NCBI GenBank assembly: GCA_903824785.1
Contig: CAIJYD010000056.1
Coordinates: 1-62,114, forward strand
DNA length: 62,114 bases
Source of the DNA: an uncultured Bacteroidota bacterium
GTDB lineage: Bacteria; Bacteroidota; Bacteroidia; Bacteroidales; VadinHA17
Reading direction: 5' to 3'
Positions 1 to 62,114 of the stretch are shown in pieces. The notes under the pieces were generated by a model. That model saw only the letters and a program-made list of their open reading frames with translations, searched no databases and was not told where the DNA came from. The position numbers and the translations under genes were made by a program. The stretch's first letter is position 1. The number at the start of each line of letters is the position of its first letter.

Positions 1-1664
1 ACAAAATGATGGCTTTTGGTGAAATCAAGATTCTTATTATTGTAGCTGTATGAACCGTCGGTATTTTGAGTTTGTAAGAAATATACATTGATCGGTTGCA
101 TTTGAGAATGAAGTCCATAACCAAAATTTAAAGAACTTTTGGTGTTGATATCGTATTTCAGCCCCAGACGCGGTTCAACCGAAACAGAATTGTTAAGGAA
201 AAATATCTGAGAATGAACACCAGTATTCAGAGTCAAACGATCGCTGAAACTATATTTGGCATGAACATACCCTTGTGCCAGGCTGGTGTAACTGTTGTAA
301 TCCCAGATCTGCTTCCAATCCGAAATAACATCCCTTTTTTCCCTGTAATATAGATTCAACCCAATCAACTCTTCCTGAATACCTATTTTTACAAATAGTT
401 TTGAGCTTATTTTGGAATTATAACTTGTCGAGAAATTATATCCGGTTTTGGCCACTTTATTTTCCTGCATAATAAATGACTCGCTGGTCAGGCGGTCAAA
501 GCCATAATCACTCTGTTCTGAATTAGAATAGTTTAATCCGATTGTGGAACTGAAATAGGATCTGTTATTAATTTGTTTGAAATGATTCAGACCGATAATG
601 CCGATTTTGCTGCTTAAATCATGTCCTCCTCCTTCGCCTCCATACATAGATCCTTTATTTCCACCTGAAATATTAATGCTGCTTGTTGCCAGGATGCCAA
701 ATAATGTAAATCTGCCAAATTTGGTATTTCCGCTGTTTAAATTAAAGGACAGATCCTGATAGGAAGGCATTGCTGTCGTCCCGATGTTTATTCCCATAGC
801 CTGGGCTACACCGGCAAGCGCATATCTGTACCCAATAATATATGAGCCACCGGTTGATTTGTTTAATGGCCCTTCAGTTGTAGCTTCAAGGCCTGTTATT
901 AAACCAGCCTGCAATGTAGTTTCTCTTTTTTGTGTATTCCCGTTTCTGAAACCAAGATCGAAAACACCGGCAGTGGCATTTCCATATTCTGCAGGGAAGG
1001 CTGAGGTTAAAAAATCGGAGCTTTTGAGCAGATTGGTGTTTAAGGCACTTACAGCTCCTCCTGTTGTACCCACCGAGGCAAAATGGTTAGGGTTTGTAAC
1101 GTTCATTCCGTTGATGCGCCACAATACACCTACCGGTGAATTGCCTCGTATAACAATATCATTCCGGGAGTCATCAGGAGCACTGACACCTGCAAAATTG
1201 GCTGCCAGGCGTGCCACATCACTTCTTCCGCCCGAATAGCGGTTTACTTCTTCTGTTGAAAAGGTACGTGCGCTGATAGATGTTAAATTGTTTATGGTTT
1301 TGTCTTTGCGATTGCCATTAATGACAATCTCATTCAGGCTTGTAACATTCTCTTCCATTGCAATATCAAGAATAGTTTCTTTGCCCGATGTTACAATTAC
1401 ATTTGGAATTATTACCTCTTTGTAACCTATAAATGAAGCTTTTATTTCATATCTGTCCGGTAACAGATCAGAAAGGATATAAGTACCATTTGCATCAGAT
1501 ATGGCTCCTTTGTTATTGGTACTACTGACTATCTGAACTGTCGCACCGGGAAGAGTCGTTTGAGAAAGTTTATCTGATATAACACCACGAATGTTTTGCC
1601 TGTTGTTTTGAGCAAAAGTGACTTGGGTGATGAAAAGCGAAATTATAAAGATGTATTTTTTCAT
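1..1664 (-). CDS. TonB-dependent outer-membrane receptor, 5' part (runs off the window)
   Basis: The reading frame is open from an ATG at 1664 down to base 1, giving about 554 residues with the barrel C-terminus missing. It starts with a Sec signal (MKKYIFIISLFITQVTFAQ) followed by a carboxypeptidase-like regulatory beta-sandwich (about residues 22-105). A TonB plug domain follows, with motifs RNDIVIRGNSPVG and AFPAEYGNA, and then beta-barrel strands. Such receptors bind a ligand at the outer membrane and import it with energy from TonB-ExbBD. It is clearly paralogous to the complete receptor at 31893-34268, sharing the plug motifs almost word for word, and is not a SusC with a SusD partner. 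It sits 11 bp behind the DUF1566 lipoprotein gene and is probably co-transcribed with it. The ligand is unknown. Confidence 0.9.
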   Translation of the reverse strand, partial: MKKYIFIISLFITQVTFAQNNRQNIRGVISDKLSQTTLPGATVQIVSSTNNKGAISDANGTYILSDLLPDRYEIKASFIGYKEVIIPNVIVTSGKETILDIAMEENVTSLNEIVINGNRKDKTINNLTSISARTFSTEEVNRYSGGRSDVARLAANFAGVSAPDDSRNDIVIRGNSPVGVLWRINGMNVTNPNHFASVGTTGGAVSALNTNLLKSSDFLTSAFPAEYGNATAGVFDLGFRNGNTQKRETTLQAGLITGLEATTEGPLNKSTGGSYIIGYRYALAGVAQAMGINIGTTAMPSYQDLSFNLNSGNTKFGRFTLFGILATSSINISGGNKGSMYGGEGGGHDLSSKIGIIGLNHFKQINNRSYFSSTIGLNYSNSEQSDYGFDRLTSESFIMQENKVAKTGYNFSTSYNSKISSKLFVKIGIQEELIGLNLYYREKRDVISDWKQIWDYNSYTSLAQGYVHAKYSFSDRLTLNTGVHSQIFFLNNSVSVEPRLGLKYDINTKSSLNFGYGLHSQMQPINVYFLQTQNTDGSYSYNNKNLDFTKSHHF

Positions 1665-1675
1665 ATAATATTGGT

Positions 1676-2911
1676 TTATTGAATATTTCTTACCAGACGC
1701 ACATAATTAAGAACCCTTTCTTCTCCTTCGCCGGTTCCTATTATCTTTTTGTCAAAGCGCACAGCACCGGCACCGTGCAGGTCTTCGCCGCTTCCATTTT
1801 CTGCCAGTCCTAAAGCCACATACCACGCAGAAGCATAAGTACCGGTTGGATTTGGAATTGCTGAAGTACTTGTCCAATAATAAGGATAGTCAGCTTTTCC
1901 GCCATCGTTTGTAATTGAGGTGCAAGTGAACATTGAATTGATTGCCGGACCAACATTGGCAGAGTTTGTTGCATACGGCGAACGAGTGTAATCGACTAAG
2001 CTTTGAAATTCTTTCGAGTTAGGTAACCGCCAATCGTTGTGACCCAGATAATTTGCCTTATTCTGAGTTTGAGCATAGGCCAGTGCGTGTTCCCAATCTA
2101 TTCCTGAAGCGTTGTCGGTTTGTTGCCACATTAAGCCGGTAGCCAAATCGGAAATCGTTCCGTCGCTATTGTTTTGGAATAAATTTACGCCATACGCAAG
2201 ATTGCCTCGTACACAACGAACAAGGTGCTTTGGACCGACACTGATACTATACGATTTAATGTGTCCGGTACCGAAATTCACACCGAAGGCAAGTTCTGAA
2301 CCGGGCACATCGTTGATTATGTTGCCTAATACGCCTGTATATTTGTCACTGCTCCAGAATATGGCGTGACGGAGATCCTGCTCGCTGCTGTAGGTAATGG
2401 TAAAATATTTTGTATCAATCCAGGGCCAGCCGGTGCTTGCATTCCACAACGAATAAAGTTCCTTGATGGTCGGCAATCGCCAGTCGCTGAAACCGCCATA
2501 TTTCTGAGCGTTCAGATTGTCAGCCACCGTTTGAGAGGCAGCCCAGTAATAGGTGCCACTGTCATAACTTTTCTCCCAGGTCAATCCGGTAACTTCATCT
2601 TTAACGGTTAGTCCATCACTGCTTTTGGTGTAAACAGGAGTTGTATGTGCATATTGGGAATCCTGACCATAGAAAGCTGCACCCAAGGCAGGTGCAGTGA
2701 TCTTATTGCCGGTTCCATCCCAACATCCGGTCTGACTGGTTCCAACAATGGGATAACTGCCTTTTGAGGCCTGTTCACGCAGAACAATTTGCAAATCTCC
2801 GGAAGTTGTCGAAGTGTTATCTTTTTCACATCCTGCCAGACTAATGGTTACCAGGATTATGACGCACATAAAAACCGATAGCATACTCTTGTAATTATTT
2901 TTTGTTTTCAT
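1676..2911 (-). CDS. DUF1566 (Lcl C-terminal-like) lipoprotein
   Basis: 411 residues. A lipoprotein signal ends in LAGC with the lipidated Cys at position 28, so the product should be membrane-anchored. Two DUF1566 modules are visible. Each has a 'TGLxW' strand followed by a 'WRLP' motif: TGLTWEKS ... DWRLPTIKEL near residues 105-150 and TGLMWQQ ... DWRLPNSKEF near 255-300. DUF1566 is a C-type-lectin-like surface fold of unknown ligand, often encoded beside TonB receptors. The gene precedes the TonB receptor by 11 bp and probably forms a surface-binding/import pair with it. The ATG at 2911 is chosen because the signal peptide begins there. A promoter/operator block lies at 2939-3023. Confidence 0.85.
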   Translation of the reverse strand: MKTKNNYKSMLSVFMCVIILVTISLAGCEKDNTSTTSGDLQIVLREQASKGSYPIVGTSQTGCWDGTGNKITAPALGAAFYGQDSQYAHTTPVYTKSSDGLTVKDEVTGLTWEKSYDSGTYYWAASQTVADNLNAQKYGGFSDWRLPTIKELYSLWNASTGWPWIDTKYFTITYSSEQDLRHAIFWSSDKYTGVLGNIINDVPGSELAFGVNFGTGHIKSYSISVGPKHLVRCVRGNLAYGVNLFQNNSDGTISDLATGLMWQQTDNASGIDWEHALAYAQTQNKANYLGHNDWRLPNSKEFQSLVDYTRSPYATNSANVGPAINSMFTCTSITNDGGKADYPYYWTSTSAIPNPTGTYASAWYVALGLAENGSGEDLHGAGAVRFDKKIIGTGEGEERVLNYVRLVRNIQ

Positions 2912-2938
2912 TTAAAACTGATTTATTTAATATGAAAA

Positions 2939-3023
2939 CAAAGATGGTATGCCGTTGATCCTAATAAAAATGAAATCAGTGAATGGTAAGAATCCGTCAC
3001 CGGAAATTAGTTTCTCGTCACCA
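2939..3023 (-). promoter_or_regulatory. Predicted promoter and LytTR-type direct-repeat operator for the DUF1566-TonB operon
   Basis: Read on the minus strand, CATCTTTG at 2939-2946 matches the Bacteroidota -7 box TAnnTTTG at 7 of 8 positions. About 48 bp further upstream lie two copies of CGTCACC (plus-strand spelling) at 2995-3001 and 3016-3022, start to start 21 bp. Flanking bases agree too (CCGTCACCG and TCGTCACCA). Two short direct repeats two helical turns apart are typical of LytTR-domain response regulators. The spacing from -7 box to repeats matches the two other sites at 34293-34383 and 38131-38219, although the half-site differs. Binding by a LytTR protein is inferred, and the regulator need not be the one encoded in this window. 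Confidence 0.5.
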
Positions 3024-3272
3024 GGGAAAAAACCAGTAGGATTGAGTTTTGTTATATAGTGATAGTATTAGAGGACTTCAATCCAAATAAACGAACGATA
3101 ATTGGGCAGATGGGAAGAAGTGAAGAATCCTTGGTTGCATCTTTGTTTTTGGGTAAGGTTCAGGGCACGTGACTTAGTGGGATAAAGGAAATTTCAAATC
3201 ATTTCTCAAACTTTTACTTTCAGGAAAGAAAAACATATAATATTTTTACAAGTAATAAATTTAAATTTTATC

Positions 3273-4097
3273 ATGAGCAATATTAAACTTTTTGAAAGCA
3301 AGCAAATACGTACAGTCTGGAACGAATTTGATCAAAAGTGGTATTTTTCAGTCCAAGATGTAGTTCTGTTATTAACTGATTCAACAGACGTCAAGGATTA
3401 CATCAAAAAAATGAAAAAGCGAGATGCAGAGTTAAATTCCAACTGGGGGACAATTTGTCCCCTACTTGAAATGATCGCTGCTGATGGGAAAAAACGTAAA
3501 GTACAGGCTGCAAATGCTCAAGGACTATTAAGAATAATTCAGTCAATTCCATCATCGAAAGCGGAACCTTTTAAACTTTGGTTAGCAAAAGTTGGTTCTG
3601 ACAGACTAGAGGAAATTGAAAATCCTGAATTAGCAACACTACGGACACGTGAATTGTATAAAGCTAAAGGGTATCAAGACGACTGGATTGAAAAACGGAT
3701 GCGAGGCATTTCCATTCGTGAAGAGTTAACTGAAGAATGGAATACCAGAGGAGTAATAGAGCAACTTGAATATGCAATTTTAACTGCAGAAATCTCTAAG
3801 GCAACATTTGGTTTGACACCTTCCGAATACAAGAAAATAAAGGGATTGAAAAGCCAAAACCTTCGTGATCATATGACTGATCTTGAATTGATTTTTTCAA
3901 TGTTGGGGGAAGCATCTACAGCCGCTATTGTAAAAACAAGAAACCCCAAAGGTTTTGTACCTAATAGAGCTGTTGCAAAACAAGGTGGAACAATTGCTGG
4001 CGACGCAAGAAAAGCATTAGAATTAAAGATTGGAGAAAAAATAGTCTCAAAAGACAACTATTTGCCAGAATCGAAAAGAAAGGGATTAAAAAAATAA
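3273..4097 (+). CDS. BRO-N / DinD-like protein
   Basis: 274 residues. The N-terminal about 105 residues look like a BRO-N DNA-binding domain (KLFESKQIRTVWNEFDQKW, then an NAQGLLRIIQSIPSSKAEPF stretch). The C-terminal part resembles DNA-damage-inducible protein D: TPSEYKKIKGLK, a 'LRDHMTDLEL' helix and a tail with GGTIAGDARKALE. E. coli DinD has about the same length. DinD inhibits RecA filament functions in E. coli; whether this homologue does so is unknown. The gene stands alone, is AT-rich, and is flanked by similar AAATAAACGAACG tracts (near 3088 and 4146), suggesting an accessory insertion. The ATG at 3273 directly precedes the conserved domain. Phage antirepressor-like proteins share the N-terminal fold. 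Confidence 0.75.
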   Translation: MSNIKLFESKQIRTVWNEFDQKWYFSVQDVVLLLTDSTDVKDYIKKMKKRDAELNSNWGTICPLLEMIAADGKKRKVQAANAQGLLRIIQSIPSSKAEPFKLWLAKVGSDRLEEIENPELATLRTRELYKAKGYQDDWIEKRMRGISIREELTEEWNTRGVIEQLEYAILTAEISKATFGLTPSEYKKIKGLKSQNLRDHMTDLELIFSMLGEASTAAIVKTRNPKGFVPNRAVAKQGGTIAGDARKALELKIGEKIVSKDNYLPESKRKGLKK

Positions 4098-4136
4098 TTA
4101 TTCAATAGTGTAAGCACATTTGAAATTAGCACTAAA

Positions 4137-4262
4137 TGTCTTCAAATAAACGAACGGTTTTTTGATAGCCAAAATAAAGAAGATGAGCCACTACCGGAGT
4201 ATTACAGGAAATAAGCCGGTGCCACAAAGAAGAAGATCTAAAAAAAAAAAGTTGCAACCAGA
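4137..4262. repeat. Dispersed intergenic repeat, copy 1 (related tract at 5814-5870)
   Basis: This stretch between the DinD-like gene and the ATPase gene contains AAATAAACGAACG (also present near 3088, upstream of the DinD-like gene) and then CCGGAGTATTACAG...GTTGCAACC. A diverged version, CCGGAATATTAAAG...TTTGCAACC, occurs at 5814-5870 on the other side of the ATPase gene. Similarity was judged by eye and includes gaps. The mobile or REP-like nature is inferred. Confidence 0.35.
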
Positions 4263-4279
4263 TAAATATAATGACTAAA

Positions 4280-5620
4280 TCATCTTAGGTTTTTATCTTT
4301 TGTGACTTTCAAGACTTGCCCAATCGCATAAAGGGGAACAATATTAATATTTTCCATCCTGTTAAAATTCTCTAAGGAGGTTCTAATTCCGAATTTACTC
4401 TTTTTTTCTTCCATAAAGATCCGGATACTTTGCATTTTACCTTTTATACCTGATTTGACCTCAATTGGAATAATTTCGGTGCCAAGCTCAATAACATAGT
4501 CAACTTCAGCCTGGCTTCCCTTTTTCTCTCTTTGCCAATAGTATAGTGCAGCAGCCTGGTTTTTCGGTTGGTTTTTTATTAGCTCCAAACCTGCAAAAAG
4601 CTCAGCAATTACTCCTTTGTTAATCAATGAGATTTCTGTGTTTAGAAATAATTCTGATAAGTCGAGATTTAAAAATCTTTGAAATATACCGGTGTCAAAA
4701 AGTAAATATTTTATAAACTTTCCATTTGCTTGTGCACCTAGAGGAATTCCATTTGAAGATGAATGAATAACAGGGTAAATAATACCAGCAAGCTCTAATA
4801 GTTCCAGACTATCTTTTAATTGAGAACGATTTGATTTGGAATCAATTTGCGAAAGAACAAACTTAGAACCGGTTTGCATTACTACAGAAGAAAATACTTC
4901 CCTTAATCTGGAGGAAGGAACTTTTGATTTATACTTGGAGAAATCATCATATAGTGAATTTGTTAATTCCTCAAGTATCCCCTGGCAATCAAGCAATGAT
5001 GCTCCATTTGAGTAAGAAGATACAACCTCAGGCATTCCACCAATTGTAATAAACCGTATTAAGTATTGTTTGAGTTTTTTATGAAGGAGTTCTGGTGTCG
5101 GGGATTCGATGGTTGATTTATTTAAAAGATTAACCAAAGGTCCTTCGTTAAATGCAATTAGAAATTCGTTGAATGAAAAGGGGTAGAGATATAAAGACCT
5201 TACTCTGCCAACTCCAAAAGAAGGTAAATCTTTTAATGCAAATTCTAAGAGTGATCCCGCGGAGATTAGGTGAATATCAGGAGCTTTCTCGTAAAAATAC
5301 CTTAGAGCTGTAATAGCAGGGATACACGCCTGTATCTCATCAAAAAAGACTAAGGTTTTGTTGGGAATTATCGGAATGTTGAAAAACAGAGATAATTCTT
5401 CATAAATACTTATTGGATTGATATCACCTTCAAACAGTTTATGAATTGACTTGTTTGAAATAAAGTCCAACTCTATAAAGTACTCAAAAGTTTTACCCAG
5501 ATTTCTCACTGTTGAAGATTTTCCAACTTGTCTGGCTCCCCTTATCAGCAGTGGTTTCCTTGAAGGTTGATTCTTCCAATTGACCAAATCTTTATCGATA
5601 TCTCTTTCAATGTATTGCAT
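4280..5620 (-). CDS. AAA ATPase with DUF4143 (AAA_14 family)
   Basis: 446 residues, the usual length for this family. The N-terminal P-loop module has Walker A GARQVGKSS (G28, K34, S35) and Walker B TLVFFDEIQ (D94, E95). The C-terminal DUF4143 part carries the family's nuclease-like signature (YYWQREKKGSQAEVDYVIEL ... IPIEVKSG near residues 350-390), similar to PD-(D/E)XK folds. These ATPases are common accessory genes in bacteria and archaea. Their biological role is not settled; toxin-like or defence roles have been proposed. It is monocistronic on the minus strand with a good -7 box just upstream. Confidence 0.88.
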   Translation of the reverse strand: MQYIERDIDKDLVNWKNQPSRKPLLIRGARQVGKSSTVRNLGKTFEYFIELDFISNKSIHKLFEGDINPISIYEELSLFFNIPIIPNKTLVFFDEIQACIPAITALRYFYEKAPDIHLISAGSLLEFALKDLPSFGVGRVRSLYLYPFSFNEFLIAFNEGPLVNLLNKSTIESPTPELLHKKLKQYLIRFITIGGMPEVVSSYSNGASLLDCQGILEELTNSLYDDFSKYKSKVPSSRLREVFSSVVMQTGSKFVLSQIDSKSNRSQLKDSLELLELAGIIYPVIHSSSNGIPLGAQANGKFIKYLLFDTGIFQRFLNLDLSELFLNTEISLINKGVIAELFAGLELIKNQPKNQAAALYYWQREKKGSQAEVDYVIELGTEIIPIEVKSGIKGKMQSIRIFMEEKKSKFGIRTSLENFNRMENINIVPLYAIGQVLKVTKDKNLR

Positions 5621-5634
5621 AGTTTTATTTTACA

Positions 5635-5642
5635 CAAAGATA
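5635..5642 (-). promoter_or_regulatory. -7 promoter box of the AAA/DUF4143 gene
   Basis: The minus strand reads TATCTTTG, a full match to the Bacteroidota -7 consensus TAnnTTTG, 14 bp upstream of the ATG at 5620. A clear -33 TTTG is not visible, so the call rests on the -7 box and its position. Confidence 0.5.
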
Positions 5643-5813
5643 TATTTTATTGTTAAAAGATGCACCATAAATATGATAATATGTACAAATAAAAGGACCT
5701 AAGAAATGCAAAATATTAAGTAAAGTACTACCTTAAGCATAGACAAAATCAATAAAATAAATATGGTTTTAAGGGTTAATTCTATAGAATAAATACTAAC
5801 GGGGGACCTTCCG

Positions 5814-5870
5814 GAATATTAAAGAAAGGCAGATGGTTGAACAAAAGCAGATTTGCAACCGTTCAGAATG
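5814..5870. repeat. Dispersed intergenic repeat, copy 2
   Basis: Reads CCGGAATATTAAAG, a short variable part, then TTTGCAACC, resembling 4190-4262 on the far side of the ATPase gene. The two copies bracket that gene. The alignment was made by eye and has gaps; the copy overlaps the 3' end of the YqaA-like gene by a few bases. Confidence 0.3.
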
Positions 5871-6306
5871 CCAGTCCGGTCAGCCATCCCCAGACTACAT
5901 AGCGTAGAAATTTCCCTGCAAGCATTGCTATGGCAGTAATCAGTATATTGGAGCGTAAAAGACCAAGCCCGACAGCAAAAATATCTCCTACTGCAGGAAC
6001 CCAGCAGAGAAATGCAAAAACAGCACCTCTTTTATAAAGGCGGCTATGCCACTTTTCAATGGTTTCACGTTTTACCCGCAGGTACTTTTCAATCCATTCC
6101 CATTTACCCATATAACCAATAGCATAGCTGCTCATTCCGCCAAGCCAGTTTCCTGCTGTGGCAACCAGAATCGCGGTATAGGCATCTGTTCCATTAATAA
6201 TCAGGAACGACAGCAATGCTTCAGAACTGAAAGGGACAACCGTAGCTGCCAGGAAACTGGCTAAGAATAATCCCCAAAGGCTGTAATCAAAAAGTCCTTC
6301 TGTCAA
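5863..6306 (-). CDS. YqaA-type DedA/VTT membrane protein
   Basis: 147 residues, typical of the small YqaA subgroup of the SNARE-associated/DedA (VTT) family. The N-terminal re-entrant region FLAATVVPFSSEALL is followed by GNWLGGMSSYAIGYMGKW. The tail carries FLCWVPAVGDIFAVGLGLLR, with the proline-rich helix seen in VTT proteins, and a last transmembrane helix. DedA relatives act in membrane lipid or undecaprenyl-phosphate traffic; the role of YqaA is not known. The start is a TTG at 6306: an in-frame stop lies four codons upstream, and no ATG lies in front of the first conserved helix. Confidence 0.8.
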   Translation of the reverse strand: MTEGLFDYSLWGLFLASFLAATVVPFSSEALLSFLIINGTDAYTAILVATAGNWLGGMSSYAIGYMGKWEWIEKYLRVKRETIEKWHSRLYKRGAVFAFLCWVPAVGDIFAVGLGLLRSNILITAIAMLAGKFLRYVVWGWLTGLAF

Positions 6307-6403
6307 TTTATTAATTCAATTATGTCTGCGAACTTAAATAAAATTAATGATCATGTTCAAGCTCAGGAGTAATATTATTCCGGCTTTGCAGCCAAGAACA
6401 CTT

Positions 6404-6422
6404 TTGCCGGCCATACCGGCAA
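6404..6422. other. Short perfect hairpin
   Basis: TTGCCGG and CCGGCAA form a 7-bp stem around the 5-base loop CCATA. It lies about 100 bp upstream of the YqaA-like gene and is not followed by a T-run, so it is more likely an extragenic palindrome than a terminator. Confidence 0.4.
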
Positions 6423-6537
6423 CCAAAAGTCAGTTTGCAAAACAGATTCAACATATAAGAATTAAATATTTTTTCTTAAATTGACCTCCGTTACAGGAAC
6501 AGGTGAGAATGCACGAACATATTTACAATGGGTGAGT

Positions 6538-6635
6538 TCATGGGGGACAAAGGCGTAAGGTGTAAGGCGTCCAGTGTGAGGGGTGAGGAGTGAAGAATAA
6601 CGGTTTCTGAGCGAAGTCGAAGCACCGTGAGACGA
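6538..6635. repeat. Extragenic repeat-like tract (low-complexity G-rich part plus hairpin)
   Basis: This lies in the 399-bp gap 6307-6705. It contains near-repeats GGCGTAAGG / TGTAAGGCGT and GTGAGGGG / GTGAGGAGTG, then CTGAGCGAAGTCGAAG, closed by ACGGT...ACCGT arms at about 6599-6631. The base composition is unlike the surrounding AT-rich intergenic DNA. CGAAGTCGAAG-type palindromes resemble extragenic repeats seen in many Bacteroidota genomes. No gene is supported here; the ORFs across it look like translated repeat. Confidence 0.45.
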
Positions 6636-6705
6636 AGTCAATTGGAAAAATCCATACACAGGAGAAGTTCCATAAGAGTTATAAACTTATTAATTAAAAA
6701 ATGAA

Positions 6706-7842
6706 ATGGGAAAAAAAGAGACTTCAGACGCTAATAATTCACGAAGAAATTTTCTGAAAAACACAGGTGTAATTTCTTTAGGATTAGCGGGATTATCATC
6801 TGGTGCCGTTTCCTGTCAGGCAGGTTCAGCTCAGCAGGAGCCTGTATCAAAAAAGAGAGGAAATCTATTCGCAGGTAAACCCTCTTCCCTTCAGGATAGA
6901 ATTGACAGGGTTTTAGTGGCTACAATCGGAATGCAACGATTTGACTGGGAGCAGGGTACTGTAGCTCAGGCACTGTTGGAAATGGGAGAATATGATTTGG
7001 TTGTCTCTTTTGCAAGAGCTGCTATTATGCGACAGGTTGATGGGCGCTTCTCGGTAATAAAGGGGAATATGCCTATTAACGATTGTGCCAGTGTAGGAGA
7101 AGCTGTTTTATTTGCAGGGAAATTAACCGGCGATCCGGTTTTTGCGAAAGGTGCAAATGAGATGCTTGATGTGATAAAAAATACAAATCATAAAAATGGG
7201 GAAGGAATTATTTATCACACTCAGGAACCAACGAAATTCATAATGTCAGATGCTTTTTATATGCTCCCTCCTTTTCTTGCTGCCGCAGGGGAGTTTGACG
7301 AAGCTATGAAACATATTGAAGGTTATAGAAAATACCTTTATCATGAGAAGGAACAGCTTTATTCACATATCTGGGACGGACCAAATAGCAAATTTATAAG
7401 GGAGGATTTCTGGGGTGTTGGAAATGGCTGGACTGCAGCCGGTTTAACAAGAGTGATAAAAATGTTGCCTGAAAACAGGTCTGAGGATAAGAAGAGGCTG
7501 ATTGGTTATCTCAAAGATGTAATCGATGGTTGCCTGATATACCTGCGTGAAGATGGCATGTTTCATAATGTCGTGAACAAACCTGAAACATTTCCGGAAG
7601 TTAACCTGAGCCAGATGATCAGCTATTCAATTTTCAGAGGTGTTGCCGCGGGATATATTGATTCGGGGTATCTTGAAAAAGCTGAAAAAATGAGAAAAGC
7701 GGCAAACGAACAGGTTGATAATCTGGGATATGTTCAGAATGTATGTGGTTTGCCAAATTTCGACAGGTCGTATGTTGCACCCGAAGGCCAGGCTTTCTAT
7801 CTGTTAATGGAAACAGCCGCAAAAGATATGGTTAAAAGATGA
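6706..7842 (+). CDS. GH105/GH88-family unsaturated glucuronyl/galacturonyl hydrolase
   Basis: 378 residues. The N-terminus has a Tat-like twin-arginine motif (NSRRNFLKN, residues 11-19) and a hydrophobic stretch ending in VSC (Cys37), suggesting export and possibly lipidation. The catalytic region has the (alpha/alpha)6-barrel signature of GH105: FDWEQGTVAQ, NDCAS (D126), SDAFYMLPPF (D182, likely general acid) and WGVGNGWTAAGL. These enzymes hydrolyse the delta-4,5-unsaturated uronic acid left by polysaccharide lyases, such as rhamnogalacturonan or ulvan oligomers. It overlaps the next frame by ATGA and lies two frames upstream of a sulfatase, pointing to a sulfated, uronate-containing glycan. 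An ATG 5 bp upstream is out of frame. Confidence 0.85.
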   Translation: MGKKETSDANNSRRNFLKNTGVISLGLAGLSSGAVSCQAGSAQQEPVSKKRGNLFAGKPSSLQDRIDRVLVATIGMQRFDWEQGTVAQALLEMGEYDLVVSFARAAIMRQVDGRFSVIKGNMPINDCASVGEAVLFAGKLTGDPVFAKGANEMLDVIKNTNHKNGEGIIYHTQEPTKFIMSDAFYMLPPFLAAAGEFDEAMKHIEGYRKYLYHEKEQLYSHIWDGPNSKFIREDFWGVGNGWTAAGLTRVIKMLPENRSEDKKRLIGYLKDVIDGCLIYLREDGMFHNVVNKPETFPEVNLSQMISYSIFRGVAAGYIDSGYLEKAEKMRKAANEQVDNLGYVQNVCGLPNFDRSYVAPEGQAFYLLMETAAKDMVKR

Positions 7843-8270
7843 AACTGTTACTGGCTTTTTCCTTAGTTGTAGTTCTGATAATTGCAGGCTGCAATAATTC
7901 TCCTGTGATGAAACAGTCCAGCCTTAGAGAGGACCAGGATTCAAAAGGATTCATTGAAGTTGGTGGAACAAAACTGAATTATGTAGTTGAAGGTAAAGGT
8001 ATTTCATGCCTCGTAATTGGTTCTTCAATTTATTATCCAAGAACATTTGATAAAAAACTGCGCGATCATTTTAAGTTCTGTTTTGTTGACATGAGGTGGT
8101 TTGCAAAAGATTACACTACCGTAAAGCCTGAAAATTTTACACTTAAGACAATTCTGGAAGACATAGAAAAGGTCAGGTCGGAACTTAAGCTTGGGAAAGT
8201 AATTATCATCGGCCATTCAATTCATGGCACAATAGCGTTTGAATATGCAAGGAGATATTGGAATGGTTAG
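7839..8270 (+). pseudogene. Truncated alpha/beta-hydrolase lipoprotein
   Basis: 143 residues. A lipoprotein signal (IIAGC, Cys18) is followed by the first half of an alpha/beta-hydrolase fold up to the nucleophile elbow GHSIHG (Ser127) and FEYARRY. There the frame turns into WNG and stops. Intact relatives run to about 280-300 residues and carry the acid and histidine of the triad in the missing half. No continuation is visible in the other frames before the sulfatase starts at 8340, so the 3' half has been deleted. It overlaps the GH105 stop codon by ATGA, so it was once the second gene of that operon. A functional short protein is unlikely. Confidence 0.75.
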
Positions 8271-8339
8271 GAAAGAATTAAGTCAGACAGAATTTTGTTA
8301 TTTAAATTTTTAATTTTAATGATCTAAACGAGAACCATT

Positions 8340-9836
8340 ATGGATCAAAGTATTGTCTCTTTATCTTCGCTTCTGTTGATTGGTGCTGTAACAGGTTGCT
8401 CACATGCGGGCAATTCTGTTTCCCACAAAAAAGATATTAACGGCCGGCCAAATGTTCTTTTTATCCTTGCCGATGATCAGCGGGCTGACGCTCTTGGATG
8501 TTCCGGGAACAGCTATATAAGAACGCCAAATATCGATAGTCTGGCTTCAAAGGGTATTCGTTTCAGGAATGCCTATGTAATGGGCGGACATCATGGAGCC
8601 ATAAGTGCACCAAGCAGGGCGATGCTTTTAAGTGGCCGGCACCTGTTCCACGTTTATGATACTCTTGCGGGCGTTACCACCATGCCTATGCAGTTTGGAG
8701 CAAACGGATATGAAACTTTCGGTACCGGCAAATGGCATAATGAAAAAAGCGCGTTTGAAGCTTCATTTAAAAAGGCAAAGAATGTTTTTCTGGGTGGAAT
8801 GGCAAACCATTTTCAGATTCCGTGCCGAGATATGGGGGCTGACGGAAAACTTAAGGAACCTGAGTTTAAGGGTTTCTCAACAGATATTTTTGCCGCATCG
8901 GCTGTCGATTTTCTGAATGAATATTCAAACGGAGAAAAGGAAAACCCCTTCTTTTGCTATGTTGCTTTTACTGTTCCTCATGATCCATATTCACCTAAGC
9001 CGGAATTTATTAATTCCTATCCCGACCAGTCGCTTCCTTTACCCGGAAATTATATGCCCCTTCATCCATTCCAGTTCGATGATCTGACAGTGCGTGATGA
9101 GAATCTGCTGGCCTGGCCACGGGAGCCTGATAAGGTACGCTCGCTGCTGAGCGATTATTATGCCCTGGTTACACACCTTGACAGCGCTGTCGGGACTATA
9201 ATTCAGACACTTAAGAGAAATGGTTTATTCGAAAACACCATAATCGTTTATGCCGCCGACAATGGGCTTGCTGCAGGAAGTCATGGCCTTCTGGGTAAGC
9301 AGAATCTCTATGAGCACAGCATGAAAGTACCGATCATAATAACAGGTCCGGGTGTTTCAAAGGGAGTTGCCTCCGATGCCCTTGTTTACCTGTTTGATCT
9401 CTTCCCCACGCTTGCAGAAATATGCAATGTTCCTGTTCCGCCTGACATTGACGGTAAGAGTCTGATGCCGGTTATTAGCGGAAAATCAGAAGGGGTCAGG
9501 AATTCATTGTTTACAGCTTACCGGAATACTGTGCGAGCAGTAAGGAACGATACCTTTAAACTTATCCGATATCCGGAAAGAGATTATAATCAGTTATTTA
9601 ACCTTATTACCGATCCTCTTGAACTGAATAATCTTGCAAATAGCAAGGATTACAGGAAAAAGCTTGATGAAATGACAGAGCTGATGAAAAAGTGGCAGAC
9701 TGAGCTTAATGATAAAGCTCCTCTGGAAATTGAAAATCCTCTGCCGCTGAATTATGATTATACCAAGCTGAAACGTGTGCCGGATGGATGGCAGCCGGAA
9801 TATACTTTAAAGAAATATTTTGAAGAATCGGATTAA
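8340..9836 (+). CDS. S1-family sulfatase, serine-type, predicted lipoprotein
   Basis: 498 residues. A signal ends in VTGC (Cys20). The N-terminal PNVLFILADDQ block supplies the metal-binding Asp pair (D45, D46). The sulfatase signature SAPSR (residues 89-93) has Ser89 in the position converted to formylglycine. Later blocks are FTVPHDPYSP, YAADNGLAAGSHGLLGKQ and VPIIITGPG, as in the arylsulfatase/S1 family. Serine-type sulfatases are matured by an anaerobic radical-SAM enzyme (anSME); none is encoded in this window. It probably removes sulfate esters from an oligosaccharide in the periplasm, together with the GH105 enzyme upstream. Substrate position cannot be read from the sequence. Confidence 0.9.
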   Translation: MDQSIVSLSSLLLIGAVTGCSHAGNSVSHKKDINGRPNVLFILADDQRADALGCSGNSYIRTPNIDSLASKGIRFRNAYVMGGHHGAISAPSRAMLLSGRHLFHVYDTLAGVTTMPMQFGANGYETFGTGKWHNEKSAFEASFKKAKNVFLGGMANHFQIPCRDMGADGKLKEPEFKGFSTDIFAASAVDFLNEYSNGEKENPFFCYVAFTVPHDPYSPKPEFINSYPDQSLPLPGNYMPLHPFQFDDLTVRDENLLAWPREPDKVRSLLSDYYALVTHLDSAVGTIIQTLKRNGLFENTIIVYAADNGLAAGSHGLLGKQNLYEHSMKVPIIITGPGVSKGVASDALVYLFDLFPTLAEICNVPVPPDIDGKSLMPVISGKSEGVRNSLFTAYRNTVRAVRNDTFKLIRYPERDYNQLFNLITDPLELNNLANSKDYRKKLDEMTELMKKWQTELNDKAPLEIENPLPLNYDYTKLKRVPDGWQPEYTLKKYFEESD

Positions 9837-9880
9837 TTGAAACTCAAGATTCTGATTATTAACTTCCCAAAACAGATCTC

Positions 9881-10463
9881 TTATTTTGGCATACCGGGGT
9901 AAGGCTTATTCCACCATCCCGGAATATAGGGATACTGTTCCTCAAGGCCTTCAATGAGTTCCACTCCCGATCCCGGTTTGTCAGGGATGTCGAGATAACC
10001 ATTTTTTACAATTATTTTTTCTTTGAACAGTCCCTCTTTCAACGGGTTAGCAGTCATATTAGTTTCGAGCAAAAACCTGTTTGGAATGGCTGCCAGTAAA
10101 TGGGCATTTGCTATTGCTATCAATCCATTCTGCCATCTGGTACCTGTTATTGCGTCCTTCACCGCCTGAAATATTAACAGTTGGAAGTGCTTTTTTTATC
10201 TTAAGGTAATCAGCTACAACTCTTTTCGTTGGTTCCTCGAACCATAGGAATTTCAGCTCTTCAAGAACAGGACATATTTCCAGACACTGTTCTACGGTCC
10301 ACCGGGTATTTGCTTCCTGGATGAGATCAAATTCTGGTCCTATATCGGTGAACCCGGAATCTTTTCACCAGGTGAATTCGCCTCAGCTTGCATATACTCT
10401 GAGATGAGTTTGTGGTTCAATCTTAAAACCCTTCCGGTTTCTTCCGATCAGATATTCTTTTAT
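9881..10463 (-). pseudogene. Decayed enolase-superfamily dehydratase (mandelate racemase/MLE-like)
   Basis: Only pieces of one gene remain. Near 10390-10460 a fragment reads EYLIGRN...VYAS and then hits stops. Around 10180-10330 another fragment reads TRWTVEQCLEICPVLEEL and FLWFEEPT ... NISGGEG, the metal-ligand region of the enolase superfamily. From 10162 to 9881, in a shifted frame, the C-terminal end survives (RWQNGLIAIANAHLLAAIPN, then PGWWNKPYPGMPK). Internal stops, a frame change and missing middle parts rule out a functional enzyme. Intact relatives dehydrate sugar acids such as galactonate, which fits the glycan setting. It lies just downstream of the pirin gene. Confidence 0.75.
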
Positions 10464-10471
10464 TTAAAATT

Positions 10472-11188
10472 CTAATAATTCATTGGAACTTCCATCAATA
10501 AAAATTCAGCATCGGCAACTGCCATAACAGACAGATTTTCAATATCCCAGATCCCAAATCCATCCCTTGCTTTTAATTCCTGGTTATTTACCCGAACCTC
10601 ACCGCTCAAAAGGAAGAGATAAACACCGTTCCCTTTTTCTTTGATTTTATAATCTGCACTTAACCCTTTATCATAATTCCCAAGATGAAACCATGCATTC
10701 TGATGAATCCAGACTCCTGCGTCCTGAGGATCGGGAGACAGGATCTGCTGTAGTTTATTGTGGCGATCCTCAATTTTCAGTGAAATCTGGTCGTACCGTG
10801 GTGTTACATTATTTTTGTTCGGGATGACCCATATTTGCAAAAACTTAACCTCACAGTCTCTGTTTTTATTATACTCGCTATGGAATATTCCTGTGCCGGC
10901 GCTCATTACCTGAATATCGCCTTTTTTAATTACTGCAGTATTCCCCATGCTGTCCTTATGTTCGAGGGCTCCCTCAATGGGTATTGATATTATCTCCATA
11001 TTATCATGGGGATGTTTCCCGAAGCCCTGCCCTGCCTCAACTGCATCGTCATTCAATACCCTAAGCGCTCCAAAATGCATTCTATCAGGATTATAATAGT
11101 TTGCGAAGCTGAAAGTATGCCGGCTTTTAAGCCAGCCGTGGTCTGCCAAACCACGGCTTTCAGATTTATGAATAATTGTATTTGTCAT
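10472..11188 (-). CDS. Pirin-family protein (YhhW-like)
   Basis: 238 residues, normal for the YhhW/pirin bicupin family. The N-terminal cupin has the full metal-ligand set: H59 and H61 in GKHPHDNMEI, H103 and E105 in GIFHSEYN. The C-terminal cupin ends in VNNQELKARDGFGIW. E. coli YhhW shows quercetin 2,3-dioxygenase activity in vitro; the physiological substrate is unknown, and some pirins act as regulators or stress proteins. It starts 8 bp after the stop of the truncated AraC-like gene at 11197-11415, so the two may share a transcript. Confidence 0.92.
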   Translation of the reverse strand: MTNTIIHKSESRGLADHGWLKSRHTFSFANYYNPDRMHFGALRVLNDDAVEAGQGFGKHPHDNMEIISIPIEGALEHKDSMGNTAVIKKGDIQVMSAGTGIFHSEYNKNRDCEVKFLQIWVIPNKNNVTPRYDQISLKIEDRHNKLQQILSPDPQDAGVWIHQNAWFHLGNYDKGLSADYKIKEKGNGVYLFLLSGEVRVNNQELKARDGFGIWDIENLSVMAVADAEFLLMEVPMNY

Positions 11189-11196
11189 TTCCTGAT

Positions 11197-11415
11197 TCAG
11201 TTATGATCCCTGACAATAGGATACTCCTTGAAATCAATTATGTGTTTCCCGGTTGCAGAGAATGGCCAGATTACCGTATAAAAATTATGTCTGTGAGGAT
11301 TATCTTCAATACCTCCCAGGGCAAGGTCAATCTCCTCCATAGTTTTTAAGACAAAAAGAGCGGGTAACCCGTTGTAAATCAAATAGAGACTGTATATTTT
11401 GTCTTTATACTGCAT
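11197..11415 (-). pseudogene. N-terminal cupin remnant of an AraC-family regulator
   Basis: 72 residues. The run NPHRHNFYTVIWPFSATGKH followed by IIDFKEYPI is the start of the sugar-binding cupin found in AraC/XylS-type regulators of Bacteroidota. The frame then ends (VRDHN, stop), with no helix-turn-helix domain; full-length members have about 290 residues. The pirin gene follows 8 bp later, so the rest has been deleted and the 5' end fused to a new neighbour. Expression may still serve the pirin gene. A free-standing small cupin is the alternative. Confidence 0.6.
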
Positions 11416-11804
11416 AATTGATTATCTCTATCGCTGTCAAAAATAGTTAAAATTGGAGAATTAAACAGGGCACCCCTATAATTCTATTACTCGCACAAAT
11501 ATCAGGATGTTAATAATATAACAATAACACAATGGATTCATTTGCTTATATTTTTTGAAAGCCCGGCATCATGTTAAAATTGTGCTGATCTTAATAAAAT
11601 ATTTCTACGCACTTAAGCCATTTTTAAGTAACTTTGATATGTGTGTATTTAATATGGTAGCTATTTACAGTGAAAAGCGGTAAGCAGATTATATGTACAG
11701 GCTTGTTGGAATAAATAATAAATAACCAAAAAAATAATTGATCATCGCAGGCTTATGTTTAACTAAAAACAGAACCGGGCTCGCGGGTTCAGCGAAATTA
11801 TATT
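11416..11804 (+). promoter_or_regulatory. 389-bp divergent intergenic region with a candidate -7 box
   Basis: This region separates the AraC remnant (minus) and the glycosidase gene at 11805 (plus). TAACTTTG at 11629-11636 fully matches TAnnTTTG on the plus strand and would give a leader of roughly 160 nt for the gene at 11805. No -33 TTTG at the expected distance and no terminator hairpin or small gene was recognised in the rest. Confidence 0.35.
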
Positions 11805-13862
11805 ATGATGAAAAGAATAGTACTGTTAATCATCAGCCTTATTGTTTCAGTTAATCTCTTCCCGCAGGCTCAGAACAGAGTGGCAAAAGATGTTTTGAAG
11901 AGGCATCAGCCAAAATACTCTCTTTTTTATGATAATCACACCATGCCTTCATGCCCGGATGTAGGTGCAAATTTTGATGCCGAAGCCTTTACCGACCGCA
12001 TCAAACGTTGCGGTGTTGATCAGCTTACATTTCATGCACGCTGTAATCTGGGAATGGCTTATTACGACACCAAAACAGGCATCAGACACCCTTCGCTGAA
12101 GTACGATCTTTTTGGCAGGCTGGCTGATGCCTGTAAGCGGAAAGAGATTGCCCTGATCGCCTATTTCAACGGTGGCATCAGCAGTGCAGAAGGTGTTCAG
12201 CACCGCGAATGGACCACTCTTTATTTTGATGGCCGTGAAAATCGCGAACCTCGTTTTACCCCTTATGTAAGAACAATGTGTTATAATACTCCCTACCGCG
12301 ACCACCTTATTGCGATGATAGAGGAGGTGGCACATAATTACCCGGTTTCTGGTTTCTTTATCGACTGCCTGGCGGGGTACCCTTGCGTTTGTCCGATTTG
12401 TGTGAAGGAAATGAAAGAGAGGGGGATTGACTTTAACAATAAGGGTGAAGTTATAAAGTTCTCCGAGTTTTCGGCGTTACGATTGGCGAAGGATATTGCT
12501 AAAGCCGCTAAAGCCATTAACCCCGGATTTCAACTCTATTTCAACGGGATCCCGTTTGAACAACAGGCAGACTTTGGCACCTGGCTGGAGTGCGAAGACT
12601 TACCAACTGCCGGCTGGGGCTATGAATACCTGCCTGTTCTTTCCCATTATATGCGAACTCTTGGCGATAAGCCGGTAATGAATATGAACGGGAGATTTTA
12701 CGACTGGGGCGATTTTGGAGGTCTGCGGCCGGAGGCGGCAATAAAATCAGAATTGTTATACGGCCTGGCAAATGGCATGAGACCAAATATCGGAGGCCAT
12801 TTTCATCCCCGGGGAGATCTTGAAAATGCAGTACTGGACAGAATTGAGAAAATATATAAAGAACTTCAGACCATGGAACCGTGGTTTGATAATGCTAAAA
12901 ACCTGACAGAGATCGCAATTGTTTACCCAAAATCTGATCGCAATATTCGTAATCAGGCAGGCAGCGATGGACAACTTATTGCTGCAGTGAGAATGCTGAG
13001 TGAGTTAAAGCAGCAATTTGATGTTGTTACAGAATTTTCTGACTGGAGCAGGTACAAGGTGCTGGTAATTCCTGATGATATCACTTTTACCGAAGAGATC
13101 ACCCGCCGTGTAAAAGAACATATTGCTGCTGGCAAAGCTGTTATTTCAAGTGGCAGTTCCGGCCTTAATGCAGAAAAGACAAAATTTGCACTTGAAAAGG
13201 AGTGGGGTATAAAGTTTATAAAAGAATGTGATTATGACCCCGCATATTTTACTGTCGGGAAAAATTACAATCAGGGATTACCCGATATGCCTTTATCGCT
13301 GTATTCATCAGGGACAGATGTTGAACCGCTTCCAGGCACCAGTGTTGAAGCCTGGCTCATAAAACCTTATTATAACCGCGGATGGGACGGGGAATACGCC
13401 TTTTATTATAATCCTCCTGATAAAGTTACTGATAAACCTGCCCTGACCATTAATGGAAAAGTGGCGCATTTCAGCCACCGGATTTTTTCCGGATATTACG
13501 ATCAGGCTGCAGTTGAACTAAGAACGGTGTTTTCAAATGTACTCAATAAATTTCTGGCCGATCCGGTGATCAGGTATGAAGGTTTACCCTCATTCAGCAG
13601 GGTTTTTGTTTCAGAACAACCGGGTCGGAAAATGGTACATCTCCTTTCGTATGTTCCTGAATTGCGCGGTTCGAAGACACAGATAATTGAGGAACCGGTA
13701 GAGCTCCATAATGTAAAAATCTCTCTTCGCAATGATGGAAATGCACTACGGAAAGTCTATCTGGCGCCTGAAAGGAAATCACTGCCATTCAAAATAAATG
13801 ATGGATATATTAATGTAACTATTCCGGTCAGCAATGGATATTCTCTTGTAGTTTTTGAATAG
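11805..13862 (+). CDS. Secreted glycosidase-like protein (hypothetical glycosyl hydrolase 6 plus beta-galactosidase-type GATase-like domain)
   Basis: 685 residues with a Sec signal (to about residue 23). The first about 340 residues look like a TIM barrel of the 'hypothetical glycosyl hydrolase 6' type: DQLTFHARCNLG, a strand-end GFFIDCLAG, and the Cys cluster CVCPICVKEM. Residues about 360-500 resemble the trimerisation/GATase-like domain of GH42 enzymes (EIAIVYPKSDRN ... YKVLVIPDDITFTEE), and a beta-sandwich closes the protein. Family members are usually annotated as alpha-amylase- or fucosidase-like without tested activity. The paralogue at 41439-43751 has the same architecture but a Tat signal. 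The gene at 14046 follows after 183 bp. Confidence 0.7.
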   Translation: MMKRIVLLIISLIVSVNLFPQAQNRVAKDVLKRHQPKYSLFYDNHTMPSCPDVGANFDAEAFTDRIKRCGVDQLTFHARCNLGMAYYDTKTGIRHPSLKYDLFGRLADACKRKEIALIAYFNGGISSAEGVQHREWTTLYFDGRENREPRFTPYVRTMCYNTPYRDHLIAMIEEVAHNYPVSGFFIDCLAGYPCVCPICVKEMKERGIDFNNKGEVIKFSEFSALRLAKDIAKAAKAINPGFQLYFNGIPFEQQADFGTWLECEDLPTAGWGYEYLPVLSHYMRTLGDKPVMNMNGRFYDWGDFGGLRPEAAIKSELLYGLANGMRPNIGGHFHPRGDLENAVLDRIEKIYKELQTMEPWFDNAKNLTEIAIVYPKSDRNIRNQAGSDGQLIAAVRMLSELKQQFDVVTEFSDWSRYKVLVIPDDITFTEEITRRVKEHIAAGKAVISSGSSGLNAEKTKFALEKEWGIKFIKECDYDPAYFTVGKNYNQGLPDMPLSLYSSGTDVEPLPGTSVEAWLIKPYYNRGWDGEYAFYYNPPDKVTDKPALTINGKVAHFSHRIFSGYYDQAAVELRTVFSNVLNKFLADPVIRYEGLPSFSRVFVSEQPGRKMVHLLSYVPELRGSKTQIIEEPVELHNVKISLRNDGNALRKVYLAPERKSLPFKINDGYINVTIPVSNGYSLVVFE

Positions 13863-14045
13863 AAATACACATAGCGTAATTTAAAGTTCACATTAAAGTG
13901 GTTTAAACCGCATATCAATAATGAGAATTTGCAGTAAACATTCTATGATGCGGACTCTTATCAGGTAGCTTATCTTGTTTGTATTCATGCTTATATCTTT
14001 ATCATGTATTTTGCGTTTTACCGGAAGTAAAATCAGAACCAGAAG

Positions 14046-16991
14046 ATGAAAAATCAAATTCTAAAATGCAGCTTTCTTGCGATTATTGTAATATCAGTTA
14101 TCTCAGGCGGTTGTGTTCAGAGAACTGAAAACAAAAGTGATATTGTTTTCGGCGACAGTATTTACCTGAAAAATGTTCCTGCCCAACCGGGGGAGGATAC
14201 CTGGAAATTTATTGAGGATCTGAAATCTCCAATGTGGACAAAACATCCCTGGGTTAAGGCTGCTCCGGACCCTCTGCTGGCTGATCTTTCTTCAGGGATT
14301 ACACTTCAGATGGGATTCCCTGATCCGAAAGGGCGGCTGGAGACTGCATATGAAGACCTCAGATCATTTCTTGCAGCCGGATCTGTTTCGTTCGATAATG
14401 GGAAATACCTATTGGAGACCGTTGAAGACAAAGATCTTAAAGGTGAATCTTTCCGTTTGGAGATTCTCAGGGAAAGCTGCAGGATTATAGCCGGCGATGC
14501 CGAAGGTGTGCGCCGCGGAATATTCTATCTGGAAGATGAGATGCTTCGTTTGCGTGGTCCTTTTCTTCCTGTTGGAAAAGTTGAAAAGCATCCGGCTATT
14601 CAAAGACGTATATCCCGGTGTTTCTTCGGTCCCATCAAACGGGCTCCAAAGATGAAGGATGAATTAATGGATGAAGTGGATTACTATCCGGAGCAATATC
14701 TGAACCGGCTGGCTCATGATGGAGTGAATGGACTATGGCTTACTGTTGAATTCCGCGACCTGATCTCTACAAAGTTTACTCCGGATTATGGAAAGGATGG
14801 AGCTAAGCGTCTTGCCAAGCTGAAAAGAACTGTTGATGAATGCCTCAGGTATGGCATCAGAACGTACATATTCTGTATCGAGCCAAGGGCCTGGGAGGCT
14901 GATAATCCTGTAATTAAAAACTACCCGGTACTGGCCGGAGCTCCGAGTTACGAAGGGAAGCTATTCTGTCCGTCGAGCAAGACAGCTCATGATTATCTGT
15001 ATGAAACTGTTAATAAAATATTTACTGCTGTTCCTGATCTTGGCGGTATGATCAATATCTCGCATGGAGAGAGACCAACTACCTGTTTAAGCTCTGTTTC
15101 TACAATATCAGGAAATGAAGACAAAATAGATTGTCCGCGTTGTGCCGGGAAAGCGCCGTGGGAGATATTAAATGCCTCCTTGTCGGCAATGGAGGAGGGA
15201 ATGCACGATGTATCCCCTGATGCAGAGCTGATCAGCTGGCAATATATGCCATATCCGCAAAGATTTGTTACAGGTGATGATCATTCCATCAGCGATTGGG
15301 TTTATGATCTTCCTGCTCATACTCCGGAAGGGGTTATTCTTCAGTTTAATTTTGAATCGGGAGTAAGCCGTACCGATTTCGGAAAACTTCTGGTGGGAGG
15401 TGATTACTGGATATCCAATCCCGGCCCAAGCGACAGATTTGAACGTCTGGCCACTGTTGCTCAGGAGAAAGGAACAAAGATCTCGGCGAAGATCCAGACA
15501 GGTACTTCGCACGAGGTGGCTACTGTGCCTTTCGTTCCGTTACCATCACTTTTATTCCGCAAGTTTGAGGCAATGAGGAAGCTGGGAGTCTCTCATACAA
15601 TGTTGTGCTGGTATTTTGGTAATTATCCCGGACTGATGAATAAATCGGCTGGATTATTATCGTTCGAGCCGTTTCCGGAAGATGTCGATACCTTTATGAA
15701 CCAGCTTGCCTCTGTTTACTTTAAGAAGGAGGACGTATCAAAAGTTGTTAAGGCATGGAAGCTCTTTGGCGAAGGTTATGAAAATTATCCGCTTACCAAC
15801 CTGTTCCAGTATTACGGACCTATTCACGACGGACCTGTGTGGCCACTTCTGCTGAAACCTGCTGATGCCCCTCTATCCCCAACATGGCAGATTGGTTCGG
15901 GTAGTACATTAGAGAACTGGCCTCCCAGCGGAGACCGAGTCGGCGAATGTATTGGTGATGTACTTACACTTGAGGAGGTTGTGGAGCTTACCAGACGCAT
16001 GACGGAATCTTATGAAAAGGGGATGGCGATTCTCAATGAATTAAAGGATAATTATAAGAGGGAACCAGAACGACTGCTTGATTTTGGTGTCGCAGAGGCT
16101 CTTGGCATTCAGCTGAGGAGCGGATACAACATACTTAATTTTTACCTTATGCGCGAAAAGATGTTCCGGATGGAGGGGAAGGAACGTCTTGATATTTTAA
16201 ACAGGCTGACAGATATAATAAAAGAAGAAATCAACCTGGATAAACAACTTTTAACGCTTTGTGAAAATGATTCCCGTCTTGGATTTCATTCTGAAGCAGA
16301 AGGATATAAATACTTTCCCGATAAGATCAGGTGGCGTATGGAACAGTTGAAAGCAGTACTTAAAAATGATGTTCCGGAGGTGAAAAAAACTATACAAAAC
16401 GGCCGGCTTTTATTTCCTGAGTATACGGGGAAAAATCCGGAGGGTGCCGTTGCGGAATGCATTGTAACAGTTGGTTTGTCTGATGAAAATCCTGTTCTTC
16501 CGGGAAATATGCAATGGCAGTCGTTAAATTATGGTCCTGAAAAAGAAAAAGCGAAATGGACATCAGTATATGATAATGATGCTCTCTACATAATAGTGTC
16601 CGGTAAAAATGAGAATCCTGAATCAGTTAACCTTCCTGTTTCAGATATTGAAATTAAGATAGAGCCAATGCGTCTGTACCCTGCCGCTCATTATATTTTT
16701 TCCAGTGACCGCACAAATATCGATCCAGTGCATATCATTGGTTATCCATTGATTTACAGGGCATGCTTCAGGACTAAAGAGGAAAATGGGAGATGGTATC
16801 TTACCTCAAAAATTCCATTGAAAAATATTGGATTAAGTTCAGAAGCCCTTCATCCTGTTCGGCTTGATCTGCGTGTACAAGGAAAATCTGGAAGCATAGG
16901 CTCATGGCGCCCGGATAATCCGACCACATCGCGGTTAATTCTTGGAACGGATAATCCTGCTGACCTTGGTTGGCTGGTATTTAGTGATTAA
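14046..16991 (+). CDS. Large glycosidase-like lipoprotein (GH20-type N-domain, TIM barrel, CBM9-like tail)
   Basis: 981 residues. The lipoprotein signal ends in SGGC (Cys23). Residues about 90-195 match the small alpha/beta domain that precedes the barrel in GH20 and GH67 enzymes (IIAGDAEGVRRGIFYLEDEM, then P-A-I-Q-R-R). A long barrel-like region follows with NISHGERPTTC, a CPRC pair and ELISWQYMPYP. The last about 180 residues resemble a carbohydrate-binding family 9-like/DOMON sandwich (YDNDALYIIVSGKNE). A role in cleaving an external oligosaccharide is likely. The exact family is not recognised and the catalytic residues cannot be assigned by eye. Confidence 0.6.
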   Translation: MKNQILKCSFLAIIVISVISGGCVQRTENKSDIVFGDSIYLKNVPAQPGEDTWKFIEDLKSPMWTKHPWVKAAPDPLLADLSSGITLQMGFPDPKGRLETAYEDLRSFLAAGSVSFDNGKYLLETVEDKDLKGESFRLEILRESCRIIAGDAEGVRRGIFYLEDEMLRLRGPFLPVGKVEKHPAIQRRISRCFFGPIKRAPKMKDELMDEVDYYPEQYLNRLAHDGVNGLWLTVEFRDLISTKFTPDYGKDGAKRLAKLKRTVDECLRYGIRTYIFCIEPRAWEADNPVIKNYPVLAGAPSYEGKLFCPSSKTAHDYLYETVNKIFTAVPDLGGMINISHGERPTTCLSSVSTISGNEDKIDCPRCAGKAPWEILNASLSAMEEGMHDVSPDAELISWQYMPYPQRFVTGDDHSISDWVYDLPAHTPEGVILQFNFESGVSRTDFGKLLVGGDYWISNPGPSDRFERLATVAQEKGTKISAKIQTGTSHEVATVPFVPLPSLLFRKFEAMRKLGVSHTMLCWYFGNYPGLMNKSAGLLSFEPFPEDVDTFMNQLASVYFKKEDVSKVVKAWKLFGEGYENYPLTNLFQYYGPIHDGPVWPLLLKPADAPLSPTWQIGSGSTLENWPPSGDRVGECIGDVLTLEEVVELTRRMTESYEKGMAILNELKDNYKREPERLLDFGVAEALGIQLRSGYNILNFYLMREKMFRMEGKERLDILNRLTDIIKEEINLDKQLLTLCENDSRLGFHSEAEGYKYFPDKIRWRMEQLKAVLKNDVPEVKKTIQNGRLLFPEYTGKNPEGAVAECIVTVGLSDENPVLPGNMQWQSLNYGPEKEKAKWTSVYDNDALYIIVSGKNENPESVNLPVSDIEIKIEPMRLYPAAHYIFSSDRTNIDPVHIIGYPLIYRACFRTKEENGRWYLTSKIPLKNIGLSSEALHPVRLDLRVQGKSGSIGSWRPDNPTTSRLILGTDNPADLGWLVFSD

Positions 16992-17059
16992 TAATATTTA
17001 TCTTAACACTGAATCCCAGCAAGGGAGGCAACTTGCCGCGGAGTTAGCCAGCATTAAAT

Positions 17060-17365
17060 TTAGTGAGACTTATACAAAAGTTTTTCATCCAGATTATTGA
17101 GTATTTTTTTATCTAATGTCCAAATAATGTACTTATTATCGGTAACTGCTTTGATTAGAATTGAATCAATTAAACCAATTCCAACATTATGATAATTCCT
17201 TTTATTGGCAAACTCCACTGATTCAATAAACGAACCCTCCGAAAATTTAATTTTGGGTAGTACTTTCCAGTACGCTAAAATCATATTCCTTTCATTATCG
17301 CTTCTTGAACCGTAAAGAAGTTCTGCGAAAACCGGTTCGATAGTTATAACGCTTTTGCTTTCCAA
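17060..17365 (-). pseudogene. 5'-truncated PIN-domain toxin (VapC-like)
   Basis: The frame gives EPVFAELLYGSRS, NVGIGLIDSIL and IIWTLDKKI, the middle and C-terminal acidic motifs of PIN ribonucleases. The reading frame continues upstream to about 17440 as FFKSNPVFVNEIEPLLESK. However, the N-terminal strand with the first catalytic Asp ('DTN/DTS') is absent and no ATG precedes the domain; the first possible start is a TTG inside it. The break falls just upstream of the FISUMP lipoprotein, which runs the other way. No antitoxin partner remains. It is probably inactive. Confidence 0.65.
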
Positions 17366-17413
17366 TAATGGTTCAATTTCATTTACAAAAACAGGATTCG
17401 ATTTAAAAAATTC

Positions 17414-17444
17414 TTGATTTCTGTCGGGGTCTTTAGTACCTTTA
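17414..17444 (+). promoter_or_regulatory. Candidate promoter of the FISUMP-LRR operon
   Basis: TTG at 17414-17416 and TACCTTTA at 17437-17444 (7 of 8 matches to TAnnTTTG) are separated by 20 bp, the spacing expected for a Bacteroidota -33/-7 pair. Transcription would start a few bases ahead of the ATG at 17459. It lies inside the remnant PIN gene on the other strand. Confidence 0.35.
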
Positions 17445-17458
17445 CTTCTTTGATTCCT

Positions 17459-18490
17459 ATGGATCTGAATTATATATTATCAACCTGCAGGTTAATTTTG
17501 TATGTGTCAGTTTTAGGTTTGGCTTCATGCACAGAAAAGGATCTGGCTCCGGTTGCAATAACAAGTGATGCAAGAATTATCAGTCAATCTGAAGTTATTG
17601 TAAGCGCTGTCGTAAACCCGAAAAACCAGGTGACTTCGGTGTTTTTTGAATATGGAATTACAGAAAAATACGGTCAGATAGTAAATGCTGATCCTCCTCA
17701 GGTGGGCAGCAGTGCGGAGATTAATGTTTTTGCGAGCCTCAGCAACCTTAATTCGGATACAAAATACCATTACAGGGTTAAAGCTGAAAGTCTTTGCGGG
17801 GTCACCTTTGGCAAGGATCAGACTTTTGTTCCGACCGCAGAATCGGAGATACTTTTTAATCAGGATATTACTTACGGAATTCTGGCTGACAGGGAGGGCA
17901 ATATTTACAAAACCGTAGTCATCGGACATCAGACGTGGATGGCCGAAAATCTCAGGACTACCATTTTCAGTGACGGAAAACCAATACCCCTGATTCCGGA
18001 AGACAATACTTTGGAAAAGCCGTTGAGCCCTGGTTATTCCTGGTATAAAAATGATCCCGATATTTACAATTATAAAAATGTCTATGGAGCACTCTATAAT
18101 TTCTATACTGTGCAAACAGGAAAATTATGTCCAACCGGATGGCATGTACCTTCAGAACAGGAATGGTATACCTTATTTGATTATCTCGGAGGTTTTGGAG
18201 TGTGTGCAGGTAAATTAAAAGAAACAGGAACCACTCACTGGATGACCCCTAATACCGGCGCCACCAACGAGAGTGGTTTCACAGCACTCCCCGGTGGATG
18301 GGTTGGCAGCAGAGGTGTTGAAAACAGCAGTATTGAAATCAGAGCAAAAGGTTTTTGGTGGAACACTTTTGAGGTAACTCCTGGTACCAGTATAAGGGTT
18401 CCGGGGTTAGCCTTCGATAATTCATACATAGCAATTTTATTGCCTGATGAAAATAACAGATGTTCAGTAAGATGCGTCAAAAATAATTAG
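17459..18490 (+). CDS. FISUMP-domain lipoprotein with a fibronectin-like N-domain
   Basis: 343 residues from the ATG at 17459. That start is preferred over the upstream in-frame TTG at 17414 because a lipoprotein signal begins there and ends in GLASC (Cys24). Residues about 30-125 look like a fibronectin-III-type sandwich (FFEYGITEKYGQ, TKYHYRVKAES). Residues about 135-343 are the Fibrobacter succinogenes major paralogous (FISUMP) domain: VIGHQTWMAENLR, YNFYTVQTGKLCPTGWHVPS, ESGFTALPGGW, terminal NRCSVRCVKNN. The fold is C-type-lectin-like and related in plan to DUF1566. It is a surface or adhesion protein of unknown ligand. The LRR gene follows after 34 bp, probably in the same transcript. 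Confidence 0.85.
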   Translation: MDLNYILSTCRLILYVSVLGLASCTEKDLAPVAITSDARIISQSEVIVSAVVNPKNQVTSVFFEYGITEKYGQIVNADPPQVGSSAEINVFASLSNLNSDTKYHYRVKAESLCGVTFGKDQTFVPTAESEILFNQDITYGILADREGNIYKTVVIGHQTWMAENLRTTIFSDGKPIPLIPEDNTLEKPLSPGYSWYKNDPDIYNYKNVYGALYNFYTVQTGKLCPTGWHVPSEQEWYTLFDYLGGFGVCAGKLKETGTTHWMTPNTGATNESGFTALPGGWVGSRGVENSSIEIRAKGFWWNTFEVTPGTSIRVPGLAFDNSYIAILLPDENNRCSVRCVKNN

Positions 18491-18524
18491 TCAGGCCGAT
18501 TAATTGGAACATTAACGGACTTCC

Positions 18525-20684
18525 ATGAGAAGGGTTTTTAGTATTATTATTCTGTTTCTTTCGGGTTGTCTTCTGACATTTGGTCAGAGGGAGCAGGATT
18601 CTCTTGCCCTGGTTTCATTTTATAATTCTACAGGTGGTCCGACATGGAAAATGTATCCGGGATCGGGTACGGTAACATCATGGCTGAGTTCAAAGCCAAT
18701 ATCCGTATGGACCGGGGTAACGGTTGAAAATAACCGTGTTACAAAGCTTAATCTTACATTTATAAATATATCCGGTACACTACCCAAAGAAATAGGTAAT
18801 CTTTCAGCCCTGAAGGAACTGGTATTAGGAGGAGTCAGTACCGGAAATATACCCGTGGAGATCGGTAATCTGACAGAGCTAACCATTCTTAGCCTTGGAG
18901 GAGCTTTCACCGGGATTATTCCAGTTGAAATTTGTAATTTAACCCGGCTCAGTGAACTCTCATTGTCATCCGATAATCTGGAAGGCACTATTCCTGAGCA
19001 GTTGGGGAATCTTGCTGATCTTACCAGGTTGACATTACATTGCAAAAGGCTTACAGGATCTATCCCCTCTTCAATTGGGAATCTCACAGAGCTTGTCTCA
19101 ATTACAATTTATGATTCAGGCCTTAATGGTACAATCCCTTCAACAATAGGCAACCTCGAAAAACTCAATACACTTTATTTGTATATGAATCAGTTGAGTG
19201 GCCCTGTTCCTGATGAATTCGGAAGGTTAAAAAATCTTGTCAGAGTCTGGATGGACCAGAACAGGTTAAGCGGTAAAATACCTGCTTCAATAGGTGATCT
19301 TACAAATCTGAATGATCTGAATCTTGGTTATAATTTATTTACCGGTGAAATACCCAAAGAAATTGGGAATTTGAAGAATCTCAACACTTTAAACCTGATG
19401 GGCAACCAGCTTTCAGGTGAGATCCCTGCGGAGATTGGTAATATCACAAGTCTCAGGAGATTGCTCTTAAGAGGTAATAATCTCACCGGGTCATTGCCTA
19501 AGGAGATAGGGAACCTTGGCAATCTCAAAGATTTACTTCTCTCGGGTAATGGTTTCACCGGAACAATTCCATTGGAGATATTTCAGATTGATAGCCTGTG
19601 GACTCTCGATCTTGGAAATAACCAGTTTGAAGGCTCAATACCATCAGAGATAGGCAGCCTGCATGAACTTCAGCAACTTGATCTGTCAGGGAATCATTTT
19701 AGCGGATCTTTACCGTTCGAAATAGGGAATTTGGTAAAGCTCGGATCATTAGTTTTATCCCGGAATGGCCTCACCTCAGTATCTTCCGGAATAATCAACC
19801 TCAGGAATCTGACTTTATTATATCTTGATAATAATCAGCTTAGCGGAAGAATTCCATCTGAGATCTTCAGTATGACAGGTCTGATGGTTTTACATTTGAA
19901 CGGCAATAAGTTTTCAGGTGTAATCCCGGGAAATATGGGAAACCTGAAATCTCTCTGGCGGCTTAAGCTGAATGATAACCTTTTATCCGGATCGGTACCG
20001 GCTGAGGTGAATGAAATGTACTGCAGAAACCTCCGGTTGGATAATAATATGCTGACAGGTCTTCCGAAGATAGTAATTCCTTATGTTGACAGTATAAATG
20101 TTAGCCATAACAGACTGGGTTTTGAGGATATTGAAAGTAATGTAAACTCAGCAAACATTAAGACATTTATTTACTCGCCCCAGGATTCAATCGGTTTGAA
20201 AATTGATACACTCTTTAAAAGCGGTGCTTCCTATAACTATGATCTTTCTTCCGAAGGTTTAAATAACATGTATGAGTTTTATAAAGACGGGATCAGCCTG
20301 GAGCTAAATAGTAGCGGAATGTTTAAATTCATTGATATGAAGCCTTCTGATTCCGGCCGGTACTATTGCGTGATCACAAATTCAGCAGTTCCCGGCCTGA
20401 TGATTTATTCCCGACCCCTGAATCTCGTTGTTTCAAGTGAAAAGATTACCGGGATAACTATCTATCCTGTTCCGGCAAAAGATAAGATCACGATTGATTT
20501 TAAAGATGAATATTCAGGGTTGAGCAGGATTGAAATAATAAAATTGAATGGGGAACTTATTTATCTGAATTTTACACCTGAGAGAAATCCTGTAATAGAT
20601 TTGACTCAATTTGCCGAAGGAATTTATATTGTCCGGATACAGACATCGTCATTTTACCGCTTCTTTAAAATAATCAAAAATTGA
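18525..20684 (+). CDS. Leucine-rich-repeat surface protein with Ig-like domain and T9SS sorting tail
   Basis: 719 residues. A Sec signal (ends about TFGQ, residue 21) leads into about 19 leucine-rich repeats of the plant-like type with a G-x-I/L-P turn (for example LTGSIPSSIGNLTELVSI). These span residues 70-520. Residues about 560-635 look like an Ig-like domain (FKFIDMKPSDSGRYYCVI). The final about 80 residues are a type IX secretion sorting domain (ITIYPVPAKDKITIDF ... FAEGIYIVRI ... FFKIIKN). T9SS cargo crosses the outer membrane and is usually attached to the cell surface. A role in binding host, prey or polymer is likely. It is the only clear T9SS cargo in the window. Confidence 0.9.
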   Translation: MRRVFSIIILFLSGCLLTFGQREQDSLALVSFYNSTGGPTWKMYPGSGTVTSWLSSKPISVWTGVTVENNRVTKLNLTFINISGTLPKEIGNLSALKELVLGGVSTGNIPVEIGNLTELTILSLGGAFTGIIPVEICNLTRLSELSLSSDNLEGTIPEQLGNLADLTRLTLHCKRLTGSIPSSIGNLTELVSITIYDSGLNGTIPSTIGNLEKLNTLYLYMNQLSGPVPDEFGRLKNLVRVWMDQNRLSGKIPASIGDLTNLNDLNLGYNLFTGEIPKEIGNLKNLNTLNLMGNQLSGEIPAEIGNITSLRRLLLRGNNLTGSLPKEIGNLGNLKDLLLSGNGFTGTIPLEIFQIDSLWTLDLGNNQFEGSIPSEIGSLHELQQLDLSGNHFSGSLPFEIGNLVKLGSLVLSRNGLTSVSSGIINLRNLTLLYLDNNQLSGRIPSEIFSMTGLMVLHLNGNKFSGVIPGNMGNLKSLWRLKLNDNLLSGSVPAEVNEMYCRNLRLDNNMLTGLPKIVIPYVDSINVSHNRLGFEDIESNVNSANIKTFIYSPQDSIGLKIDTLFKSGASYNYDLSSEGLNNMYEFYKDGISLELNSSGMFKFIDMKPSDSGRYYCVITNSAVPGLMIYSRPLNLVVSSEKITGITIYPVPAKDKITIDFKDEYSGLSRIEIIKLNGELIYLNFTPERNPVIDLTQFAEGIYIVRIQTSSFYRFFKIIKN

Positions 20685-20799
20685 TTGCAGAACCTTTGAT
20701 TACAGCCATTTACAGGGATATGTCTTTATCAGGCAGCGTTATTTTATTCACAATGCAAACGTTATCCCTGCCGGCATTCCTTTTTTAAGCTTATAACTC

Positions 20800-22548
20800 C
20801 TAAAACCCATTTAATAATGCCTTGCCTTTAGCGACCATGTCAGCGGCAGGCGTGGTCTCAAGTTCTTTTGTGGTGAAGGTGGAAAGTACCTCATTCAGCT
20901 TTTTCAGGTTATCTTCATTTCCGCTCTTTGTAAATTGCTCTTTCAGGATTCTGATCTTCTCAAAATCCTGTATCCCTTCAATATATTTTTCAAACCTTAT
21001 GGAAGTACGAGGACCCGGATAGATCTGGTAGCAATCACCCGCCGGCCATGTTTTGTACCTGGTGTCATGCAATACATCTTTAGTCCAGTTGTTATAGGCC
21101 CATCTGAGATATCCTGTAAAACCTTCAGCTGCCGCATACCAGCCGATCCATACATTTTCTGAAGGAGGTGAAAATGAAAAAGCATTAGGACGTTTCTCAC
21201 CACATGCAGTATAATAAGTTGTAGGCAAACCGGCAGTATTACGTGCGTCCAGGATATCCTTATCAAACTTACTGCCGATAATTACGCAATAATCAAATAT
21301 GTCCATAGCGATCTCCCTGTGATAGCTCCCGGCAAGCGCTGTCTTCCAGGCAGGATCTATCTTCTTCAGAAGTGCCATTACAGCCAGCATACTCTCCATA
21401 TTGCGCTCGTCCATTGCAATAGCTGTTTTGTTAAACCACCCTTTTGCCTTAAGATGTCTGGTAAAATCACTTATCATTGGTTCCCAAAGATCGATGTAAG
21501 CCTGTGAACCTGGTTTCGCATAGACTGATACTAAATCTCCTTTCACTTCATCAAAGTAGATGAAATACAGATCCCAGGTGATCATTGAATAGCAATTTAT
21601 CCTCTTGTCGATTCCGCAGCTCATTACAAATTCAACATACCTGTCAAAAACAGAATAGTCATATGACCAGCTGCCATCTTTCTTCTTTGACCACTTAATC
21701 ATTGCAGGGTCTCTGTGATAAACATGATCGGGTCCCCAGGGCTGGTCAATTATGAAGGTGGTGATGCTTTTTTGTCCGGCACTGGCCAGCATGGAATAGT
21801 AAGGTCTCATAAGGCTGTAATGCTCATCGCTCCATAGTTTTACACCATGTACTTTGGCCACAGGATCGGGATTCTGCCACAGATCAAGATCAAACTTCCA
21901 TTGAGCCGGAGGCGGAAGAATATGGTCTGAAACATTTATTGTCATTTTAAGTTCAAATTTCTTCCCGGCATTTATTATAACTGTGCCGGTATATTTTCCT
22001 GCAGGTATATCTCCCGGAACCTGAATTGATAACCATACAGGCTGAACACTATTTGCAATTACTTTAATCCGGTCAACAATATCGATAGGATCCTCAACCA
22101 GTGATGAGTCATACTTCTGAGGAGGCCGCTTGTCACATCCCTCTCCAAACTCATCAGTCATGACATACCTGACAAATCCTGTCTTTATGTTGCTGCTGTT
22201 TATACTGTTACCTTTATTATCTGTAAGATTGCCTGTTGAGGCAGTGAGTGATTGAATCTCTTTCTTAGTCCAGACGAGGATCTGAGTATGCACCTTTTCA
22301 CCTTTCCAGACTGTTGTTATCCACTCATTTGAAGAGAGATCAGGTACCTGTTCCTTCGGATATCTTACCATGTCGCTTGCAAAGCTTACATTGACTTCTC
22401 CGGTAACCTTCGACCATTTGTCTGCGGGTGTTTTTGCCGGATTTGGCAATTCCTGATATAAGTTTTTTCCCGGTATGCTGAAGCTTAAGTCCTGAGCAAA
22501 GAGTGTGCTGCAGGAAAGAGAGATGGCTAACAGTAAATATTTCTTCAT
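20800..22548 (-). CDS. GH123-type beta-N-acetylgalactosaminidase (DUF4091 family)
   Basis: 582 residues, secreted (signal to about residue 19, TLFAQ). The N-terminal sandwich contains IPAGKYTGTVIINAG, a strand pattern typical of GH123/DUF4091 enzymes. A TIM barrel follows with the catalytic Asp-Glu pair in AIAMDERNM (D380, E381). In characterised GH123 enzymes the adjacent Asp orients the N-acetyl group and the Glu acts as acid/base. Later motifs are YYTACGEKRPNAF and GWYAAAEGFTGYLRWAYN. It should release GalNAc from glycans or glycolipids. It stands alone on the minus strand, and its promoter box lies at 22577. Confidence 0.85.
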   Translation of the reverse strand: MKKYLLLAISLSCSTLFAQDLSFSIPGKNLYQELPNPAKTPADKWSKVTGEVNVSFASDMVRYPKEQVPDLSSNEWITTVWKGEKVHTQILVWTKKEIQSLTASTGNLTDNKGNSINSSNIKTGFVRYVMTDEFGEGCDKRPPQKYDSSLVEDPIDIVDRIKVIANSVQPVWLSIQVPGDIPAGKYTGTVIINAGKKFELKMTINVSDHILPPPAQWKFDLDLWQNPDPVAKVHGVKLWSDEHYSLMRPYYSMLASAGQKSITTFIIDQPWGPDHVYHRDPAMIKWSKKKDGSWSYDYSVFDRYVEFVMSCGIDKRINCYSMITWDLYFIYFDEVKGDLVSVYAKPGSQAYIDLWEPMISDFTRHLKAKGWFNKTAIAMDERNMESMLAVMALLKKIDPAWKTALAGSYHREIAMDIFDYCVIIGSKFDKDILDARNTAGLPTTYYTACGEKRPNAFSFSPPSENVWIGWYAAAEGFTGYLRWAYNNWTKDVLHDTRYKTWPAGDCYQIYPGPRTSIRFEKYIEGIQDFEKIRILKEQFTKSGNEDNLKKLNEVLSTFTTKELETTPAADMVAKGKALLNGF

Positions 22549-22576
22549 CGGTTATTTTGTATTTGAATATTCATTA

Positions 22577-22584
22577 CAAATATA
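22577..22584 (-). promoter_or_regulatory. -7 promoter box of the GH123 gene
   Basis: The minus strand reads TATATTTG, a full match to TAnnTTTG, 28 bp upstream of the ATG at 22548. A TTG lies 16 bp further upstream, slightly closer than the usual -33 spacing. Confidence 0.5.
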
Positions 22585-22801
22585 ACTATCAGCTTCGTCA
22601 CAAGATAGTCTTTTCAGAACTATTACGAATTGCAATTCCCTCAGGGAAGTTAATAAAACAGACTTAGTTGGATCAAATAAAACCAGAGTCGTATCTTTAA
22701 CCTGGAAACAGATGAAAATTATCCGGAAGTATGGTTCATCAGTTTTACCATTAAATTGATTTATAATAAGAGAAAAATATTTCTAATCAACAGGAGATTT
22801 A

Positions 22802-24202
22802 ATGAGATGGATTGAAGGTATGGTGCGACACATTATTTCCGGAACTGCTTTGCTGGTTTTTTTGAGTGGTTGTGCAGTTCAAAAGACGCCGTACTTCAAA
22901 ACCGGCTACTATCGAAGTTCCATATCGCGTTTGGATAGCCTGAAGCCAGGGATATCTTATTCAGGAGATTCAGTTTTTGCCGGATTTTCAAAGGTAAGTA
23001 TCACTCCTGATCTGAATGGTAACCTTAATAAAAAGCACAAAGGTAGGCAGAATGCGGTTCCAATTGCGGGTTATGGACAACGAAAAACAAAATACGCGAC
23101 AGGTATTCACGACAGCATTTTTGTTAAAGCGATGGCGCTGAGAGGGGGGCAGCAAACCGTTATTATTGTAGGAGCCGATATGCTTTTAATGCCTGAGAAC
23201 ATAATCGACTCTGTTCTTTTTGCTTTGTCAAAAGCGGGGATTCAGCGAAACAGTCTGTTTTTTACTGCAACACACACCCATTCAGGTATTGGAGGCTGGG
23301 GGTATGGATTGCTTGCAAAAGTAATTGCGGGAAAGGAGAATACGGGTATTGAAAAATATCTTACTGATCAGATAGTTAAATCGGTTCTCGAAGCAATAGC
23401 CGACTTACATCCGTCCAGATTGGGATCTGGCACTTTTAATGGTGCCTCCTATATCAGAAACCGGCTTACGGGTGATCCTCTGCACAACAATAACGACTTC
23501 ACTTACCTTATTGTTGAGCAGACCGGACAACGGAAAGCGGTAATTGGGTCCTTTTCAGCACATTCTACAACCCTTGGGAGAAAGAACACCCTTATCAGTG
23601 GCGATTACCCGGGGTACTGGCAACGGAAAATGGAAAATTCAGGTTTTGATATTGCTATGTTTTGTGGAGGATCGATGGGTAGTCAGAGTCCGGTTGGTAA
23701 GGGACTGGAATTCGAAACTGCAAGAGATATCGGTGAGGCACTGGCTGACAGCGTGGCTGTTCACATAAAAGAAGTTACTCCCGGAGGGGAACTTACTCTT
23801 TCGTCATTATCATTGAAAATCTCCCTGCCCGAATACCACATGAGGTTAACATCAAATATCAACCTTACATCGGGTTTGAGCAAACGGTTAATGCCCTTGC
23901 CCAAAAACGTTTACCTGCAAGCAATACAGTTTAATAATTTAGTTTGGGTTTTTACCCCAGGGGATTTCAGCGCAGAACTTGCTCTCACCCTTAAGAAGGT
24001 GATGGCAGGAAAGGGGTATCAGGCTATGGTCTCAGGCTATAATGGTAGTTATATTGGCTATATCCTTCCGGGTAAATACTTCTATCTCGATTACCATGAA
24101 TCAAAATTGATGGGTTGGTTTGGGCCCGGTATGGGGGATTATACAATTGATCTTATCGAGCGATTGACTGATTCCATGATTTCAAATAACGGGCGAGAGT
24201 AA
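22802..24202 (+). CDS. Neutral/alkaline ceramidase-like lipoprotein
   Basis: 466 residues. A lipoprotein signal ends in LSGC (Cys24). The body matches the N-terminal domain of neutral/alkaline ceramidases: FSKVSITPD, a zinc-ligand block TATHTHSG, GSFSAHSTTLGRKN, SGDYPGYWQ and CGGSMGSQSP. True neutral ceramidases are longer (about 650-700 residues) and have a C-terminal immunoglobulin-like domain. This shorter form is common in Bacteroidota, and its substrate is untested; ceramide or another N-acyl lipid is the family-based guess. A good Shine-Dalgarno (AGGAG) lies 7 bases before the ATG. It is probably monocistronic. Confidence 0.8.
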   Translation: MRWIEGMVRHIISGTALLVFLSGCAVQKTPYFKTGYYRSSISRLDSLKPGISYSGDSVFAGFSKVSITPDLNGNLNKKHKGRQNAVPIAGYGQRKTKYATGIHDSIFVKAMALRGGQQTVIIVGADMLLMPENIIDSVLFALSKAGIQRNSLFFTATHTHSGIGGWGYGLLAKVIAGKENTGIEKYLTDQIVKSVLEAIADLHPSRLGSGTFNGASYIRNRLTGDPLHNNNDFTYLIVEQTGQRKAVIGSFSAHSTTLGRKNTLISGDYPGYWQRKMENSGFDIAMFCGGSMGSQSPVGKGLEFETARDIGEALADSVAVHIKEVTPGGELTLSSLSLKISLPEYHMRLTSNINLTSGLSKRLMPLPKNVYLQAIQFNNLVWVFTPGDFSAELALTLKKVMAGKGYQAMVSGYNGSYIGYILPGKYFYLDYHESKLMGWFGPGMGDYTIDLIERLTDSMISNNGRE

Positions 24203-24421
24203 GCTGTTCAATAACTCCGGATTTCTTAAAAGTGTAAATGTCAATACTAAACTTTATAGAAAAGCAATCTGAGAAATGTAACCGGTGTAATATCAGTTTT
24301 GAAATATTATTGAAATGTTTTTTCATTTTTTGAATTAATTCTGTCCCGGATTTTGTAAATTTGGTCAGTGTCTTCAGAAACAGCAACATTATCTATTAAT
24401 CTTCTAAAAAATATTAGTAAA

Positions 24422-25258
24422 ATGAAAAATTTAGTTGTAATTACTTTCACGCTGTTCTTCTTAATAACAGTAAAAGGCCTTTCGCAGGCCCAGCAACCGG
24501 ATTTCAAAGGAAGTAAAGACCATCCAATGCTAACAAGAATGCCCGACTTCCGTATTTCAGAATATAAAGAAGTTGAGTTTGACAGCTACAGGTTTATAAG
24601 CACCGGAGCGAAATATGTTGTTGTTGAAGGTCATAAATATTACATAGATTACAGGCTAAACAACGGGGTACCCGAACCGGGAGAATTAAAGATAAGAAGA
24701 AACATTCAGGAGGCTTTGAAAAAAATTGGCGGGAAAGTTCTCTTTGATGACAACTTCAACAAAACCTCAACAATAATGGTTCAGAAGGATGGTAAAGAGA
24801 CCTGGCTCGAGGTCAGATCTTATAATAACATGTATCGCCTGAATATTGTAGAAAGGGAGATTATGAAGCAGGAGCTTACTGCAAACGCAGAGGCGATGGG
24901 TAATGATATAAACAGTACGGGGCACGTTCCGGTTTACGGCATTTTCTTCGACAGCGGGAAGGCAGAGATAAAGCCTGAGTCAGATACAGCTATTGTTCAG
25001 ATATCGAAACTTCTTAAGAACAATGAATCTCTGAAGCTGTATGTCGTAGGGCATACTGACAATGTGGGTAATATTGAAGCCAATATGAAACTGTCGAAAG
25101 ATCGTGCAGATGCCGTTGTTAATTCCCTTACCACGAAATATGGGATCCCGGCAGCACGTTTAAAATCCTATGGTGTTGCCTCTCTTGCACCTGTCGCATC
25201 GAACGATAATGAGGATGGCAAGGCTAAAAACAGGAGGGTGGAACTGGTAAAACAATAG
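24422..25258 (+). CDS. OmpA-family protein
   Basis: 278 residues from the ATG at 24422. An upstream in-frame TTG at 24368 would bury the signal peptide and is rejected. After the signal (to about residue 22) comes a region of about 135 residues with no recognised fold (ISTGAKYVVVEGHKYYIDYR). The C-terminal OmpA-like peptidoglycan-binding domain follows: GIFFDSGKAEIKPES, VVGHTDNVGN, LSKDRADAVVNSL and NRRVELVKQ. It probably tethers the outer membrane to the cell wall. It has no obvious operon partner. Confidence 0.88.
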   Translation: MKNLVVITFTLFFLITVKGLSQAQQPDFKGSKDHPMLTRMPDFRISEYKEVEFDSYRFISTGAKYVVVEGHKYYIDYRLNNGVPEPGELKIRRNIQEALKKIGGKVLFDDNFNKTSTIMVQKDGKETWLEVRSYNNMYRLNIVEREIMKQELTANAEAMGNDINSTGHVPVYGIFFDSGKAEIKPESDTAIVQISKLLKNNESLKLYVVGHTDNVGNIEANMKLSKDRADAVVNSLTTKYGIPAARLKSYGVASLAPVASNDNEDGKAKNRRVELVKQ

Positions 25259-25552
25259 AAAGCCTGATCACTGTCTGGTACCACTGATTGGTTAAAAGCG
25301 GCAACCGGGTATTTGTTTTTAGAATCGTTTATGAAATCCTGAAAACCGTCAGTTTTTGTATTTATTATTTCGGCCCATTCCTAAAAAAAAATCGACAGGA
25401 AAGATTTGTTGCCATATACCATAGATGCGGTATAAAAAAATACCCTAATAAGGGGATTTTCATCTTACCTTCTCATGATATCTTTGTCCTGCCGGCGGTT
25501 ATATTAAAGGCTGGCAAATAAATTCAGTCGTGTAATAATAAAACATGAAATT

Positions 25553-26011
25553 ATGAGTATAATATCAGTTGCAGTATGCCCGGTTTCAGATAAAAAAGTA
25601 AGTAATATGGTTGCACGGGTTAATGGATTTTTTACTGTATTGTTACTAATAATTTTTGGGTTGACTCAAAGTGTTATTCCTTTGATTTTTCTTGCTTTTG
25701 ATTTTTTTCTACGGTCTTTTAATTATTCAGAGTATAGCCTTTTTGTTCATACATCAAAAAAACTTGTCAGCTATTTTGGATTGAAAGAGAAATTAATAAA
25801 TGCCGGGCCAAAAATATTCGCAGCGCGTATTGGCTTGATATTTAGCTGTATAATAATAATTTCATTTATTCTTAATTTTTATTTACCGGCTTTTTCTTTT
25901 GCTGGTGTGTTAATTCTCTTTTCTTTTCTTGAAGCAGCATATGGGTTATGTGTTGCATGTGAAATATACCCTTTCCTGTACAGGATTCTCTACAGAGTGA
26001 AATTTCAGTGA
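25553..26011 (+). CDS. DUF4395 membrane protein
   Basis: 152 residues with four predicted membrane helices. The DUF4395 pattern is visible: a CPVSDKKV start, Asn in the first helix (RVNGFF), DFFLR, INAGPKIFAARIG, and a C-terminal Cys pair GLCVACEIYP. The family is often encoded near thioredoxin-like or sulfur-related genes; its function is unknown. Here it has no such partner. The 294 bp before it (25259-25552) holds no supported gene. Confidence 0.8.
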   Translation: MSIISVAVCPVSDKKVSNMVARVNGFFTVLLLIIFGLTQSVIPLIFLAFDFFLRSFNYSEYSLFVHTSKKLVSYFGLKEKLINAGPKIFAARIGLIFSCIIIISFILNFYLPAFSFAGVLILFSFLEAAYGLCVACEIYPFLYRILYRVKFQ

Positions 26012-26081
26012 TATAATTGCAAGCAGCACAACTAACTCTTCTGATTTATGTTTGAGGCTGGCCTGGTTTTCAAAATAGTAT

Positions 26082-26117
26082 AAAAGAGAAGCCCATCCGG
26101 AAGGTGGGCTTCTCTTT
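26082..26117 (+). terminator. Intrinsic terminator after the DUF4395 gene
   Basis: AAAGAGAAGCCCA and TGGGCTTCTCTTT form a perfect 13-bp stem around a 9-base loop, with a run of T on the plus-strand side and A on the other, so it could work in both directions. It lies 71 bp past the DUF4395 stop. It is the clearest intrinsic terminator in the window. The rest of the gap to 26333 holds nothing recognised. Confidence 0.9.
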
Positions 26118-26333
26118 TTCAACACTAGTCCGATGTTGCCATCAGTTAAATGGCCTTCTCATTCAAAAAAGATAGCATATTCCCCTCTGTATTCTATTCT
26201 TAATTTCTTATTACCTGATCAGCTGTTGGCCAGAATATGCATTCTGCTTTTTACATTACTTAACATAACCTTATTCAATCCTTAACAATTAAGTTACAAC
26301 TCAAGGTTACTTTTACAAAAAAAATAATTTGAC

Positions 26334-26459
26334 ATGAATGACAGTAACCAAAATCAGACAAACAATAATAAGGACTTATTAGGTGATATAATTCTTGAAA
26401 TAATTGCCACAATATTTGTGGTTGCAATCGTAGTTGCCTGTTTTTGGATTATATCCTGA
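26334..26459 (+). CDS. Small single-pass membrane peptide (41 residues)
   Basis: ATG at 26334, stop TGA at 26457. The first about 14 residues are polar and Asn-rich (MNDSNQNQTNNNKDLL). The rest is one hydrophobic helix (IIATIFVVAIVVACFWIIS). It has no recognised family. The strict polar-then-hydrophobic split and its place between a terminator and a membrane-glycolipid gene cluster favour a real gene. With only 41 codons a chance ORF cannot be excluded. Confidence 0.45.
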   Translation: MNDSNQNQTNNNKDLLGDIILEIIATIFVVAIVVACFWIIS

Positions 26460-26720
26460 TTATCCTTATGATTCAGGACGATCGTAATTTTTTCAAAAAT
26501 TATCAAACAGAGCAATTTCCTCATTAACATTATCTTAATAATTCCTAATCTTTATCAGAACAAATCAAAACTAATTTCTTTTATTAATTTTCGGAGTACA
26601 TGATGTCTCGATAATTATTTCGCCAAAAGATAAATTGAAACCTAAGAAATTCAGAGAAAAAACCTAATCCCGGCTCTGAATATCAAAGAAATACTCAATT
26701 ATAGATCAATCAAAATTTAC

Positions 26721-28076
26721 ATGAATAACAATGACTTAATTCCGGCTGTTTTAAAGGATAAATTCTGGCTCGTTTCTGCCGATATGGGTTATGGACATCA
26801 ACGGGCCATTTTTCCTTTGAAAGCATTGGCGCAAGGCGGGTCTATTCTGAATGCAAATAATTCGCCTGATGCCAAAATGAAAGAACTTCGGCTCTGGAAG
26901 GAGATGCAGCGTACCTACGAATTCATGTCACGAGCCGGGAATTTGCCATTAATAGGTAATATTATCAAAAGCTTGTTGGATACTATGCTTTACATTCCGA
27001 CATATTACCCATTAAAAGACCGATCTAAAGCAACATTGCAGGTCAGGTATTTGAAGTCAGCAATAAAAAAAGGATTATGCGGAGGAGTCATTTTCAGGAT
27101 AACCAAACCTGAACTTCCTCTGATAACTTCGTTTTATTCCTCAGCAATAGCAGCTGAAATGGCTTATCACAGCATAATCTACTGTATTATCTGCGATACT
27201 GACATTAGCAGAGTGTGGGCATCAGAAGATGCTGATAAAAGCAATATTTTATATTTTGCACCGGGATCGGTTTCGGCTCAACGGTTACACTCTTATGGTG
27301 TGCCGGAGAAAAATATCTTGCTTACAGGGTTTCCTTTACCGTTGGATCTGCTTGGCGATCGAAGTCTTAATACCTTAAAGCATAATCTTAGCCGTCGTCT
27401 CATAAATCTGGATCCATATGGTAAGTTTCATGATCTGTATAGACACAGCATCAATGCTTTCCTGGTGAAAAATGAATTCAATAATATTCAAACCGATATT
27501 CAAAAAAAGTCGCTAACGATTACTTATGCTGTAGGCGGTGCAGGAGCTCAGAAAGAAATTGGCCGGCAAATTGCAGAAAGTCTTGCCAAAGAAATAAAAA
27601 ATGGAGAAGTAAAGCTGAATCTTGTAGCAGGTATAAGGCCAGAACTCAGGGATTATTTCGAAAAGGTTAAAAAAGAAATTTCCGGTGATAGTGAAAATAT
27701 AAAAGTTATTTGGGCAGATAACAACGACTCGTATTTTGAATTATTCAATCAATGTCTGCACACTACAGATATATTATGGACAAAGCCGAGCGAACTCTCT
27801 TTTTACTGTGCACTTGGTATCCCAATCATTCTCACCCCATTTATTGGTCCACAGGAAAAATGTAATCGTCGGTGGCTCAGAGAAATAGGAGCAGGGATAA
27901 AGCAACAGGATCCAGAATATACCAACCAATGGCTGTTTGACCTGTTAGATAGAGGAAGGCTTGCCGAAGCTGCATGGAACGGATTTCTGAAGGGCAGGAA
28001 ATATGGGACGTACAATATCCTGGATTTTCTGGAAACCGGAACTTTCGTTTCGAGCAATAATCCTTTGAAAAGGTAA
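26721..28076 (+). CDS. Putative GT-B (GT28/MGDG-synthase-like) glycosyltransferase
   Basis: 451 residues, no signal peptide. The N-terminus FWLVSADMGYGHQRAIFPLK resembles the nucleotide-free half of GT28 enzymes (compare 'GSGH' in MGDG synthases). The C-terminal half has a GT-B-like donor region: TITYAVGGAGAQKEIGRQIA, TDILWTKPSELSFYCALGIP and PFIGPQEKCN, like the MurG/MGDG 'sugar-nucleotide' loop. It is more divergent than its neighbour and may be a dedicated family. The cluster context (second glycosyltransferase, LpxH-like phosphoesterase) points to membrane glycolipid synthesis at the inner membrane face. Donor and acceptor are unknown. Confidence 0.6.
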   Translation: MNNNDLIPAVLKDKFWLVSADMGYGHQRAIFPLKALAQGGSILNANNSPDAKMKELRLWKEMQRTYEFMSRAGNLPLIGNIIKSLLDTMLYIPTYYPLKDRSKATLQVRYLKSAIKKGLCGGVIFRITKPELPLITSFYSSAIAAEMAYHSIIYCIICDTDISRVWASEDADKSNILYFAPGSVSAQRLHSYGVPEKNILLTGFPLPLDLLGDRSLNTLKHNLSRRLINLDPYGKFHDLYRHSINAFLVKNEFNNIQTDIQKKSLTITYAVGGAGAQKEIGRQIAESLAKEIKNGEVKLNLVAGIRPELRDYFEKVKKEISGDSENIKVIWADNNDSYFELFNQCLHTTDILWTKPSELSFYCALGIPIILTPFIGPQEKCNRRWLREIGAGIKQQDPEYTNQWLFDLLDRGRLAEAAWNGFLKGRKYGTYNILDFLETGTFVSSNNPLKR

Positions 28077-28163
28077 CTGTTTAATAATTAACATATTCTT
28101 CACAGCATTGTAACAGTATGATAACAACCGAACATTACTTTTGAGTATAAAAAGAGTTATACT

Positions 28164-29297
28164 TTGAGTAAATATCTGTTCTTATATCTTAAAACCGGAA
28201 GCGGTCATCTTGCACCGGCAAAAGCCGTGGCTGAAAAGATAAAAACCAAGAAGAAGGTCAATGTGGAAGTTCTTCTTGCAGATGGATTGGCGGATTCAAA
28301 TTTTCTTGTACGAAGGGTAATTGAAGATGGTTACAAAAATGCTATAAATAAGGCAGCCTGGACATTTGAGTTACTTTATGCAATACATAAAATAGCACTT
28401 GTTTCACAGCTTACTTCATTCCTGATGTCCGTATTTATGAAATTTGGAATTGAAAAGCAGATTCTTGCAACAAACCCCAAAAAAATTGTACTCTTTCACT
28501 TTTTTCTTGTAAAACCGGTATTCTCAGTTCTTAAAAAACACAATCTGGATATTCCGGTCATAACAGTGGTAACGGATCCTTTTACAGCCCACCCGATATG
28601 GTTCCAGAAAAAAGAACAAAATTTTATTGTGTTCAGCGAAATACTTAAAGATAAATGTATTGAGATGGGGATAAGTAAAAATAATTTACAAGTATTCCCT
28701 TTTGTTATTAATAGTAAATTTTCCCACAAGGTCAGTGAATCATTAAAGTTGATGACCCGCAAAAACCTTGGATTTGAACCTGAATCTAAAATTATTCTAA
28801 TAATGGGTGGCGGTGAAGGAATGCCTCACGGGAAAAGAATACTTAAAAAAATCATAGCAAGAAATCTGGAAGCTGAAATTGCAATAGTATGTGGGAAAAA
28901 TAAAAGCCTGTATGCTAAAGCAATGCAAATTAAAACTAAGTATAGTATAAAGAATCTTAAAGTTTACGGATTCGTGGATTTTGTACATTCACTCTTAAGT
29001 ATTTCAGATATTGTAATAACCAAATGCGGTGCATCAACCTCCATGGAAATTCTTATTATGGGAAAGGTTCCTGTTATAAATAATTATATATGGGAGCAGG
29101 AAAAAGGCAATATGGAATTCGTATGCGACAGTAAAATGGGTATACTGGAAAAAAATGCTACCATTCTGCCAGATGTTCTGAACAAACTCCTCACTGATGA
29201 AGCTTTCTACAAATCACTTATCAAAAACATTAAAAATGCTTCAATTAGTAATGGAGTAGGACCTGTATCGAATTACATTTTAAATTTTCAGCACTAA
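28164..29297 (+). CDS. MGDG-synthase/UgtP-like diacylglycerol glycosyltransferase (GT28)
   Basis: 377 residues. The N-terminus YLFLYLKTGSGHLAPAKAVA is the GSGH lipid-binding start of MGDG synthase-like enzymes. VVTDPFTAHPIWF is the acceptor-side motif, and the C-terminal GT28 domain has IILIMGGGEG, GFVDFVHSLL, DIVITKCGASTSMEIL and EQEKGN. Relatives add glucose or galactose to diacylglycerol. The start is a TTG at 28164: it places only two residues before the first strand, no in-frame ATG precedes it, and the next ATG falls well inside the domain. The phosphoesterase gene follows after 10 bp. Confidence 0.78.
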   Translation: MSKYLFLYLKTGSGHLAPAKAVAEKIKTKKKVNVEVLLADGLADSNFLVRRVIEDGYKNAINKAAWTFELLYAIHKIALVSQLTSFLMSVFMKFGIEKQILATNPKKIVLFHFFLVKPVFSVLKKHNLDIPVITVVTDPFTAHPIWFQKKEQNFIVFSEILKDKCIEMGISKNNLQVFPFVINSKFSHKVSESLKLMTRKNLGFEPESKIILIMGGGEGMPHGKRILKKIIARNLEAEIAIVCGKNKSLYAKAMQIKTKYSIKNLKVYGFVDFVHSLLSISDIVITKCGASTSMEILIMGKVPVINNYIWEQEKGNMEFVCDSKMGILEKNATILPDVLNKLLTDEAFYKSLIKNIKNASISNGVGPVSNYILNFQH

Positions 29298-29307
29298 AAC
29301 TAAAAAC

Positions 29308-30048
29308 ATGAATATTTTGATATTATCCGACCTGCACATTGATACTTGCGATAATTTCGGCACTTTTCAATGGGATGAAATGGAATTGATTATGCAAATA
29401 GAAGGCATAAGAGACACTTTTAATGTTGATAAAGTAATATTCAATGGCGATATTTTTGAGATGCAGAAATATACGTATGACGAAATCAAAAAGGCCAATC
29501 CAATACTAATGAGATACTTCAGTGACAATAATTTCATTTTCATAAAGGGAAATCACGACATAGTATGCGATTTTAGCGTTGAACATTTACAGTTTACAAA
29601 TTCGCATGGGCAATCAATTTATATAGAGCATGGCCATAATGCCGATTGGTTTAATGGAAGCAGATTAGGACGTGCTATAGGTAAGTTTGGTATATCACTT
29701 CTTAAGAAGGTGTCTCATTCAAGATACCTTATGGACATATATTTTAAAATAGTAGCTTTTGAAGACCAGATTAATCATATTCCAAAGAGTTATAACACAA
29801 TAAAATACCTTTCTTACGCCCTTAAACTCCTAAAAGAGCACGACATGGTAATACTGTCGCATACCCATAAGCTTGAGTCGCATCACACCTACTATTTAAA
29901 TAAGAAAAAACGCTACCTGAATTCCGGTTCATGTTCTCTTGGACGATTTCAGGGCATCCTGATGGATACTGAAACTCTAAAATATGAGTTAATTAAAGAG
30001 ACAAAAGAATCGATAAAAAATTCTCGTCAAATGGCGTATGCTATTTAA
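29308..30048 (+). CDS. Calcineurin-like metallophosphoesterase, LpxH-like
   Basis: 246 residues. All five metal-binding blocks are present: LSDLHID (D8, H10), FNGDIFE, KGNHD, EHGHN and LSHTHK. The spacing and the aromatic/basic insert resemble UDP-2,3-diacylglucosamine pyrophosphatase (LpxH) and related lipid phosphoesterases. Being 10 bp after the glycosyltransferase, it is probably co-translated and acts on a nucleotide-sugar or lipid-phosphate intermediate of the same pathway. A general phosphoesterase is the alternative. Confidence 0.8.
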   Translation: MNILILSDLHIDTCDNFGTFQWDEMELIMQIEGIRDTFNVDKVIFNGDIFEMQKYTYDEIKKANPILMRYFSDNNFIFIKGNHDIVCDFSVEHLQFTNSHGQSIYIEHGHNADWFNGSRLGRAIGKFGISLLKKVSHSRYLMDIYFKIVAFEDQINHIPKSYNTIKYLSYALKLLKEHDMVILSHTHKLESHHTYYLNKKKRYLNSGSCSLGRFQGILMDTETLKYELIKETKESIKNSRQMAYAI

Positions 30049-30097
30049 TAATGAAAGTTGCAGAATATTTTACAGTAATCTATTAATATGGCTTCCC

Positions 30098-30856
30098 TTA
30101 TTTTTCAAGCCACTTTCTGAAATCTGATGTTCGTGCGGCGCTGATCAAGATCTCATCATCTGATAAAGGAACCGTGCTGATCTTTAATCTGCTTTTTGAA
30201 AGAATGTCGATCTTTTCTATATTTTTATACTGAACAATATACTGCCGGTTCACCCTGAAGAATACCTCCGGATCCAAAATGGTTTCCAATAGATCAAGCG
30301 AAAATACAATGGGATAATGTCTTTTGCCTGCTGTGCAAAGAAAAGTGCTTTTTTCTTTGGAATAAAAGAATGCAACATCTCCTGTTTCAACAATTTTTAT
30401 TTTGCCTGAAATAGCAACAACGAACCGTTTTTTATATTTATCATTCCTGTTTTCAATAGTTGCCAGAAGCTTCTGAAGATTCACATTTTGTCCTGAAGAG
30501 CTGAGTTTTTTATATTTGGCAATGCTTTGTTCAAGCCTTGCTTCGCTGACAGGTTTAAGGAGGTAATCGACGCTGTTAAGCTCAAATGCTTTTATTGCAT
30601 ATTCATCATATGCAGTAGTGAAGATTACGTATGATTCAATTTTTATCTTTTTGAAAATATCAAAGCTCAGGCCATCTCCTAATTGTATGTCGAGCATAAT
30701 CAGATCTGGATGCGGATGGCTCTCAAACCACTTTATTGCCGACTCAACTGTATCAATTACAGAGATAACCTCAATTTCAGGGTTAAGGCTCTTCAGAAGC
30801 TTTTCAAGCCTGAAGGCAGCAAGTTGTTCATCTTCTATAATAAGGGTTGTAATCAT
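30098..30856 (-). CDS. LytTR-family response regulator
   Basis: 252 residues. The N-terminal receiver has the acidic pair E8/D9 and the phosphorylation site D56 (LIMLDIQLG), then TTAYDEYAIKAF with the conserved Thr and the Lys in LLKPVSE. The C-terminal LytTR DNA-binding domain (about 145-250) shows the GKIKIVETGDVAFFYSKE start and FFRVNRQYIVQYKNIEKI. It overlaps the sensor kinase gene by 4 bp (ATGA), so the two are translationally coupled. LytTR proteins bind two short direct repeats about two helical turns apart. Such repeats occur upstream of this operon at 34351-34378 and again at 38188-38215. Confidence 0.93.
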   Translation of the reverse strand: MITTLIIEDEQLAAFRLEKLLKSLNPEIEVISVIDTVESAIKWFESHPHPDLIMLDIQLGDGLSFDIFKKIKIESYVIFTTAYDEYAIKAFELNSVDYLLKPVSEARLEQSIAKYKKLSSSGQNVNLQKLLATIENRNDKYKKRFVVAISGKIKIVETGDVAFFYSKEKSTFLCTAGKRHYPIVFSLDLLETILDPEVFFRVNRQYIVQYKNIEKIDILSKSRLKISTVPLSDDEILISAARTSDFRKWLEK

Positions 30857-31863
30857 AATTCTACCTGCAGCAAGGGAATTTTCACCCTGAATATTTCACC
30901 ATTTTCAGTCACTACCATTTTTGCTGATGTGAAGAAACCATAACGTGCCCTGATATTTTCCAATCCTTGTCCGGTTGAAGTGACGCCAGTTTTTCTCTGA
31001 ATATTATTGGTGACAGTTATCGATTCATTGTCAGCAATTAATTCCACAATAAGCGGATTCTCCCTGGAGATGACATTGTGTTTTATTGAGTTCTCTACCA
31101 GCATTTGAAGCACAAGAGGAGGTACAACATGATTGTGAAGTTCCTCTGAGATACCAACTTTTATTTCAAGTGATCCGTGGAATCTTGTCATTTGAAGACT
31201 GATATAACTCCGGAGTATTTTGATCTCTTCACCTAGAGATACCAGCTCTTTCTCTCCGCTTTTCATCATATAACGAAGCAGGGCAGAGAGATTCTCAATA
31301 TATTCCACCACCGGTTTATTATCTTCCACCATGCTGGTGAGACTGTTAAGGCTGTTAAAGAGAAAATGGGGATTGATTTGTGCCCTGAGAGCCTCAAATC
31401 TCGCTTCAAGGTTATCTTTTTCTAGTCTTACAGATTTGGAGAAATTATACTTCCATTGTCTGTAAAAAAATGCTGATTCGTTAATAGTTGTAATAAAAAA
31501 CGTAATTAAAAGGGTTATGAATATATCCATCCCCGGATTAAGCATTTCAGGAAAATCAAAGTACTTTCTCTCCACTGAATAGAGGGCAATACTGAAAATA
31601 AGTGTATATACCAGGATGGCTGATATTTCGATAAGCAGATGCAGAACAGGCTTCTCCTCCCATGGGAATTTTTTCCAGAGTAAGGTCACGATTGTGGTGC
31701 ACCCCAGCCAGATTCCGGCAGTCATGGTAATGCCCTGAAATGCTATTTTGATTGATAAATCTGTATCCGATATTCCAAAGCTGATGAGGTAAACTCCTGC
31801 TATAATAATCCCGACCAGAGGTATAAGGCAAAAAAGGCTTTTATTAAAATATGTGTCTTTCAT
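30853..31863 (-). CDS. LytS-type sensor histidine kinase
   Basis: 336 residues from the ATG at 31863; a TTG 15 bp upstream would add only five residues. Four membrane helices span residues about 8-30, 38-63, 74-96 and 112-134, with no extracellular sensor domain. The kinase core has the HisKA_7TM/LytS-like motif AQINPHFLFNSLNSL with H166, and an ATPase domain with LVENSIKHN and GQGLENIRARYG. It phosphorylates the LytTR regulator encoded next. The TonB receptor gene precedes it by 29 bp, so ligand sensing may be linked to the receptor. Confidence 0.92.
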   Translation of the reverse strand: MKDTYFNKSLFCLIPLVGIIIAGVYLISFGISDTDLSIKIAFQGITMTAGIWLGCTTIVTLLWKKFPWEEKPVLHLLIEISAILVYTLIFSIALYSVERKYFDFPEMLNPGMDIFITLLITFFITTINESAFFYRQWKYNFSKSVRLEKDNLEARFEALRAQINPHFLFNSLNSLTSMVEDNKPVVEYIENLSALLRYMMKSGEKELVSLGEEIKILRSYISLQMTRFHGSLEIKVGISEELHNHVVPPLVLQMLVENSIKHNVISRENPLIVELIADNESITVTNNIQRKTGVTSTGQGLENIRARYGFFTSAKMVVTENGEIFRVKIPLLQVEL

Positions 31864-31892
31864 AGTTCTCAGATGCAAATCTATAAAATATT

Positions 31893-34268
31893 TCAGAACT
31901 GAATTCTGTAAAGGAACATAGGTATGAATCCCTGTTGATAAACATAGTACATTTCATCTTTTTTACCATCATAACCTTCCATAAAGATACTCCTGTAGCC
32001 TGTAATATTCTGCAGATCGATCCCCCACTCATGGCTGAATTTATTACGATTAACCTTAATGCCGAATCGAAGGTCGGTGCGGAAGTAGTCATCGTATTTA
32101 TTTTCATAAGCCCTTGACCAGTCATAAACAGTAGCATGCTGTTCCCTTGAAGCTTCAAGATCAAGGGGAATGTACCTTTTACCTCCTGCCCAGACTGTTC
32201 TGATATCAACAGTTAACATTGAACGTTGGCTTAATTTATGCTCATACCCCCCGAGCAGGTTAAATACATAGTTCCCGTTAAATGCACTGTTTCTCCATTT
32301 ATTGTCATATCCCTGATATAGGGAATTGAATACCGATGTGGTAAAAAGGAAATACCATCCACGGCTCATGAACTTTTCAACGGTCAATTCAATACCATAG
32401 TTTTTACCTTTCCCTGAATTGATAAGGCTGTCTTCCAAAGCAGAGCCGAACTGATCACCGATATTAATGAGTGAATATTCAGGGAAGGAAGCTTTAACGG
32501 GTATTTTATAAAGATGCTGGTAATAGCTTTCGAGTTTAACACGAAATTCATTGCTGAACAGGTACTGGTAGCCCAGGATAAGGTGTGCGCTTTTTGACAT
32601 TCCAACATCCTCATTAGTCCTTAGGTAGCTTCCTGTTACCGGGTTGTAATCCTGAAAATAGTAAACTCCTTTTGGCTGAAGCTGGCTGTGAAGTCCGAAT
32701 CCGAAATTAAATGATCCTTTTTCAGATATCTTATAACTTACACTCAGCCTTGGTTCGGCTGCAAGTTCCATGTTGATGCCGGCATACTGAAGATGAACCC
32801 CTGCATAGGTAGTCAGCCTTCCTCCGATAATATGCTGCCACTGGCCATAGGCTCTGTAGAGCATCATCTTTCCGTCAATATCCGTAAAAGTTACAAATCG
32901 TCTATAATCAGAGTCGTTTATACTGTCGAGATAATTGATGTTATATTTGTCTATAATAAGTCCAATGCTTGCGTTATCGGAAGCGCTGAACTTTTTTCTC
33001 AGTTGTGTCGAAAATGATAGTTTATTCTCAGTCTGATTTTCCCTGACAAAAGGGATGAAGGTTTCATTTTTTACTGAATCGACAAAAGCCTGAGAATTTG
33101 AATGCTGCCATGACAGGGTGGTTTTAATACGGGTTTTATTATTGAAATAGTAAGTATGTGATAGCCCGAGTACACCCAGCTCGGATCCAAAGTCAGTTGC
33201 TATCCCTAAAGGATTATACTGGTTTTCAGTTGTATCTGTCAGATCTCGTCCCAGGGCGATGAAGCTTTTTCCCCATAGACCAAAGAGTTTGAACCTTCCT
33301 GTTTTAGTGCCGGGTATATCAATCAGGAATGTAAGGTCCTGGTATTGAGGGATTGCAGTCCCGGTTCCTACACTAAATCCCATCTGGTTTACCAGTTCTA
33401 GAGTTGAATAGCGGTAATTGGCAAGAAAGGAGGCATTCTGACCATTTTTAAGTTTTAAGAGTGGGCCTTCTGCTCCAAATTCAAAACCGTTAAATCCAAC
33501 CTGTCCGGTAAATTCATGTTCATTTGCATTACCTGACCTGAGGTTAATATCAAACGCCCCTGCCAGTGCATTTCCATATTCAGCAGGGAAAGCTCCTGTA
33601 AGGAAATCAGAGTTGGCCAGAAGATTATTGTTTACCATACTGACAGGTCCTCCGGTTGTTCCCTGCGCACCAAAATGATTCGGGTTGGGGATCTCTATTC
33701 CCTCCAGTCTCCATAAGATTCCTGCAGGCGAATTACCTCTTATAATTATATCATTTCGTGAGTCATTCTGGGTCATTACACCTGCATAATTAGCTACCAT
33801 TCTGGCAGGATCGCCAAGACTTCCTGCAAAACGCTCGGTTTCCTCAACTGAAAAAGTACGCGCGCTGACTGTAGCCAATTCATTCTGCGCTTCCGACTTC
33901 TTTGAAGAGGCAGTAACCACAACTTCACTCAGTGCATTGGTTTTTTCAATAAGGGATATCTCCAGAACCAGCTCTTTCCCGCTCACGAGTAACATGTTGT
34001 TAAGTTCTTTCGATTCATATCCAAGATAGTTGATTTGCAGCGACTGTCTTCCCAGAGGAATATTTTTCATCTCAAATGTTCCGTTTATGTCTGTGAAAAC
34101 CCCAACCCTGGGTTCTGAATTCACGAGAACTACGGAAGCCCCGATTATGGGATATCCTGATACAGCATCAGTTACAGTACCGCGAATAGTCTGAGTCATT
34201 TCGTGAGCTGCTGATACAGAATAGATATTTAATAAAGAAATCCCAAGGACAATCAGAATGTTTTTCAT
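31893..34268 (-). CDS. TonB-dependent receptor with carboxypeptidase-like domain
   Basis: 791 residues from the ATG at 34268. The longer frame from a TTG at 34295 is rejected because that TTG lies within the -7 box and the signal peptide MKNILIVLGISLLNIYSVSA starts at 34268. A CarboxypepD-regulatory domain follows (about 27-112), then a plug (SRNDIIIRGNSPAG, AFPAEYGNALAG) and a long 22-strand-type barrel ending in the aromatic residue of FLYRIQF. It heads an operon with LytS and LytTR genes. No SusD-like gene is present. It probably imports or senses a peptide, siderophore-like or small glycan ligand; which one is unknown. Confidence 0.92.
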   Translation of the reverse strand: MKNILIVLGISLLNIYSVSAAHEMTQTIRGTVTDAVSGYPIIGASVVLVNSEPRVGVFTDINGTFEMKNIPLGRQSLQINYLGYESKELNNMLLVSGKELVLEISLIEKTNALSEVVVTASSKKSEAQNELATVSARTFSVEETERFAGSLGDPARMVANYAGVMTQNDSRNDIIIRGNSPAGILWRLEGIEIPNPNHFGAQGTTGGPVSMVNNNLLANSDFLTGAFPAEYGNALAGAFDINLRSGNANEHEFTGQVGFNGFEFGAEGPLLKLKNGQNASFLANYRYSTLELVNQMGFSVGTGTAIPQYQDLTFLIDIPGTKTGRFKLFGLWGKSFIALGRDLTDTTENQYNPLGIATDFGSELGVLGLSHTYYFNNKTRIKTTLSWQHSNSQAFVDSVKNETFIPFVRENQTENKLSFSTQLRKKFSASDNASIGLIIDKYNINYLDSINDSDYRRFVTFTDIDGKMMLYRAYGQWQHIIGGRLTTYAGVHLQYAGINMELAAEPRLSVSYKISEKGSFNFGFGLHSQLQPKGVYYFQDYNPVTGSYLRTNEDVGMSKSAHLILGYQYLFSNEFRVKLESYYQHLYKIPVKASFPEYSLINIGDQFGSALEDSLINSGKGKNYGIELTVEKFMSRGWYFLFTTSVFNSLYQGYDNKWRNSAFNGNYVFNLLGGYEHKLSQRSMLTVDIRTVWAGGKRYIPLDLEASREQHATVYDWSRAYENKYDDYFRTDLRFGIKVNRNKFSHEWGIDLQNITGYRSIFMEGYDGKKDEMYYVYQQGFIPMFLYRIQF

Positions 34269-34292
34269 GGCAATATGGTTATATATTTCAGG

Positions 34293-34383
34293 CAAAGCTA
34301 TTTCTGTTATTCCGCAACAAGAAATAAAACATTATGAAACAATGAAACAGGAAGATGAACGACGATTTTTGAAGATGAGTCAG
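34293..34383 (-). promoter_or_regulatory. Promoter and LytTR-type operator, copy A (TonB-LytS-LytTR operon)
   Basis: On the minus strand TAGCTTTG (34293-34300) is a full TAnnTTTG -7 box, 25 bp from the ATG. Upstream, after about 50 bp, GAAGATGA (plus-strand spelling) occurs at 34351-34358 and 34371-34378, a 20-bp period. The block from GTTATTCCG (34306) to GAGTCA (34383) is repeated with substitutions at 38144-38219, where the -7 box lies at the same distance. The site sits in front of an operon that encodes a LytTR regulator, so autoregulation is the natural reading. Binding is inferred. Confidence 0.6.
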
Positions 34384-34561
34384 TAAAGATAATAAAGAGT
34401 CATATCGGTTTTTAGTTGACAGAGGGTTTACTACTATGGTTATTCAGATTGCCCCACATTGTGGCACAATTAATATTGTAATATACATATCTCTGCTGAT
34501 TTGAAAATACTAAATATCAGATATTTATAGAACAGTTCAGTCAAATGGTTAATCGGAAAGA

Positions 34562-35197
34562 CTAAAACTTTACAAAAAAAGTAAGAATTCCCAATCCTGT
34601 CAGTACTATTCCGGTAATAAGCTTTTCATGATGTTCCAGGAAATGTAATTTAAGTTGTTTTGTGCCTTTAAAACCGGCATAAACGAACAAACACATTAGA
34701 AGTACAGTTGTAAATGTGTAAACGACTGAAACAATAAAGATACCTGCCCATCCTGTCATCCCTGCCTGAAAATAATAAGCTTCAATTTCAACGCACGGTG
34801 TGAGAAACATAGCTACACTTAGACTTACCAGGAGACTAATCCTTGATTTGGTACTGGTTTGAGTTTGCCTGTTTTCAGGATCTGTATGATGGAAATCGTT
34901 CACGCTTCTGAAATCCAGAATAATATAGATAATTCCTAAAACTATCAGGATGAATGGTGCCACATAATCTATGACAAAATTATATTTACTGGAAAGTTCA
35001 ATACCTATCAGCCCCACAATAATACCAATCAAAATTGTGCTTAATGTATGGGAAAATCCTGTTATTAAAGTTGCTGATAAGGTTTCTTTAAGAGTCCACT
35101 TTTCTGTTTTGCCAATAGCGAGAAGGGGGATCCAGTGGTTTGGTATCGAAGCATGGATTATGCTTAATGCAAGACTTCCAATGAAAATTTGCCACAT
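34562..35197 (-). CDS. Six-helix membrane protein, NicO/UreH-like putative metal exporter
   Basis: 211 residues with six predicted membrane helices. The first helix has HASIPNHWIPLLAIGK and the second TGFSHTLSTILIG. These His-containing motifs recall nickel/cobalt transporters (NicO, RcnA) and UreH/SafE-like families. A middle loop is His-rich (DFHHTDPE). The fifth region has MFLTPCVEIEAYYFQ. Metal transport is a family-level inference; the closest family cannot be fixed by eye. It lies between the LytTR operon and the methyltransferase, 92 bp after the latter's stop. Confidence 0.6.
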   Translation of the reverse strand: MWQIFIGSLALSIIHASIPNHWIPLLAIGKTEKWTLKETLSATLITGFSHTLSTILIGIIVGLIGIELSSKYNFVIDYVAPFILIVLGIIYIILDFRSVNDFHHTDPENRQTQTSTKSRISLLVSLSVAMFLTPCVEIEAYYFQAGMTGWAGIFIVSVVYTFTTVLLMCLFVYAGFKGTKQLKLHFLEHHEKLITGIVLTGLGILTFFVKF

Positions 35198-35289
35198 ATT
35201 TTTTTGTTTTGGTGAAGCGACTATTTAATAACTCTGATCTTTTTTTACAAGATTAATTATTAATCACATCTGCTCAACTTCTTTAGAGC

Positions 35290-36273
35290 TTATTTCAATG
35301 GTTTCTCAATCAGAAAGTAAGCTCCGAAATTAATAGTCCCTTCATCAACAAGATCAAATCCGCCCGCGCGGAATAGTTTTTTCCAGTCAGACCGTGTGGC
35401 AAACGCAAGGCTTAGTATGTTAGCCAATGCAAAAGATGCATAACCTCTTACAACAATAATCAACAGGAACCTTCCTCCTGGTTTCAATAAGCGCCACATT
35501 TCCTTTAACCCCGGTAATTTATTTTCCCCCAGATGGTCAAACATATAGGAACTTACAGCGGCATCAAAGGTATTTTCAGCAAAAGGCATTGACGTAATAT
35601 CACCCTGCTCTATTTTTACCCGTGAAGATATTCCGGCCAGATCTAAATTTCTTCTGAGTAAAGTTTTACCACCATCATCAATATAATTGGCATCAAAACG
35701 ATCAAATGCAACAATGTTAATGTCCGATGATGTTTTTGATAGCGAAATAGTAGTTCTTCCTGCCCCGCAGCCAACATCAATTACATTATTCTTTCCTGCT
35801 TTATACAGGCCAACGTATGGTAAGATAATATTAGTGGTGCTGTTCGAATCCCTCGCAATAATATTTCCAAGGAAAAGGTTGACAGCCAGCAAAAGGAGGA
35901 AGGTAAATAAAATAATTTGCAAGGCAGGATTTCCGGCCAGACTGAAATAGGAATAGAAGGCTAACAGGACCACAATGAAAGAGGCGACTCCAAAACCTTT
36001 GTTCCATTTAGAAGACCATCCAAAATCAAAACTTTCAGGAGCTGTTTGCTTTCTGAATTTTTTCAGTGTTTTTTCCGGAAGCAGCATCCACCCTCCGAAA
36101 ACTGTTATGAGGAATATCAGAGCATGACTTACGATCAACCCGGTAAGGATCGAAGGGAATAGTTTTTCATCGGGAAGAACGTTGATGTAGATTATAGCCA
36201 GAATTGCAGCGACACCAATAACAATACCTGTATGCGAATGGCTTCCAAACCATGTTTTATTCTTTGTCTCCAT
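35290..36273 (-). CDS. Membrane-anchored class I SAM-dependent methyltransferase
   Basis: 327 residues from the ATG at 36273; an upstream extension to 36309 adds only MIFVSIILKHKL and is not needed. Four membrane helices occupy about residues 12-130. The methyltransferase domain then follows with motif I NVIDVGCGAGRTT, motif II around IVAFDRFDANYI, motif IV FDAAVSSYMFDHLG and LKPGGRFLLIIVVRG. The four-helix anchor with a Methyltransf_11-type domain suggests action on a membrane-associated substrate. The substrate is not known. Confidence 0.82.
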   Translation of the reverse strand: METKNKTWFGSHSHTGIVIGVAAILAIIYINVLPDEKLFPSILTGLIVSHALIFLITVFGGWMLLPEKTLKKFRKQTAPESFDFGWSSKWNKGFGVASFIVVLLAFYSYFSLAGNPALQIILFTFLLLLAVNLFLGNIIARDSNSTTNIILPYVGLYKAGKNNVIDVGCGAGRTTISLSKTSSDINIVAFDRFDANYIDDGGKTLLRRNLDLAGISSRVKIEQGDITSMPFAENTFDAAVSSYMFDHLGENKLPGLKEMWRLLKPGGRFLLIIVVRGYASFALANILSLAFATRSDWKKLFRAGGFDLVDEGTINFGAYFLIEKPLK

Positions 36274-36383
36274 TAGTTTATGTTTTAATATTATGGAAAC
36301 AAAGATCACCTGATTTCATCTTAAGAAGTTTGCATTTCTTGCGAATTTGTTTGCAAATCTTGCGACAACATTCAAAAGGCTGA

Positions 36384-37322
36384 CTATTGTTTTCTGATCG
36401 GAATTAAGAGAGAGCGATTTATCTTTTCATAAAGTTCGTTTGCAGGGCTAACTTCAAAGTGTTCATAGCAAATCATTTCTGAGATTGAGTAACCCATTGA
36501 ATCAATATAATTATGGTTTAACGCAATAAGTGAATTCAATGTATCATTAATGTCCCCTGTCATTTTGTAATTGAGATACAGACCTTTATTAAATGTAAGA
36601 ATAACGATTCCTTTGTTTGGTTTAACCTCAGAACTCAATTCAATTCCACAAAGATACCGGCATTTATCGGGAGGTGTTAAATAGGGAATGTCGAGCCAGA
36701 TTCCGAAGAATCTTGTGGCAGGAGAAATTAGTTGTTGTGGAACAGCCCATTGAATAAGGCTTTTAAAAGCAAAGGATATGTTCTCCCTGTGACTGAGAGT
36801 TGTCTGGATAGCTGCAATTTTGAAAGAATACATTGTGCTGATTACAGGTTCGGAAGATATTTTTACAGAATCGATTTTTTCCTGAATATCAGAAACAGGA
36901 GTTATCCATTGTGCTTCCTGTTCATTTGGAGACCGGTTTCTCTTCTTTTTTATCTCCTGCATCATATTTCCCGGAAGTTTCCTGTAGTTATCAGCAGAAA
37001 TGCCATAATAATTTTTAAAAGCCCGGCTGAATACTGAGTTGGAAGAAAAGCCGCAACCTGACGCAATTTCATTAATCGGCAGATAGGGGAAGATCTTTAT
37101 GAAATGTGCAGCTCTTTCCAGCCTGAGTCGGATTACATATTGCTTGGGTGTTTCCAATACTGCCTCAGTAAAGATTTTCTGAAAGTGGAATGGAGAATAA
37201 TTGGCTAATTCCGATAAGGTTTTCAGAGAAACATCGCCGGTAAGGGTCACATTTATATAATTCTGAACCTTCATTACAACCTGCTGGTATTCAGGTTTAA
37301 TAAAATGATTGTGTATGTGCAT
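36384..37322 (-). CDS. AraC-family regulator with GyrI-like effector domain
   Basis: 312 residues. The N-terminal about 115 residues are two helix-turn-helix motifs of the AraC/XylS type (LSELANYSPFHFQKIF and INEIASGCGFSSNSVFSRAF). The C-terminal about 155 residues are a GyrI-like small-molecule-binding domain (FFGIWLDIPYLTPPDKCRYL). This architecture is typical of Rob/SoxS-like multidrug or stress regulators. It lies between the methyltransferase and the oxidoreductase, all on the minus strand. A full -7 box (TATCTTTG) at 37340-37347 indicates its own promoter. Confidence 0.88.
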   Translation of the reverse strand: MHIHNHFIKPEYQQVVMKVQNYINVTLTGDVSLKTLSELANYSPFHFQKIFTEAVLETPKQYVIRLRLERAAHFIKIFPYLPINEIASGCGFSSNSVFSRAFKNYYGISADNYRKLPGNMMQEIKKKRNRSPNEQEAQWITPVSDIQEKIDSVKISSEPVISTMYSFKIAAIQTTLSHRENISFAFKSLIQWAVPQQLISPATRFFGIWLDIPYLTPPDKCRYLCGIELSSEVKPNKGIVILTFNKGLYLNYKMTGDINDTLNSLIALNHNYIDSMGYSISEMICYEHFEVSPANELYEKINRSLLIPIRKQ

Positions 37323-37339
37323 GGTTATTTACTCCGGAG

Positions 37340-37347
37340 CAAAGATA
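37340..37347 (-). promoter_or_regulatory. -7 promoter box of the AraC/GyrI gene
   Basis: The minus strand reads TATCTTTG, a full TAnnTTTG match, 17 bp upstream of the ATG at 37322. A distinct -33 box is not obvious. Confidence 0.5.
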
Positions 37348-37454
37348 ATAAAACAGTAGTAATGCGTTTTATTTCATTCCATCAATGAATAGAGAATGTA
37401 ATTTTGCGCAGTTATGTAAAAAGAAATAAGTATTTATTAGCTGAAAGCTTTCAC

Positions 37455-38033
37455 TTATTTTTGTTTTTGGCCTAAACTTTCAGCGGTTTTTAACCATTCA
37501 GCTCTCTTCTTTTCGCTGGCTGTTCTTATAGGACCAAATGAGGTGATTTTTACCGGCTTGATACCTGAAAATTCAAGAACTCCCACCTTCATTGCATGGT
37601 GACCGGCATTTCGGTTAATAAGCCAGTAATACCATTTAGGAGTATCCATTGTTACAATCAGTCGTGCTGTTTTCCCTGTTAATAGTTTATCCCAAAGGGG
37701 TGAATTATCACGATATGCGAAAGCAAATTTTGGAAGAAAAACTCTGTCAATGAACCCCTTTAATAATGCAGGATAGGTACTCCACCAGTTAGGATACACT
37801 ATTACTATATGGTCAGATTCAGAAATATCATGCTGAATTGTTACCAGATCCGGTTCAAGTTCGGTGCGGTGTCTGTAACCAAATTTCAAAACAGGATTGA
37901 ACTCCAGTTCGGTAAGGTTCACCAGTTTGCATGGAGCTCCGGAGGCATCAGCACCCTTTTTATAAATTGCAGCCAGTGCGGAGCAAAAACTTTCTTTATC
38001 GGGATGTCCGTTAATGATCAATACTTTTTTCAT
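37455..38033 (-). CDS. NAD(P)H-dependent flavodoxin-fold oxidoreductase (MdaB/KefF-like)
   Basis: 192 residues, normal for the family. The N-terminus KVLIINGHPDKESFCSAL is the FMN-phosphate loop. IVYPNWWSTYPALLKGFIDR is the flavin-binding motif of the NQO1/KefF/MdaB group. These enzymes reduce quinones or electrophiles with NAD(P)H. The upstream region (38131-38219) carries a second copy of the promoter/operator block found before the TonB-LytS-LytTR operon, suggesting the gene belongs to the same regulon. It precedes the AraC/GyrI gene by about 130 bp. Confidence 0.9.
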   Translation of the reverse strand: MKKVLIINGHPDKESFCSALAAIYKKGADASGAPCKLVNLTELEFNPVLKFGYRHRTELEPDLVTIQHDISESDHIVIVYPNWWSTYPALLKGFIDRVFLPKFAFAYRDNSPLWDKLLTGKTARLIVTMDTPKWYYWLINRNAGHHAMKVGVLEFSGIKPVKITSFGPIRTASEKKRAEWLKTAESLGQKQK

Positions 38034-38130
38034 TTTTCCAAGATTATTTTATTAATAAATGTGATTTGTTTTATATCAATCCATGAATAATCAGTCTGTT
38101 CTTCATGGAAATCTTATTTCAACTTTCTGG

Positions 38131-38219
38131 TAAAGTTATTTATGTTATTCCGAACGGAAAATAAAACCTTACGAAATATGAAAACAGGAAGATGAATGAA
38201 GATTTTCGAAGACGAATCA
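38131..38219 (-). promoter_or_regulatory. Promoter and LytTR-type operator, copy B (oxidoreductase gene)
   Basis: The minus-strand -7 box TAACTTTA (38131-38138, 7 of 8 matches) is followed upstream by GTTATTCCG at 38144 and then by GAAGATGA at 38188-38195 and GAAGACGA at 38208-38215 (plus spelling; 20-bp period). Order and spacing are the same as in copy A: 5 bp between -7 box and GTTATTCCG, and about 49 bp from box to first repeat. About three quarters of the bases agree by eye. The remainder of the 413-bp gap 38034-38446 shows no supported gene. Confidence 0.55.
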
Positions 38220-38446
38220 ACAATGGAAGGTCAGAGTCGGACTTGTAATGGTTCCTTTAACCTGTTAAAGGTGAAGTCCTTCATCCAGGTGAACTTATTC
38301 AACTCATGTTCACAATTATCAATGTCTCTGGGAGTACAAAAACAAAAGGTTAATTTTTACTTCTCCTGCCATTTGGTTCAGGAAGCAGGAAAGTGTTGCA
38401 GCTTTAAGGAAGTCCCTGAAATGTTAAAACATTTGAACTGCCATAA

Positions 38447-39871
38447 TCACAGACCTGCAATTTTTCTTATCATACCCCTGAAAATTATACCATGAAAAGG
38501 AAGGACACTATACCAGTAAATTCTACCCCATAGTCCTAATGGTCTGAATGTTGCTGTCTGATGAACTACTTGCTGATTGTCTATTTTGAATTCCAGCCAG
38601 GCATCTCCCGGCAATTTCATTTCAGCAAACAGAAGCAATCTCCTTTCATTTCTGTCGGCTATCAGAACACGCCAGAAATCAAGGGCATCTCCTGGGGATA
38701 TTTCCGATTGATTTTTTCTGCCTCTTCTTAATCCAACACCCCCAAAAAGTTTATCAATGAAGCCACGTATGCCCCATAACCAGTCGGCATAGTACCAGCC
38801 GTTTGCACCTCCTATTGACCAGATCTTTTCAAATGAATAGTCGCTGTTGGTAACCTTAAGTTTCCTGTAATCAAAAAAACAGCCACGGAAAGGTACTGTA
38901 GTATGCCTTGATATTCCATCATTCAGTGTATCGGATGTTAAGGCATCTTTCCAGCTCGACTCTACCTTATTCATCTCAATTTTTTCAAATGCTTCAATTA
39001 TAGCTTCTTCATAACTTACGGGAACTATTCCCAGAATTTCATTCAAATTGTTTTCTCTGCATATTACCTCAACTTTCATACTGTCAACCAGGTTTTGTGC
39101 AAGAGAATAGGAGGTTGAAGTAATAAAATAGAGCCAGTATGAAGACAATTTAGGAGTCATAATGGGAACAATTCCAATCCGGCGCTTAAGTCCTCTTACT
39201 TTTGCAAATCGTAACAGCATAAGCTTATATGTCAGAATATCAGGTCCTCCGATATCGTAATTGTGGTTGAATGTATTTTCATTTAATAATACACGGGAAA
39301 GGAATTCGATGACATTCCGAACAGCAATAGGTTGAGAACGGGTATTTAACCATATGGGAGCAATCATCACAGGGAGCTTCTCAACAAGGTCTCTGATTAT
39401 TTCAAAAGAAGCACTTCCTGATCCAATAATTATTCCTGCCCTTAATGTTGTTAACGAATATGTCCCTGAGCTTAAAATTTTTTCAACATTTTTCCGGCTG
39501 GACAGGTGCTTTGATAATATATCTTCATTAACTATTCCGCTCAGGTAAATCACTTGCCTGGCTTTTGTTTGCTGAATCCTTTCTTTAAAATTGAAAGTCG
39601 AAATCTCCTCCATCTTTTCAAAATCGCCAGTTGAAGTGGACATTGAGTGAATCAGGTAGTAGGCGGCATCAATGTCTGATGGTATTCTCTGAAGTGTTTC
39701 GGGTTTTAAAAAATCAACCTCGATAACTGATAATAATTGCGATTTATACCGTTCGGAGTTAAACCTGTTAATATCACGTACACAACAAATTACCTCATGC
39801 CCACTGGTTAGCAAAACAGGCAATAATCTTTGTGCAATATATCCAGTCGCACCTGTCAGAAGTATTCTCAT
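38447..39871 (-). CDS. SDR-family oxidoreductase with DUF2867 domain
   Basis: 474 residues. The N-terminal atypical short-chain dehydrogenase module begins RILLTGATGYIAQRLL (NAD(P)-binding GxxGxxA-type loop) and has AAYYLIHSMST and VIYLSGIV. Residues about 330-474 are DUF2867: GANGWYYADWLWGIRGF, GDALDFWRVL, PGDAWLEFKI and RPLGLWGRIYWY. The combination is a well-known uncharacterised family of about this length. No metabolic partner is evident. It stands alone, with the beta-barrel gene diverging at 40141. Confidence 0.88.
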   Translation of the reverse strand: MRILLTGATGYIAQRLLPVLLTSGHEVICCVRDINRFNSERYKSQLLSVIEVDFLKPETLQRIPSDIDAAYYLIHSMSTSTGDFEKMEEISTFNFKERIQQTKARQVIYLSGIVNEDILSKHLSSRKNVEKILSSGTYSLTTLRAGIIIGSGSASFEIIRDLVEKLPVMIAPIWLNTRSQPIAVRNVIEFLSRVLLNENTFNHNYDIGGPDILTYKLMLLRFAKVRGLKRRIGIVPIMTPKLSSYWLYFITSTSYSLAQNLVDSMKVEVICRENNLNEILGIVPVSYEEAIIEAFEKIEMNKVESSWKDALTSDTLNDGISRHTTVPFRGCFFDYRKLKVTNSDYSFEKIWSIGGANGWYYADWLWGIRGFIDKLFGGVGLRRGRKNQSEISPGDALDFWRVLIADRNERRLLLFAEMKLPGDAWLEFKIDNQQVVHQTATFRPLGLWGRIYWYSVLPFHGIIFRGMIRKIAGL

Positions 39872-40140
39872 ATATTTTTATTAATAGCAATAATATTCAT
39901 TTTCGAAAAAGGTTCTGATGGACTTACAGGATTGGTGACAGAAATAGAAGGATTATGTAAAGGTAAGGGTTTTGCAGAATAATAGCTGTAATAGTTTTGC
40001 TAATCAGGAGTTAAAGACTTTCATCGGTTCGAAAAGTCAATTATGAGTAAAAAATTTATAAGCTCATGATTCGAAATACTAAATGCGTTATATTTCAAAG
40101 TTATTTTGTACTTTTAATGAAATCTTGAGCCTTTAGCAAT

Positions 40141-41271
40141 ATGATGAGATTGAATCGTGCTTTAATTTTAGTACTATTATTACTGCATTTTTCTTTAAAT
40201 GGGAATGGTCAGCCATCATCAAGGCTCGGAATTGAGCTGGGGGTAGTAAGTTCAATACCTCAGGAATTTACCAGTATTTATGGTACAACATATTTTGCTC
40301 CATCCCTGATAAGTCCGGTTTTAGGTGTAAAATGGCTCTGGTCAAAGAATAAATCCTTTGAATTTTCAGGGGGACTTCAATACGAAATGTATGGAACCAG
40401 GTTTCGGAAAAATGATATGCCAACTCCACACTATACATACATCGAAAATATTACTTTTCATAAACTTTGCTTTCCTCTGACTGCGGGGCTGAATATTAAA
40501 CTTACTGACGGGTTAAGTACAATTGTTTCAGCCGGAATACGTCCCAACCTGATGGTCTCCGGAAATTATTTCGTCGAAAGAAATGAACGGATGGGCTCAC
40601 AAACTTATACACATCAATATATTTATAATCCCCTAATCAGTGAATGGGGTCTCAATGCGGCTGAGAGGGTTGCTTTTCAATACGCATTCGGAGTTTCTGC
40701 TCGTTTAAAAAATAACGAGGTTTCTATAAATTATATTCCGGGCTATCAAATCAGATTCGAGAAATTTATTTATCCCCCATATTACAGGGAGCTGATGAAT
40801 AATGAGTTTACGATCAGTTTGATCCATTTGTTTTCCCCACTTAAGACTAAATCCGGTACTCAAAACGTTGGAGCGGAGGAGACTCTGTTTTTGAAAAATT
40901 CAATCGGAGTCTATTTCGGGTACGTAGAAGGTAATTTGTATTATGAAAGGAATCTTTTAAGCTTCCGGAGATCAAGATTAAATGTACGAACAGGATTAGG
41001 GTACTTTACACTACCGACTTCCGGAGGAGATATTTATTCTAAGAATATTATTTTTAACATTTCCTTCCCATACATCACAGGGGAAAAAAATTCACATCTG
41101 GAGCTTGATCTGGGTTTGAAATATCTTGTGGTACCTGGAAGTATTCCTGATACATTTTTCCCAGATATTTTTGCCGGTTACCGTTATGAAAAACCTTCGG
41201 GCAGATTTTTCTTCAGAGCAGGCGTTTCATCTCTGTCATTAATTAATCTTGGGTGTGGATTGAATTTCTGA
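40141..41271 (+). CDS. Predicted outer-membrane beta-barrel protein
   Basis: 376 residues with a Sec signal (cleavage about residue 23, NGNGQ). The rest alternates amphipathic strands rich in aromatic and Gly residues (for example FEFSGGLQYEMYG, LELDLGLKYLVV) and ends in the aromatic LGCGLNF, as usual for outer-membrane barrels. No named family was recognised; PorT-like or general 'outer membrane beta-barrel' domains are candidates. A 9-bp inverted repeat (GATACCTGA at 41270, TCAGGTATC at 41331) follows the stop. Confidence 0.6.
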   Translation: MMRLNRALILVLLLLHFSLNGNGQPSSRLGIELGVVSSIPQEFTSIYGTTYFAPSLISPVLGVKWLWSKNKSFEFSGGLQYEMYGTRFRKNDMPTPHYTYIENITFHKLCFPLTAGLNIKLTDGLSTIVSAGIRPNLMVSGNYFVERNERMGSQTYTHQYIYNPLISEWGLNAAERVAFQYAFGVSARLKNNEVSINYIPGYQIRFEKFIYPPYYRELMNNEFTISLIHLFSPLKTKSGTQNVGAEETLFLKNSIGVYFGYVEGNLYYERNLLSFRRSRLNVRTGLGYFTLPTSGGDIYSKNIIFNISFPYITGEKNSHLELDLGLKYLVVPGSIPDTFFPDIFAGYRYEKPSGRFFFRAGVSSLSLINLGCGLNF

Positions 41272-41438
41272 TACCTGAGTCTGCTTATATTCCGTTATTC
41301 AAATCCTGATTTCAGCTATATTCATTTTTTTCAGGTATCTGAAATACGTACTCATCTATGAGACAATTTGTAAATTGTTTGTGTAAATTCATTGTTTGAA
41401 ATTTAAAGTATAAGTCGATAACAAAACCGATCCAAATT

Positions 41439-43751
41439 ATGGCCGATTCAAACTTACCATCTTCAGACAGATCACAAAACTATCGCAGCAGCCGCAGGAC
41501 ATTTTTTAAGCAGGCAGCTGGAGCATCCCTTGCTATTTCAGGCGCAGGTGTTCTTGATCCCCTTGTAATCAGTAGTCAATCAGGCATTTATAAAAATGAA
41601 ATTCCCTGGTACAGGCGGATCACCAGATGGGGGCAAACAAATATTACCGAAAATGACCCACCGATATATGATATCAGTTGGTGGCGAAACCACTGGAAAA
41701 GAACCGGGACAGAAGGGGTAATAATAAATGCAGGGGGTATCATAGCTTATTATCCGACGAAAATTCCTTTTCATTTTCAGACAGAATATCTTCAGAAACG
41801 TGATCTTTTTGGTGAATTATGTCGTGCAGCCCATGAAGATGGACTTGTGGTTTTTGCCCGTATGGATTCAAACAGGGCTCATGAGGATTTATATAAAGCT
41901 CATCCAGACTGGTTTGCTGTGGATTCTGAAGGAAAACCTTACAGGGCAGCTGATCTTTACATAACCTGCGTAAACAGTCCTTATTATATTGAACAAATTC
42001 CTTCGATACTTACAGAAATATCTGTTAACTATCACCCTGAAGGGTTTACTGATAACAGCTGGAGCGGACTTGGCCGCGATTCAATTTGCTATTGCGATAA
42101 TTGTAAAAAAAGTTTCAGGGAAAAAACAGGGAAGGAAATTCCGGTCATAAAGGACTGGGATAGCCCTGACTATAAACTCTGGATAAGGTGGAATTACGAC
42201 AGGAGACTTGAAATCTGGGATATGAACAACCGCACCACTAAAGCAGCCGGAGGTCCTGATTGTATCTGGGCCGGGATGAACAGCGGTTCAGTAAGCAATC
42301 AGTCGAGAAGCTTCAGGGATTATAAGGCGATCTGCCAGCGTGCCGATATTATTATGCTCGATCATCAGTCTCGCAGTGATTCAACAGGATTCCAGGGCTT
42401 ATCAGATACGGGCAAGCTTATTCATGGTATTTTAGGCTGGGAAAAATTGATCCCCGACAGTATGGCAATGTATCAGGCCGGACGACCCACTTTTCGTTTA
42501 TCGTCCAAGCCTGTACATGAAGCAAGGATGTGGATGATTGAAGGATTCGCAGGAGGAATACAGCCCTGGTGGCATCATATTTCAGCATATCACGAAGACA
42601 GGAGAATGTATCACACAGCAGAACCCGTCTTTCAATGGTACGGAAAAAATGAAAAGTACCTCATTAACCGTCTGCCTTTGAGCACAGTTGGTGTTGTATG
42701 GTCACAGGAGAATACAGATTTTTATGGCCGGGATCAGGCTGATCTTCTTATTGATTCCCCATGGAACGGAATCACACAGGCATTAATAAGAGCAAGAATT
42801 CCATATGTGCCAGTTCATGCTGATGATATAGAACGGGAAGCTTCAGGATTAAGACTGCTTATTCTTCCAAATTTAGGAAGTTTGACTAAATCGCAGATAG
42901 TTAGCATAAAAAAGTTTGTGGATAGTGGGGGTGGCTTGTTTGCTACAGGCGAAAGCAGTCTTTATGATGAAGCAGGGACTAAACTGGATGATTATGCTTT
43001 AGGTGACATTTTCGGAGCTCATGTTTTAACCGGAAACAAATCCTTACCTGACCGTACTCTTCATACCTATCTGCGACTTTATCCGCAGATGCGAAGTCAT
43101 GTTTACGGCCCGAAATCGGGTAAAGAACCGCCTGTCACAGGAACCAGACATCAGGTCCTCAATGGATTTGAACTGACCGACATTCTTCCGTTCGGGGGTA
43201 CTCTCGATCCTTTGACAGTTGATAAGGATTCCTCAGTTGTCATGACTTTTATTCCTGAGTTTCCAATTTATCCCCCTGAAACATCATGGATGCGGGAGCC
43301 GGAAACAAATATTCCGGGACTCATTTTAAGGAGCCTTTCCAATGGAAGCAGGATTGCATTTATGCCGGCTGATCTCGACAGGCAATTTGCACGATATAAT
43401 TTACCTGATCACGGTGATCTGATCAGTAATATTATTCTTTGGACCTCAAACAGCGATATTCCTCTTAAAGTTGAAGGACCGGGCCTGATAGATTGTAACC
43501 TTTATCATCAGAAGGGAAGGCTGATACTTCACCTTACAAACCTTACCAGCGCAGGAACATGGCGAGCCCCTCTGCATGAATACATATCAGTTGGTCCTCT
43601 TACAATCAAAGTAAAACTGACAGACGATGTAAAGGGAGAGAATCTGAATCTCCTGGTTGCAGATATGATATTGACTGCACAGGTTATTGATGGCTGGAGT
43701 CTCTTTACCTTAAATTCGATCTTAAATTATGAAGTTGTGGTCCTGACCTGA
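41439..43751 (+). CDS. Tat-exported glycosidase-like protein (hypothetical glycosyl hydrolase 6 family)
   Basis: 770 residues. The N-terminus has a twin-arginine motif (SSRRTFFKQAAG), so a folded or cofactor-bound state may be exported. Residues about 60-420 resemble the 'hypothetical glycosyl hydrolase 6' barrel: GTEGVIINAGG, VVFARMDSNR, FTDNSWSGLG and a Cys cluster CYCDNCKKSF. Residues about 420-560 look like the GH42-type trimerisation/GATase-like domain (STVGVVWSQENTDF, LRLLILPNLGSL), with beta-sandwiches at the end. The same plan is seen at 11805-13862, which uses a Sec signal. The substrate is unknown; alpha-L-fucoside- or galactoside-type activity is only a guess. Confidence 0.68.
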   Translation: MADSNLPSSDRSQNYRSSRRTFFKQAAGASLAISGAGVLDPLVISSQSGIYKNEIPWYRRITRWGQTNITENDPPIYDISWWRNHWKRTGTEGVIINAGGIIAYYPTKIPFHFQTEYLQKRDLFGELCRAAHEDGLVVFARMDSNRAHEDLYKAHPDWFAVDSEGKPYRAADLYITCVNSPYYIEQIPSILTEISVNYHPEGFTDNSWSGLGRDSICYCDNCKKSFREKTGKEIPVIKDWDSPDYKLWIRWNYDRRLEIWDMNNRTTKAAGGPDCIWAGMNSGSVSNQSRSFRDYKAICQRADIIMLDHQSRSDSTGFQGLSDTGKLIHGILGWEKLIPDSMAMYQAGRPTFRLSSKPVHEARMWMIEGFAGGIQPWWHHISAYHEDRRMYHTAEPVFQWYGKNEKYLINRLPLSTVGVVWSQENTDFYGRDQADLLIDSPWNGITQALIRARIPYVPVHADDIEREASGLRLLILPNLGSLTKSQIVSIKKFVDSGGGLFATGESSLYDEAGTKLDDYALGDIFGAHVLTGNKSLPDRTLHTYLRLYPQMRSHVYGPKSGKEPPVTGTRHQVLNGFELTDILPFGGTLDPLTVDKDSSVVMTFIPEFPIYPPETSWMREPETNIPGLILRSLSNGSRIAFMPADLDRQFARYNLPDHGDLISNIILWTSNSDIPLKVEGPGLIDCNLYHQKGRLILHLTNLTSAGTWRAPLHEYISVGPLTIKVKLTDDVKGENLNLLVADMILTAQVIDGWSLFTLNSILNYEVVVLT

Positions 43752-43794
43752 GATTTACATTCAGGTAGAAAAGTATCCGGTATTATTAACTTTT

Positions 43795-45450
43795 TTATTT
43801 ATCGGAGTTTACCTTCACATCCTTGAACATAAATGGGTTATCGCTGATCCTCAGGGCTTTGCCGCTGGTAATCGTTACGTTCCTGAGAATGACTTCCCGG
43901 GTTTTGACATAGGGAAACTTCTCCACGTAGGAATCGTTGGTCATGAGTGGATTAAAATTTGCAAATATGGCGGGACCCTGGAGGTCAGCTGGAAGTTTGG
44001 AGTCGTCGATACGAAGGTTTTCTATTGTGATTCGTTCAGGCATATAACTTGTGTAGCCGAAATCATGCTGCCCTGAATATGAACCTCCGATAATGCTGGC
44101 GTTTGTCGTTCCGTTTCCGGCCGGCACGAAAACGCAGTTGCGGATGAGGAGTTCTCCCTGCCATGTACTGCCATAGTCGGAACGCAGATTGATGAGACTC
44201 CTTCCATAGATAGTGGAATTTTCCACAGTAAAGGTTCCGCAACCAATGGCGTTTATTCCCTGATGCCCCAGAGTTGAGTTGCGGATGGTGGCATTGGCAA
44301 CACCCATGTGGGCATCGAACCGGGATAAAATACAATTGTCATAAACAAGATTCTTGCAGTAATTGGATCCCAGAATCCCCCAGTACCTGCTGTCATTGAT
44401 ATCATTCGTTTGCCTGCAGTTTATGAATGACACATTGAGAGCACGGTTGAGGGATAGGTCGTAGGTACCCATGGCGACGGGAACACCTGCCGACCCGATA
44501 GTCTGGTACACTTTGTGGCCGGTAAGGATGGTATTGGTAATGGTAACGTAGGCACAATCGCCGATATTGATGAAGCCGCCGTAGGGTGCTCCGTTGTCCC
44601 CTTCACCGGTGACGTTGTGTTCCAGACCGGTAACCAGGACATTGGACCGCCTGATCGCGATGCCACGGTTGTAGTAGGTGTATTTCGATTCAGCCTTGTT
44701 GGCAATGGTGGTGAAACGTCCTCCGGTGATGGTAAGTGGAGTCTCATCAATAGGGAGGGCTGTGATATCTGTGATCTGGTCGAAATCCCAGATGATAGGA
44801 GCGTTAATATCCAGATTGCCGTCTTTATCAACTATAAAAATATCTGTCTGCGCGGATCCGTTATTTTGATTTGCCCCAAACCGTATGTATCGTACAATCC
44901 TGGAATTAGTGACTGTGACAAGGCAGGTTCCGGGGAAGGAGATGTCAATTTTCTTCTGATTCCTCTTGAGGGAAGAAATCCCCTCAGGTTTGAATGGTTG
45001 CAGGCTGGAACTAACCAGAAAAACATTTGTATTACGGTTCCGGACATCCGTATCGTTAATAATAAAGGCAGCTTTGCCGAAGTCGGTGTTGGTCCGGATT
45101 ACTGCCGTGCGGTCTTTCCCACTGATATAGTAAGTGGCTGCATCGTCTGCTTTCACAGGAAGGCCCTGCTGATTGGCGAACGCGTGGGCTGCAGCGATGG
45201 CGTCTATATCATCGGTTTTTCCATCGCCAATGGCACCGAAATCACTATAGCGAACGACCCCATTGGCTTTAATTTTAAGGGCATCCTTTGGAGATACATT
45301 TATAAGTAACTCCCCTTTCTCATTTGTTCGTACCTCTGTTTTATTCTTTTCGGAAGTTATAACCACATTTTCAAGAGGGTTTTTGGTCTGCCCCAGTACC
45401 ATGCCGGAAACACTGGAAAGCAGGAAGAGAAATACGAGTATATTTTTCAT
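43795..45450 (-). CDS. Secreted right-handed beta-helix (pectin-lyase-fold) protein
   Basis: 551 residues with a Sec signal (SGMVLGQ, about residue 21). YSDFGAIGDGKTDD (about residue 69) is the classic entry to a pectate-lyase-like helix, as in GH28, PL and tailspike-type proteins. Later coils have repeated Asn/Ile ladders (TNTILTGHKVYQ, VENSTIYGRSLINL, ENLRIDDSKL). An insert of about 150 residues after the first coils resembles other Bacteroidota secreted helices. Lyase, hydrolase or epimerase activity cannot be told apart by eye. It runs convergent to the Tat glycosidase gene. Confidence 0.75.
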   Translation of the reverse strand: MKNILVFLFLLSSVSGMVLGQTKNPLENVVITSEKNKTEVRTNEKGELLINVSPKDALKIKANGVVRYSDFGAIGDGKTDDIDAIAAAHAFANQQGLPVKADDAATYYISGKDRTAVIRTNTDFGKAAFIINDTDVRNRNTNVFLVSSSLQPFKPEGISSLKRNQKKIDISFPGTCLVTVTNSRIVRYIRFGANQNNGSAQTDIFIVDKDGNLDINAPIIWDFDQITDITALPIDETPLTITGGRFTTIANKAESKYTYYNRGIAIRRSNVLVTGLEHNVTGEGDNGAPYGGFINIGDCAYVTITNTILTGHKVYQTIGSAGVPVAMGTYDLSLNRALNVSFINCRQTNDINDSRYWGILGSNYCKNLVYDNCILSRFDAHMGVANATIRNSTLGHQGINAIGCGTFTVENSTIYGRSLINLRSDYGSTWQGELLIRNCVFVPAGNGTTNASIIGGSYSGQHDFGYTSYMPERITIENLRIDDSKLPADLQGPAIFANFNPLMTNDSYVEKFPYVKTREVILRNVTITSGKALRISDNPFMFKDVKVNSDK

Positions 45451-45547
45451 AAGAGTCTGTTTTTTACTTATTCAATCTGAATTGTTTGTCAGGAATTAAA
45501 TCCGGGCGTATAGATAATCATAAGCCGGCAATTTTCACACATAAATG

Positions 45548-45555
45548 CAAAAATA
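45548..45555 (-). promoter_or_regulatory. Candidate -7 box of the beta-helix gene
   Basis: The minus strand reads TATTTTTG, a full TAnnTTTG match, with a leader of about 90 nt to the ATG at 45450. A TTTG lies 14 bp upstream, closer than the usual spacing. Confidence 0.35.
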
Positions 45556-45787
45556 ATCGAAATCTTATACAAACCCTGATTCTATTGCGTACCTACGGCA
45601 CTTAAAATAAATAGGGGTTTTTGTAACCACAACCGACAAAAAATTCACCATTCACGATTAATTATCATGGCCTTTATTACAATATAATGTTGGGCATTCC
45701 ACTTACTGGTAATCGATTCGGTAAAATTAAAAGCACTATTTATAAAAATATGAATTTCTTAAACAAATATGTGTAAACAAAAATATG

Positions 45788-45809
45788 TAAACAATAATGT
45801 TTATATTTG
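45788..45809 (+). promoter_or_regulatory. Palindromic operator overlapping the -7 box of the toxin-antitoxin pair
   Basis: TAAACA-ATAA-TGTTTA (45788-45803) is a perfect inverted repeat. It overlaps TATATTTG (45802-45809), a full TAnnTTTG -7 box, 5 bp before the ATG at 45814. Two direct ATATGT(GT)AAACAA copies precede it at about 45768-45794. A palindrome over the promoter fits autorepression by the XRE antitoxin. The ATG is so near the box that the mRNA may be leaderless or nearly so. Confidence 0.5.
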
Positions 45810-45813
45810 TATT

Positions 45814-46275
45814 ATGAAAAATGATTTGTCAATAATAAAAGGAATCCATCCCGGAATAATTCTTGAGCGTGAGCTAAGACAAAGAAATCTTAATAAAGGG
45901 CCGTTCGCTATTTCTTTGAAGGAGTACCCTCAAACGCTGGTATCTATCACAAAAGGGAAGAGAAGGATGAATATTAATATTGCTTTGAAAATTGAAGAAG
46001 CATTAGGTATTGAAGAAGGTTATTTTATGATCTTACAGGTTTATCATGATATTGAAGAGGCGAAAAGAAGTCAAAAAAGAGAACATCCGGATTTATCCAA
46101 ATTGAGGCGAGTTTTGTTTTGGGATACAAAAATGGAAAACATAAACTGGGAAAAACAAAAAAAAGCTGTAATAAAAAGGGTATTTGAAAGAGGCAATGAT
46201 TCTGAGAAAAAAGAAATCACTCGCTTTTATGGCGCAGAGAATATTGATAGTAAATTGAAATCGCATGAAAAATAA
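45814..46275 (+). CDS. XRE/HigA-like helix-turn-helix antitoxin
   Basis: 153 residues from the ATG at 45814; an upstream in-frame ATG at 45769 would run through the promoter palindrome. Residues about 8-70 are a HigA-type XRE domain (GIHPGIILERELRQRNL, TLVSITKGKRRMNINIALKI). The C-terminal half is charged and resembles the extensions of antitoxins paired with AbiEii nucleotidyltransferases (WDTKMENINWEKQKKAVIKR). The toxin gene overlaps its end by 11 bp, typical of a TA operon. Confidence 0.82.
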   Translation: MKNDLSIIKGIHPGIILERELRQRNLNKGPFAISLKEYPQTLVSITKGKRRMNINIALKIEEALGIEEGYFMILQVYHDIEEAKRSQKREHPDLSKLRRVLFWDTKMENINWEKQKKAVIKRVFERGNDSEKKEITRFYGAENIDSKLKSHEK

Positions 46276-46930
46276 ACTGTTTCTCAATACTATTAACCCA
46301 TTATTATTAAATGTTTTAAAAACATTAATGGCTGCCAGAGAATTTGATGTTTTCAGGTTAATTGGCGGAACTGCCCTAACCTTGTACCGAGGACACAGGG
46401 AATCAGTTGATATAGATTTGTTCTCTGATGCATCCTCTGATTCAATAGACTTCACAGCAATCGATACATTCTTGCATAAAACATATTCATATGTCGACAC
46501 TCATGAATACAAGGTTGTCGGAATGGGAAAATCATATTACATTGGTAAGAATTATGATGATTGCGTTAAATTGGATTTGTTTTATACGGATAGATTTATT
46601 CAAAAAATCATTTTTAAAAATGGGGTTAGATTGGCGACTGAGGAAGAAATTGCAGCTATGAAAATTGATGCAATTTCCAGAGGTGGCAGGAAAAAGGATT
46701 TTTGGGATATTCATGAGTTGAAGGATGATTACTCATTGGAGAAAATGTTAGCCCTTCATAAGCAAAGATATCCGTACACCCATAACCACATGCAAATACT
46801 AAACAGTTTTTCGGATTTTTCAATTGCAGATGATGATTTTGATCCAATCTGTTTAAAAGGAAAATACTGGGAGATAATAAAATTAGATATAATTGATTTT
46901 GCAAGTCAGGAGGGCGCAAACCAAACTTGA
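46265..46930 (+). CDS. AbiEii/AbiGii-type nucleotidyltransferase toxin
   Basis: 221 residues. The nucleotidyltransferase core is LIGGTALTLYRGHRESVDIDLFS: the GG pair at 34-35 and acidic residues D49 and D51. EIAAMKIDAISRGG and KKDFWDIHEL complete the AbiEii signature. In characterised systems AbiEii-like proteins transfer nucleotides to tRNA or other targets and cause growth arrest, giving phage abortive infection. Its start lies inside the antitoxin gene (11-bp overlap), so translation is coupled. It looks intact. Confidence 0.88.
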   Translation: MKNKLFLNTINPLLLNVLKTLMAAREFDVFRLIGGTALTLYRGHRESVDIDLFSDASSDSIDFTAIDTFLHKTYSYVDTHEYKVVGMGKSYYIGKNYDDCVKLDLFYTDRFIQKIIFKNGVRLATEEEIAAMKIDAISRGGRKKDFWDIHELKDDYSLEKMLALHKQRYPYTHNHMQILNSFSDFSIADDDFDPICLKGKYWEIIKLDIIDFASQEGANQT

Positions 46931-47153
46931 AAAGTTCGGATTCACCCGTAAGTACTTTCCATTCTGACCTTTTTTGGTACTCCGAACGGACAAGATTAAC
47001 ATCCGGGTTAATGGTCAGGTTTTATAATAAACCGTTTCTGAAAATGTGTCCTGGTTATGAGTGATTTATGAAATTCATAATTTATGGGTTACATTTAGTT
47101 TTATTAAATCTGAATTCAGACCATCTTTGTGCTGATAATCTAAAGTATAAAAT

Positions 47154-47261
47154 ATGGAAACGAAAGTTCAAAAACGCAAATTGGGTAATAGCGATCTCGA
47201 AGTATCTGAGCTTGGAATAGGTTTTGTACCATTTAGTCAGCTTGGCAAGGGTTTCCAGACT
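47154..47261 (+). pseudogene. Aldo/keto reductase remnant fused in frame to the GH29 gene
   Basis: The 36 codons before the GH29 signal peptide read VQKRKLGNSDLEVSELGIG followed by FVPFSQLGKGFQT. The first part is the invariant N-terminus of aldo/keto reductases (QKRKLGNS-LEVS-LG). The second matches the interior 'GFVPFSPLGKGFLTG' segment found about 190 residues later in those enzymes. The join falls at 'ELGIG', shared by both sites, as expected for a deletion at short homology. The frame stays open into the fucosidase. A CATCTTTG box at 47122-47129 may still drive it. Confidence 0.75.
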
Positions 47262-48971
47262 ATGAATATTTTTTTGCACAAATCGATTCTGGTTTTAAGT
47301 TTTTTACTTCCCGCTCTTAATATTGCACATTGTCAGAAAAAAACTCTGGCCAGGCCATCTGAAGTACAATACCGGTGGCATGAGCAGGAGCGGATCATGT
47401 TTGTATGCCTCGATCCCTGCACCTGGCAGGAAAGGGAATATGATAATCACTCCATAAGCCTTACCCGGATTAATCCTTCAAAGCTTAATACTGACCAGTG
47501 GTGTGAAGCTGCCATTGCCTGGGGTGCGAAAGAGATTCTTTATGTGGCAAAGCATACAGGCGGATTCTGCTGGTGGAACACAATGACATCTGATTACGGT
47601 ATAAGAAATACACCCTGGAAGGATGGCAAGGGAGATGTAGTGAAAGAGTTGTCTGAATCATGCCGCAAATACGGACTCAATCTTGGCATTTATGTATATC
47701 CGGGAGACGATACATGGGGTGCCGGAATCGGGAGCGGAGGGAAGACAGCAGATCCGACAAAACAAATGGCTTACAACCAGGTTTTCAGACAGCAGCTTAC
47801 GGAAGTTCTCTCAAATTACGGACACATAACAGAGGTATGGTTCGATGGTAGCTGTGTTATAGAAATAAGTGATATACTGGATAAATATGCTTCTGAATCA
47901 GCAATTTTTCAGGGAAATAAAGCCACTTTGCGATGGCCCGGAACCGAGTCAGGAAAACTCTTCTATCCGGCATGGAATTCACTTAAGAGCGAGATATTAA
48001 AGACCGGTATTTCCACTCAGTACGATGATGATCCTGACGGTGATGCATGGGCTCCTCTTGAAGCAGACGTTACGCTTTACAACCACAACTGGTTCTGGTC
48101 TGCTGCTAATGAGAAGAAACGACGTTCACTCGACGAACTGATGGATATATATTATAAATCAGTAGGTTATGGTGGTGTTCTGCTCCTTAATTCCACACCG
48201 GACACAACAGGATTAATTCCAGCTGAAGACATTATTCTATATAAAGAACTCGGGAAAAATATTGACCGGCGGTTTCGGAACCCTCTTGCTTCACTAAAAG
48301 ATACTTCAGGAATATATTTTGAGATACCTTTGAATAAGATCTCCGGGATAAACCATATTGTCCTGAAGGAAGATTACAGGTATGGACATCGCATCAGAGA
48401 GTATGTTATTGAAGGTCTTTCAGGAAGTGTGTGGAAGGTTCTTGCAAAAGGCAGTTCAGTCGGCAGGATGAAGATAGACCCATTTCCATCAATGGCTGTA
48501 TCAAAGGTCAGGCTAAAGATAACAGAGTATGCAGATCTGCCTCTGATCCGGTCATTTGCAGTTTATAATGTAGAAAACTATATTTTTAATCCAGATTCTT
48601 TCAAATCAATTGAATGGCAACTTTGCGAGACATGGGATACAAAATCGTTCATTAACGGCAAAGGAAACCTGACAGTTGACCTGAGCAAATTCATCATGAA
48701 ACCGGGGCAGTATGAAGTTACCTTTACAAGTTCTGTGGTTATAACAGGAATGCATGTGGAAAAAGCCGGGATATATTTTGATAATGACATGCTTACCCAG
48801 CAGGATTTTATTCAACGCAAGGGAGAAACAAATACTTTCTTTATTAACAGAACTGCACAGGTTGCACAGGGAAGTACAACTATTTTAAAAGTGGAAATGA
48901 CCTCTGATAATTCAGTGTTTCAGAACAAAGGAGAGATCCTTATCAGGGAACGGTCTCAGGTTAAGGAATGA
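47262..48971 (+). CDS. GH29 alpha-L-fucosidase, secreted
   Basis: 569 residues from the ATG at 47262, where a Sec signal begins (MNIFLHKSILVLSFLLPALN, cleavage near AHCQ). The open frame extends upstream to 47154, but that part is an aldo/keto reductase remnant. The GH29 barrel has AIAWGAKEILYVAKHTGGF, YGLNLGIYVYPGDD and ITEVWFDGSC, whose Asp is in the position of the catalytic nucleophile. VLLLNSTPDTTGLI ends the barrel, and the C-terminal sandwiches follow. It should release terminal alpha-L-fucose. Translation from 47154 would place 36 extra residues before the signal and probably block export. Confidence 0.88.
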   Translation: MNIFLHKSILVLSFLLPALNIAHCQKKTLARPSEVQYRWHEQERIMFVCLDPCTWQEREYDNHSISLTRINPSKLNTDQWCEAAIAWGAKEILYVAKHTGGFCWWNTMTSDYGIRNTPWKDGKGDVVKELSESCRKYGLNLGIYVYPGDDTWGAGIGSGGKTADPTKQMAYNQVFRQQLTEVLSNYGHITEVWFDGSCVIEISDILDKYASESAIFQGNKATLRWPGTESGKLFYPAWNSLKSEILKTGISTQYDDDPDGDAWAPLEADVTLYNHNWFWSAANEKKRRSLDELMDIYYKSVGYGGVLLLNSTPDTTGLIPAEDIILYKELGKNIDRRFRNPLASLKDTSGIYFEIPLNKISGINHIVLKEDYRYGHRIREYVIEGLSGSVWKVLAKGSSVGRMKIDPFPSMAVSKVRLKITEYADLPLIRSFAVYNVENYIFNPDSFKSIEWQLCETWDTKSFINGKGNLTVDLSKFIMKPGQYEVTFTSSVVITGMHVEKAGIYFDNDMLTQQDFIQRKGETNTFFINRTAQVAQGSTTILKVEMTSDNSVFQNKGEILIRERSQVKE

Positions 48972-49073
48972 AAAGGATTTTGTGCCTGGAATAAGAGGTG
49001 AAACTGACAGTTTATTTTAATAATGAGTGCCCCTTTACAGGGAGCGGTTTTAATACATAATAAAAAGAATTCT

Positions 49074-49193
49074 ATGAAAAATCTGATTATAGCTTCACTA
49101 TTTGCATTGTTCGTAACTGGCTGCGCAGACAAAAACAACAACGGTTCGCCAGTCTCATTCAGCGGCATCTACCGGTTTGCTCTGGGTTCTTAG
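49074..49193 (+). pseudogene. Truncated lipoprotein remnant (39 residues)
   Basis: ATG at 49074: MKNLIIASLFALFVTGCADK is a complete lipoprotein signal (Cys17), then about 19 residues and TAG. The short mature part (NNNGSPVSFSGIYRF) has no fold. It lies in the 329-bp gap between the fucosidase and the UroD-like gene. A larger gene whose 3' part was lost is the simplest reading; a tiny lipoprotein is possible. Confidence 0.45.
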
Positions 49194-49300
49194 TAATAAT
49201 CGTCGCAAACTGGGTCTCCTTGCAGGTGTTATCAGGTTTTCTGCAGATAAAGAATGCAATTCAACTGCCTGGCTGAAGTATTATTAAATTCAAATTTAAT

Positions 49301-50341
49301 TTACATTGATGTTAACCGTTTCAATTCCATTCGGGCTGTGGTAATATTGCAGAGTGGCGTACTTACCGGCAGCACTGTTGTGCCCAGTATAAGGTTGCGT
49401 TTACTTTTTAAATAGCCTGCAACTTCAGCTACTCTATTTATAACATCTTCAACATTAGGAGACTGCATCAGTAATGGAGATAAATTGTACCTGAAGAGAG
49501 TATCCGGAAACTTATCAAGGATATCAGTCACTTCTTCGAGCGGAACAGAATAGTCAATAAGTAACTGATTTGCACCGGTTTCTACCAGTTTCGGTATTAT
49601 TTGCCTTGTGTCTCCGCCAACAATAAGCGGGCGCCACACGACCCCATTCTGTTTGAGAAAACCGAAAATCTCCTTATGAAAAGGCAATACAATCTCTTCA
49701 TAAAGCTCAGGAGAAAGCATTGGAGGAACTACAAATGAATCAAACACAATAACCTGGGCACCTGCAGCAAGGAATGCATTTGCATATAAAATTGCAGTTT
49801 GTGTACAGATAGAAAGTAACTCTTTTATTCCATCCGGATTGATAATACATCCCATTATGAGGTCATCGGAAGCCATCAGTTTAGATGCCATTGAAAACGG
49901 ACCGGATATGGCTCCACGCACAGGAATTGTTTCACCCCATCTGTCAACAGCTGTTTTTGCAGCATCCACAAATACATTCATTCTTCCCGAAGGAGTAATT
50001 AATCGATGGAGCTTTGACAACTCGTCTGTCGTCCTGAGGATGGGTTCTTTAATATCCGGCATTCCGGTTCGTTCATTTCTGATTATTGTTGCCCCAAGTG
50101 CTTCAGCCTCTACATTGTATATGTCATAACCTGAGGTAAGAACCTCACTGCATGATTCCTTTAATTCACGCTCCATTGCAAAAACAATATCTTCACTTTT
50201 CATTCCAAAGAGGTGAGGAGGAATACCTGCCAGCTTCGCTTTGTAATCGTAAATGGCAGGCAGAAAAAGGAGAGGTGAAACTGTTCGCCCCTGTAAGAGT
50301 TCAAGGATATGTTCCTTTGGGGTCATATTTTGATTTGCCAT
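49301..50341 (-). CDS. Uroporphyrinogen-decarboxylase-family (MtaA/CmuA-like) methyltransferase homologue
   Basis: 346 residues, typical length. The UroD-fold pattern is visible: LLFLPAIYDYKAKLAG at the start, IPVRGAISGPFSMASKLM, AGAQVIVFDSFVVPPMLSPE and a C-terminal NLILGTTVLPVSTPLCNI. The last block has the Cys region that in MtaA-type corrinoid:thiol methyltransferases helps bind zinc (His-x-Cys...Cys), but only one Cys is clear here. True HemE motifs at the N-terminus are absent, so haem synthesis is unlikely. It lies 21 bp after the aminotransferase gene and is probably co-transcribed. Confidence 0.8.
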   Translation of the reverse strand: MANQNMTPKEHILELLQGRTVSPLLFLPAIYDYKAKLAGIPPHLFGMKSEDIVFAMERELKESCSEVLTSGYDIYNVEAEALGATIIRNERTGMPDIKEPILRTTDELSKLHRLITPSGRMNVFVDAAKTAVDRWGETIPVRGAISGPFSMASKLMASDDLIMGCIINPDGIKELLSICTQTAILYANAFLAAGAQVIVFDSFVVPPMLSPELYEEIVLPFHKEIFGFLKQNGVVWRPLIVGGDTRQIIPKLVETGANQLLIDYSVPLEEVTDILDKFPDTLFRYNLSPLLMQSPNVEDVINRVAEVAGYLKSKRNLILGTTVLPVSTPLCNITTARMELKRLTSM

Positions 50342-50362
50342 TTTATCCAGTGCTAATCAGGA

Positions 50363-52252
50363 TTATAGTTCAGAATAGACTCTCATTTCTGCAGCCTTTA
50401 CAAAATCATTGATCTGGCTTTCTGCTTCTTTTTGTTTAGGATCCCTGGTCCTTGTGGCGATTTTTCCCAGAACGTGAATCAAAGCGTCTATGTCTTTCTC
50501 GGTATTTTCTATACCCAGGCTTACACGTGCAACGCCCGGAAACCTTAATCGGGGGAAGAGAAATGCAATGATTCTCTGGAATCGCTGCAGAGAAGGTGGG
50601 ACACCCAGAATATGTTTTACCAGAATATGGGCACAATGGCAGCCGTATCGCACTCCGATTCCACCTCTAACAGCCAGTTCTTTGGCCACCTTGTCAGACA
50701 TAATACCCCTGAGTGTAAAAGCAATTACTCCGCCTTTCTGAGCGAAATCTGGTGACATCGGATCCTTTACGCCATACATTTTTAAACCCTCTATCTGTGA
50801 TAAACCTTGTAATGCCCTTCTGGTCAAATATTGTTCTTCATCCCTGATAACTTCGAATCCGATCCTTCCGATGAGCAAAAGTGCCTTGCCTAACGCTGCG
50901 ATGCCTCCTGCATTTTCCTCGCCGGAGGATTTGATTTGTTCCAATTCTGAGCTGTTAAAATTAAGAAGGTTCTTTCTGATTACTAATACCCCCGTACCAA
51001 ATGGCGCGTACACCTTATGCGCTGAGAAAGCCAGATAGTCAATATTCCATCTGCCTGTCTCTATTTTGCGGTGAGCGGCAAGTTGGGCCGCATCTACAAG
51101 CAACCGTGTATCATATTTGTGAACAATCCGACTGATCTCCTCTAAATTGTTAAAAGTTCCGAGGACATTCGATGCGCCACTAACTGCTAAAATTTTGATT
51201 CGTTTCTTCCCATGATCACCCTTCTGATTATATGCAGCTAAGATTGTTTCGAGCTCGTTCAAATCCAGAAAACCTCCAGAGTCTGTATTCATCCGGATCA
51301 TCGAAAATTGAGGAAACATGCGCCATGGAAGATCATTCGAGCTGTGTTCGAGGAGTGTGCTAAGAATTAAAGGTTCAATCTCTTTCTCAGAATCACGGCT
51401 AAAGCTTTCAGCTGCCAGATTTATTGCTTCAGTAGTATTGGAAGTAAAGATCAAATCATATTCAGCCAGCGATGCCCCCAGAAATCCGGAGCAAATAGAC
51501 CTGACCTCATTAATTATCTCCTTCTGTACTTCTGTTGATTGTTGCCAAGTTTGCAGGGCAGCGCTCCATATTGGTTTGAATGTCGGAGTACTTGCGCTAT
51601 TGTCAAGGTTGATGTAAGGTTTGTAACCATCAGTGGTTGGGACCAGAATATCGCCACCAATCAGTGCTTGCCGGAGTTCAGTTAACAGCTCTTTTCCGGA
51701 ATATTTCTCTGGATCGTTTTGGTACAATATTTCGCTGACAGAAAGATTTTCGGCAATAGGATGAGGAAATAATTCATTTTCTGTTTTACTCATAATCTGC
51801 AGTGCCCTTGCAAATGCAATTATATTTATGATTGCAGGGGTGCCGGCTTCAAACCTGCCGGGACCACTTTCCCATACTACCCATTTGGGAGAGATAAGGC
51901 TGGTCGTCCCTCCTCCAGTCAGGAAAGGTGCCCCTTTTGGCAATGCTTTTCTTTTGATCGCCAAGGCACTTACACCCAGCGGCAGTCCAATATCATTGCT
52001 TGACAAACAATTATAATGTTCAGGATTAAGTTTTGACTTGATCTTCTCTGCTCCACGGGGGGAACAAAAGATGACAACATATCTGTCTTTCTTAAGTCCT
52101 GTGTATTTCAGGACAATATCTCTGGCTCGTTCGAATAAATGTGTGGAAACTATTGAGTTATGCCCGCTGCCACGATGGACATTGGAATAAGTCTTCAGAG
52201 CTGTAAGCACACTTCCACCAAGATCTGTAAAAGCATCAGTTGGGTTTTTCAT
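50363..52252 (-). CDS. Class V aminotransferase/cysteine-desulfurase-like PLP enzyme, two-module form
   Basis: 629 residues from the ATG at 52252; the 14-residue extension to 52294 is not needed. The second module (about 210-620) is a full class V enzyme: YINLDNSAST, TSNTTEAINLAAE, LLVDAAQLAAHR (D387) and the PLP-lysine in LAFSAHKVYAPFG (K413), then GIGVRYGCHCAH. The first about 155 residues resemble the beginning and the post-lysine part of a second such domain (NDIGLPLGVSALAIKRK ... RFEAGTPAIINIIAF), without its own lysine. That half cannot be catalytic. SufS-like sulfur transfer or another amino-acid reaction is possible. The UroD-like gene follows by 21 bp. Confidence 0.78.
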   Translation of the reverse strand: MKNPTDAFTDLGGSVLTALKTYSNVHRGSGHNSIVSTHLFERARDIVLKYTGLKKDRYVVIFCSPRGAEKIKSKLNPEHYNCLSSNDIGLPLGVSALAIKRKALPKGAPFLTGGGTTSLISPKWVVWESGPGRFEAGTPAIINIIAFARALQIMSKTENELFPHPIAENLSVSEILYQNDPEKYSGKELLTELRQALIGGDILVPTTDGYKPYINLDNSASTPTFKPIWSAALQTWQQSTEVQKEIINEVRSICSGFLGASLAEYDLIFTSNTTEAINLAAESFSRDSEKEIEPLILSTLLEHSSNDLPWRMFPQFSMIRMNTDSGGFLDLNELETILAAYNQKGDHGKKRIKILAVSGASNVLGTFNNLEEISRIVHKYDTRLLVDAAQLAAHRKIETGRWNIDYLAFSAHKVYAPFGTGVLVIRKNLLNFNSSELEQIKSSGEENAGGIAALGKALLLIGRIGFEVIRDEEQYLTRRALQGLSQIEGLKMYGVKDPMSPDFAQKGGVIAFTLRGIMSDKVAKELAVRGGIGVRYGCHCAHILVKHILGVPPSLQRFQRIIAFLFPRLRFPGVARVSLGIENTEKDIDALIHVLGKIATRTRDPKQKEAESQINDFVKAAEMRVYSEL

Positions 52253-52464
52253 ATAAAAAGAAATATAATTAACGAAAGATAATAAAACTGGCAAAAGAGA
52301 ACTATCGGGAGCTATTAAAAAGTAAATTCGCTCTGTTTACCTCTGTTCACAGCTCTTTTTCTACAATAAACCGATTTATGTTTCCCTAAAATAGCTATCT
52401 TAGATTTCTTTGTCGGTGTACTATTAAAACTTTTTATTCAACCTGAGTATTAAGGAGATCAAAG

Positions 52465-52524
52465 ATGGCAAAAAAAATTGTAATTATCGGAGGTGGGGTC
52501 GCCGGATTAGCGGCAGGAATATAA
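52465..52524 (+). pseudogene. Remnant of a FAD-dependent oxidoreductase (19 residues)
   Basis: After a strong Shine-Dalgarno (AAGGAGA, 52452-52458) the ATG at 52465 opens MAKKIVIIGGGVAGLAAGI and then stops at TAA. GGGVAGLAAG is the dinucleotide-binding GxGxxG motif that begins phytoene-desaturase-like FAD enzymes of about 500 residues. Everything after residue 19 is lost. It lies in the 437-bp gap between the aminotransferase and sugar epimerase genes, of which the rest (52525-52689) holds only a candidate promoter. Confidence 0.75.
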
Positions 52525-52624
52525 ATAGGGTAAATGGGCAATTCAATATATCTGTAAAGAGGAGAAGATGTCGTTTAATGAAAAGTAGTCCATACGTTCG
52601 GCTGTCCGACAAATTTAATTTCTG

Positions 52625-52632
52625 TATTTTTG
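52625..52632 (+). promoter_or_regulatory. Candidate -7 box of the sugar epimerase gene
   Basis: TATTTTTG fully matches TAnnTTTG, about 58 bp upstream of the ATG at 52690. No convincing -33 box was found. Confidence 0.35.
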
Positions 52633-52689
52633 CTCTTTAAAAAAATTACTCCTTCACAAATGATATATTTTATTAAAAATAATTTTTAA

Positions 52690-53565
52690 ATGACATCATA
52701 TAAATACGGGGCACATCAATTTCTATGGGTAGAGCACTGGACAAACGACTGCCTTTATATCCTTGATGAAGCCCGGGAACTGGGGTTGGATAGTTTCGAA
52801 ATATCACTGGGGGATGACATCAATTTTAATCCTGTTCCTGTTCGTAAGAGGGCGGGGGAGCTTGGGCTTGAACTAACAGTGGGACCCGGGAATAACTGGC
52901 CAATGGAATGTGATATATCTTCCGATTCGGTCGAAAATCAACGTCTTGGTATGGAGTGGCACCGTCTGGTCCTCGAACGGGCTGCAGACATAGGTGCAGT
53001 GGCTTATATCGGGGCCTCCTATGGTCATCCCGGTAATGTCCTGCGCCAGCCAAGGAAATATTCTGAGCTGGAACGGATAGCACAGAACTTATACCAGTTG
53101 GCTGAATATGCCGGAAGTTTAAATGTAAAACTGGTCATTGAACCCATGAGCCACTTCCGGACTCATCTTATCCATTCGGCACAGGATGCCGTCGATTTGG
53201 TTTCTATGGTTCGGTCTACAAACCTCTACATCAACCTCGACACTTACCACATGATTACCGAAGAACGCCATTACGCCAATGCAATAAGGACTTGTGGAAA
53301 TGCTTTATGGGGAATACATGCCTGTGAAAGCGACCGGGGAGTGCCAGGTGGTGGACTTGTTCCGTGGGATGACGTGTTCAAATCGTTAGCAGATGTTGGC
53401 CCCGACGCGCGCATTCTGATGGAATCATACAATACAGGTAAAGGAGGGTTCGGTTTAACGCGTGGCATATTCAAAGATGTTTGCCCTGATGCAACTGATT
53501 TTGTAAAGAATGGGCTGGAGTTTCTAAAGCAACGGGCTGAGGCGGTTCAGCAAAGAATCACTTAG
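52690..53565 (+). CDS. Sugar phosphate isomerase/epimerase (ketose 3-epimerase-like)
   Basis: 291 residues, normal for the AP-endonuclease-2-like TIM-barrel family. The metal ligands are in their usual places: E151 (VIEPMSH), D184 (INLDTYH), H210 (WGIHACESDRG) and E245 (LMESYN). HACESDRGVPGGG is the motif of the D-psicose/D-tagatose 3-epimerase and L-ribulose 3-epimerase group. It probably converts a free ketose in the cytosol. It has no same-strand partner, but the district is rich in glycan-degrading genes. Confidence 0.9.
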   Translation: MTSYKYGAHQFLWVEHWTNDCLYILDEARELGLDSFEISLGDDINFNPVPVRKRAGELGLELTVGPGNNWPMECDISSDSVENQRLGMEWHRLVLERAADIGAVAYIGASYGHPGNVLRQPRKYSELERIAQNLYQLAEYAGSLNVKLVIEPMSHFRTHLIHSAQDAVDLVSMVRSTNLYINLDTYHMITEERHYANAIRTCGNALWGIHACESDRGVPGGGLVPWDDVFKSLADVGPDARILMESYNTGKGGFGLTRGIFKDVCPDATDFVKNGLEFLKQRAEAVQQRIT

Positions 53566-53662
53566 TAAGTGTAATATTGAATCTCAGTGAGGATCTTCAA
53601 AAAAACTCAGATTCGGTAAAGAATTTCCCCGACGCACTTTCTCTCCTTTTCGGTTAATGAAG

Positions 53663-55849
53663 TTAATTAAACCAGTATGATAGTTTAACGACTAATCCAC
53701 GGTTCTTATTCATGAAATTTTCCGTGTAGGAATTCCCTGTATAAACAATAAACAGATCAGACACAGGTGCAAAACGCCATTGGAAGCGCATGTTCATATT
53801 CAGGTTGTCGATCTGGTTGTTGTACTGGACAAATGTGGTAAGGAATAATTTATCCGTAAAGGTTATATCAAGTGTGGGTCCCATAAGGATCAGCTTCGCA
53901 CTGTTGTAAGGTTGGGGCAATGAAATGTTGTTATAACTCATTGTCATTCCGATGCTCCCATGTGGCTGAACCCTGTAGTTGATTAGTCCGCTGACGTTCC
54001 AGCGGTTTCCGTTATAGTAACCTCCGATACTTGCATTCATAACGTAATTGAATGATTTGCGCGCATCTGAAGTAAATCCGGCGTGCACACTTTTCCAGTG
54101 AAACTGCATACCCGCATCAAGTTTCTCTCCCAGAGTATTGGTAGGATCAAAAGCACGGCTCAGCTTAACGAATTGTTCATCCATGCTGATTGACAGCAGA
54201 CTTTTATTCTTCCATCCGACGGTATATGAAAGCTGTGTTTCCCTGTCGGTAAGGTTGAACTCCGGATCGAACATAGCATTGAAGCTGGCGCCGGGACCAT
54301 GACTGATGATCTTTTTCGACCCTGATGGATAAAACAGGTAGCTGACAAACGGTGTGATCTCATAGAAACCCGTCCTCCTGATATAACCGGCTTCGGCTAC
54401 ATAATCCGATCCTATCCACGACTGATCAATGCCGGCTTTCAGGTATTGGGAGGAATAGGTGATATTTCCGGAAACAGCTGCAGCATCCTTTGAAGCTCCT
54501 GGATAAAATGACTGATGATAGAACGTCTTACCCTGCCACTTGTTATCGGCAGAGGCGAAATTATATTCCAGTCCTGCCACCCTGTTGTAACGGTACCCGG
54601 TAAACGTAGAATCATTAAACGATTCGGTGATATTTTTATTAACAAGAAACCCTACAATGCTGGAGCGGCTGAAGATCTCACGCTGAAGAACAGCGACCGC
54701 ATAATTGCTGGAACGGTTTTCACCTTTTGATCCCGTCTGCATATCCATCATCCCTATCCTCCATTTATTGCCAATCCTTCCGGTTAATCTTCCGCCGAAA
54801 TGTACAGGGACACTAAGTCCGATACGTCTTGAAAAGAAAGGATGTGCCTGACTGTTTCCTAAATTGGCGAACAGGTCACTGTTCTCAAGAAAAAACTGTC
54901 GTCTTTCAGGATAAAACAATTCAAAGCGATCGAGATTAGTCTGCTGCCTGTCTTCCTCAACCTGCGAATAATCCGGATTGACAGTCAGGTCAAGGTTCAT
55001 GGATGTTGACAATATCATTTTTGTATCAAAGCCTGCATTCATTTTCCATTTTGCAGATTCACCTGCTTCTCTGTTTTTTATTACTGTTGCAGTGGCATAA
55101 GGAATGATGGATAACCGTAAACCTGCATTATCAAGTGGCTTATCCCATATCATTGTTCCTGCATGTGGCAGGGAGTTATGAGGAAACTGACGCGGAACAG
55201 GAGCCCATGTTGATTTTTCATTCGTTTTAAGATCAAGCCTACCAAAGTTAACTCCCCATTCTTTCTCTCCGCTGTTATAACGGAGGCTGCGGAAAGGGAT
55301 GGCCATCTCAGCCACCCAGCGATCGCTGTAACTCTTCACTGAAGATTTCCATTTGCTATCCCAGGTAAAGCTCGACTGGTTTCCGTTGTTTATCACTCCG
55401 TCACACTGGGCGCCTGCTGCCGAGACACCGAAGGCAAATCCATTCGTAAGGTTATTATAGGTGTCTATGTGTATTCTGAAGTTATCATTTTTGCCAAACT
55501 CAAAATCCCTGCGCAACGATTCCACAGGTCTTTTTCCGGGTAGGGGATCATAGCATACTGCTCCTATATATATAAATGATTTATTGTAAGTGATTACAAC
55601 AGTAGTTTTTGCGATAGCGAAACCTGTATCTACCGGTGTTACACGAGTAAAATTCTCAGCTATCTCTGAGACCTGCCAGGATTTCTCGTCAAGAACTCCG
55701 TCAATCTTCATTGCTTCTTTCGTCGGTAATATATTAATACGGTATTTATTCCGGTTCACTCCCTTCTCCTGGGTCTCCTGGGAATAAAGCAATACTCCAC
55801 CGGAAAGGAAGAACAGGGAGAAGAGCAGAAATCGTTTAAAGCCGGGCAT
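53663..55849 (-). CDS. DUF5916 protein (CBM9-like N-domain, outer-membrane barrel)
   Basis: 728 residues from the ATG at 55849, chosen because the signal peptide MPGFKRFLLFSLFFLSGG starts there; in-frame starts at 55894 and 55924 would put it 15-25 residues inside. Residues about 40-230 form a carbohydrate-binding-family-9-like sandwich (MKIDGVLDEKSWQVSEIAE, FIYIGAVCYD). The rest is the DUF5916 barrel (FELFYPERRQFFLENSDLF, SRRIGLSVPVHFGGRLTGR) ending in the aromatic VKLSYWFN. The family is widespread in Bacteroidota; its function is unknown, and a surface glycan or peptide role is often guessed. Confidence 0.88.
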   Translation of the reverse strand: MPGFKRFLLFSLFFLSGGVLLYSQETQEKGVNRNKYRINILPTKEAMKIDGVLDEKSWQVSEIAENFTRVTPVDTGFAIAKTTVVITYNKSFIYIGAVCYDPLPGKRPVESLRRDFEFGKNDNFRIHIDTYNNLTNGFAFGVSAAGAQCDGVINNGNQSSFTWDSKWKSSVKSYSDRWVAEMAIPFRSLRYNSGEKEWGVNFGRLDLKTNEKSTWAPVPRQFPHNSLPHAGTMIWDKPLDNAGLRLSIIPYATATVIKNREAGESAKWKMNAGFDTKMILSTSMNLDLTVNPDYSQVEEDRQQTNLDRFELFYPERRQFFLENSDLFANLGNSQAHPFFSRRIGLSVPVHFGGRLTGRIGNKWRIGMMDMQTGSKGENRSSNYAVAVLQREIFSRSSIVGFLVNKNITESFNDSTFTGYRYNRVAGLEYNFASADNKWQGKTFYHQSFYPGASKDAAAVSGNITYSSQYLKAGIDQSWIGSDYVAEAGYIRRTGFYEITPFVSYLFYPSGSKKIISHGPGASFNAMFDPEFNLTDRETQLSYTVGWKNKSLLSISMDEQFVKLSRAFDPTNTLGEKLDAGMQFHWKSVHAGFTSDARKSFNYVMNASIGGYYNGNRWNVSGLINYRVQPHGSIGMTMSYNNISLPQPYNSAKLILMGPTLDITFTDKLFLTTFVQYNNQIDNLNMNMRFQWRFAPVSDLFIVYTGNSYTENFMNKNRGLVVKLSYWFN

Positions 55850-56028
55850 TTTTTTCGTTTGAGGTTTCGAAAGTAAGAAAAAGAATTCAGCCATTTTACC
55901 TCCCCTATGGTTTAATCTTTGCATTTTTCAGTTTTCATACTACGGAAGGTCTCTTTTGTGATTGTTTCATTGATTTCATCTTTTCCGAAAAACTCATTAT
56001 AAGGCTCAGAGCAAAGAGCGCACTTTGT

Positions 56029-56058
56029 CGTCCGAAGCTTAAGCGAAGGAGGAGGGCT
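56029..56058. repeat. REP-like palindromic sequence
   Basis: Around the perfect 8-bp palindrome GCTTAAGC, the flanks CGTCCGAA and GAAGGAGG give a CCGAAGCTTAAGCGAAGG core. Such CGAAGC...GCGAAGG tracts recur as extragenic repeats in many draft bacterial genomes. A second hairpin (AGAGTCT at 56070, AGACTCT at 56087) follows. No gene is supported in 55850-56333. Confidence 0.4.
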
Positions 56059-56333
56059 CGGTATTAGTGAGAGTCTTGTTAAAAACAGACTCTTAATCAA
56101 TGCACCCAGTAGTTGGAGATATTTGAATATTTGTTCTGTATGCTGATCCGTTTTGAGTACTAATAACTATTTTTATATGATAATAATATCCAAAGGGGTG
56201 GTAACCAGGAAACTGGAGCTGGCATCAATGCTTTTGGTGTTGTTTTAAATGAGTTAGCCACAATGCAGATTCAACAATGAAATATGACATTATGTTTTAT
56301 AATCATAACTTAGCTATTGAAATATTATAAAGT

Positions 56334-59300
56334 ATGCTCATTTATAATAGTAATACTGCTTTAAAAGGCATTTCAGCCCTGATCATTATATTTATTGGGT
56401 TTTCAAATACTTATTCACAAAGTGTTGATAGTGCATTCAAGTATCTCGATGCTGGCCGATATGAACAGGCAGCACAGGAATTTGAGAAAACATTGCCTTT
56501 GATTGAAAAAGAGTTCGGAGCAACTGATACCAGTTATTATTCGTATTTATTGATTTATACTGGAGTCTCCTTTGAAAAAAATAGCCAATATGTCAGAGCA
56601 GAACAATATTACTTAAAAGCAAAAGCGATATATGAAAAAATCAATGCTCTGTCAAACAATACATATCTTATTTCATTAAATAGTCTCGCTGCATTGTACA
56701 TCGGGATGGGAAAATATGAAAATGCAGAAACCTTGTATAAGCAAGCATTGGAAATCAATAAGAAAAAATTTGGTGAAACACATCCTGAGAATGCTGTTTT
56801 GTTGAATAACATTGCTTCTCTCTATCATAAAATGGGTAATTATGAGAAAGCAGAATACATGTATCTGGAAACATTGGCTATCAGCAAAAACGCATTTGGG
56901 GAAGAGGATCCCAGATCTGTTTCTTTATTAAATAACCTGGGGACTTTATATGATGATATGGGTAACTATGAGAAAGCAGAATCCATTTATCTTCAAATCC
57001 TGGAAATCAGAAAAAGGATACCTGGTATTGAACATCCTGATTATGCTATTTCAGCAAATAATCTGGCCCAATTGTATTATAAATTGGGCAATTATGAGAA
57101 GGCAGAGCCATTGTATCAGCAGGCATTATTGATCAATAAAAAAAAATATGGTGAAGAACATGTCAGTTATGCATTATCATTAAATAATCTTGGGGCATTA
57201 TATCACAGAAAGGGTAATTATGGAAAGGCGGAATTATTGTATCTGGAGGCATTAAAAATCAGAAAGAATGTGCTTGGTGTGAAACATCCTGATTATGCTA
57301 CATCTTTGAACAATATCGCTCTTTTTTACCATGAAATAGGCAATTATGAAAAGGCAGAACCTCTTTATACACAGGCATTAAAAATCAGACTTGAAGTATT
57401 AGGCGAAGAACATCCTCTATATTCGGTTACCTTGAATAATATGGCACTGTTCTATTTCGACACTGGTAATTATGAGAAGGCAGAGGCTATGCTTCAGCAG
57501 GCATTGAATATCCGTAAAAACGCCTCTGGCGAAGATCACCCCGATTACGCAATTTCTTTAAACAATCTTGCTCTGTTTTACTATGATAGGGGTAGATATG
57601 CTGGAGCAGAGGTCCTTTATCTTCAGGCATTGAAAATCAATAAAAAGGTGTTGGGTGCGATGCACCCGGTTTATGGAACTACTCTAAATAATCTGGCTGA
57701 ATTGTATGATGCCATGGGTAGATATAAAGAAGCAGAAAAACTGTATTTGCAGGCATTAGATATCATAAAGGAAGCATATGGGGAGAAACATCCCGATTAT
57801 GCTTCTAATCTGAGCAATCTTGCTTCACTATATCTTGAGGAAGGTTATTATGATAAAGCAGAGCAGATGTATGAGAAAGCTTTGACTACATATTTATCTC
57901 AGATTCAGCAACAATTCAGCTTTTTATCTGAAACGGAAAAAGAAAAATACCTTGAAAGGGTCCAGTTCTTCTTTAAGACTTACCAGAATTTTATCCTCAA
58001 ACAACAAAAGAATAATCCGGCAATTGCCGGGAAATTATATGATATTGAGCTTTATAGTAAAGGATTGTTACTCAACTCCAATAAACAGTTACGCATGTTT
58101 ATTCTCAATTGTGGCGATTCCAGTGCAATTGAGACATATAATTCCTATATAGCAGTTAAAGCATCACTTGCACGTCAATATTCTGTGCCTTTATCCCAAC
58201 AAACGCTAAATATAAAATCGTTGGAAATCCATGCTAATGAGCTGGAAAAGCAACTTGCCAGAATATATTCAGGGAAAATTGATCTTAATGAACTGCAATA
58301 TGTTCACTGGCAGGATGTACAAAAACAACTGAATCCCAATGAGGTAGCCATTGAGTTTTCTCACTTTCCTTATTCTAACGGTAAACAGTGGACTGATAGC
58401 ATCATGTATGTTGCCATTTTATTAAAAAGTGATGATATTTATCCAAGAATAATCCCGCTTTTTGAGGATAAGCAACTTGACACTATTTTGCATAAGGGAA
58501 TAGGTTCAGATCTTAATTTTATTAATGACTTATATAGATGGGAGAGAAAGAATGAAAAATTAAGTTCAGGTAAGGGTCAGCAACTGTATCATTTAGTCTG
58601 GAAACCACTGGAGGAGTATCTTGAAAGTACTCAAACAATATACTTCTCATTATCAGGTCGCCTCCATCAGTTGTCATTTGCAGCCATTCCTCTCGGGGTA
58701 ACAGGGTTGCTTTCTGATAAGTATAACCTGCATCAGCTCAGCAGTTCGGTTCAGATTACTACTAAACACCAGGAACGCCCGATAAGAAATATTGTTTTGT
58801 ATGGTGGTATAGATTATGATGCAGGTTTGGAAAAATTGCAAAGTGCTGCAAATAAGTACAAACAATCAGCTGAAAAATATCCGGTAAAGGCGAATCGTTC
58901 ATTTAACCATAATAATACCAGAAGCGGGTCCTTCATGTACCTTGATGGTACAATGACCGAAGTAGAAAAGATAAGGAAACTTGCAGAAGATAAAAGTGTT
59001 AATTGTCTTGTGTTAACTGAAAATGAAGCCATTGAAGAGTCTGTGAAAAAGATATCCGGAAATTCAAGTCCTGACATATTACACATTGCCACACATGGAT
59101 TCTTTTTCCCGGATGCAATAAAGAATTCTGATAAAAACGGCTTAATCAGAGAAGGAGATCTTTCCGCCCCTGCTTTTAAAGTATCAGAAAATCCATTAAT
59201 GAGGTCTGGGTTAGCTTTCGCAGGCGCAAATCATTCGTGGGCTGGAGAAGACATTCCATTTGATCTTGATGATGGAATACTTACCGCGTATGAAGTTTCA

Positions 59301-59600
59301 AATATGTACTTGCCAAACACTGAACTGGTAGTTCTGTCAGCATGTGAAACCGGTCTTGGAGAAATAAAGGGAAGTGAAGGAGTATATGGTTTACAGCGGT
59401 CATTTAAAATAGCAGGGGCAGATTATATCCTGATGAGTTTATGGCAAATACCAGATTATCAAACATATGAATTAATGGGGATTTTTTATGAAAATTGCTT
59501 TAATGCAATGACCATAAAAGATGGATTCAGAACAGCACAGCAGATCATGCGAAAAAAGTATGATCCTTTTTATTGGGCAGCATTCGTATTAATTGAGTAA
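56334..59600 (+). CDS. TPR-CHAT protein (caspase-like protease), predicted exported
   Basis: 1088 residues. A Sec-type signal is likely (GISALIIIFIGFSNTYSQ, cleavage about residue 29). Residues about 35-540 hold 12 tetratricopeptide repeats, ten of them 42 residues long with the kinesin-light-chain pattern (GNYEKAEPLY-QAL-I-KK-GE-HPDYA-SLNNLA). After a linker (about 545-760) comes a CHAT domain with the catalytic dyad H921 (HIATHGFF) and C1004 (LSACETGLG). CHAT proteins are caspase/separase-like cysteine proteases. Many TPR-CHAT proteins are cytosolic effectors, so the export signal is notable. No substrate or partner is evident nearby. The catalytic residues and repeats appear intact. Confidence 0.9.
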   Translation: MLIYNSNTALKGISALIIIFIGFSNTYSQSVDSAFKYLDAGRYEQAAQEFEKTLPLIEKEFGATDTSYYSYLLIYTGVSFEKNSQYVRAEQYYLKAKAIYEKINALSNNTYLISLNSLAALYIGMGKYENAETLYKQALEINKKKFGETHPENAVLLNNIASLYHKMGNYEKAEYMYLETLAISKNAFGEEDPRSVSLLNNLGTLYDDMGNYEKAESIYLQILEIRKRIPGIEHPDYAISANNLAQLYYKLGNYEKAEPLYQQALLINKKKYGEEHVSYALSLNNLGALYHRKGNYGKAELLYLEALKIRKNVLGVKHPDYATSLNNIALFYHEIGNYEKAEPLYTQALKIRLEVLGEEHPLYSVTLNNMALFYFDTGNYEKAEAMLQQALNIRKNASGEDHPDYAISLNNLALFYYDRGRYAGAEVLYLQALKINKKVLGAMHPVYGTTLNNLAELYDAMGRYKEAEKLYLQALDIIKEAYGEKHPDYASNLSNLASLYLEEGYYDKAEQMYEKALTTYLSQIQQQFSFLSETEKEKYLERVQFFFKTYQNFILKQQKNNPAIAGKLYDIELYSKGLLLNSNKQLRMFILNCGDSSAIETYNSYIAVKASLARQYSVPLSQQTLNIKSLEIHANELEKQLARIYSGKIDLNELQYVHWQDVQKQLNPNEVAIEFSHFPYSNGKQWTDSIMYVAILLKSDDIYPRIIPLFEDKQLDTILHKGIGSDLNFINDLYRWERKNEKLSSGKGQQLYHLVWKPLEEYLESTQTIYFSLSGRLHQLSFAAIPLGVTGLLSDKYNLHQLSSSVQITTKHQERPIRNIVLYGGIDYDAGLEKLQSAANKYKQSAEKYPVKANRSFNHNNTRSGSFMYLDGTMTEVEKIRKLAEDKSVNCLVLTENEAIEESVKKISGNSSPDILHIATHGFFFPDAIKNSDKNGLIREGDLSAPAFKVSENPLMRSGLAFAGANHSWAGEDIPFDLDDGILTAYEVSNMYLPNTELVVLSACETGLGEIKGSEGVYGLQRSFKIAGADYILMSLWQIPDYQTYELMGIFYENCFNAMTIKDGFRTAQQIMRKKYDPFYWAAFVLIE
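56700..57890 (+). repeat. Tandem 126-bp coding repeats of the TPR array
   Basis: Successive 42-codon units differ by scattered substitutions, with shared blocks such as GGTAATTATGAGAAAGCAGA recurring about every 126 bp. The similarity of the DNA, and not only of the protein, suggests expansion by unequal recombination. Unit number may vary between strains. Confidence 0.7.
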
Positions 59601-59876
59601 TAATGTGAATCAAGAGTTAAAAATCAAAAAAAACAGGCAGCTGCGATTCTGCCAAATATATGGACAATAAGGCCACCAGTAGATTGCACCCTGGAAGCTC
59701 TTTGAATATCTGTTTTCTTTATTAGCTAATTGAATATGGCTTCAATAGGCTGACAGTTCCTTGATACTGCAGTTGAATAAAGATCGTTAGCGACCTTATC
59801 CAATGCTTGTCAACCTCCTGGAGTATTACAGGCTTCATTTTAACATCCGTCCAAAGATCTTATTTTTAGAACTGAA
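59601..59876. other. Convergent gap with no recognised feature
   Basis: The 276 bp between the TPR-CHAT gene and the 3' end of the metallo-beta-lactamase-fold gene shows no gene, hairpin with a T-run, or repeat that can be supported. Confidence 0.4.
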
Positions 59877-60647
59877 TCATTTCAGGTTGAAAAAATAATT
59901 ATCATGTCCGGGTACAATTATATCTGCTATGGAATCAATCTTTTCCATACTCCGTTTTGATTCTTCCGGATCCTGGACATTGTAATAGGCACGTCGTTCG
60001 TCCCAGAAGTCTTTTGTGGCAACAGAATCGCCCGCTATGACAACAGACATACCTTTAAAATCGAAACGTAAACTCTGGTGATCAGGTGTATGTCCGGGTG
60101 TTGGAATAACATCAATAGTTCCAAAGAGACTTTCTTCAGCAGATTCAATTTTTTTAGGCAGTGTAGCTGACTTGTTTAGGGCTGATGCTACTTCTGATCC
60201 TGCAACCCATCTTGCTTTCATAAAATGTTTCAAACCAGCGATATGGTCACCGTGTTGATGTGTAATGAATACAGCATTTATTTTGTCAGGAGTTAATCCG
60301 GTTCTTCTATAGAGTTCTGTTCCCATTGCTTTCTCATCTTCAAGAGATGGATCTACGATTACATGGAAATCTTCTCCTGATATAACACTGCATGTGCAAA
60401 TTGCACTACGGATTGCGCGTTCATCACTTTCACCCCAGTATCTGTTACGCGAAAGGTTACCAATAGTAATAATATCCCAGTGAGTAACTTTGGAATCTTG
60501 TACGCCTCGAAGCCTGATTTTTCTTCCGGATTGCTCTGATTTTATTTGTTTTATGGAAGATCTTGTAATCCCGCTAAAGCCAAGGCTTGCCGCACCAAAG
60601 AGACTTATAACTGAGCCCATGAATTGACGGCGTTCAATATTTTTCAT
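59877..60647 (-). CDS. Metallo-beta-lactamase-fold hydrolase with Tat-like signal
   Basis: 256 residues. The N-terminus carries ERRQFMGSVIS, a twin-arginine-like motif followed by a hydrophobic stretch. The MBL zinc ligands are complete: H130, H132, D134, H135 (THQHGDHIAG), then PTPGHTPDHQS, VIAGDSVA and IIVPGHDNYF. The Asp-containing HxHxDH set fits hydrolases such as lactonases or glyoxalase-II relatives. The substrate is unknown. The aldo/keto reductase gene lies 91 bp upstream on the same strand. Confidence 0.88.
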   Translation of the reverse strand: MKNIERRQFMGSVISLFGAASLGFSGITRSSIKQIKSEQSGRKIRLRGVQDSKVTHWDIITIGNLSRNRYWGESDERAIRSAICTCSVISGEDFHVIVDPSLEDEKAMGTELYRRTGLTPDKINAVFITHQHGDHIAGLKHFMKARWVAGSEVASALNKSATLPKKIESAEESLFGTIDVIPTPGHTPDHQSLRFDFKGMSVVIAGDSVATKDFWDERRAYYNVQDPEESKRSMEKIDSIADIIVPGHDNYFFNLK

Positions 60648-60738
60648 CAGAAAACAGGTTTATTAATGAAGAGTTGCTTTAACGTATATATTAAGTAAAT
60701 AATAATCAATTGATTATAAGGTTACTAATATATTGTAT

Positions 60739-61731
60739 TCATGACGCATCAATCATAAGTTGTTCGATAATTATCTGTTCTTCTTTGGTTAATGGTTTCA
60801 TTTTAGCCGCAGCCACGTTTTCCGACAATTCCTTAAGCGATTTCATACCAATTACACAGCAAGATATTGGTAAACCAAGACAGTAGCGAATTAAGACTGA
60901 TGCCTCAATCTGGTTTGGTGTCTCGTCCCAATACCAGTTTTTTCTGATAAATTCCTTCCCTACTTCGGTTTTGGCAGGATTTCCAAGGGCGAGTGCACCA
61001 CCACCTCCACCCATTACTTTCATGTTTATGATCCCCATATTTTTACTTAATGCATTTGGAAGAACAATTTCTCTGAATGGCTTTCTTCTGGGGCACGGGT
61101 TGAAGGTCGTTAAAACTGTATCAAACTTGTACATATTAATTGCCCGGTTTATTGCATCAGCATCAGTATGGCATGTAACTCCGATAAATCTTACAACTTT
61201 TTCATCGCGCATTTTATGGAAAGCCTTTAACACTCCATCAGGCTTACTCCATAAGGTAATGTCCTCATCAGGGCTTAAACTGTGTATATTCCAGAGGTCA
61301 AGATGATCGGTCTGCAACCGCTTAAGACTTGCTTCTAACTCCTTCATAGCGCCGTCATATGTTCTGTTGCCGGTTTTTGTTGAAAGAAATATTTCATTTC
61401 TCCTTTTGGCTACAACTTTCCCATAATTAATTTCCGATTGGCCGTTCCCATAGGAGGCTGCGGTGTCGAAATAGTTTATTCCTGAATCCAGGGCAGCATT
61501 AGCAAGCTCTGCAGGATCAAATTCTTTAGTTGGGATAGCCATCATTCCCGAAACGCCTCCAATGATTAAACAACTCACTTCAACCCCAGTATTTCCAAGA
61601 ATCCGCTTTGGAAGATCGCTTTTCTTTTCCTTAGGAACTTTGTTTTCACTATCTTCAAATTCCAGTCTCAGACCGGCTGCTCCGGCAACAGTTATCGTTG
61701 CCATTGTTCCCATAAATCTTCGTCTATCCAT
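60739..61731 (-). CDS. Aldo/keto reductase with Tat-like signal
   Basis: 330 residues from the ATG at 61731, where DRRRFMGTMATITVAG begins a twin-arginine signal; the 6-residue extension to 61749 is unnecessary. The AKR tetrad is complete: D89 and Y94 (YFDTAASYGNG), K119 (LSTKTG), H150 (LWNIHSLS). The C-terminus is rich in Cys (RYCLGLPISCCVIGM). Tat export suits an enzyme that folds with a nicotinamide cofactor. This subfamily is common in glycan-degrading Bacteroidota. It is followed by the MBL-fold gene and preceded by a short unrecognised frame at 61772. Confidence 0.88.
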   Translation of the reverse strand: MDRRRFMGTMATITVAGAAGLRLEFEDSENKVPKEKKSDLPKRILGNTGVEVSCLIIGGVSGMMAIPTKEFDPAELANAALDSGINYFDTAASYGNGQSEINYGKVVAKRRNEIFLSTKTGNRTYDGAMKELEASLKRLQTDHLDLWNIHSLSPDEDITLWSKPDGVLKAFHKMRDEKVVRFIGVTCHTDADAINRAINMYKFDTVLTTFNPCPRRKPFREIVLPNALSKNMGIINMKVMGGGGGALALGNPAKTEVGKEFIRKNWYWDETPNQIEASVLIRYCLGLPISCCVIGMKSLKELSENVAAAKMKPLTKEEQIIIEQLMIDAS

Positions 61732-61771
61732 TATTGCAATTTTAAGCAAAAGTTTAATTGTTTATAATTAA

Positions 61772-61978
61772 CTATTTTTTTACAGGATTAGCATAAACCT
61801 CAATCCAGTCAACCCTTGAACAGGCATCACTCAGACCTCCGTTCATAAGATCCGTAAATCCGATCTTATCTACCAGATTAAGCCAGTGTTTCCCATAATG
61901 GAATTCCGGATCGTCAATTGGTAATCCTGGTATAACTGTATTAATCTTAAGGTTGCTCCATTTAATATCCTTAATCAT
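61772..61978 (-). pseudogene. Unrecognised C-terminal fragment
   Basis: 68 residues from an ATG at 61978 (a GTG at 61999 is also possible). NTVIPGLPIDDPEFHYGKHW and DLMNGGLSDACSRVDWIEVY look like conserved enzyme sequence, but there is no signal, start region or full domain, and I do not recognise the family. It ends 40 bp before the aldo/keto reductase ATG on the same strand. A 5'-truncated gene is the best reading; a genuine small protein is possible. Confidence 0.4.
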
Positions 61979-62055
61979 TGGTGGGCGCTTAAAACCCACT
62001 GATTATTAGTTGTTTATTTTGTAGTTCTTTGACATTATTGTAATCGCACTTCGTA

Positions 62056-62096
62056 AGTATCTCTTTTATAGGCGTTTTGTCCAGTAAAGAGATACT
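62056..62096. repeat. Imperfect inverted repeat at the window edge
   Basis: AGTATCTCTTTTA (62056-62068) and TAAAGAGATACT (62085-62096) can pair over 12 bp with one bulged T and a 16-base loop. No T-run follows. It may be an operator, an extragenic palindrome or an element end; the adjoining sequence lies outside the window. Confidence 0.45.
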
Positions 62097-62114
62097 CAAA
62101 ATCTGTAGTATTTC

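Follow-up and report, generated by a model that had tools for sequence, protein, structure and literature searches.

Published sites of LytTR-domain regulators consist of a pair of repeats, direct or inverse, each 9-11 nt long and separated by 11-13 nt, and they have no consensus in common (PMC4847170, in excerpt); for RcoM1 and CoxC, sites made of three repeats are known (PMC11347149, in excerpt). In LRS-type operons the LytTR repeats mostly lie 10 bp before the -35 element, and an LRS-like promoter of Bacteroides reads TCCGGTATTCA-11-ACCGGAAATCA, 11 bp, TGTA-19-TATCTTTG (both in the excerpted text of PMC6193735). The -7 consensus TAnnTTTG is quoted in the portion of PMC7366714 cited here.

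The locus analysed here lies in a window, by which we mean the whole 62,114-nucleotide stretch of DNA, and contains an operon coding for a TonB-dependent receptor, a LytS-type sensor kinase and a LytTR response regulator (Table 1). A LytTR-domain regulator is thus encoded in the operon that it would control, and direct repeats about two helical turns apart (20 and 21 bp) lie upstream of the promoter. The LytTR domain of the regulator scored 59.1 bits against PF04397, for a cut-off of 22.6, and 21 aligned orthologous regulators (window included) have LytTR-domain residues in common, e.g. Q205 (95%) and W249 (all), unlike the 7 paralogues from the same genome that were compared. With a probability of roughly 70%, we consider that 34293-34379 is a LytTR-controlled operon promoter, and that a copy of it was duplicated before an NAD(P)H quinone-reductase-like gene, so that the enzyme would come under the same signal.

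Table 1. Genes and promoter elements of the locus, in window coordinates
Feature	Position	Strand	Remarks
TonB-dependent receptor gene	31893..34268	-	CarboxypepD_reg-like and Plug domains; relatives in other genomes
LytS-type sensor kinase gene	30853..31878	-	PF06580
LytTR response regulator gene	30098..30856	-	PF00072 and PF04397; proposed binder of the repeats
Flavodoxin-fold NAD(P)H oxidoreductase gene	37455..38033	-	PF02525; related to quinone reductases
Promoter block, copy 1	34224..34401	-	From upstream of the repeats to the TonB start codon and first codons; alignment with copy 2
Half-site R1, copy 1, CTCATC	34374..34379	-	Sequence inspection
Half-site R2, copy 1, TTCATC	34354..34359	-	20 bp from R1; pair also present in relatives
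Half-site R3, copy 1, TTCATA	34333..34338	-	21 bp from R2, 32 bp before -7 box
-7 box, copy 1, TAGCTTTG	34293..34300	-	Consensus TAnnTTTG quoted in PMC7366714 (excerpt)
Promoter block, copy 2	38063..38238	-	Alignment with copy 1
Half-site R1, copy 2, TTCGTC	38211..38216	-	
Half-site R2, copy 2, TTCATC	38191..38196	-	20 bp from R1
Half-site R3, copy 2, TTCGTA	38170..38175	-	21 bp from R2, 31 bp before -7 box
-7 box, copy 2, TAACTTTA	38131..38138	-	Final base departs from TAnnTTTG (without final G)
Relic TonB gene start, copy 2	38071..38106	-	ATG AAG AAC ... TAA; MKNRLIIHGLI vs MKNILIVLGIS
CGGAATAAC element	34306-34314 (copy 1), 38144-38152 (copy 2)	-	5 bp upstream of -7 box
GAAGATGA-type repeats, 20-bp period	34351-34378 (copy 1), 38188-38215 (copy 2)		

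A promoter block present twice in the window

The promoter region of the operon is found a second time upstream of the oxidoreductase gene. The two copies can be aligned from end to end over about 176 bp, with 128 of 176 aligned bases identical (divergence of about 27%). Their local alignment score was 150, whereas none of 300 first-order resamplings, which, rather than exact shuffles, served as our nulls, exceeded 47; the likeness of the copies is thus far above chance. The first-pass annotation had described a -7 box, CGGAATAAC 5 bp upstream of it and repeats of 20-bp period before both genes, and all were found there in the order and spacing described, with the boxes at 34293-34300 and 38131-38138. 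The block is nevertheless longer than was annotated: the homology continues through the TonB start codon into the first codons, 31 of 44 bases being identical past the ATG and 97 of 132 before it. The ATG stands 32 bp from the first base of the -7 box. In copy 1 it is the start of the TonB receptor; in copy 2 it opens a frame that reads MKNRLIIHGLI and then stops, and the flavodoxin-fold gene begins downstream at 38033. Since the homology runs through the start codon and the first codons, copy 2 is a duplicate of the promoter that carries the remnant of a gene start. In the source genome nothing beyond the two copies matched the block at a significant E-value (next best E = 0.014), and at E<=0.001 it was matched in 4 of 146 genomes, namely its own and three others with 25-42 of its 178 bases. 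The duplication therefore seems specific to the source lineage. Because the copies stem from such a recent, lineage-specific event, their mutual likeness is no evidence of function.

The order of elements is the same in both copies: three TTCATC-type half-sites, 20 and then 21 bp apart, a gap, the -7 box and the ATG, the gap, counted from the R3 end, being one base shorter in copy 2 (31 bp) than in copy 1 (32 bp). The annotated pair of direct repeats at 20 bp is present, but a third repeat lies nearer the promoter (TTCATA and TTCGTA in copies 1 and 2, respectively). Similarly, GAAGATGA, which had been taken as the repeat unit, occurs in both copies, but relatives share the core TTCAKC, whose register is slightly shifted from it; and CGGAATAAC, although common to both copies, is absent from the consensus of 27 aligned related promoters. 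At key positions copy 2 matches copy 1 at 20 of 24 bases, as compared to 108 of 152 elsewhere. This difference gives a Fisher P of 0.16, so that conservation of the copy 2 operator does not clearly exceed that of the flanking sequence.

Operator and promoter layout before related operons

At E<=1e-100, 56 of 146 genomes had a relative of the TonB gene; within the order, at E<=1e-240, 28 of 393 had one. Both counts include the source genome. Of 90 loci in a named genome collection, 80 were kept. The analysis drew on loci L027, L034, L036-L056 and L117-L217; L028-L033 and L035 were omitted because their contigs recur as L138, L139, L211, L141, L146, L153 and L206. Upstream regions shorter than 150 bp were dropped and those more than 90% identical were merged. 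A locus was called linked when a LytS or LytR match (E<1e-15, same strand) lay within 4.5 kb downstream of TonB, and unlinked when there was no such match and at least 1.4 kb of downstream DNA, a rule under which a more distant LytS gene could be missed since it requires no more than that length. One locus classed as unlinked (L151) has LytS/LytR homologues on the other strand. After merging there were 34 linked loci (window included), 57 unlinked loci and 25 that could not be classed and were set aside, as they had too little downstream DNA.

We scored pairs of TTCAKC half-sites, with a maximum of 12. A pair at 20 or 21 bp scoring at least 10 was present in 26 of the 34 linked loci (4.4 expected) versus 7 of the 57 unlinked loci (4.0 expected). 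With a score of at least 11 the counts were 18 of 34 (0.48 expected) versus 5 of 57 (0.37 expected). Among the loci set aside, 8 of 25 scored at least 10 (2.5 expected). When linked-locus pairs scoring at least 11 were sorted by spacing, 21 bp led with 13 loci, followed by 20 bp with 8 and 16 bp with 5, and none of the spacings tested from 10 to 33 bp exceeded 5 loci apart from 20 and 21. On the opposite strand, a score of at least 10 was reached by no locus at 20 bp and by one at 21 bp. TTCAKC pairs at other spacings were also somewhat commoner in linked than in unlinked loci; at 13 bp, for example, 13 of 34 scored at least 10.

We then required a pair of at least 9/12 together with TAnnTTTG at 31-33 or 52-54 bp. 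This full layout was found in 25 of 34 linked loci (window included) versus 4 of 57 unlinked loci, and in 200 resampled sets of linked loci its mean was 0.11 and its maximum 1. The distance from pair to box was exactly 32 bp in 20 loci and exactly 53 bp in 10, two values that lie one repeat apart; a strict three-repeat rule was satisfied by 7 of the 34, and 9 of the 34 were without the full layout. As for the four unlinked loci with the layout, in L044 a LytS-LytR pair lies immediately upstream, in L052 and L054 no LytS/LytR is present within 1.5 kb on each side, and L152 has only a weak receiver-type match 5.5 kb away. Among 19 loci that had not been inspected before the motif was set, 15 scored at least 10 (2.7 expected) and 15 had the full layout. 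Since the 32-bp spacing had come to light with all loci in view, this held-out test covers the half-site pair and not the spacing.

The likeness of the blocks could in principle reflect shared descent only, the repeats having no regulatory role. That the copies result from a duplication leaves room for this reading, but identical half-sites, equally far from the -7 box, precede related operons whose upstream regions can no longer be aligned: grouped by alignability, the 34 linked upstreams form 14 clusters, the largest with 19 members, and the full layout is present in 10 of these clusters. We thus hold descent without function to be very improbable, and for copy 1 it is already disfavoured. 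In a box-anchored alignment, 27 of the 34 linked upstreams passed a loose rule, and their consensus reads tTCa, 21 bp on tTCatca, then TTttaTTTt at the place expected of a -33 element, then TA.tTTTG. A search of 393 genomes for the full layout with at most 1 mismatch gave a match in at least 144 genomes. Twenty intergenic-looking sites were picked by eye among the matches listed, and LytS and/or LytR was among the first four downstream ORFs of 4 of these 20 (L249, L250, L253 and L258), a hand-picked sample from which no rate can be derived.

The comparison with relatives proposed in the first-pass annotation thus shows the repeats to be kept in most loci that keep the operon. As for the control of the operon by its own regulator, autoregulation by the 30098-30856 protein is well supported on sequence grounds, since the layout linked to the operon fits the published geometry of LytTR sites. 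The phosphorylated regulator would bind the TTCATC-type half-sites, two helical turns apart and just upstream of a poor -33 region; once bound, it would recruit RNA polymerase to the TAnnTTTG box, and the operon would turn itself on.

AraC proteins are also able to bind direct repeats about two turns apart. A gene for an AraC-type regulator sits at 36384-37322, between the two block copies, and its product or some other regulator might bind the repeats instead of the LytTR protein. The layout, however, is tied to an adjacent LytS/LytTR pair (25 of 34 versus 4 of 57), and no relative of the AraC gene was found at E<=1e-6 in 20 stretches around related TonB genes. Binding by another regulator is accordingly unlikely, and the LytTR protein is the binder that we favour.

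Sites elsewhere in the genome and the oxidoreductase gene

The block had also been suggested to define a LytTR regulon, with GAAGAYGA-N12-GAAGAYGA as its genome-wide marker. We rejected this marker: exact matches were present only at the two copies, in the window as in the genome, and with at most 2 mismatches there were 14 matches versus 17 for the reversed control. The pattern TTCAKC-N5-AAATY-N4-TTCAKC, with at most 2 mismatches, gave 19 sites in the source genome versus 1 for the reversed control. Of the 19, two are the copies, with 1 mismatch each, one is an exact match and 16 have 2 mismatches. The exact match (C99:3921) is better than the copies but was rejected as a third promoter, lying inside an ORF; 14 of the 16 also lie in ORFs and the 2 outside them have no TAnnTTTG within 80 bp. 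The full layout, searched as TTCAKC-N15-TTCAKC-N32-TAnnTTTG with at most 3 mismatches, gave 71 sites versus 10 for the reversed control, an excess that seems to come from coding sequence. A single mismatch was seen at copy 1 alone; all 7 sites that had 2 mismatches are in ORFs, as are 52 of the 63 with 3 mismatches (ORFs of at least 120 codons), the other 11 not being wholly inside one. No convincing third promoter was seen among these full-layout sites of the source genome, in a search whose fixed gap misses copy 2, one base shorter between repeats and -7 box, and so could miss other diverged sites too. The source genome has ten LytTR domains. The surroundings of the other nine LytTR genes were covered by 8 stretches, scanned on the sense strand and in three cases shortened by contig ends; here 4 pairs scored at least 11, none of them followed by TAnnTTTG within 70 bp. 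With no third copy of the block, a LytTR regulon wider than the two putatively controlled promoters is not supported.

The best solved relative of the window enzyme is named a putative NADPH quinone oxidoreductase. A homologue, 49-67% identical, is present in the cluster of 8 of the 34 linked loci, in 5 of these between TonB and LytS, which supports a link of the receptor system to the enzyme. In a tree of the oxidoreductases the 8 in-cluster homologues form three well-supported groups, one of which also takes in genes whose fetched DNA shows no LytS; the window enzyme falls outside all three. The backbone of the tree is unresolved, so that the gains may be independent or go back to a single origin. 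The window enzyme does not group with the in-cluster homologue from its same-genus relative, and descent of the window gene from an operon like the one in that relative found no support in this tree. Across 31 oxidoreductase loci (window included), a LytS homologue was within the 1.5 kb fetched in 3, and an upstream operator score of at least 11 was reached in the window only, by none of the 30 others, L286 coming to 10. These data point, without proof, to more than one recruitment of the enzyme, in the window by promoter duplication. A broader generalization, that TonB-LytS-LytTR systems of the Bacteroidales repeatedly gain an NAD(P)H quinone-reductase-like enzyme, in the operon or behind a copied promoter, and would sense and detoxify a redox-active or aromatic compound, is speculative and rather improbable.

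The earlier claim that the regulator controls the oxidoreductase is thus plausible, a whole promoter having been copied and homologues being present in related clusters, but the likeness of the copies is that of a recent duplication. Copy 1 could be the working LytTR promoter and copy 2 a decaying relic of a segmental duplication from which the receptor gene was lost, the oxidoreductase then being under another promoter or outside LytTR control. The TonB start remnant with its early stop, the -7 box reading TAACTTTA, the 31-bp gap, key positions not clearly better kept and the lack of an operator score of at least 11 at the 30 other oxidoreductase genes all fit such decay. Against it, three half-sites and most of the promoter survive a divergence of about 27%, and shared control would be sensible given the in-cluster homologues of relatives. 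We regard decay as a serious competitor, at about one chance in three. The reading that we prefer is that the promoter and first receptor codons were duplicated 3.8 kb upstream, to the front of the NAD(P)H quinone-reductase-like gene, which would place the oxidoreductase under the same signal as the operon; copy 2 is plausibly a recent promoter capture, putatively active.

Comparison with described LytTR operators

What computation shows is the duplication with its relic gene start, the recurring geometry of half-sites and promoter, the tie of this geometry to adjacent LytS/LytTR genes and the cluster oxidoreductases of some relatives. That a LytTR protein binds the repeats and activates, and that copy 2 is active, we infer from the DNA. 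The result is a sequence-defined candidate operator for a Bacteroidales operon that encodes a receptor and a two-component system and occurs in many genomes. It is also a clear example of duplication bringing a gene behind the promoter of a regulator, and the recurring oxidoreductase partner hints at the nature of the receptor's signal. A literature search found no description of such an operon among the matches listed; one may be in print elsewhere.

Comparison with known systems shows both common and distinct features. YpdB acting on PyhjX resembles the window in having direct repeats about two helical turns apart and a regulator from a LytS/LytTR-type pair; its half-site is GGCATTTCAT (PMC4847170, in excerpt), as against TTCAKC in the window, where the promoter is of the Bacteroidota type, TAnnTTTG. 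The LRS-like operons of Bacteroides share with the window direct repeats ahead of a TAnnTTTG promoter. Their proximal repeat (ending ...ATCA) is separated from the -7 box by 11+4+19 = 34 bp, and in the window the TTCA end likewise lies 34 bp from the box, in a register chosen by us. These operons code for a LytTR regulator that is membrane-bound and for a different type of membrane protein (as given in the excerpt of PMC6193735), whereas in the window a TonB receptor and a LytS kinase are encoded together with a response regulator. From the end of R3 to TAnnTTTG there are 32 bp, so that a Bacteroides-like 4-bp -33 box at 19 bp would leave 9 bp, yet the consensus of relatives shows no clear -33 box. 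The RcoM and CoxC operators, like that of the window, have three direct repeats about two helical turns apart; their regulators are CO-responsive, and the CoxC operator overlaps the -35 element and CoxC represses (PMC11347149, in excerpt). The LytTR-type operator is thus of an already known kind, of which the TonB-LytS-LytTR operon is a new instance.

Oxidoreductase homologues beyond the window

The relative whose TonB gene is most similar to that of the window (81%) carries a homologue of the flavodoxin-fold oxidoreductase in which about 70 N-terminal residues are missing. Upstream of this gene lies CTTATC-N14-TTCATC, a half-site pair scoring 10/12 against TTCAKC, and a TAAAATTTTG stretch precedes it as well. 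Pair and stretch together possibly represent a separate, broken promoter capture, or else chance. A further oxidoreductase fragment (residues 94-190) is found elsewhere in the window's own genome.

Features in the window, its own genome (G000) and a relative (G017)
Feature	Location
TonB receptor paralogue	window 6-1637
Gene for 211-residue protein	window 34562-35197
Truncated oxidoreductase homologue	L086:7996-8457 (G017:C101)
Oxidoreductase homologue fragment	L082 (G000:C83:6356-6646)
Another TonB-gene-LytS-LytTR series	L311 (G000:C130:46800-51936)

Other genes of the window and its genome

The 211-residue protein encoded between both promoter copies looks by eye like a membrane protein; searches of Pfam (E<=0.001) and NCBIfam (E<=1e-5) gave no match. 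The TonB receptor paralogue, 41% identical, extends to the contig start. The promoter of the other TonB-gene-LytS-LytTR series is out of view because a contig end cuts its TonB gene.

A similar layout before other genes

At three loci from three genomes (L254, L257 and L263), TTCATC-pair plus TAnnTTTG sites stand before alike series of ORFs (about 210, 450-480, 375-400 and 180-210 codons). None of these downstream ORFs matched LytS or LytTR; therefore, a similar layout may serve a regulator other than LytTR at these loci.
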